A stretch of 37,179 nucleotides of DNA, from contig JASLLI010000006.1 of assembly GCA_030747125.1 (NCBI GenBank), forward strand, positions 1 to 37,179, in the 5' to 3' direction. Of the stretch, positions 1 through 37,179 are shown piece by piece. Within the stretch, counting starts at the first letter, position 1. Every line of letters starts with the position of its first letter. The position numbers and the translations under genes are program-made. The notes below the pieces were generated by a model that saw only the letters and a program-made list of their open reading frames with translations, did not search any database and was not told where the DNA came from. This DNA comes from Fidelibacterota bacterium. GTDB taxonomy: Bacteria > Fidelibacterota > Marinisomatia > SCGC-AAA003-L08 > D37C17.

Positions 1-1084
1 TAAGCTCAGAAGTTCTAACTTTTCTTCTCCGTTCATCAAAGATTTCAAGGGAGAGCTTAACAACTTCTCTTATTCTTCGGTTATGGGCAACTGAAACAAA
101 GAGGACAGGATAGTATGCAAGAGCAGGGAATTGATCTGTGATATCCAGATGATACTCCTTCAAAGTTTCTGTCTCTTTTTCAACTAAATCCCATTTATTT
201 ACCACTACCATAAGTCCCTTTCCGGAATCTATCACATGGCGGATGATATCCTTATCCTGATTATTAAACCCCTTATCTGCATCAATGAGAACTGCAGCCA
301 CATCACATTCATCAATCACTCTGAAAGTACGGATGGTGCTGTAAAATTCAATATCCCCGGTGATCTTTGATTTTTTCCTCAGTCCTGCTGTATCAATGAG
401 CCGGATATCCCTTTTATTATAGCGCAGGAAGGAGTCCACAGAATCTCTGGTGGTGCCGGCAATGGGGGTTACGATGGATTTCTCCTCTTGTAATAGAGAA
501 TTCATCAGAGATGATTTACCAACATTGGGCATACCTACAATGGCTAAGTTGATACAATCCTCACGCGTACGGGTTTGGTATTTCTCTGCTGGTAGTTTAT
601 CATGAATATTATCCAACATATCCCCAATGGAGCGGTTATTCTGTGCGGAAATACTATAGAATTCGCCCAACCCCAATTCATAAAATTCCATTGCCTGAGT
701 TTCCTGCTGCTTTTCATCAATTTTATTGATTGCTAAAATGAAGGGTTTTTCTGATTTTTGAACTTGTTCTGCCAAAATTCTGTCTGAAGAAGTGATGACT
801 GATCTGCCATCCATAACCAGAATGACCAGGTCAGCTTCCTCAGCTGCAATTTCTGCCTGAAATCTTACATGAGCATCAATGACATCATCAGAATCAGGTA
901 TATAGCCGCCAGTATCTATTACATTAAAAAATCGTCCTCTCCAGTCAAAAGTTCCATACACTCTGTCACGGGTTACTCCCTCTTCAGGGGAAACAATGGA
1001 ATGCACTGCCCCCACCAATCGGTTGAATAAAGTGGACTTCCCCACATTGGGCTTTCCTAATATAGCAATGGTGGGATTAGCCAC
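1..1084 (-). CDS. der: Ribosome-associated GTPase Der/EngA, C-terminus cut by the window edge
   Basis: Manual translation of the minus strand from GTG at 1084 gives VANPTIAILGKPNVGKSTLFNRLVGAVHSIVSPEEGVTRDRVYGTFDWRG and a second G domain NLAIVGMPNVGKSSLMNSLLQEEKSIVTPIAGTTRDSVDS; tandem G1 motifs are typical of Der. Overlaps the upstream ORF end at 1077. Confidence 0.93.
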   Translation of the reverse strand, partial: MANPTIAILGKPNVGKSTLFNRLVGAVHSIVSPEEGVTRDRVYGTFDWRGRFFNVIDTGGYIPDSDDVIDAHVRFQAEIAAEEADLVILVMDGRSVITSSDRILAEQVQKSEKPFILAINKIDEKQQETQAMEFYELGLGEFYSISAQNNRSIGDMLDNIHDKLPAEKYQTRTREDCINLAIVGMPNVGKSSLMNSLLQEEKSIVTPIAGTTRDSVDSFLRYNKRDIRLIDTAGLRKKSKITGDIEFYSTIRTFRVIDECDVAAVLIDADKGFNNQDKDIIRHVIDSGKGLMVVVNKWDLVEKETETLKEYHLDITDQFPALAYYPVLFVSVAHNRRIREVVKLSLEIFDERRRKVRTSEL

Positions 1085-2363
1085 GAATCAAAGTTCCAAT
1101 TAATTCTGAAAAACTGTCATTACTGATCAGCAGAGGTGTTTTTATGGCAGTGGAAATATCTTCAATGCTGAGGTCATCCAAAGTTTTTGTGCCTTCATCA
1201 TTGAGGATTCTATGGCTCATCCAGACAGCATCGCCTAATTCAAGGGATGATAATTGAGAAATGATATCCGTTCCTGTGAGTAATCCTGAAACGGTTACAG
1301 AATTACCGTAAAAATTATTCACAATAGGAATTAAATCTACAGACAAATTCTTAATCTTGTTCAATTTTGGGAGTACCTTTTCCTTAAATATAGAGTGAAC
1401 CAAGGTGCCGGTGGCAATACTAATATGTGTTCGAGTGGGAATTGTTTCTGGGAAAAAGGCTAATTCTTCCTCGAATCTATTTAAAAAGGAACGCACCTGC
1501 CCTACCCCATTTTCCGCTAAGTCAAAGTTTCCATACTCTTCAGTTGGGGGAAATTCCTTCCCTGCAAGGATGTACCATTCGTCAGACAGCAGAACAAAAG
1601 CTGAATTCTTCCCGGGGAATTTATTTCTTAATGTAGGGAGCTTCTTTATAAGGTTTTCTGCATAGGTTTTGTCTACCGATTCCAAATGCATCAACCCCTC
1701 ACGATGACCGGTAAGTCCGACAGGAACAATTGAGCAGGAACCAAGCAGCGGGAAAAACTGGTATAAATCTTTCAGAGTACCTTCAAGATATTTGCCGTCA
1801 TTTACTCCAGGCATGAGGACGATCTGTGTATGTAATTCGATATTGTTTTCAGTAAGAAAAGTTAATTTGTCGAGAAGGTTATCATCTCGTTTATACAGAA
1901 ATAACTTTTGGCGTAAATCCGGGTCCGTCACATGAACAGAAATATAAAGAGGAGAAAGTCGCTGTTCAACAATACGGTTCAATTCATTCTGCCCCATATT
2001 TGTCATGGTAATATAATGACCATATAAATAGGACATTCTGTAATCTCCATCCCGGAAATACATCCCATCTCGCATATTGGGAGGATTTTGATCGACAAAG
2101 CAAAATACACAGTCATTGGCACAACTACGGATTTTCATTTCTTCAAACTCCACCCCTAAATCATCATCGTACTCCTTTTCCACTTCAACCTGTTCAATTT
2201 TCCCGTCTATTTCAAAATCGAGAATGAGAGATTCTTCAGTAATACGAAATTGGTAATCCAGTTCATCCTGGACTCGTTTTCCGTTTATACGTATAAGCCG
2301 GTTCCCCGGCTGAATGCCAATTTCCGCACCCAGACTCTCCGGATGTACTTTAGTGATCTTCAA
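1077..2363 (-). CDS. DUF512 family radical-SAM-like protein with N-terminal PDZ-like region
   Basis: ORF 428 aa; N-terminal PDZ-like MKITKVHPESLGAEIGIQPGNRLIRINGKRV and the DUF512 signature CANDCVFCFVDQNPPNMRDGMYFRDGDYRMSYLYGHYITMTN. Confidence 0.85.
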   Translation of the reverse strand: MKITKVHPESLGAEIGIQPGNRLIRINGKRVQDELDYQFRITEESLILDFEIDGKIEQVEVEKEYDDDLGVEFEEMKIRSCANDCVFCFVDQNPPNMRDGMYFRDGDYRMSYLYGHYITMTNMGQNELNRIVEQRLSPLYISVHVTDPDLRQKLFLYKRDDNLLDKLTFLTENNIELHTQIVLMPGVNDGKYLEGTLKDLYQFFPLLGSCSIVPVGLTGHREGLMHLESVDKTYAENLIKKLPTLRNKFPGKNSAFVLLSDEWYILAGKEFPPTEEYGNFDLAENGVGQVRSFLNRFEEELAFFPETIPTRTHISIATGTLVHSIFKEKVLPKLNKIKNLSVDLIPIVNNFYGNSVTVSGLLTGTDIISQLSSLELGDAVWMSHRILNDEGTKTLDDLSIEDISTAIKTPLLISNDSFSELIGTLIRG

Positions 2364-2498
2364 TGAGAATTTTCAGAAAATAATAGTCTGGAAATTTACT
2401 GACCCTTGGGATGGAATTAATATGGATATTAAGGGAAACATGTTTTCAGTATACATGATTGGTTAGTATAATATTACCACTTTGTTAAACCTGAATTT

Positions 2499-2915
2499 TT
2501 GAGGACTAGTACATTGGTTATAGAAGATAAAAATATCGTTTTGGCAGCAACCTGTCTGCTCATGTCTGTAGCAGATGCAGATGAAGTTTTAGAGGATGGT
2601 GAACTCCATATCATAGAGGATATCATTAAGGATTTCTTTGAGTTACCACAGGAAGAAGCCACAGGGTTCGTTCAATCCGCACAAAATAAATTAAAAGCTA
2701 CTGCTGGTCTGTTTGAATTTGGGCAAATCTTAAATACTAAGTTCAACCACCAGGAAAAACTTGAATTTATCGAATGTGTTTTTGAGGTGGCTTATGCTGA
2801 TGGAGATTTACATTATTTGGAACATCACACCATAAAAAAGATTGCCCATATTCTCCATATTGAACGGGATGAGATTATTGCTGCCAAAGCAGAAATTAAA
2901 GCGTATTTGGATTAA
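2499..2915 (+). CDS. TerB-like (tellurite resistance / DjlA-like) family protein
   Basis: 138-aa ORF from TTG; acidic helical repeats MSVADADEVLEDGELHIIEDIIKDFF and VAYADGDLHYLEHHTIKKIAHIL typical of the TerB fold. Confidence 0.65.
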   Translation: MRTSTLVIEDKNIVLAATCLLMSVADADEVLEDGELHIIEDIIKDFFELPQEEATGFVQSAQNKLKATAGLFEFGQILNTKFNHQEKLEFIECVFEVAYADGDLHYLEHHTIKKIAHILHIERDEIIAAKAEIKAYLD

Positions 2916-3041
2916 AAAAGTAAATAGTACGATTGTAATTTTGTCGTAATATTTTGGAAAAACTTCCGTGTGAGCTCAGTAGAACGCTCATAAAACATAA
3001 TAGGATAATTCGCTTAAATTTGTGACCTTTCGTGGTTAAAC

Positions 3042-3070
3042 AAAAAAGCCCCTGATAGATCAGAGGCTTT
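3042..3070 (-). terminator. Intrinsic terminator downstream of frr
   Basis: Minus strand AAAGCCTCTGATCTATCAGGGGCTTTTTTG: 11-bp stem (one U-G) plus U tract, ~24 bp after the frr stop. Confidence 0.85.
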
Positions 3071-3093
3071 GCACACATGGATAAAGAGTTCAA

Positions 3094-3648
3094 TTATTCC
3101 ATAATTTCTTTTTCTTTGGCATCTAAAATTATATTTAGTTCTTTTACATGATCATCCGTCATTTCCTGGATATTATCCATAGCACGACGCAAGTTATCTT
3201 CAGAAAGATCATGCTCCTTCTCAGACTTTTTTAAATGATCGTTGGCATCCCGACGGATATTTCTCACTGCCACTCTTCCCTCTTCAATAATTTTGTAAGC
3301 AATTTTTACCAATTCTTTTCTCCGCTCTTCCGTAAGTGCAGGAATATTCAATCTAATTACATTGCCATCATTATTTGGAGTAATCCCCACATCAGATCCA
3401 ATAATCGCTTTTTCAATGAGCTCTAATGAGTTTGGGTCAAAGGGTTGAACCACCAGGAGCTGCCCTTCAGGCACAGATACATGCGCAATATTATTCAGCG
3501 GAGTAGGTGTACCATAATAGTCAACCTTAATACCATCAAGAATGCTGGTAGAAGCTCTCCCCGTGCGAATGGTTGACACTTCATGCCGGTAATGATCAAC
3601 TGCCTTGTTCATCCTGTCTTTTACATCAACAAATAATTCATTAATCAT
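3094..3648 (-). CDS. frr: Ribosome recycling factor
   Basis: 184-aa ORF with HYRHEVSTIRTGRASTSILDGIKVDYYGTPTPLNNIAHVSVPEGQLLVVQPFD. Confidence 0.97.
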   Translation of the reverse strand: MINELFVDVKDRMNKAVDHYRHEVSTIRTGRASTSILDGIKVDYYGTPTPLNNIAHVSVPEGQLLVVQPFDPNSLELIEKAIIGSDVGITPNNDGNVIRLNIPALTEERRKELVKIAYKIIEEGRVAVRNIRRDANDHLKKSEKEHDLSEDNLRRAMDNIQEMTDDHVKELNIILDAKEKEIME

Positions 3649-3663
3649 AAGAAATATCTCCTC

Positions 3664-4377
3664 TTAAGATACTGTCGTGCCTGTTGGAACCGCATTGACG
3701 ATATCCACTAAGCCATTTTTACTTTTGATATCGAAGACGATTATAGGAAGGTTATTTTCCTTACATAAAGTTACTGCAGTCAAATCCATTACCCGCAATT
3801 CTTTTTCAATGACTTCTTTGAATGTAAGAGAATCAAATTTAGTAGCATCCGGGTCTAATTCAGGGTCAGCTGAATATACGCCATCCACCTTGGTGCCTTT
3901 AATAATCACATTTGCATTGATTTCAATGGCTCGCAGTGCAGCGGCAGTATCTGTACTGAAATAGGGATTCCCCGTCCCACCTGCAAAAATGACAATTCTG
4001 CCCTTTTCTAAATGGCGGATACCTCGGCGGCGGATATACGGTTCGGCTAATTGGGTAATGGAAAGGGCGGACATGACACGGGTATCACAGTCCAGTTTTT
4101 CCAGAGTGGACTGCAATGCCACAGAGTTCATGATAGTTGCCATCATGCCAATATAATCACCGGGCACTCTATCTAACCCTTTGGATCCTGCTGATATGCC
4201 ACGGAATATATTTCCACCACCAATGACAATGCCCACCTGAATCCCCATATTCGCTATCTGTTTTATTTTCAGAGCAAGTTGCTGGGTAATTTCAGGGTCT
4301 ATTCCAAAACCTCTGTCCCCCGCCAATATTTCACCGCTGAGTTTAAGTAAAATGCGGTGCATGCGGGGAGATTTCAT
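3664..4377 (-). CDS. pyrH: UMP kinase
   Basis: [21 protein letters not shown]... [12 protein letters not shown]... [21 protein letters not shown]. Start refined to the internal ATG ([12 protein letters not shown]) because the long ORF start overlaps tsf. Confidence 0.95.
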
Positions 4378-4390
4378 ATCTGTGGTGGAT

Positions 4391-5017
4391 TTAGTTATTG
4401 GAGGGGTCTGAGTTTTCTGCAGATTCACCAAGCTGATACCGGACAAAACGGGTTATCAGAATATTTTCACCCAGTTTTGCAACGGTTTCAGTCAGCATAT
4501 CCTGAACGGTTTTATCAGGGTCTTTTACAAATGCCTGCTCCATTAAGACATTTTCCTGGTAAAATTTATTTAACCTGCCTTCTATCATTTTTTCAATGAT
4601 GTTTTCAGGTTTTCCACTCTGGCGTGCCTGCTCAGCATAGATTTCTTTTTCACGGTCTAAGACTTCTTGTGGAATTTCTTCACGAGTTATTGCCATAGGA
4701 GCAGAAGCGGCAATATGCATGGCAATGTCTTTACTCAAATCTTTGAAGTCGTCAGTATTGGCAACGAAGTCAGTTTCACAGTTTATTTCAAGCAATACTC
4801 CTAACTTTGATCCGGGATGGATATAGGGAAAAATCAACCCTTCTTTGGCTGATCTACCGGACTTCTTACGAGCCTTTGCAATACCTGACTTTCTTAAAAT
4901 ATCAATGGCTTCTTCTAAATTGCCGGATGCTTCCTTCAATGCATTTTTACAATCCATCATGCCCGCACCGGACATCTCTCTTAATTCTTTAACTGCAGAT
5001 GCAGAAATAACTGACAT
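4391..5017 (-). CDS. tsf: Elongation factor Ts (short form)
   Basis: [41 protein letters not shown] and [20 protein letters not shown]; 208 aa. Confidence 0.95.
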
Positions 5018-5022
5018 GTGCC

Positions 5023-5895
5023 TTACTTCTCCTGATTTTCTTCTGTGGTTTCTTCTACTAATTCTTCTTCAGAGGGACTATCCTCATCAACAGCAGTTTT
5101 TTCAGCAGGTTCAGTCTCTTCTGTCGCTTCTTCTGTTGTTTCTTCTACAAGAGTGTCTTCTGTATTTTCGGATGTTTCCACCTCCTCAACAGCCTCCGGA
5201 ATATCTTCAGATACGGTTCCACCTGTTGCTTCAATTATCGTATCAGCAATATAATTCACTACCAAAGAAATGGTTTTCATGGAATCATCATTGGCAGGAA
5301 TGGGGAAATCAATGTTTCCGGGGTCTGTATTGCTGTCAACTATACCAAAAGTGGGAATACCTAAAATCTCTGCTTCAGATATGGCGATTCTCTCATGGAT
5401 ACCATCAACAAAGAAAAGAGCTGAGGGGAGATGTTTCATATCCTTAATACCTCGGTGAAGATCAGCAAGCTTAACCCGCTCTCTTTCCAGACTGTTTAAT
5501 TCCTTTTTGGTGAGATTGGCATAAATATCTGAGGATTCTTTTTCAAGTATCAGCAGCCGTTTTATGCTTTTTTTAATAGTACCATAGTTGGTTAAAGTTC
5601 CGCCCAGCCAGCGTTCAACAATATAGTACATTCCGCATCGGTCTGCTGCCTGCTGAACAGCATCTTTTGCCTGTTTTTTTGTACCTACAAATAATACAGA
5701 ACCACCACCTCTCACAATTTTTGTGAGCTCAGTGGCTACTCTTACCATGCACTGGCTGGTTTGTTCCATATCAATGATATACACTCCGTTTTTCTTCATT
5801 GATATGTAATTCTTAAAATTAGGATGCCACCTGTGGGTGGGATGCCCAAAGTGTGCACCTGCTTTAATTAATTCTTCAACTGTAATATGGTTCAT
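5023..5895 (-). CDS. rpsB: 30S ribosomal protein S2 with long acidic C-terminal tail
   Basis: MNHITVEELIKAGAHFGHPTHRWHPNFKNYI...; start refined to ATG at 5895 because the ORF-track start overlaps rpsI. Confidence 0.96.
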   Translation of the reverse strand: MNHITVEELIKAGAHFGHPTHRWHPNFKNYISMKKNGVYIIDMEQTSQCMVRVATELTKIVRGGGSVLFVGTKKQAKDAVQQAADRCGMYYIVERWLGGTLTNYGTIKKSIKRLLILEKESSDIYANLTKKELNSLERERVKLADLHRGIKDMKHLPSALFFVDGIHERIAISEAEILGIPTFGIVDSNTDPGNIDFPIPANDDSMKTISLVVNYIADTIIEATGGTVSEDIPEAVEEVETSENTEDTLVEETTEEATEETEPAEKTAVDEDSPSEEELVEETTEENQEK

Positions 5896-5911
5896 ATAAA
5901 TAAAATATCCT

Positions 5912-6310
5912 TTATCTTTTTGAGAATTGGAATCGTTTCCGTGCGCCTGGCTGGCCATATTTTTTCCGCTCCACTTCTCTTGAATCACGAGTAAGCATAC
6001 CCGCCTGTTTTAACTCGCCTCTGTGGTCAGCGTTCACTTTTTCAAGACAGCGGGCAATCCCTAAACGGATAGCTCCCGCCTGACCGGATAATCCTCCGCC
6101 ATTCACATTCACGGAAATATCATATTTACCTGCAATGTTGAGAAGTTCCAGAGGTTGTTTTAATACCATTTTTAAAGTATCTCTTCCGAAATAGTTTTCA
6201 ATGGGGCGGTTATTGATAGTGTAAGCACCCTTTCCTGAAGAAATGTTCACACGGGCTACGGAAGATTTACGACGCCCTGTTGCAGACCAGAATTCACCTT
6301 TCTTTACCAT
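5912..6310 (-). CDS. rpsI: 30S ribosomal protein S9
   Basis: [28 protein letters not shown] ... [11 protein letters not shown]. Confidence 0.97.
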
Positions 6311-6323
6311 CGGTTTCCTTTAG

Positions 6324-6752
6324 TTAAATTGAAATTGTTTGTGGTTGCTGTGCAGCATGGGGATGAATATCTCCTGAATATACTTTGAGATGTTTCAATA
6401 GTTTTCTGCCCAAACGATTGTGAGGCAGCATCCCTTTTACAGCGTTCATGATAATCCGTTCAGGATGTACCTCACGGACTTTCTTTAAATTAATTTGTGT
6501 TACCCCTCCCGGGTACCCGGAATGTCGGAAATAGGATTTATTTTCTTCTTTATTTCCGGTGAGTTTAACTTTTTCAGCATTGATCACCACTACAAAGTCA
6601 CCCATGTCCATGTGTGGAGTAAAATTAGTTTTCTGTTTTCCCCTAATCACCTGGGCAATACGGGAAGCCAGACGCCCCAGGGTTTTCCCCTCAGCATCAA
6701 TTATATACCAGTCTCGTGTAATATCTTTCGCACGAACAGAAATAGTTTCCAT
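6324..6752 (-). CDS. rplM: 50S ribosomal protein L13
   Basis: RDWYIIDAEGKTLGRLASRIAQVIRGKQKTNFTPHMDMGDFVVVINAEKVKLTGNK. Confidence 0.97.
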   Translation of the reverse strand: METISVRAKDITRDWYIIDAEGKTLGRLASRIAQVIRGKQKTNFTPHMDMGDFVVVINAEKVKLTGNKEENKSYFRHSGYPGGVTQINLKKVREVHPERIIMNAVKGMLPHNRLGRKLLKHLKVYSGDIHPHAAQQPQTISI

Positions 6753-6844
6753 TAATTATCCTTAATTAAAATGCGTAATTTTGGCTAAATATACAGCCTA
6801 TAAAGTTAGAGGGATTTAATTAACCCTGTCAAGGAATTATCCTG

Positions 6845-8128
6845 TCAGGATTTAAAGGATTTTTTACCTGATATTGTCTGCTGAATTCTGCCTTTAAATT
6901 TCATACCCAGCATAGGGCTGTTTTTTGAACGGGAATGGATATGTTCCGGTTTGAATTCCCACTCCTCCTCAGGGTCAATTATATTCAGGTTGGCAGGTGA
7001 GTTTTCTTCAATTCCATTTAAGGGGAAATTCATAATTCGGGCTGGTTTACTGGTAAGCCATTGGATGACTTTTTCGGTGGATGCACCTGCCTGTCTCAGT
7101 ACGGTGTGGCTCAATGCAAAAGCTGATTCCAGTCCAATCATGCCACAGGGTGCATGAATAAAATTCATCTCTTTTTCCTCAATTGTATGAGGTGCATGAT
7201 CTGTAGCAATGCAGTCAATGGTACCATCTAATAAGCCTTCAATCAATGCCTCAGTGTCTGTTTTGGTTCTCAATGGAGGAGCCACCTTTGCATGCGTATC
7301 ATATTCTCTTAATGCCTCCTGAGTCAATCCAATATGATGAGGAGTGACTTCGGCAGTAACCTGAATATTTTTTGCTTTATATCTGCGAATCAATTCAACT
7401 GAACGCTTGGTGGAAACATGAGGGACATGAATTCTGCCACCGGTATAATCTGCAAGTTCCAGATCACGGAATACCATCACTGACTCTGATATATCCGGAT
7501 TGCCCGGAAGCCCTAATCTAGTGGAAAATGCAGATTCATTCATCACCCCATCATTTCGCAGGGGAATATCTTCTGCATGATTGATTACGGGAATATTATA
7601 CTTTTGTGCATATTCTAATGCATAGCGGAAAACCTGACCATTTTGCACAGGGAGCCCGTCATCAGACACAGCAACGGCTCCTGCTGCCACCATCTCTCCT
7701 ATTTCTGCCAGCTCCTCCCCCTTTTGCCCCAGAGTGATTGTACCTATGGGGTGAATAGTAATGGGTAAATCAGCAGACTTTTCAATGATGTAACGAATAG
7801 ATTCCGGATTGTCTAAGGGCGGATCAGTATTAGGCATAACACAGACGGTGGTAAAACCCCCTGCCATGGCAGCTAATGCCCCCGTTTCCAAAGTCTCTTT
7901 ATCTTCTCTGCCTGGTTCCCTGAAATGAGCATGTATATCAATAAAACCGGGAGTTATGATTTTATTTGTACAATCAATCACCTTCGCTAATTTATCCGGT
8001 TTCACCTTGCCGATTTGTTTAATGACACCGTTATGAATCAATAGATTAGCTTTAACAGATGTATCCGAAAAAGGATCATATAAATTGCCACCCTCTAATA
8101 TGAGGGATGCAGGAAGTTTAGAAATCAA
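6845..8128 (-). CDS. pyrC: Dihydroorotase
   Basis: ITPGFIDIHAHFREPGREDKETLETGALAAMAGGFTTVCVMPNTDPPLDNPE; CIATDHAPHTIEEKEMNF. Confidence 0.95.
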   Translation of the reverse strand: MISKLPASLILEGGNLYDPFSDTSVKANLLIHNGVIKQIGKVKPDKLAKVIDCTNKIITPGFIDIHAHFREPGREDKETLETGALAAMAGGFTTVCVMPNTDPPLDNPESIRYIIEKSADLPITIHPIGTITLGQKGEELAEIGEMVAAGAVAVSDDGLPVQNGQVFRYALEYAQKYNIPVINHAEDIPLRNDGVMNESAFSTRLGLPGNPDISESVMVFRDLELADYTGGRIHVPHVSTKRSVELIRRYKAKNIQVTAEVTPHHIGLTQEALREYDTHAKVAPPLRTKTDTEALIEGLLDGTIDCIATDHAPHTIEEKEMNFIHAPCGMIGLESAFALSHTVLRQAGASTEKVIQWLTSKPARIMNFPLNGIEENSPANLNIIDPEEEWEFKPEHIHSRSKNSPMLGMKFKGRIQQTISGKKSFKS

Positions 8129-9063
8129 TGTCCGCCCTCCTCTTCTTGTGCTAATAACAAATATAAAATACTCATCCGCACTGCTACTCCATTTAAAACC
8201 TGATCTAAAATAATGGCCTGATCTCCATCTGCAATAGAGCTGTCTATTTCCACACCGCGATTCATGGGTCCCGGGTGCATAATGACTATTTCTTTTTTAT
8301 GGTTCCGAAGTCTTTCTTCAGTAATACCAAAGAAATCCCGGTACTCTCTTACGGACGGAATAATACCAATCCCCATTCTTTCTCTTTGGATACGAAGTAT
8401 ATTCAGGGCGTCAGCCCATTCAATCACTTCATCAATATTATGGTTTACTTCTACTCCCAGGTCTTCAATCCCAACAGGAATGAGGTGAGGAGGTCCGCAT
8501 AAGGTGACAGATGCTCCCATTTTGATTAATCCGTGAATATTTGAAAGAGCCACCCTGCTGTGACAGATGTCTCCGACGATGGCGATATTGAGCCCTTTGA
8601 TCTTGCCAAATTTTTCCTGGATGCTCATCATATCCAATAAAGCCTGAGTAGGATGCTCATGGGTTCCGTCACCTGCGTTTACTACCACTGCATCAACGAA
8701 CCTGCTAAGTTGCAGGCAGGAGCCGGGGACCGGATGCCGCATGACGACACAATCCATTTTCATAGCATGAATATTCTGGATGGTATCTTTAAGTCCTTCC
8801 CCCTTAGCAACTGAAGATGAACTGGCTGAGAAATTGGTCACATCTGCAGAGAGTCTCTTCTCCGCTAATTCAAAAGAGATTCTGGTTCTGGTGGAATTTT
8901 CAAAAAATAAATTCACCACATTAATACCGGTAAGAGACGGCACTTTTTTAATGGGGCGTTCTAAGACTTCCCTGAAGGTAAAGCCGGTATCAATGAGTTT
9001 TTGAATATCCTCAGCGGGAGTGTGTTCCAGACCGATTAAATGCCTGTTTTGCAATGCACCCAT
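8125..9063 (-). CDS. pyrB: Aspartate carbamoyltransferase catalytic subunit
   Basis: VVNLFFENSTRTRISFELAEKRLSADVTNFSASSSSVAKGEGLKDT; DGTHEHPTQALLDMMSI; 4-bp overlap with pyrC. Confidence 0.96.
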   Translation of the reverse strand: MGALQNRHLIGLEHTPAEDIQKLIDTGFTFREVLERPIKKVPSLTGINVVNLFFENSTRTRISFELAEKRLSADVTNFSASSSSVAKGEGLKDTIQNIHAMKMDCVVMRHPVPGSCLQLSRFVDAVVVNAGDGTHEHPTQALLDMMSIQEKFGKIKGLNIAIVGDICHSRVALSNIHGLIKMGASVTLCGPPHLIPVGIEDLGVEVNHNIDEVIEWADALNILRIQRERMGIGIIPSVREYRDFFGITEERLRNHKKEIVIMHPGPMNRGVEIDSSIADGDQAIILDQVLNGVAVRMSILYLLLAQEEEGGH

Positions 9064-9614
9064 CAGTCTTTTTCTTTATATTCCACAAGCAGCACAGCAT
9101 CCTCATTATCTTCTTCTTCCACATGTACATGTATATGTTCATTCACCGAAGTGGGATAGTTTTTCCCTATATAATCTGCACGGATGGGAAGCTCTCTATG
9201 TCCTCTGTCCACCAATACGCCTAATTGAATGGTAGCAGGCCGCCCATAAGCAAATACTTCATCCATAGCAGCCCGGATAGTTCGCCCGGTGTATAGTACA
9301 TCATCTATGAGTATAATATCCTTATCTGCAACTTCAAACAATATATTTGAAGCGCCCACTTTGGGAGAGCCTAAATTGGTTCGAAAATCATCCCGGTAAA
9401 AAGTGACATCCAGAGTACCCAGATTGATGGTATTGCCTGACAATTCTTCAATGAGTTTATGTAAGCGACGGGCAAGGTGGTCACCTCTGGTTCGAATTCC
9501 AATGAGAGCAATATTATCCAGGTCTTCATTGTGTTCAATAATTTCATGGGCAAGGCGTATGAGGCTGCGCTCAACTTCTCTCTTGCCGGAAAGTTTAGCT
9601 TTGATTTTATCCAT
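9063..9614 (-). CDS. pyrR: Bifunctional pyr operon regulator / uracil phosphoribosyltransferase PyrR
   Basis: IALIGIRTRGDHLARRL; PRPP motif DIILIDDVLYTGRTIRAAMDEVF; LVDRGHRELPIRADYIGKNYPTS. Confidence 0.95.
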   Translation of the reverse strand: MDKIKAKLSGKREVERSLIRLAHEIIEHNEDLDNIALIGIRTRGDHLARRLHKLIEELSGNTINLGTLDVTFYRDDFRTNLGSPKVGASNILFEVADKDIILIDDVLYTGRTIRAAMDEVFAYGRPATIQLGVLVDRGHRELPIRADYIGKNYPTSVNEHIHVHVEEEDNEDAVLLVEYKEKD

Positions 9615-9786
9615 AATTATTGGGGTGGAATTTCCTGCTGCTACAGTGAGGAGGGCTTCCTTTTCCGCCTCCCGGACAGAATTAAAGGAAATTCGCAGAG
9701 GTTAATTTATACCCTTTTACTTCTGATTAAAAAAAGGATTCCACTTTTATTCTGCACATTTGATTCACTTCCTTCTAATTTTACCC

Positions 9787-10872
9787 ATGCATAAATTAAT
9801 GGATAAATACATCCTTACCCTATTCAGCAGTAAAGCCGTCATGGCCCTGCTGGGGTTTATCATCATCTTTCTATTGGTGGATATCTTTGACCATTTGGAT
9901 CACATTATGGATTCTACTATGCCGCGTATTGCGATCATCCAATATTATTATCATTCTGTTCCCTGGTATGCCAGTATCGGTCTGCCTATGTCTCTGTTAT
10001 TAGCAACAGTTTTCACTATGGGCATTCTGCAGAAAAACCATGAACTCAGTGCTTTAAAAGCATCTGGAATATCTGTTAATAGATTAAGCATTCCCCTGCT
10101 TCTTATCGGGATTCTTTCCAGCATTTTTTCCTTTTATTTTGATAATCTGTTTGTAACAGATCATATGGAGAAACGATATGAATTGGGTTCAAAATACAAT
10201 TTGGTAAGTTCCCGATCAAATAAAATTAAAAAGAAGGATATTTTCCGGCAGGAATCACAGGATAAAGTATTGGGAATACAAAGGTACAATTTCAGAAACC
10301 AAACCGCTCATGGAATTTCCATTCAGAATTTTCAATTTGGTGAACTTGCCTCTCGACTTGATGCACCTATCATGCGTTGGAATACGGAAAATGAAAACTG
10401 GCTGCTTCAGCAATACTATACTCGCGACTGGGATGAGGATTCCCTCCATTTTCAGGAATCAAAACAGGATACAGTTTTACAATTGAATTTTACTCCAACT
10501 GATTTAACCCAATCCACAGTTAAACCTGAAGAAATGAATTATTGGGAATTAAAACAATTTGTTGAAAAATTAGAATATTACGGTGTTAAAGATCCCCGAT
10601 GGGCTGTTAATATGCATTTTAAAACTGCCTTTGCCTGTACCAGTTTTCTCATGATGCTTTTTGGTATATCTCTTTCTATCCGAAAGCCCCGCAGCAGTCT
10701 AGCAGTGGGTATTGGAGTCTCTGTTTTTGTTATTTTTTTATATTATGTGGGAATAAAAACAGGGCAGTCTCTGGGCTATAAAGGAACCCTTCCCCCTCTA
10801 TGGTCTGTTTGGCTGCCAAACTTTATTTTTTTCTGCATTGGTGCTATCATGTTCAAACGCACCCGTACCTGA
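9787..10872 (+). CDS. LptF/LptG (YjgP/YjgQ) family permease
   Basis: MDKYILTLFSSKAVMALLGFIIIFLLVDIFDHLDHIMD; six-TM architecture and ELSALKASGISVNRLSIPLL motif. Start taken at ATG 9787 (ORF track begins at 9760). Confidence 0.85.
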   Translation: MHKLMDKYILTLFSSKAVMALLGFIIIFLLVDIFDHLDHIMDSTMPRIAIIQYYYHSVPWYASIGLPMSLLLATVFTMGILQKNHELSALKASGISVNRLSIPLLLIGILSSIFSFYFDNLFVTDHMEKRYELGSKYNLVSSRSNKIKKKDIFRQESQDKVLGIQRYNFRNQTAHGISIQNFQFGELASRLDAPIMRWNTENENWLLQQYYTRDWDEDSLHFQESKQDTVLQLNFTPTDLTQSTVKPEEMNYWELKQFVEKLEYYGVKDPRWAVNMHFKTAFACTSFLMMLFGISLSIRKPRSSLAVGIGVSVFVIFLYYVGIKTGQSLGYKGTLPPLWSVWLPNFIFFCIGAIMFKRTRT

Positions 10873-10876
10873 CCTT

Positions 10877-12376
10877 CTACCTCTGCCATACAAGTCCCAT
10901 TGCCACATTAAATCCTTTTGCTTCATTTAATGAAAAGCCACCATGAAAGGCAACGGCCGTATCCCAACGGAAATTTCCTATTTTGATACCATACCCCAGA
11001 CTCATGGATTTTTCGGTAAAACCGCCAAAGCTGTAACCGATTCTTATAGTGGCTGGTTTAAATTTCATAAGCTCTGCACCAAGTGACATCCTCCAAGATG
11101 AACTTGATCCCCTCCGATTTGAAAACCCTGTTACCAGATCGCCAGCAAGAAGCCCGTATTCTTCAATGTTTTTAGAAACTCCCAATCTTAAATACATGGG
11201 TTGGCGGGTGGTAAAGGGGTTTTCTGCACCAGATGCAAAATCATAGTAGCTTGGAGCTTCTTTTTCCACATCATTTTCCCCTATAAGATCATTCAAACTG
11301 TATTTACCTCCGGAGGGTAATAGATAGGCATTTTCATTTAGCTGTACCAAATAAGAGGAGTCCTCATTGGAGAAATTTACCATTTCCATATCCGTTACTG
11401 ATATGACCTTGTAGGTCTCAAGATAAATTAGGGGATCAATGGTTTCTTCTGTAAAGGATAAAGCTGTAACTGAGTCCATCACAATACTCATTAACATAAA
11501 CTCATTTGGGCGCAGGTACCAGTCTCCTGCTGCAGATAATGAATTTTCAAGTGAACTACGCATAATATGATCCTGCGTCCATGTAACGGTTCCTAATAAA
11601 TTAATTACAGAGATGCCAGCCTGAATCCCTGAGGCAGATTCCTTAGTGGTAAATCCCACATCCAAACCAAGCCCTGAACCTCCCACTGCCTGCTGAATTA
11701 GATATTGGTTCTTCCCTGTAAATCCGGAAACATCTGTGGTGAGATATGGAGTGTTCACAGACTCCAATCCCATATAAAAGAGCCCTAAAATATATTTGAG
11801 GGTAACTCCGGCAGAGAATTTGGAAAACTGATGTCCGTAAGATACACCTGATTCAAGGGTCTGAATGATGAACTGATCCATATCCAGGGATATATTTTTC
11901 CCGAAGGGGTTACCAAATAAAAGGAAGTCAACAAAGCCATCAGGAAGTCCAATATCAATATTTGAGCTGAGTTGAGTTGTAAAAGCAATGCGTCGCGTTG
12001 AAAAGTTAATGAGGGGAAAAGGTAATTCAATAGTCTGCATAATGCGTAGTCCATTACCACCAAACAAATCATAAAACTGAGATTTGGGAAAGTAATTATA
12101 TGCCAGAGAATCTTCCAGATGCACTCCGGTTATGGTGTTATAATTTGCCAGAGAGAAAAAATTATTGCTTAGTCCTAATGAGAAATTCATCAAATTTAGG
12201 GAGGGTCGTTTATAAACCCCTAAGTTTGCAGGATTAATTCCAACACAACGATACCCCTGTGCAAGTGTAGTGTATGCACCGCTTAAACCTGCCATACGGG
12301 CATCTGTATTTGCCTGGGCTGTGAGTGGACTGATTCCAAGGAAAAGTGAAAAAAATATGAGCAGAAAATTTCTCAA
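10877..12376 (-). CDS. Outer-membrane beta-barrel protein (PorV/OMPP1/DUF5723-like)
   Basis: Signal peptide MRNFLLIFFSLFLGISPLTAQA, then ARMAGLSGAYTTLAQGYRCVGINPANLG and a C-terminal barrel-like strand pattern ending MGLVWQR. Confidence 0.6.
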   Translation of the reverse strand: MRNFLLIFFSLFLGISPLTAQANTDARMAGLSGAYTTLAQGYRCVGINPANLGVYKRPSLNLMNFSLGLSNNFFSLANYNTITGVHLEDSLAYNYFPKSQFYDLFGGNGLRIMQTIELPFPLINFSTRRIAFTTQLSSNIDIGLPDGFVDFLLFGNPFGKNISLDMDQFIIQTLESGVSYGHQFSKFSAGVTLKYILGLFYMGLESVNTPYLTTDVSGFTGKNQYLIQQAVGGSGLGLDVGFTTKESASGIQAGISVINLLGTVTWTQDHIMRSSLENSLSAAGDWYLRPNEFMLMSIVMDSVTALSFTEETIDPLIYLETYKVISVTDMEMVNFSNEDSSYLVQLNENAYLLPSGGKYSLNDLIGENDVEKEAPSYYDFASGAENPFTTRQPMYLRLGVSKNIEEYGLLAGDLVTGFSNRRGSSSSWRMSLGAELMKFKPATIRIGYSFGGFTEKSMSLGYGIKIGNFRWDTAVAFHGGFSLNEAKGFNVAMGLVWQR

Positions 12377-15084
12377 GGGCCTGAAGTGGTAATGATGAGT
12401 GTATCTCTTTCTCTCCCCAATCCACCTGTATCTAATGTGAGAGTTAAGTATGCCTGTACTCCAATGGTATTAGTGGTCTGGAAAGTAAGTGGTATATATG
12501 AAGTGTCATTTTCAGTTGCAGACTGAATTGGACTTCCATCAAAAGTAATCATAGGAATATTGTAGCGGTTTTCCTCAGTAAAGAGCCAATTCATACGAGT
12601 GGTATCAATGGATACATTTGAATTATATACTTCAGGGAATTCAGGATTTACAAATCCTAAATGATAATCAATAGAGTCTGTTGCAGGAAAGCCTAATTCA
12701 AACATGCGTCCTATAAAAAACTGTAAGCTGTCCTCTTTAAAAAATTTCACCTCCAATGCCTTTCTGTATTTACCTGCTGAGTCAATAGCAGTAAAATAGA
12801 CTGAATCAATTACCTCAGATAGTTCCGGTCTCAAAGTATCCCATACGGTAGTGTCAAAATAGTATCCGTAATTTTCCATTTGATAACTACGGTTGGATTC
12901 CCAACTGCCTGTAATGAGTGAGTCTAGGAAAAGGGGAAAAACGGTACTGTCTGATATAAGGAGAGATAAATTCCCTCCCAGTGGCGAACGGTTTGTAATG
13001 GTAACATTAAGAGCCGCTTCTACCAACGCAGAGTCAATCTGCCCAGAAGTTGAAGGATCCATTGGAGCCATGGAACTTACCTCAGCAGGGATAATGGTCA
13101 TGGGGTTTTTAAATACAAAAGCAAGAGGTGCAATTAAAGTAAATGTACCCCATATTTGAGAGCCTGGCGCTAAAACTCCCGGTCCATCAATGACAACTCC
13201 TCCTCCAATTCCTATATTCTCCGGTGCAAAATTCATTAAATCTACAATGCTGGCAGTCCCCGGTGAATTATTCAGGCTGTCAATTAGAGTCATGGAAGCT
13301 TCTTCCGCATCAGGGCTGCAATAATATTGGGTAATTTGAAAATCTTTATTGATTTTGATTAAGGTTCGTGCAGTATCTCCGGTGGTGGAGAATTGACAGT
13401 TATAATTATACTTATAAGGAGCTCCTATTTCAGTACTGATGGTTACTTTTTGTGTATCGGTTACACCTGTCTTTGAACCTAACATTTCCATATCCAGACC
13501 AACTGGCACTCCGATTTCATTGAAGAATTCAATTTCCATGATGATGTCGTAAAATTCAAATCCTGAAAAACCGTCAGGAATTCCCTCTATGGGGGGGCTT
13601 TCAATAGCAGGGAAAGGCAGGCTGTCTGTAACAGCTGCAATATATTCCAACCGCATATTAGTTACATCAATGGTATTTATTTTTGGTACGCCAATCTTAA
13701 TGGAATCATTCTCCACATTGATAGTGTATTCTCCTGAAGCAATATCTACCTCATAGCCAATTTCGATAGATTTTACCGGTTCTTCTGAAGTTGAGCCATA
13801 AGCAAGGAATTTATCACTGATGGATATGGTGGTATCCAGAGTGGTACCTGGAGAGATCGTAAAGGGTAAGATGAGAGAATCAGTTAATTGGATGGAATCA
13901 ATACCCAGAGAATCATAATCAAAGATATTCTTATAGCTCATTTTCATAAGGAGGTCTGCGATAAATCCATTGGTGATATTAAATTTAAACTGGTTGGGGT
14001 AGGTTTCTGTATAGTTCGCAAATTTTGCACGGGTAATAGAGATACCTTCCATAGCAGGGATATCAATGGCTAAAGGCTCTGAGGACGGTGCTTCAATATT
14101 TACATCTGCCACCACAGACCCGATCTTATCAAAGGTTGCAGAGAAATTAATTTTTAAGTTTTCTGTTTTACTTTTATCTACGGTCCATCCATTATATTGT
14201 GTGCATGTCCCCCCTAATAATGTACATGCTGTATTACAATCAGATTCTATTAAATATCCTAAACCTCCTACACTACATTCATATCCGATACAATCATGTG
14301 ATTCATCTAAAATTTTTATTTCAGCAAAATAATTTATCGATTCTGAAATTACAATCTGACTTGGTGCAGTATTTGTAATCAAAATATTTTTATTTTCTGT
14401 ACTATATGGAGAAATCTTTGTTTCACCTGAAAAATCAGCCTTATATAAAGTTGATTCATTATTGATTAAAGTAAAAATTACAGATATTGGAACCGCAAAT
14501 TCATTTGAAACATCCATATTCCAAATACCCTCCGTTACATTTATACTCTTTATGGAAACAGATTCATTGGAGTCAAATGAAATCGGTAATTCAATACTTC
14601 CTTGCATCAAATCAGAAGCAGCATCTATTATAGACTGTACACTTTCAATTTGTGTTTCAGGGAAGCAATCAAAAGTATTAAATAATCCTGCATCATCTTT
14701 AACTTCAATTGGAATTTCTGGTAAGGCAATATTAGATTCAACTTTTATTCCTATATCACTCATACCAATATCCGGAGCATCCAATCCGCCTGTGGACATA
14801 TCAATATTAAATGTCTCATCGGGAATTCCATTTGCAGGCAATGAATCTCCAAAAACAATTTGAATCATATTGCTGACGGAATCTGAAAACAGCATACTGC
14901 TATCTACCATGACGGAAAAACTGTACTCCGTGTTGATTAATGGGAAAGATAAAGGAAGATACCAAGTTGGAGTCTCCCATTTATTTGGAGATTCAAATTC
15001 ACATCCCAAATGGAAAAGTGCCAGAAATAAAAAAAGAGTAGAAACTACTCTTTTTTTATGTATTATTTTTCTCTTTCTGTTCAA
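12373..15084 (-). CDS. Large secreted lipoprotein (903 aa) of unknown function
   Basis: Signal peptide/lipobox KKRVVSTLFLFLALFHLGC; beta-rich repetitive body; 4-bp overlap with the downstream barrel gene. Confidence 0.75.
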   Translation of the reverse strand: MNRKRKIIHKKRVVSTLFLFLALFHLGCEFESPNKWETPTWYLPLSFPLINTEYSFSVMVDSSMLFSDSVSNMIQIVFGDSLPANGIPDETFNIDMSTGGLDAPDIGMSDIGIKVESNIALPEIPIEVKDDAGLFNTFDCFPETQIESVQSIIDAASDLMQGSIELPISFDSNESVSIKSINVTEGIWNMDVSNEFAVPISVIFTLINNESTLYKADFSGETKISPYSTENKNILITNTAPSQIVISESINYFAEIKILDESHDCIGYECSVGGLGYLIESDCNTACTLLGGTCTQYNGWTVDKSKTENLKINFSATFDKIGSVVADVNIEAPSSEPLAIDIPAMEGISITRAKFANYTETYPNQFKFNITNGFIADLLMKMSYKNIFDYDSLGIDSIQLTDSLILPFTISPGTTLDTTISISDKFLAYGSTSEEPVKSIEIGYEVDIASGEYTINVENDSIKIGVPKINTIDVTNMRLEYIAAVTDSLPFPAIESPPIEGIPDGFSGFEFYDIIMEIEFFNEIGVPVGLDMEMLGSKTGVTDTQKVTISTEIGAPYKYNYNCQFSTTGDTARTLIKINKDFQITQYYCSPDAEEASMTLIDSLNNSPGTASIVDLMNFAPENIGIGGGVVIDGPGVLAPGSQIWGTFTLIAPLAFVFKNPMTIIPAEVSSMAPMDPSTSGQIDSALVEAALNVTITNRSPLGGNLSLLISDSTVFPLFLDSLITGSWESNRSYQMENYGYYFDTTVWDTLRPELSEVIDSVYFTAIDSAGKYRKALEVKFFKEDSLQFFIGRMFELGFPATDSIDYHLGFVNPEFPEVYNSNVSIDTTRMNWLFTEENRYNIPMITFDGSPIQSATENDTSYIPLTFQTTNTIGVQAYLTLTLDTGGLGRERDTLIITTSGP
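15027..15059. terminator. Bidirectional intrinsic-terminator-like hairpin inside the 5' coding region of the 903-aa lipoprotein
   Basis: Perfect 15-bp inverted repeat ATAAAAAAAGAGTAG-AAA-CTACTCTTTTTTTAT with T7/A7 flanks, in signal-peptide codons KKRVVSTLFL, just after the ahcY stop. Confidence 0.7.
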
Positions 15085-15096
15085 ACTTCGCTGATA

Positions 15097-16428
15097 TTAA
15101 TATCTATATCCTTTTGGTTTGAACGGACCTTGCTTTGAAATACCCAGGTAATTAGATTGGTGATTTGTCATTTCGGTGAGGTGAACACCCAAATGGTCTA
15201 AATGCAGTCTTGCTACTTCTTCGTCTAACTCAAGAGGTAGCACCTGTACACCTTCTTCCACTTTTCCTTCCCAAAGTGCAATTTGTGCCAACACCTGATT
15301 TGTAAAAGAAGTGGACATAACAAAGGAGGAATGCCCTGTGGCATTTCCAAGGTTCACTAAACGGCCTCTGGATAACAAAATGATAGAATGCCCATCAGGA
15401 AATTCGAATCTGTCAACCTGAGGTTTGATATTAAACTCCTTAACTTCCGTGGAGTTTTCTAAATAGGCTACTTCAATTTCATCATCAAAATGTCCAATAT
15501 TACAGCAGATGGCATTGTTCTTCATCTTTTCCATGTGAGAGCCCATAATAATATCTGTATTGCCGGTGGCAGTGACGAAAATATCACCCCATTCACATGC
15601 TTCATCCATGGTCACTACAGAAAATCCTTCCATAGCAGCCTGAAGAGCACAGATTGGGTCAATTTCTGTAACAAATACCTGAGCGCCATAGCCCCGCATT
15701 GATTGAGCACATCCCTTGCCTACATCACCAAAACCACAAACCACTACTTTTTTACCAGCCAGCATTACATCGGTTGCTCTTTTAATTCCGTCAGCAAGCG
15801 ATTCACGACAACCATATTTGTTGTCAAACTTAGACTTGGTGACTGAATCATTTACATTAATGGCGGGAAAAGGAAGATTACCTTCTTTGGAGAGCTGATA
15901 TAAGCGCTGTACACCTGTAGTAGTTTCTTCAGAAACTCCCTTAATTTCAGAGATCATTTCCGGATATTTTTCCAATACAACTTTGGTAAGGTCGCCACCG
16001 TCATCCAATAGAATGTTTGGATATTTTCCACCGGGGAATTTAAGTGTTTCTTCAATGCACCACCAGAATTCCTCCTCGGTTTCCCCTTTCCAGGCAAAGA
16101 CAGCATAGCCAGCATCAGCAATAGCTGCAGCAGCATGGTCCTGCGTGGAAAAAATATTGCAGGAAGACCAGCGGACTTCTGCTCCTAATTCAATAAGGGT
16201 TTCAATTAACACAGCAGATTGGATGGTCATGTGAATACATCCCGCAATTCTGGCACCTTTTAATGGTTTAGTTTCACCGTACTGTCTCCGAAGTGCCATT
16301 AATCCGGGCATTTCGACTTCAGCCAATCTGATTTCTTTACGCCCGAATTCAGCTAGACTAATGTCTGCAACTTTAAAGTCCTTAGTTAATTCTTGCGTTT
16401 CTGCTTCTAAAGTCATGTTATCCAACAC
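15097..16428 (-). CDS. ahcY: S-adenosylhomocysteinase
   Basis: [110 protein letters not shown]. Confidence 0.98.
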
Positions 16429-17608
16429 TGACCTCCATTCCTAATTCTTGTTTTAAGGTTTCTACTTTGTCTGTTTTTTCCCATGGAAATTCATCTCTTC
16501 CAAAATGCCCATAGGCTCCTAAATTGCTGTAGATAGCTCTCTTCAGATTGAGACCATTGATAATTCCGGAAGGTTTCAGATTAAACACCTTCCTCACACA
16601 ATTTACCAATTCCTCTTCTGAAATTACCCCTGTTCCAAAAGTATTCACAGATACAGACACAGGTTCTGCAACTCCAATACTATAAGCCAATTGAACTTCA
16701 CACCGTTCGGCTAAATCTGCTGCTACGATATTTTTTGCAACATAGCGAGCCATATAACTGGCTGATCTATCCACCTTACTGGGGTCTTTACCTGAAAATG
16801 CTCCACCACCATGCCTGGCATAACCGCCATAAGTATCTACAATGATTTTTCTCCCTGTTAAGCCTGTATCTGCCTCCGGTCCACCCAATACAAATCTGCC
16901 GGTGCCATTAACAATAAAGTTATCTTCGTAGGAAATATTGTAATTTTCCAATACAGGTATGATAACTTTATTTATTACTTCTTCAGAAATATAGGAATGT
17001 TCGGCAGTTTCGGAACCTTTTACATCTATCATTCCATCATGCTGAGTAGCAATAACTACTTTAGAAATACCCACTGGTTTAAAGCCATCGTACTCAACAG
17101 TAACCTGAGATTTACCATCCGGCTGTAACCATGACAGTGTTCCATTTTTCCGAAGTTCGGCTAATCTCTCAACCAATCGTTGTGACAATTGGATGGGTAG
17201 CGGCATAAGTTCGGGAGTTTCTTTACAGGCGAATCCAAACATGAGTCCTTGGTCACCTGCACCTTGTTCTCGGTCATTTTCCTCGTCAACACCTTGAGCT
17301 ATTTCGGGGCTTTGCTCATCTATATATAATTTTACTTCAACAGTATCAGCACAGAACCCTGATTCAGGATTATTATAACCAATGCGTTTAATAGTATCCC
17401 TTACAATTTGTTCGTAATCGGGATGATTCTCTGTTGATATTTCACCTGAGACTACAACCAGATTTGTAGTGGTAAGGGTTTCACAGGCGACTCTGCCGTT
17501 GGGATCATTTGCTAATATGGCATCCAGAATTGCATCTGAAATTTGATCACAGACTTTGTCAGGATGCCCCTCAGTAACTGATTCTGAAGTGAATAAGTAT
17601 TTGTTCAT
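16418..17608 (-). CDS. metK: S-adenosylmethionine synthetase
   Basis: [83 protein letters not shown]. Confidence 0.98.
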
Positions 17609-17650
17609 GTTCTTTTTGCTTTCCTATTTAGTCTAGTAATTTACGATGGT

Positions 17651-18598
17651 TTAGTTATTTAATGTCTTTAATACTTTAGTTACGGGACCTGCTCCGCTCA
17701 TGATATAAAAATGGATATTTTTTATACCCTTATTCAGTAGATCTTCACATTGTTTTATAGTCCAATTTATCCCAATATCTTTACAATGGTCAGGTGAGGC
17801 TTCAATTTCATCGGATAGCTCCGAAGGAATGTTTACATAGAAATTTTTAGGAATATTGGTGAGTTGTTTTGAATTACTAATAATTTTAAGTCCGGGAATT
17901 ATGGGAACTTCAATACCTGCTTCTCTACATTCCTTTTCAAAATTCAAAAACACCTCATTTTCAAAAAACATCTGGGTTACAATATAATCTGCGCCAGCGT
18001 CAACCTTTTGTTTTAAATGTTCAATATCCTTTTTGAGATTGGGTGCTTCAAAATGTTTTTCGGGATAACCTCCCACGCCTATACATAAGTCAACGGGATC
18101 TGGATTAATAATCTCATCCAAATACTTTCCAGCCCGAAGATCATCTAATTGGGATACCAAGTCAGATGCATATACATTCACTGATCTGCCGGAGCGTAAG
18201 GGCTTTTTATAATTTGTTTCATCACCACGCACTGCCAATATGTTATGAATTCCCAAATAATTCAGCTCAATTATTGCATCTTCCGTTTCCTCCCTAGTAA
18301 ATCCTCTACATAAGAGATGAGCAACAGTATCTATTTTGAATCGGTTTTGGATTATTCCGCAAATACTGATAGTCCCGGGTCTTTTCTTTCGGACTCTTCT
18401 CTTTACTTCACCATCGTTTCCTTCTTCATAATAGGCTTCTGCGGAATGACTGGTAACATCAATAAAGGGTGGACGAAATGGCTCTAAATCTTTTACGATA
18501 TCAATAATTTCCTGTGCAGATTTTCCTCGTTTGGGAGGTATGATTTCAAAGCTGAACAGTGGATTACTGGCTTGGTTAATATGCTCTATAACTTTCAA
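17651..18598 (-). CDS. metF: Methylenetetrahydrofolate reductase
   Basis: [57 protein letters not shown]. Confidence 0.92.
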
Positions 18599-21500
18599 TC
18601 TATTATGACTTCTTTTTTAATTTCTGATGGTTCATTTACATAGGGAGAAATGTACTTTTTTGTTTCATTAATGGAAAGATGTTTTCTTTCACTATAATCC
18701 TGTAATTGATCATCCTGGATTTTTCCTATACTGAAATATTTAGATTCCGGATGCGAAAAATAGTATCCTGACACAGAAGCAGGAGGGTCCATGGCAAAAT
18801 GTGAGGTGAGATTTATTCCTGTATTTTCCTCTGCATTCAATAGAGTAAAAATCTTTCCTTTTTCAGAGTGGTCTGGACAGGCGGCGTACCCCGGGGCAGG
18901 CCTAATACCTTTGTATTTTTCTGCAATTAACTCTGAACTGGACAAAGTCTCATCTGGTGCATAACCCCAATACCTGGTTCTTACCAGTTGATGCAGATGC
19001 TCTGCAAATGCTTCAGCTAATCTGTCTGCTAATGCCTTCACCATAATGGCATTATAATCATCATGCTGTGCTTGATAATGTTCAACGATTTCCTCCAGAC
19101 CTATTCCGCAGGTGACCGCAAAAACTCCCAGCCAATCAGTTTGGTCTGAACTCTTAGGGGCAATAAAGTCACCAAGAGATAGTTGATAATCCGCTTTTTT
19201 TATTTGCTGACGGAGGAAATTAAAAGTAACCCGTTTTTGACTATTTGGGGGCTCAACTAAAACATCATCATTTATGGAATTGGCTGGAAATATTTGGAAA
19301 ACAGCATTTGCTTTAAGTTGGTTCCCTGAGACTATTTCATCTAATAAATTCTTAGCGTCATTCAATAAAGTTTTAGCCTCTGTTCCATATTTTTTATCCT
19401 CCAAAATTGCAGGATACTTCCCTCTTAATTCCCAAGTAGTGAAAAAGGGAGTCCAATCAATAAAGGGGATTAGCTTATTCAATGGATAATCAGATAAAAT
19501 AATTTTTTCTGTTACCTTTGGAGCCGGTGGATTATAGCTTTCCCAATTAATCTTAAATTTTTTCTGTCGTGCTTCACGCAAGGATAAAAAGGGTATTGAT
19601 CGTTTAGATAATCGGGTTTTTCTGATATTTTCATATTCTGCAGACTTGTCTTTTTGATATTGGTTAGCCTCTTTAGAAAGGAGTTTCCTAACCACATCTA
19701 CAGACCTGGAAGCATCGGTGACATAAATTGTTTTATCCGGGTATTCAGGAGCAATTTTAACAGCAGTATGCAGTTTCGATGTAGTTGCACCACCAATGAT
19801 TAATGGCAAGGAAAAATGACAGTGGTTCAGTTCTGCTGCAACAATTACCATTTCATCAAGAGAGGGAGTTATTAAACCGCTTAGTCCTATGACATCCACT
19901 TTTTCCTTTTCTGCAGTTTCAAGAATTTTCTGCACCGGTACCATTACTCCCAAATCAATAATTTCATAATTATTGCATCCCAAAACTACACCAACGATAT
20001 TTTTCCCAATATCATGTACATCTCCCTTTACCGTAGCAAGAAGGATTTTACCATTACTTGCGGCTGAATCTTTTTTAGATTCCTCTAAAAATGGAGTTAA
20101 ATAGGCAACTGCTTTCTTCATAACTCTTGCAGATTTTACAACTTGAGGAAGAAACATTTTACCGGCACCAAATAAATCCCCCACTTTATTCATACCATCC
20201 ATAAGAGGACCTTCGATAACCTTCACCGGGTCTTCCCCTTCCACACGGGCTTCTTCTGTATCTTCTTCTATGTAAGTAGAAATTCCTTCCACCAATGAAT
20301 GACTCAACCGCTGTGATATTGGATATGTACGCCATTCCAGGGTTTCTTTAGGAGAAGCAACTTTCTCTTCAATATCACGGGCAGATTCTAACAAAATTTC
20401 ACCAGCATCCGGAGAAGTATTAAACAGGACTGCTTCAATATTGTCTCTCAACTTAACTGGAATGTCTTCATAAATGACAATCTGTCCTGCATTGACAATT
20501 CCCATATCCATTCCTGCTTTAATTGCATGATATAAGAATACGGTATGCATGGCTTCACGAATTGTATTATTTCCTCGAAACGAAAAGGACAGGTTACTCA
20601 CTCCCCCGCTTATGAGGGAATAAGGACAAATTTCTTTCAGTTTTGAACAGGTATCAATAAAGGCTTTGGCATATTCATTATGCTCTTCAATTCCTGTTGC
20701 AACTGCAAAAATATTAGGGTCGAAAATTATATCTTCAGGAGGAAAGTTTAATTCCTCTCTCAGCAAGTTGAATGACCTGCTGCAAATTTCAATTTTTCTT
20801 TTGTAAGTATCTGCCTGACCTGTTTCATCAAAAGCCATAATAATGACAGCTGCTCCATATTTTCTCACCAGTGCAGCTCTTTCTAAAAAGAGATTTTCTC
20901 CATCTTTCAGACTGATTGAATTAACAATTCCTTTTCCCTGAATATTTTTTAATCCTTCTTCTATAACCTCCCATCGAGAAGAATCAATTACCACAGGAAC
21001 TTTAGAAATTGCAGGATCAGAAGCGATTAATCTGAGGAATTTCTGCATACAAAAGGTTGAATCCAACAACCCTTCATCCATATTCACATCTATCATTTGC
21101 GCTCCGTCATCAACTTGCTGAAGGGCAACAGACAGAGCTTCTTCATAAGCTTCCTGCTTGATTAATCGGGCAAATTTTCTTGATCCTGAAACATTGGTTC
21201 TTTCACCAACATTTACGAATAATGAATCCCGTTGTATAAGTAGAGGTTCCAGTCCGCTGAGTTTGGTTTTAGTTTCAATCTTAGGGATTGGTCTTGGTGG
21301 GGTATCTTTAACAATATCATTAATTTTTTTGATATGATCAGGCGTTGTACCACAGCATCCGCCTACTATGTTTACTAATCCTGAATCTGCGAAATCTTTA
21401 ATGATAGCAGCCATTTGATTCGGAGATTGGTCGTATTCACCAAGTTCATTTGGCAATCCTGCATTTGGATGAACAGAAACAGGAATATCTGCAACTTTTG

Positions 21501-22272
21501 CCAGTTCAATTAAGAAGGGCCGCATTTCTGCAGCTCCCAATGCACAGTTAATACCAATGCTTGCCAATTCTACATGTCGCACTGAATACCAGAATGCTTC
21601 GATCATTTGTCCCGACAAAGTTCTGCCACTGGCATCAGTAATGGTAACTGATACCATTACCGGTAATTGTATCTCCTTCTCCACGAATACATTTTGAATT
21701 GCGAATAGAGCCGCCTTACAATTCAAAGTATCAAATACTGTTTCAACCATGAGTAGATCAGTTCCGCCGTCTATCAATCCCCTACATTGGTCACTATAGG
21801 TATTTACTAGAATGTCAAAATCAACATTTCTGAAAGAAGGATCATTTACATCGGGAGACATGGAACAAGTTCTATTGGTAGGACCTAATATCCCCGCAAT
21901 ATATGCTCTTCTATTACCTGTTTCATCAGCATAGTTGTCCACTGCCTTTTTTGCAATTTTTGCAGAAGCAAAGTTTAGATCATACACATACTTTTCCAAC
22001 TCATAATCTGCCTGGGATACTTCATTTGCATTAAAGGTATTCGTCTCAATAATATCTGCACCTGCATGGAGATATTGGGTGTGGATTTCAGAAATGATAT
22101 CAGGGCGGGTAATAGACAGAACATCATGATTCCCCTTAAGTTCTGAGGAATGGTTTTTGAAAATATCCTTGCGGTAATCTGAATCTTCTAAACTATAAGA
22201 TTGAATCAATGATCCCATTGCACCGTCAAGAGTTAAGATTTTTTTAGTAATTATATTTCTAAATTCTTCCAT
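18595..22272 (-). CDS. metH: Cobalamin-dependent methionine synthase, full length
   Basis: 1225 aa: [42 protein letters not shown]12 motif [28 protein letters not shown]; activation domain [18 protein letters not shown]. Confidence 0.98.
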
Positions 22273-22302
22273 AAAAAAATAAAACCGGCTCTAAACCGGT
22301 TT
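22273..22302 (-). terminator. Intrinsic terminator of the metH riboswitch expression platform
   Basis: Minus strand AAACCGG-UUUAGAG-CCGGUUU-UAUUUUUUU immediately followed by the metH ATG. Confidence 0.85.
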
Positions 22303-22304
22303 CT

Positions 22305-22361
22305 GCCCTGTTTAGCTACCTTCTTTTCTGTCGCGGCAATTTGGAATAAATCACGACGGGC
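22305..22361 (-). promoter_or_regulatory. SAM-II-like (alternatively SAM-V) S-adenosylmethionine riboswitch aptamer upstream of metH
   Basis: Minus strand GCCCGUCGUGAUUUAUUCCAAAUUGCCGCGACAGAAAAGAAGGUAGCUAAACAGGGC. P1 GUCGUG/CGCGAC; pseudoknot UUGC/GC(U)AA and UUCC/AGGG; conserved GAUUUA..UUGC and AGCUAAA..GGG of SAM-II; located before a methionine-cycle operon. Confidence 0.85.
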
Positions 22362-22390
22362 AAAATTAAATGAATTTTAAATATACAAAA
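22361..22390 (-). promoter_or_regulatory. Candidate metH operon promoter of Bacteroidota-like type
   Basis: Minus strand TTTTG-N17-TAATTTTG resembles the TTTG / TAnnTTTG consensus just upstream of the aptamer. Confidence 0.35.
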
Positions 22391-22403
22391 CAAATAAAAT
22401 TAT

Positions 22404-22439
22404 AAAAAAAGAAAGGAGCGGTGATTGCACCGCTCCTTT
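22404..22439 (-). terminator. Strong intrinsic terminator ending the candidate small RNA
   Basis: Minus strand AAAGGAGCGGUG-CAAU-CACCGCUCCUUU-CUUUUUUU: perfect 12-bp GC-rich stem and U7. Confidence 0.9.
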
Positions 22440-22491
22440 TCTTCCATGGGACAGCAAGATGGGATGCACAGCCAGGCTGGACCAATTAAGA

Positions 22492-22554
22492 AAATGATTG
22501 GCGTTTAATTGATTGATTTGAAGGAGGAGGACAAACATCAAACGCCAATCATTT
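22492..22554. repeat. 15-bp perfect inverted repeat, 33-nt spacer
   Basis: AAATGATTGGCGTTT (22492-22506) and AAACGCCAATCATTT (22540-22554). Confidence 0.95.
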
Positions 22555-22620
22555 CTACAGGACTATTTTTATTAGAACCGTTATGGGATTTTAACTGTCA
22601 ATAAAAACAGCTTCCTATAA

Positions 22621-22675
22621 TGTATATACGCAGTGAGTGCACCAAAAAGGACATTTTTTTTTCAACTTTTTTAAA
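22621..22675 (-). pseudogene. Degraded relic similar to part of the sigma-like gene at 26401-27375
   Basis: TGTATATACGCAGTGAGTGCACCAAAAAGGACA matches 26935-26966 at 29 of 33 aligned positions (one 1-nt gap); minus-strand translation FKKVEKKMSFLVHSLR resembles FKKKYKKNEKFLSFFMLSLR, then frameshifts and stops. Confidence 0.4.
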
Positions 22676-22763
22676 TTATTTTGTTTTATAGACGAGAATT
22701 ATTTAGTTTAAATCAATGATTTTCTGCCAAAATATTACATTTTTTTTCAACACTCCTAAATTT

Positions 22764-25748
22764 ATGCACATTTTTACACTAATTTTAACCGGATTTATCA
22801 CCTCTCAGGCATTTGCTTCAGATAACTATTTACAAAAAGGAAATGATTTTCAAAAGTCTGCCCAAAGAGATAGTGCCAATTACTTTTATAAATTGGCAAT
22901 CCCGGGATTAATTCACAAAAACGAATACGAAAAATTGACAAATACATACCGCTCCATTGGGAATAATTTTATCAGATTAGAGCTAAAGGATTCTGCCCTC
23001 CATTATATTTCATTATCAATAAATACAGCAAAATTACATTTGAAAGAACCAGATTTAGCATTGATGAAGGCATACAACAGCAAAGCATCAATGTATGGTT
23101 CGCTGAGAGATTATCATAAATCTGCTGAGTATTTTAAATTAGCATTACATCACCATCTCCTAAGTAAATCTGATAAAAAGCCGCTCACAGCCAAATTATA
23201 TAATAACATCGGTACCATATATAATCTCATTGGTGAACTTGACTCTGCCATCATTTACCTTGAACACGCACTTGCTTTAAAAACAGAAATTTATCAGAAA
23301 GAAGATAAAAATCTGTCCAGTACCTACAATAATCTGGGAATTTTATATGTTAACAGAGGGTACTACTCAGATGCTATTAAAACATTAAAACTAGCATTAA
23401 ATACGGAAGGTATTGAGGAAAATACAACCAACTTAATTAAAATATATCATAATCTGGGAATGGCTTCTCAGAAACAGGGTGACTTAGATCTTGCTGAGAG
23501 TTATTTATTAAAAGAATTAAATTTATTTAATGAGTTCGAAAATGTTAACTATACCGACCTTGCTTTAAATTATAATTCATTAGGAAATATCTATAATAGA
23601 ATGGGGAAGTTCAATACTGGCTTAGTACAGTATAATACCTCTCTGAGTTTATTAGAGGAACACGATGCTGAAAATTTTGTAGATATGGCCATGGTATTAA
23701 ATAATATTGGGAATACTCATATTAATCTTGAAGAATTTATTAATGCAGAAACTGCATTTTCAAATTCTCTATTGTGTTATGAAAAATTAAATTACAGGAA
23801 CCCCCTGAAAGGACTTTTATTTTCCAATTTTGGGAAAATGTACAGAATGCAAACTAATTATAATAAGGCAATACAATATTATCATCAATCCAATCAATAT
23901 TATTACCAGATATTCAATGAAAAACATCCATCCATTGCCGAAAATTATATTGAATTGGGCAAAACTTTTTTTGATCAGGGAGAAATAGATTCCTCTTTAT
24001 TTTATTTAGATAAAGCAGGAACTTTACTGCATCTTCCACTGGAAATTGAGAATATTAATGAAACTTCAGATGTAGTACATAAGGATATGGGATTAACCTT
24101 GTTGCAATACCAAACCAATACGCTCCTCAAAGAAGCTGAATTTCCAATCTCCGGTAACCAGGAAAAATATCTTTTAGAGCAGGTAATTTTAAAATGTGAA
24201 ATGTCCGTGGGGATAATCCATGAAATCAGAAAAAGTTTTTTATTTTCCCAATCCAAATATCTGCTTTCGGAGACTATTCAGGGAATCTATGCAAATGGAG
24301 TGAAGTCTGCATACCGTTTATACAATTTGACAGGACAAGACCAATATCTGGAAATAGCACTCCGATTCTCAGAATACTCAAGAGCATCAATTTTCCGGGA
24401 GACTATAGCTGCATATGAAAATACAATGTATGCAAATATTCCCGAGGATATTATTCATACCATAAATCGCATGAAATCTGATATTTCATACTATCAAAAT
24501 GAAATTAATCTTGAAGAAGGAAACCCAGCTCCTGAAATAGATGTGTTACACCTTGCCCATTTACAGAATTTACAATTCAGCTTGATTTCAAAATATGATA
24601 GTTATATGCAATTTATTAAACTTGAGTATCCGGATTTTTACAATTTACTCCATCCGGAAAGAGAATTAAAATTAGAAGCTATACTAAATAATATCGGTAA
24701 TAATGAGATTATAGTGGAATTTTTTCAATGGGAATCGACTATATATATTTTTTGCATGAGCAACTCTCAAATAGTTGTAAAAAAAATACCGTTAAAAACA
24801 GATTTTGATCAGATGGTTAACACCTTTATAACCTCCATTAAAAAAATTCAATCATCCCAATTTTATGATTCGGGAATTGAACTTTATAACATTCTCCTTT
24901 TGCCGATATCCCGGGAATTTAATGGGATACACAAAATCACCTTCATATTGGGAGGGACATTAAGTTCTCTGCCATTTGAAGCCCTTCCTCTTCCTCCATC
25001 GCAACCCTATCCAAATAACTTGGATATCCGGTTTCTGGTAGAACAATTTGAAGTCAGCTATTCTCTCACTGCAGAAAAGATAGAAAGATCGGCTTATTAT
25101 TCAGACAGAGAATTATCAAACATTGCTGTTTTTGCACCTGTCAATAATTTTACCCCAAACTTTGAAAATAATGCTCTGTTTGAAGAGTTAGTATACTCGC
25201 AACAAGAAGCAGAATCCATTGCTTCAAAGGGGGCTGATAATAAAATAGAAACAGATATGTATTTACATTCTGAAGCATCCGAAGAGAATTTTAAATCTGT
25301 ATTAAAAAAAGAGAATGATATTCTTCATATTGCAACCCATGGTTTTTTGAATGAAGATTCCCCAGATTTATCGGCACTATATTTTTCTAATCCGGAGAAT
25401 CCGGGAGAGGATGGGATATTGTTTTCTGCTGAATTATACAATTTGAATATCCAAACTGATTTAACTGTATTAAGCGGATGTGAAACAGGGCTTGGGAAAA
25501 TGGTTAACGGAGAAGGAGTTTTGTCTTTATCTCGTGGATTTTCCTATGCAGGATCAAAGAATATTGTTTACACTTTATGGAAGGTTGGTGATCAAACTTC
25601 CTTCACTCTTATGGCTAACTTTTATGAACAGATCTTTAAGGAAAGAAATTATTCTAAAGCTCTTAGAAATGCAAAATTACAGATGATATCAAATGAAGAA
25701 ACTTCCCTTCCCCGGTTTTGGAGCGGATATGTTTTACTTGAAAATTAA
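22764..25748 (+). CDS. Exported TPR-repeat protein with C-terminal CHAT (caspase-like) domain
   Basis: Signal peptide MHIFTLILTGFITSQAFA; multiple TPRs (AKLYNNIGTIYNLIGELDSAIIYLEHALALK, STYNNLGILYVNRGYYSDAIKTLKLAL); CHAT motifs DILHIATHGFLNEDSPDLSALYFS and LTVLSGCETGLGKMVNGEGVLSLSRGFSYAGSKNIVYTLWKV (His/Cys dyad). Start refined to ATG 22764. Confidence 0.88.
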   Translation: MHIFTLILTGFITSQAFASDNYLQKGNDFQKSAQRDSANYFYKLAIPGLIHKNEYEKLTNTYRSIGNNFIRLELKDSALHYISLSINTAKLHLKEPDLALMKAYNSKASMYGSLRDYHKSAEYFKLALHHHLLSKSDKKPLTAKLYNNIGTIYNLIGELDSAIIYLEHALALKTEIYQKEDKNLSSTYNNLGILYVNRGYYSDAIKTLKLALNTEGIEENTTNLIKIYHNLGMASQKQGDLDLAESYLLKELNLFNEFENVNYTDLALNYNSLGNIYNRMGKFNTGLVQYNTSLSLLEEHDAENFVDMAMVLNNIGNTHINLEEFINAETAFSNSLLCYEKLNYRNPLKGLLFSNFGKMYRMQTNYNKAIQYYHQSNQYYYQIFNEKHPSIAENYIELGKTFFDQGEIDSSLFYLDKAGTLLHLPLEIENINETSDVVHKDMGLTLLQYQTNTLLKEAEFPISGNQEKYLLEQVILKCEMSVGIIHEIRKSFLFSQSKYLLSETIQGIYANGVKSAYRLYNLTGQDQYLEIALRFSEYSRASIFRETIAAYENTMYANIPEDIIHTINRMKSDISYYQNEINLEEGNPAPEIDVLHLAHLQNLQFSLISKYDSYMQFIKLEYPDFYNLLHPERELKLEAILNNIGNNEIIVEFFQWESTIYIFCMSNSQIVVKKIPLKTDFDQMVNTFITSIKKIQSSQFYDSGIELYNILLLPISREFNGIHKITFILGGTLSSLPFEALPLPPSQPYPNNLDIRFLVEQFEVSYSLTAEKIERSAYYSDRELSNIAVFAPVNNFTPNFENNALFEELVYSQQEAESIASKGADNKIETDMYLHSEASEENFKSVLKKENDILHIATHGFLNEDSPDLSALYFSNPENPGEDGILFSAELYNLNIQTDLTVLSGCETGLGKMVNGEGVLSLSRGFSYAGSKNIVYTLWKVGDQTSFTLMANFYEQIFKERNYSKALRNAKLQMISNEETSLPRFWSGYVLLEN

Positions 25749-26404
25749 CGCAGGAAAATTTTTCCGGTAAAAAGCAAATCATCTTTATCAGATAATTGCC
25801 AATAGTAAAGTCCCTTGTCAAAAGTGTTTTCAATCTCTAACTGTTCTTCCAGAGCAGTGAGTGAAATCATTTCCTCATTAGTATTTGAGAAAAGTTGAAA
25901 AGTGAGAGGCTCCCTTTTACTCCACTTCCAGGAGAAATGAAGATAAGGTGGGTTTAATACTTCTTCACCAGTAACTGGTGAAATGATTTCTAAATTTGAA
26001 GATCTAGCCAAATCATTTACCAATAGTTCTAATATGCGGTTAGGGGTGAAATTTTTCTTCACAGACTCCGGGACTGAGGATATCGTTGTAAAATACAGTA
26101 ATCCAGGAATTATTACTAAAGTAGCAGCAACAGCCAATGCTTGTTTCCAATAGACATTACTCATATCTCTTTTATAATTCACAGGTGTGAAAGGGATGGT
26201 TTTTGTCTGATCTTCTTCCAAAATTGCATACATTTCAATAATAACCTGTTTGCATTTATCACAGTCTTCAACATGCTCCAACTCTGGTTCCGGGACTTTT
26301 TCTAATGTATCCTTACGAAGGTGGTCAATATAATCTGTCAATTGTATATCAGTTAAATGGTTTTGAATTCGATCTTTTATCTTATGTATTATTGTGATAA
26401 TCAT
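25745..26404 (-). CDS. Putative membrane anti-sigma-like protein with N-terminal zinc-finger motif
   Basis: LEHVEDCDKCKQVIIEMY (HxxxCxxC), single TM WKQALAVAATLVIIPGLLYFTTI, C-terminal extracytoplasmic domain; 4-bp overlap with the upstream sigma-like ORF. Confidence 0.55.
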   Translation of the reverse strand: MIITIIHKIKDRIQNHLTDIQLTDYIDHLRKDTLEKVPEPELEHVEDCDKCKQVIIEMYAILEEDQTKTIPFTPVNYKRDMSNVYWKQALAVAATLVIIPGLLYFTTISSVPESVKKNFTPNRILELLVNDLARSSNLEIISPVTGEEVLNPPYLHFSWKWSKREPLTFQLFSNTNEEMISLTALEEQLEIENTFDKGLYYWQLSDKDDLLFTGKIFLR

Positions 26405-27375
26405 GGCTTTTTCATTTTAGTTTGGGTTTGGTTGATGTTGGGGACATATTGATCATAGTATGCTACTAAAAATTTTGAAAATACCAATTTATTATAAATT
26501 GGATGATCATGAAATACATTTAATTTTTCAATAATTTGAAGCTCTTTCCTGTTTATCCATTTGCGGAATGAATCAATATCGTTTATCGTAAATCCATTTC
26601 TTGAAAATATTTTTTTCACTTTTTTATAAACTTGTTGGTCACTTATTAGTCTATAGTCTCCTAATATTAATTTCATTTCCCGAGCATTTACATTTGAAAA
26701 AACTCGTTCAACAAAACTGCGGTCAATCTTTAATCTATGTTTCAGCATCAGACTGATTTCTATTTTACCTGATGATTTATGATACAGTTTTAAGATAGTG
26801 GCGTATCTGTTAAACTCCTCATCCAATAATATACCGGATTCAAAATCATTTAAAGTAAACGCATCTGTTTCCTGAAGTTCTAATTCCTTATGGTTTAGTA
26901 AGTTCATATTACGACTTCTAAGTGTCTCTATATATGTATATCGCAGTGAGAGCATAAAAAAGGACAAAAATTTTTCATTTTTTTTATATTTTTTTTTAAA
27001 CTGTTTACATATCCTATGTATTTTTGAATGTAAGAGTTTTAATATAACTTCTTGTTTTACATCCTCTTGATTCCCATATCGCCATTGAGATTTATAGATA
27101 TATCGCGTGATAAACCCTTCATGCATTACTACCACCAAATAGGGGTCATTTTGGATAATTTTTCTAAAAGACAATGTTTGTTCCAATAATTCTTTTAATT
27201 CATTATGATTAGAAGATTGGTAAATTTTCTTATAATTGTCATTTTTATTGATTAACCCAAGAAAGTAGGAAATTAATATTTTATCGAGGCAGTTATATTT
27301 TTCCCTGGGATATTTATCCTCCGGGTAAAGTACCGTTTTTAGGTAGGTTTGTACAAATTTTACATTTTCAGGCAT
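26401..27375 (-). CDS. Divergent sigma-70-family-like factor (324 aa)
   Basis: Region-2-like RYGNQEDVKQEVILKLLHSKIHRICKQFKKKYKKNEKFLSFFMLSLRYTYIETLRSRN; translationally coupled to the zinc-finger membrane protein. No canonical region 4 recognised. Confidence 0.5.
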   Translation of the reverse strand: MPENVKFVQTYLKTVLYPEDKYPREKYNCLDKILISYFLGLINKNDNYKKIYQSSNHNELKELLEQTLSFRKIIQNDPYLVVVMHEGFITRYIYKSQWRYGNQEDVKQEVILKLLHSKIHRICKQFKKKYKKNEKFLSFFMLSLRYTYIETLRSRNMNLLNHKELELQETDAFTLNDFESGILLDEEFNRYATILKLYHKSSGKIEISLMLKHRLKIDRSFVERVFSNVNAREMKLILGDYRLISDQQVYKKVKKIFSRNGFTINDIDSFRKWINRKELQIIEKLNVFHDHPIYNKLVFSKFLVAYYDQYVPNINQTQTKMKKP

Positions 27376-27461
27376 AAGGGGATATTAAGACCTGAAATAA
27401 TAGCCAAGCAAAGAGTATATATTAATTTGAATATAGGACTTAACTGGAAAGAGGGACGAGA

Positions 27462-28556
27462 TTAATCCAATATCATATGTACAATTAAAACGATATCCAA
27501 AATATTGATTGTATTATCCCCGTTCACATCGGACGCTGAAAATTCCGAATCGGTGGGAATTTCATCCTCTAATATAAAGGTAATCATTTTTACAATATCC
27601 AACACATTTACGGTTCCATCAAAATTCACATCACCGGGATGAATATCTTCAATCAATACAGATATTATATTTGATGGCTGACTTTCCAATATGCCTGAAA
27701 CAGCAGTCAGATAAAAAAAGTGTAAACCTGGATTGGGAGCATCATATATAAATTGGCGATTATTAAAATCTACTGAGGAAAAATAGGGTATGGAATCATT
27801 GTGCATACCATGATAAATATTAAAATGGGTTATGAGGGCTGTATCAGGATATTCCCAATGGATTAAGATATTATCTCCATCATTCTCTCCTATTACATTT
27901 GAAGGGGGATCAAGGTTGGGGACAACAACCGGATTTTCATATTCAAACTGTCCGTCCTCTATATAAATAATTTGAGGAGGCCAGCCTAATTCTCCCATTA
28001 ACCCGGAAAAGCTGCCGGTAATAAACTCTTCAGACCCCTGGGTGACAGTAATAGTTCCACTAACCGATAAATAAGATTCCACCAGAATTGAGGCAATTAC
28101 CCCGGTTATATATTCATTCCAATTTTCAGTATTCACTTCGCCATTCAAAATGGGGTCAATCAGAGAAAATAAAAAGGTAGTATCCACTTGGGTCATAAAC
28201 ATCATAGTTGCATCAATACCAAAAATATTTTCGGTATCTATTAAATCAACATCCCAGGACTGATTTTCGATTACCCCATCCTCATCCTTCATATAAAGGA
28301 TAAACACATCATATGTGTCCGGATTAATCTGATTTTGCATAAATGAGGGAATTATAATATTTGCACTACCCAGGGAGTCCATAGTGATTGAAGCAAGTGT
28401 ACCTTCTGTGGGTAGTTCAAGGGAGTCTGGCAGTGACCGGGCAGAAAAACTGCCATTCTCCAATCCTGAGTATTGGAATGAAATTTCTCCCGGCCAAAAA
28501 GATTGCCCGTAAAGAAAGCACATGGTGAATAATGTATTGAAAAGTACTTGTTTCAA
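27462..28556 (-). CDS. Secreted protein with FnIII-like domain and C-terminal type I dockerin-like repeats
   Basis: Signal peptide MKQVLFNTLFTMCFLYGQS; C-terminus GDVNFDGTVNVLDIVKMITFILEDEIPTDSEFSASDVNGDNTINILDIVLIVHMILD. Confidence 0.75.
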   Translation of the reverse strand: MKQVLFNTLFTMCFLYGQSFWPGEISFQYSGLENGSFSARSLPDSLELPTEGTLASITMDSLGSANIIIPSFMQNQINPDTYDVFILYMKDEDGVIENQSWDVDLIDTENIFGIDATMMFMTQVDTTFLFSLIDPILNGEVNTENWNEYITGVIASILVESYLSVSGTITVTQGSEEFITGSFSGLMGELGWPPQIIYIEDGQFEYENPVVVPNLDPPSNVIGENDGDNILIHWEYPDTALITHFNIYHGMHNDSIPYFSSVDFNNRQFIYDAPNPGLHFFYLTAVSGILESQPSNIISVLIEDIHPGDVNFDGTVNVLDIVKMITFILEDEIPTDSEFSASDVNGDNTINILDIVLIVHMILD

Positions 28557-28602
28557 AGGAGAATATTAATAATTCGATGATTTGAACAATGTGACCTTTT
28601 TA

Positions 28603-29193
28603 TCATTTGGGGTTCCATAAGTTTTCTGATCCTCCTGTCAATTGTGTAATCCATCGGCTCCACACAAAAAAGGCATCAGACAGGCGGTTTAGGTAGATGA
28701 TATTTACAGAATTCACATTCTCAGTTTCTGCTAATGCTACTACTCTTCTTTCTGCCCTTCTGCATACGGTTCTGGCAATATGGAATTGAGAGTTCAGAAT
28801 ACTACCCCCCGGTAATACAAAGGATTCCAGTTCTGTGAGATGATTATTCACCTTATCAATTTCCTGTTCCATTACCTTTATGGATTCTTCTGAAATTTGG
28901 GGATACTCATTTTCCACATTACTGGCAGCAAGCTGCGTTCCCACATTAAACAGCTCATTCTGTATTATGGTTAAGTATTCAGCAAGTCCTATGAAGTCAT
29001 TAATTTTTGTATCCATTAACAAGTCTTTACAATATCCCACATGGCAATTTAATTCATCAACACATCCATAGGCTTCAATGCGTGCATCACTTTTGCTCAA
29101 CTTCTCACCAGATACAATCTGCGTCATACCCTTGTCCCCGGATTTGGTATAAACTTTGTTAATTCGAATTGACGATTGTTTTTTATCTCCCAA
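28603..29193 (-). CDS. Cob(I)yrinic acid a,c-diamide / cob(I)alamin adenosyltransferase, PduO type
   Basis: RINKVYTKSGDKGMTQIVSGEKLSKSDARIEAYGCVDELNCHVGY; RTVCRRAERRVVAL; NVNSVNIIYLNRLSDAFFVWSRW. Confidence 0.92.
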   Translation of the reverse strand: MGDKKQSSIRINKVYTKSGDKGMTQIVSGEKLSKSDARIEAYGCVDELNCHVGYCKDLLMDTKINDFIGLAEYLTIIQNELFNVGTQLAASNVENEYPQISEESIKVMEQEIDKVNNHLTELESFVLPGGSILNSQFHIARTVCRRAERRVVALAETENVNSVNIIYLNRLSDAFFVWSRWITQLTGGSENLWNPK

Positions 29194-29205
29194 AATATTT
29201 CCTCC

Positions 29206-31584
29206 TTACTTCGAAAATGGAATCAATTCAAGCAGTGACGCAGAATTTTTCTTTACTTTTTCACTGCTCCAATATAGGGGTACATACTCTCCTTGGTTCC
29301 ATATTTCAGCCATATTATCATAAAATTTACTCCCCAATACCCCGCTTTGCCCGGGAGGGGAAATCACCATACTATTATCCCATTCTCCCACGTCCATTAT
29401 AAATCGAATGGAGGGACACCATGAAGTGGCATGATATGGAGCAGAGGGATTATATGCAGTCTGATGTACAGTATCTGTATCACCGCCAATGGGGAAAGGT
29501 CCCACATTAAATACATCCCCTAATGGCTTTTTGACAGACATGCTATGGTGAAATTCTGCTATGTGAAGCTTACCCCATTCCCACTCTGATGTTTCGTTTC
29601 CCATATTTTCCTCCAGCCAGGTGCAAGCGTCAATGAGTGATTTTTCGATGAGGTGCAGAGCTGCATTGCCTGAGGGTACCCATTTGGAATCCGGATTTTG
29701 AAACATCTGGAAAATCGCTTCTGTTGAATGCCCTAATAATTCAGACACAGGTAATAACAGAGGATGCGCACCAACTCCAAGATACTGATCTGTTAATTTT
29801 TTGTCTAAATGGGGTTCAAGTGTATTCCTTAACAGAGTATATAAAAAAACCTCGTACACTGTTCCACCAATGGATCCCTTATCTAATGAATAGTCCCACC
29901 GGGACAAAATATCTATGAGCTTTTGTGCTTTAGGTTTAGCCGTACGAAACCCCTTGATCATTCCTTCTGTTAATCGTTTTCCCGGTATAGATTCAACATT
30001 TCCATGTAATTCCTTACATACTTGGAGGTCTATGAGTTTGTTATCTGAAAATTTTTCTTGAATTTTTTTTGCTCTATATCCATTCATGAAAGAATTTCCA
30101 AGATAATAAGGAAAGTTATCCTTAATTATTTTATGATTACAGGAAATTATATATCCGCAATCAGGATTCAATTGATGGGGCATTTCAGTATGAGGAATTT
30201 CTCCTGTCCATTCGAAATCTCCTGACCATCCGGGAACCGGAAGATTGCCATATCCATTTTTTCTAATGGGTACTTTACCTGAAATATACAATCCCGTATT
30301 ACCTTTTTTATCGGCATAGACAATATTTAATTGGGGTGCTTGAATCTTTTCAACGCCCTGCGAAAATTCATCCCAGTTTTCGGCTTCATTTATAGTAAAA
30401 AACCCTTCTGTAATGGTATTTGGCTGCAACGATTTGGAACACAATGATATAGCCTGCGGATTTTCTGTAACTTTTCCAATCATCGGTCCATGAGCCGAAA
30501 TCTGTACCTTTTCTAAATGAGGATCATTACCCTTTACTAATATTTCCTCCTCAATCAAATTGAAATCTGTCCACTTTCCCTGATACTCATATTGGCCAGG
30601 ATTTGATACATTAATTTTTTCCACAAAAATATCTTCCACATCAGTAAATGCCAGAGTGATTCCCCATGCAATATTTTCATTATGACCCAACAACACTCCT
30701 GGCAATCCCGGGATAGTTGAACCGGCACAGTGAAATCCCTCATCAGAATGGAGATGATTTACATACCAGACACCGGGAGCACTTAGTACCAAATGCGTAT
30801 CATTACAAAGAATTGGTCTGCCGGTATCAGATTTCTGCGCTGAAATAACCCAGGCATTCGACCCTCTTCCTCCGCCTTCCAAATCCTTTACTAAAAATGG
30901 CCCTTTGGCTGCTTCAAATGATTCATCAATATCCAATAGGTTTACATCAATACCCGGGGGGATTTCCACGGGATTTCCTTCCGGATACATGATGGCTAAC
31001 TCTTCAGCCATGTCTGCTCCAACTTTATCTAATACAGCCTGTCTGGTTAATGTTCCGGACCACCCGTGGGATAAAGTCCATGTCATGACTCTTCCCCAGG
31101 CTAAAATATCAATAATGTTCCACTTTTCAGGGTTAATACCTGAAAGTTTAAATTCAATGGGAAGTTTTCTATTTTCAAGGAAAAAATTTACACCATCAAC
31201 ATAGGCAGATAAATACTCCTTATGAACCGAGGTCAATAAATTCACATCCTCTCTGGCTAAGCGGTTGAAACCCAAGGTGCGGGTAAGTCTGTCAGTATTC
31301 AGGGCATCCTTGCCAAATACGGCAGATAAGGTGCCCATACCAATTCGCCGGTTCATTTCCAACTGCCAGATTCTATCCTGAGCGTGTATAAAACCCTGAC
31401 AGAAAAACATATCTATATTATTAGTGGTGTAAATATGTGGGATATGAGCAGCATCCCTGTAGATTTGGGCTTTTTCACGAATTGCGGAACAAGGCAGTTC
31501 ACCTTCAAAATTCCTCTGGTGAAAAGAATTTTTGTTATAAGTGCTGAATGCCCAGCGAAGAAATTTCGGAAGAAACTTTTTCAA
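29206..31584 (-). CDS. Penicillin acylase family Ntn hydrolase
   Basis: IYRDAAHIPHIYTTNNIDMFFCQGFIHAQDRIWQLEMNRRIGMGTLSAVFG; GGGRGSNAWVISAQKSDTGRPILCNDTHLVLSAPGVWYVNHL with the Gly-Ser autocleavage site. Confidence 0.9.
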   Translation of the reverse strand: MKKFLPKFLRWAFSTYNKNSFHQRNFEGELPCSAIREKAQIYRDAAHIPHIYTTNNIDMFFCQGFIHAQDRIWQLEMNRRIGMGTLSAVFGKDALNTDRLTRTLGFNRLAREDVNLLTSVHKEYLSAYVDGVNFFLENRKLPIEFKLSGINPEKWNIIDILAWGRVMTWTLSHGWSGTLTRQAVLDKVGADMAEELAIMYPEGNPVEIPPGIDVNLLDIDESFEAAKGPFLVKDLEGGGRGSNAWVISAQKSDTGRPILCNDTHLVLSAPGVWYVNHLHSDEGFHCAGSTIPGLPGVLLGHNENIAWGITLAFTDVEDIFVEKINVSNPGQYEYQGKWTDFNLIEEEILVKGNDPHLEKVQISAHGPMIGKVTENPQAISLCSKSLQPNTITEGFFTINEAENWDEFSQGVEKIQAPQLNIVYADKKGNTGLYISGKVPIRKNGYGNLPVPGWSGDFEWTGEIPHTEMPHQLNPDCGYIISCNHKIIKDNFPYYLGNSFMNGYRAKKIQEKFSDNKLIDLQVCKELHGNVESIPGKRLTEGMIKGFRTAKPKAQKLIDILSRWDYSLDKGSIGGTVYEVFLYTLLRNTLEPHLDKKLTDQYLGVGAHPLLLPVSELLGHSTEAIFQMFQNPDSKWVPSGNAALHLIEKSLIDACTWLEENMGNETSEWEWGKLHIAEFHHSMSVKKPLGDVFNVGPFPIGGDTDTVHQTAYNPSAPYHATSWCPSIRFIMDVGEWDNSMVISPPGQSGVLGSKFYDNMAEIWNQGEYVPLYWSSEKVKKNSASLLELIPFSK

Positions 31585-31663
31585 TTGCCTGATAAAAGTG
31601 ACATATTCATGGGTAAATTTATTTTACCATGAAAGTCCCAATTAAGGCAATTTTTAAAGAATT

Positions 31664-33802
31664 TTAATCTAGAATGAGATTCACTAAATTCACAATATCC
31701 AGCACATTTAAAATACCATCGGCATTAATATCTGCTGCAGTGAATTGATCCGGGGATGGAATATCCGTCTCTAAAATAAAATTGGTGAGTATAACTACAT
31801 CCAATACATTCAGAGTATTGTCAAAATTTACATCTCCCGGCATAATATCAGATCCTTCTCCAACTGTTAAATCAACAGGAAAGGAAGCAGACCCTCCATT
31901 TGAAGTAATTTTTACAAAGGCTGAGTAGGACCCCTCTGCTAATCCTTCAGAGTCCACGGTAAATTGATGAGAGGCGGACTCATTAAATGCTAACTGACCG
32001 GAATTATTACTCCCCAGGTCAATCCAATCAGGAGCTGATGTAACTGCCCTGGAAAGACCGTTTGATGCAGCATTAGAGCCATTTGCCATTTGAATACCAT
32101 CGCTGCCATTGCTGTTTTGGATACCTACGGTGGCATCATGGATTCCTGTTAGGGTATTATAATTGATTTCTATATCACCGCTGGGATATAACACGATTTG
32201 GAAATCATAATAACTATCTTCAAAGTTCGTGTACCAATGGGCTACCTCATTAAACCAGACAACAAACCTGTCAGTATTTCCATGATAGTACACATTCCCG
32301 GAGCAGTATTGATTACAGTTATCATTTACCGGATTGAGATCATCCCAAAAGCCAAATATGGCTGAGGATGGTGCACTTGCTGATGGAATTGCCGTATTAT
32401 CCCAGGCAGTATTATCCTCCCCGAAACCAATCCACCCATTGGCATTGATAATTAATGAACTATGGCTTTCTCCGTAAAAAGGAAAGTCAAAATCAAGATT
32501 CAATGACGAACCTGCCTGGTCGTTATGAGGGAATGAATATTGTGTTCCGCTTCCAGAAATATCTACCCAGTCATAGTCTAAGTCTTCGTTCATATTGGAA
32601 TCAGAATAGATATTCCCAAAGCTATCACTTCCTCCTGTAGTTGAGAAGGGAGTAGTTGAGAGCGTGTAATTCAATTCTGAGTCCACATCTCCCGTATTGG
32701 TAATATTTATAGAACCTGATGAAGATTCCCCGGAAGCCAGCTCAAAAGTGGTGTTTCCAACGGAATATTCCATTTCAGGTGGTGATACTATAAGGGGGGT
32801 CATTAATACATACATACCGGTTTCAATATCACTTGAGATTAAATATCCACTGGGCAGATAAGCATAAACGCCCCAGTTACCCACATATAATCCTTCAATA
32901 TCACTGGTATCGTAATAGGCAACTTCCAGGGGATTGGTGGGGTCAGATATATCTAAAATTCTGGTTCCGTCCGCATAATAAGAAATAATGAGCAAATTGG
33001 TTCCGGGGCGTACATAGAGATTATGGGCTGAATGGCTGGGGTTGGTCATGTATTCTGCAACTAAATTAATGTTACCATAGTCCTGAATGTCCCAAACTTT
33101 TACATGACCGCCAGTATTTTCATCTCCGGTGAATAAATATCGTTCATCTTCTGTAACTGCACAGTCATGGGTGCTGATATATCCACCTCCGGTGTTATGA
33201 CTGGCTAAGGTGACGGGATTGGTTTTATCACTTACATCCACAATGTAGAAAATGCCAGAATAAATCCCCGCACCGTATAGTTTATTGTTATAGACTTCAA
33301 TATCATGGAGATATTCTCCATTCCAGGTACCCACTAATTGAGGTGATGCTGGCGTGTCTCCCAGTTCATAAATCCACACATCATTTGAACTTGCCCCAAC
33401 CACATAAAGGTACCCGTCTGCATCTATATGAATATTATGGCTGTTGCTAAAGTCGGTAATGGTATGCACTAAAACAGGAGTATCTGGATTGTCAACGGAA
33501 ACGACTTTGACACCATCAGAAGCTTCCGTGCCAATATATACATGGCGGTTCCAATATTTTAAATCTCGCCAGATACTGTTTCCTCCGGATATTCTGCCCA
33601 ACTCCACCGGGTTGGAAGGGTCCGTAATATCCACAAAGGCAGCAGCATTCTGCAGACCTACTACAGCAAACTCTCTTCCATCCTGGTAAAATCCGGTAAT
33701 ATCGGAAGTATTCTGTCCAAAATCCATAAAGCTTACCAGTTCCATATTATATCCCTGAGGAAAGACAAGGGCTAAAGTAAATAAAAGTGCAAATTTTCTC
33801 AT
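31664..33802 (-). CDS. Choice-of-anchor B / LVIVD-repeat propeller protein with C-terminal dockerin-like repeats
   Basis: AAAFVDITDPSNPVELGRISGG..., VKVVSVDNPDTPVLVHTI, TRILDISDPTNPLEVAYYDT; C-terminus GDVNFDNTLNVLDVVILTNFILETDIPSPDQFTAADINADGILNVLDIVNLVNLILD. Start refined to ATG 33802 before the signal peptide MRKFALLFTLALVFPQG. Confidence 0.82.
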   Translation of the reverse strand: MRKFALLFTLALVFPQGYNMELVSFMDFGQNTSDITGFYQDGREFAVVGLQNAAAFVDITDPSNPVELGRISGGNSIWRDLKYWNRHVYIGTEASDGVKVVSVDNPDTPVLVHTITDFSNSHNIHIDADGYLYVVGASSNDVWIYELGDTPASPQLVGTWNGEYLHDIEVYNNKLYGAGIYSGIFYIVDVSDKTNPVTLASHNTGGGYISTHDCAVTEDERYLFTGDENTGGHVKVWDIQDYGNINLVAEYMTNPSHSAHNLYVRPGTNLLIISYYADGTRILDISDPTNPLEVAYYDTSDIEGLYVGNWGVYAYLPSGYLISSDIETGMYVLMTPLIVSPPEMEYSVGNTTFELASGESSSGSINITNTGDVDSELNYTLSTTPFSTTGGSDSFGNIYSDSNMNEDLDYDWVDISGSGTQYSFPHNDQAGSSLNLDFDFPFYGESHSSLIINANGWIGFGEDNTAWDNTAIPSASAPSSAIFGFWDDLNPVNDNCNQYCSGNVYYHGNTDRFVVWFNEVAHWYTNFEDSYYDFQIVLYPSGDIEINYNTLTGIHDATVGIQNSNGSDGIQMANGSNAASNGLSRAVTSAPDWIDLGSNNSGQLAFNESASHQFTVDSEGLAEGSYSAFVKITSNGGSASFPVDLTVGEGSDIMPGDVNFDNTLNVLDVVILTNFILETDIPSPDQFTAADINADGILNVLDIVNLVNLILD

Positions 33803-33904
33803 GGTTGTATAAGTTCCTTTTTTCCCAACTTTAAATGATTCCTGAAAATACAGGTTATCCTCTATAAAGGACATAGAGATAAATGTAACAATTTGAAATG
33901 ATGT

Positions 33905-35299
33905 TTATAAGGGTGTTACAGAAATGGTTTCTGAAATAGACTCCATTTCAATTATAGGGAGGTTCTTCAACAAATCAGGATGAGAAGACAAAGAAGCCGG
34001 CTTGAAAGACCTAAAGAGCATTCTGGCATGGACAGATAACTCACCGGAATAATCTATAGGCAGAGGAAATAAATATTGCCTGAATTGTTTTGAAAATGCA
34101 AGGAGTGAATTGTTTTCCATGCTGTGAACATCTGTGACTGATCCTGTCTCTTCTCCATTTTCATCAAACAAGGTTGAAGTGAATAAAACTAGATTGGAAT
34201 CCAAAAGATCCAATGCTGATGTGTCAGTTGCAACCAATCCTGATTGAAATAATAGGCTCTCGTCCGTATCTCTAACAGTGAGTTCAATCCATGCTTCCCG
34301 TGCAAAGGAAACGCCGGAAGGCAGAGAATGAGCAGTTAAACTGGTTATGGTAATGGGAATATACAAACTGTCACCTTGCTGCACCGTAGCAGTGAATGAA
34401 TCATTAGGCCAGCCAAAATTGAGTTCAACAGCATTTTCAAGTAAGGATTTCACTTCGTCAATTTGGGGGTTCTCTTCAGCAGGACGGGTTAAATCTAAAT
34501 CAACACCTACAAAAGTATGGCGGTGTACCACTCTTTCCGGACCGTCTTTTGCTGCAGGTCTGGTAGTGACTGGCATGTGGCATTCCTGGCAGGAGAGTAG
34601 ATTGCCCATAGCGAGCCCGGGAATGCGATTCCATTCGGTAAATGTGATTTCGGCTTCCACGCCTCTGATGGTGATATCATGGCAGGGTAAACAGGCTTCA
34701 GAGCGTGGAAATGCAGGATTATATTCGGATGCATGATAGTCGTTTTCCACAGGATTTTCGATGGAACCATAATACACTCCCTCACCGGGATTCATAAAAT
34801 ACTTTGCATTGGCGGCAATAATATCTTCTGTATGAATAGAAGGACTTAGTTCCGTCATGCTATGGCAGACAGCACAACCAATTCCCTCTTTAATGGACTG
34901 AGGATGATCTGAAGCCTCCAAGTCTTCCGCTGTGAGAAACCCAGATAAATCTACCCCTGAAACAAAGGCAACAGGGTTATGGCATTGGATACAGAAACGC
35001 TCACCTGTTTCATGGCGTTTTTGCTGCTCTCCATTCCATCCACTGAAAAATACAGGGTCCTTCATGGCATAGGCATGCATGGATTCTGACCATTCCTTGT
35101 AATGGTCTTCATGGCAAGACTTACAATTTTCTGATGATTCAAAGTCCTCAATATCAATCGAAGTTGAATGTACACTACCATTCTCATTCAATTTATAAGC
35201 TTTGGTAGGAAATTCGCTTTTCTTTTCAGTTAAGGCTATGGTTTCATTACATGCACTTATAATCAATATTGATAAAAGATTAAAATATAACTTTTTCAA
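33905..35299 (-). CDS. Pentaheme c-type cytochrome lipoprotein (cytochrome c-554-like)
   Basis: Lipobox ILIISAC; five CxxCH motifs CKSCH, CIQCH, CAVCH, CLPCH, CQECH. Confidence 0.82.
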   Translation of the reverse strand: MKKLYFNLLSILIISACNETIALTEKKSEFPTKAYKLNENGSVHSTSIDIEDFESSENCKSCHEDHYKEWSESMHAYAMKDPVFFSGWNGEQQKRHETGERFCIQCHNPVAFVSGVDLSGFLTAEDLEASDHPQSIKEGIGCAVCHSMTELSPSIHTEDIIAANAKYFMNPGEGVYYGSIENPVENDYHASEYNPAFPRSEACLPCHDITIRGVEAEITFTEWNRIPGLAMGNLLSCQECHMPVTTRPAAKDGPERVVHRHTFVGVDLDLTRPAEENPQIDEVKSLLENAVELNFGWPNDSFTATVQQGDSLYIPITITSLTAHSLPSGVSFAREAWIELTVRDTDESLLFQSGLVATDTSALDLLDSNLVLFTSTLFDENGEETGSVTDVHSMENNSLLAFSKQFRQYLFPLPIDYSGELSVHARMLFRSFKPASLSSHPDLLKNLPIIEMESISETISVTPL

Positions 35300-35305
35300 A
35301 ACTCG

Positions 35306-36673
35306 TTAGTCTTTTGAATAAACGGCTATACCACCAGACATGGCATTCTGTTCTAATTCAATAGATTTAATCCAATTACCTGAAAGGGTAGTAAAAATAT
35401 GTAATTTTCCATCACCTCTTCCACTAACATATAAACGCTCCCCATCACCACTCAATTCAATTCCATGAAGTTTTACAAAAGTATCATCGTAAGTTTCCCA
35501 TTGAAGAGATAACTCATTTGATGAATAATTTAAACAGACCACGCCAGCAGAACCAGGATATAGATTATCCCCAGACAAGACAACAAATGCTTGTTGTAAA
35601 TCAGATGATGAAACTATATGCCAAGGCGTCGAATTCCATTCAAATAAGTAAGAATCTACCAAAGTCATATCTTTTGTATTCCATAATTGAACCTGTCCCG
35701 CCAGAGAGTCGCTCACTTGAGTGTAGCCATTAACCCAAATTCCCCCAGAACAGGTAACCATAAGTAAACTATCGTTTAAAGTTTCAATTTGGATTGGCTT
35801 AAGTCTCTGTGTTTCCATATTATAAGAATTTCCAATAATTTCGTCCATTACCTTACCATCGGTACTTCCGTCAACTTCATTGATTTTCCATATCCAGTCT
35901 GCTGTGTTACTCGCTGTAAAAATTTCACCAATATCATTAATTTCAATACCGTGTGGAGTTGGAGATTTTACATCAATACTACGACCTAACCTCATTGTTT
36001 CAGGGTCACTATAATCAATTTCTTGAATTACCGAGCTTACAGATCCTTCCATCATACCTGCCATTGGCATCATTCTAGATACGTATAACTTGTTTTGAGA
36101 AGTATTCATAGTCATAAGCGCTGGAGAATCACCTACAAATACTTTATCAATAAATTGATTGGTTCCTAATTGGTATCGGCCTACCCAGCCACTGGTAATA
36201 GTGGTTACAAACCAGTATTTATTCTCAGCATCAATAACGATGAAATGAGGTGTATGGCTACCCATGTTCATCGTCTCGCCTGAAGTCATGCAATGCCCCA
36301 TGGAAGCATGCCATTCGCAAATAGAATTATCTTCACAATCTAATTGATTATCATAAGATATACATTCATCTTCTATTTCCATACAATGACTCATAGTTCC
36401 CATATTATGCCAATAACATGCCGATATTGCATTACAATCTGACTCAGACTGAATTGTTACACAGGATATAGTATCAAAATTAATTTCTATAGTTGTATCT
36501 ATTTTAGCTGAAGGATAATCAACTATGGCTACCTTATCTAACGCCTGCATAGCAATATATATTTCCTGCTCTGAATCAACTTCCTGCTCTGAATCAACTT
36601 CCTGATCTGAATCAAATATTCCACAAGAATATATAAGTAAAATGGGAATGGTTTTTATAATTTGTTTTATCAT
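35306..36673 (-). CDS. Propeller-like lipoprotein with Cys/His/Met-rich tandem motifs
   Basis: Lipobox PILLIYSC; ESDCNAISACYWHNMGTMSHCM and LDCEDNSICEWHASMGHCM; YncE-like repeats (GVVCLNYSSNELSLQWETYDDTFVKLHGIELSGDGERLYVSGRGDGKLHIF). Confidence 0.65.
   Translation of the reverse strand: MIKQIIKTIPILLIYSCGIFDSDQEVDSEQEVDSEQEIYIAMQALDKVAIVDYPSAKIDTTIEINFDTISCVTIQSESDCNAISACYWHNMGTMSHCMEIEDECISYDNQLDCEDNSICEWHASMGHCMTSGETMNMGSHTPHFIVIDAENKYWFVTTITSGWVGRYQLGTNQFIDKVFVGDSPALMTMNTSQNKLYVSRMMPMAGMMEGSVSSVIQEIDYSDPETMRLGRSIDVKSPTPHGIEINDIGEIFTASNTADWIWKINEVDGSTDGKVMDEIIGNSYNMETQRLKPIQIETLNDSLLMVTCSGGIWVNGYTQVSDSLAGQVQLWNTKDMTLVDSYLFEWNSTPWHIVSSSDLQQAFVVLSGDNLYPGSAGVVCLNYSSNELSLQWETYDDTFVKLHGIELSGDGERLYVSGRGDGKLHIFTTLSGNWIKSIELEQNAMSGGIAVYSKD
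36563..36616. repeat. Three tandem copies of an 18-bp unit encoding (VDSEQE)-type linker
   Basis: TTCCTGCTCTGAATCAAC x2 followed by TTCCTGATCTGAATCAAA; encodes DSDQEVDSEQEVDSEQE after the lipobox Cys. Confidence 0.92.
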
Positions 36674-36713
36674 ATAGTCCTAATATTAAACTTCTTCTAT
36701 TTATTGTTTATTT

Positions 36714-37179
36714 CTAATAATCATGGTGCATATATTCACCATCACCCCACTCCACTACTTCAATTTTAACGGGGGCAGTTCCATCTTTCACAAAACCAAG
36801 TTTTTTAGCAGCTCCAAAAGAGCAATCCAGAATTCTGCCATCTATGTAAGGTCCTCTGTCATTAATTCGAATCAGCAAAGATTTGCCGTTATTTTCATTC
36901 GTAACTCTGGCTACCGTATTAAAGGGAAATTCTTTATGTGCCGCAGTTACTCCGTACATGTCAAAAATTTCTCCGTTTGCAGTAAGTTTACCATGAAACT
37001 TCGGCCCGTAATAGGAGGATACTCCCTTATATACCAATTTATTTTTGTTAAAACTTGACTTTTCCTTCTTTGACTTTTGGGAAGCTTTATTCTTTCCTGA
37101 ATTATTTAATTTTGGTTTGGAGCCATAAGATCCATTTCCTGCCTTATATCTGGGGGCAGGAGTACATTCCAGACATAGA
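36714..37179 (-). CDS. RlpA-like double-psi beta-barrel protein, N-terminus cut by the window edge
   Basis: GVSSYYGPKFHGKLTANGEIFDMYGVTAAHKEFPFNTVARVTNENNGKSLLIRINDRGPYIDGRILDCSFGAAKKLG; frame stays open to the window end (LCLECTPAPRYKAGNGSYGSKPKLNNSGKNKASQKSKKEKSSFNKNKLVYKG). Confidence 0.88.
   Translation of the reverse strand, partial: LCLECTPAPRYKAGNGSYGSKPKLNNSGKNKASQKSKKEKSSFNKNKLVYKGVSSYYGPKFHGKLTANGEIFDMYGVTAAHKEFPFNTVARVTNENNGKSLLIRINDRGPYIDGRILDCSFGAAKKLGFVKDGTAPVKIEVVEWGDGEYMHHDY

Follow-up and report, generated by a model that had tools for sequence, protein, structure and literature searches.

A candidate lineage-restricted small RNA gene upstream of metH in a Fidelibacterota genome

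What is encoded in the intergenic stretch of ~490 bases that separates metH (minus strand, 18595-22272) from a TPR-CHAT gene (plus strand, start ~22764) in a genome of the phylum Fidelibacterota? The window, i.e., the whole 37,179-nt stretch of DNA analyzed, is contig C74 of genome G000 (source assembly of 1.7 Mb), and the closest named relative found is its congener Ca. Neomarinimicrobiota NIOZ-UU87 (G005), of the same phylum. The minus strand of the intergenic stretch carries a 15-bp stem, a 33-nt loop, a 52-nt linker and a terminator (Table 1). An initial annotation of this locus had proposed a ~160-nt trans-acting RNA that represses translation through an anti-Shine-Dalgarno loop and is linked to methionine metabolism. 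Judged from sequence comparison, the stretch is probably an independent small RNA gene on the minus strand.

Table 1. Features of the minus-strand unit and of the adjoining riboswitch, in positions of the window.
Feature	Position	Strand	Evidence or remark
AT-rich upstream block, UP-element-like	22656-22712	-	37/56 aligned columns identical to G005
Promoter-like bipartite element TGTCCT-N17-CGTATA	22625-22653	-	Exact match common to three G005 sites; sole exact match in G000
Predicted small RNA	22404-22618	-	Ends inferred from the conserved promoter-like element and the intrinsic terminator
TTGACA, earlier proposed -35, unsupported	22596-22601	-	No -10; gap in homolog
CTAATAAA motif, in the conserved 24 nt that precede the stem	22568-22575	-	Segment 17/24 identical to G005
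5' arm of perfect 15-bp stem	22540-22554	-	Inverted-repeat search, fold; 12/16 identical to G005
Loop region with short inner UUUG/CAAA pairing	22507-22539	-	Differs in homolog
UCCUCCUCCUU stretch, anti-Shine-Dalgarno-like	22521-22531	-	Complement AAGGAGGAGGA at the same coordinates on the plus strand
3' arm of 15-bp stem	22492-22506	-	3' arm segment 16/19 identical to G005
Weakly structured linker; contains AGCCUGGCUGU and two UCCC	22440-22491	-	Fold z = 0.16
Intrinsic terminator, 12-bp stem and U7	22404-22439	-	Terminator call; fold z = -5.8
SAM-II (SAM_alpha) riboswitch of metH, neighbor outside the RNA	22291-22367	-	RF00521, 30.8 bits, E 3.9e-5

Four perfect inverted repeats of at least 12 bp (loop 3-60) occur in the 37-kb window, and two of these are the stem and the terminator of the unit. 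The inverted-repeat search recovered the perfect 15-bp hairpin of the initial annotation, and the 12-bp terminator with U7 was likewise borne out. The 69-nt hairpin has an MFE of -24.6 kcal/mol (z = -7.5, 0/200 shuffles); it and the terminator alike (z = -5.8) lie well outside chance expectation. The stretch had also been described as non-coding, and this held: the ORFs across the unit are of 54 aa or less, none is credible, and the longest passes through the terminator. As a small RNA gene should, the unit has an intrinsic terminator and lacks a protein-coding frame. A known RNA family was sought in Rfam (4227 families), as the initial annotation had suggested, and none matched at the gathering score in the window; relaxed scans of the unit and of its G005 homolog returned only scores far under the family cut-offs. 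6S RNA was considered and rejected, there being neither an Rfam signal nor the long bubble-bearing helix.

The unit was then compared with the genomes of its relatives. With a model of the hairpin alone, a single additional credible match emerged in the congeners, at G005:C67:2618-2689 on the minus strand (E 8.7e-4 in that genome), and blastn gave a 218-nt match to G005 (62%; E 8e-12, the database being small and local). Conservation extended outside the model: a 108-nt upstream segment scored 57.5, compared with 32.4 +/- 5.0 in shuffles (0/3000), the shuffle tests in this work having been picked after the alignments had been seen. Both genomes have the AT-rich upstream block, TGTCCT-N17-CGTATA, the CTAATAAA motif, the stem and a closing intrinsic terminator, which in each lies ~50-70 nt past the stem. 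The promoter-element segment is identical to that of G005 at 18/31 positions, including all of both hexamers, and the linker resembles a second G005 unit (copy 2, described below; p ~0.002). The stems of both members stay paired (MFE -27.0 kcal/mol in G005), the substitutions between these two sequences including one compensatory AU/UA pair and one G.U change. A conserved short ORF was rejected as a reading of the unit, as the frames differ between the two members; the reading frame is not kept across the loop, the lengths of which differ by 2 nt. Because a related species has the same layout of promoter, hairpin and terminator elsewhere in its genome, it is very probable that the unit is a real small RNA gene.

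The loop is where the two members part: 16/33 aligned bases are identical, and CCUCCUCCUU is absent from the homolog. The loop of the G005 homolog has a feature of its own, in that its UUAGGACU could pair with the complementary AGUCCUAA of the 5' segment of the same RNA (L090:1500-1610, minus strand), a possible pseudoknot that the G000 copy lacks.

A perfect inverted repeat that occurs sporadically, in two different neighborhoods, might also be a DNA element, such as the end of a mobile element, a recombination site or a protein-binding palindrome, rather than an RNA. This is very improbable: there is a single copy per genome, no transposase gene was seen beside either copy, the two ends have a conserved promoter and terminator, and the G.U pair in the stem of the homolog keeps the pairing perfect in RNA but not in DNA. 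A search for a phage or mobile origin of the unit found nothing, and in viral contigs neither the long stem pattern nor the promoter was matched, the one hit being an unrelated match to a short pattern.

No further member was found, and the two sequences therefore bear the entire comparative case. The search for homologs, which the initial annotation had advised, thus succeeded in one congener, with a stem paired despite its substitutions, and gave no other member among the 245 genomes of the phylum; in each of the two genomes the RNA is present as a single copy. When 60 relatives were searched with the DNA of the unit, the only matches besides itself were AT-rich and at chance level, and a second model run over the phylum added no member. 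The other listed candidates of the hairpin model in the family and class (G005 excepted) were rejected, as they fold poorly or lack the flanking motif, as were weak matches of the second model in G002 and G004, which fall within a gene that encodes a conserved protein of 106 aa. Across 84,980 species genomes the stem pattern has 37 matches, and NIOZ-UU87 alone among them has the 5' motif.

The promoter had been placed at TTGACA, taken as a -35 hexamer. No acceptable -10 accompanies it, and 20/22 of the surrounding columns are gapped in the homolog. The conserved promoter-like element sits further upstream, and so a transcript of ~210 nt is predicted rather than one of ~160 nt, with a 5' end that is approximate, being placed from the -10-like element; the proposal of a minus-strand unit ending at the terminator stands. 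The unit thus appears to have its own promoter-like element and upstream block, conserved with the RNA in G005. G000 has a single copy of the exact sequence TGTCCTWTTT-N13-CGTATA (at the RNA) and G005 has three; the four remaining congeners have none. One of the G005 sites heads the homologous RNA and two precede protein genes, the products of which have signal-peptide-like starts and, by eye, the look of outer-membrane proteins, with no Pfam match; one of these two reading frames has an early stop. A fourth, imperfect site in G005 (L168:8210-8450, G005:C67, minus strand) heads a leader that contains AGCCTGGCTGT, ends in a terminator and immediately precedes a PEP-mutase/phosphonopyruvate-decarboxylase operon.

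The published ECF41 promoter is TGTCACA-n16-CGTC (PMC3426412), and its TGTC-N19-CGT distance is equal in the G000 element. The likeness is one of sequence only, and the G000 element has TGTCCT and CGTATA, not TGTCACA and CGTC. Because the TGTC-to-CGT distance of 19 equals that of ECF41, it may reasonably be inferred that an ECF-like sigma factor reads TGTCCT-N17-CGTATA. Alternatively, sigma-70 might recognize the promoter, with an activator binding at -35, which is consistent with the TATAAT-like sequences that come after CGTA. In the window, the product of the gene at 26401-27375 is weakly sigma70-ECF-like (TIGR02937, E 0.03), and tblastn with it gave no match in the G005 stretches examined. 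The TPR-CHAT gene faces two minus-strand genes (window 22764-27375), one weakly ECF-sigma-like and the other encoding, by eye, an anti-sigma-like membrane protein.

The RNA read from the conserved promoter could also be a cis-acting leader, its terminator serving as an attenuator of the downstream gene on the same strand. The gene that follows each of the three units does lie on the same strand, ~120-230 nt past the terminator: metH in G000, a deaminase-domain gene at copy 1 in G005 and a PEP-mutase (phosphonate) operon at copy 2, where promoter, AGCCTGGCTGT and terminator are joined directly before the PEP-mutase gene. However, three of three on the same strand is a 1-in-8 chance, and the three downstream genes are unrelated. 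Moreover, metH is served by a SAM-II switch of its own and by what looks like a separate promoter in between, similar sequence being present in congeners that lack the RNA. Nor did a credible antiterminator emerge: judged by eye, the loop can form only ~6 bp with the 12-bp terminator arm. A leader is therefore an unlikely explanation. The initial annotation had named another alternative, a plus-strand 5' leader of the CHAT gene, which is disfavored: none of the other 22 family members has this gene, whereas the RNA is present in G005, and the conserved promoter reads in the opposite direction.

The suggested link to methionine metabolism was also examined. The riboswitch reported at metH is present and belongs to the SAM-II (SAM_alpha) class, RF00521 scoring 30.8 bits here against a gathering score of 36 and lying above the cut-off upstream of metH in the relatives L031, L040 and L043. 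SAM-II precedes metH in several Fidelibacterota (the window, L031, L040, L043, L029 and L030), and the terminator hairpin after each nearly reaches the start codon; upstream of these switches there is a TTTG-N20-22-TAnnTT-like (Bacteroidota-type) promoter. The congeners G002 and G004 have both the riboswitch and metH, with no RNA upstream, and no MetH match was found in G005, which has the RNA (assembly 87% complete). As G002 and G004 have metH without the RNA, G005 has the RNA without a MetH match, and CHAT is absent from the rest of the family, the RNA tracks neither metH nor CHAT, and the methionine link is not supported by these comparisons.

A composite origin was considered as well, in which an old insulator terminator shields SAM-II and metH from upstream reading, the promoter and hairpin arrived with the CHAT region, and there is no functional small RNA. 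Upstream of metH, G001 has at the corresponding place a linker and terminator that resemble those of the unit, without the hairpin; this linker-terminator-like 3' segment scored 48.5, compared with 25.8 +/- 4.6 in shuffles (0/1000). The absence of the CHAT gene from all other genomes of the family also fits a composite. Against this, G005 keeps the order of promoter, stem, linker and terminator at a locus with neither metH nor CHAT, and since it has that order elsewhere, the whole arrangement is not peculiar to the metH/CHAT locus. A composite without a functional RNA is thus quite improbable, and an independent small RNA gene is the preferred reading; the 3' part of the unit may nonetheless have been present at the metH locus before the promoter and hairpin. 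The G001 segment (L030:1300-1400) reads AGCCTGGCCATCCTATG...GTGGTACCGTCGCCAC-T6, resembling the linker and terminator of the RNA, and its GTGGTACCG recalls a T-box; no T-box was found there at the Rfam cut-off.

If the unit is a small RNA gene, how might its product act? The 11-nt loop stretch UCCUCCUCCUU had been described as an anti-Shine-Dalgarno loop, and it is indeed the reverse complement of AAGGAGGAGGA, and complementary to a strong Shine-Dalgarno sequence. That the loop is the functional core found no such backing. In addition to the divergence of the loop in the homolog, AAGGAGGAGGA occurs in the genome as often as its reversed control (66 vs 66, at one mismatch or fewer), and among the AAGGAGGAGGA-type sites checked only one is a clear ribosome-binding site. 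Tested for a conserved loop and an excess of matching ribosome-binding sites, the anti-Shine-Dalgarno repressor showed neither. The one clear site, in G000:C31, is a near-perfect match, AAGGAGGAGAA, which stands before the start codon (ATG) of a gene for a putative secreted protein; it comes from loci chosen for the pattern and is hence a biased sample, to be taken as a lead. Shine-Dalgarno use in G000 looks weak in a crude survey of 58 genes, and a 16S rRNA gene, sought for its anti-Shine-Dalgarno tail, was not found in the G000 assembly. For a small RNA, repression in trans via the loop or the linker would be the likeliest action, on the evidence of one genome; as a mechanism, trans-repression is plausible but unproven.

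The unit is therefore regarded as a genuine lineage-restricted small RNA candidate, of a known kind and of a new and narrow family. In the scheme that is proposed, the ~210-nt RNA would depend for its transcription on a dedicated activator or on an ECF-like alternative sigma factor, and would belong to a very small regulon; in G005 this regulon would further comprise genes for putative secreted or outer-membrane proteins. The stem, being rigid, would protect the RNA and present a fast-evolving C/U-rich loop and a single-stranded linker, and these would base-pair with mRNAs, most simply at the G-rich ribosome-binding sites of the host species. A bolder version, which is speculative and on balance doubtful, is an envelope-stress-like regulon in Fidelibacterota: a single alternative sigma factor, reading TGTCCT-N17-CGTATA, would control genes for exported proteins together with non-coding RNAs whose conserved stem carries fast-evolving targeting loops that repress the translation of exported proteins.

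The unit would give an uncultured marine phylum a small RNA gene that is backed by comparison between genomes, and its distinct promoter element names a small regulon and makes a search for the sigma factor possible. It also offers a lesson, namely that an anti-Shine-Dalgarno loop, however striking in a single genome, can be the part of an RNA that is conserved least. A search of the literature found nothing that combined Marinimicrobia, small RNA and riboswitch.

Two groups of known small RNAs invite comparison. The UCCC-loop RNAs of Gram-positives (RNAIII, RsaE, SprD, FsrA and LhrC) have loops that pair with the Shine-Dalgarno sequence (PMC4132741), and the unit likewise has a C/U-rich unpaired stretch able to do so. 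The analogy to UCCC-type loops drawn in the initial annotation nevertheless fails in its particulars: the G000 loop is UCCUCCUCCUU, without UCCC, which occurs in the linker only; the loop differs in the homolog; and the host belongs to the FCB group. RybB and MicA, the sigma-E-dependent small RNAs of enterobacteria (PMC1804206), are closer in logic. The unit, too, has a promoter of apparent alternative-sigma type, and the other G005 sites of that promoter stand before genes for putative exported or outer-membrane proteins; by contrast, no relation in sequence was seen and the promoter sequence is another, so that the likeness is one of logic only. On the proposed scheme, the logic of sigma-E-controlled small RNAs would have been arrived at independently. 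If the envelope-stress-like regulon is real, it would parallel sigma-E with RybB and MicA in a phylum for which the literature search returned no such work.
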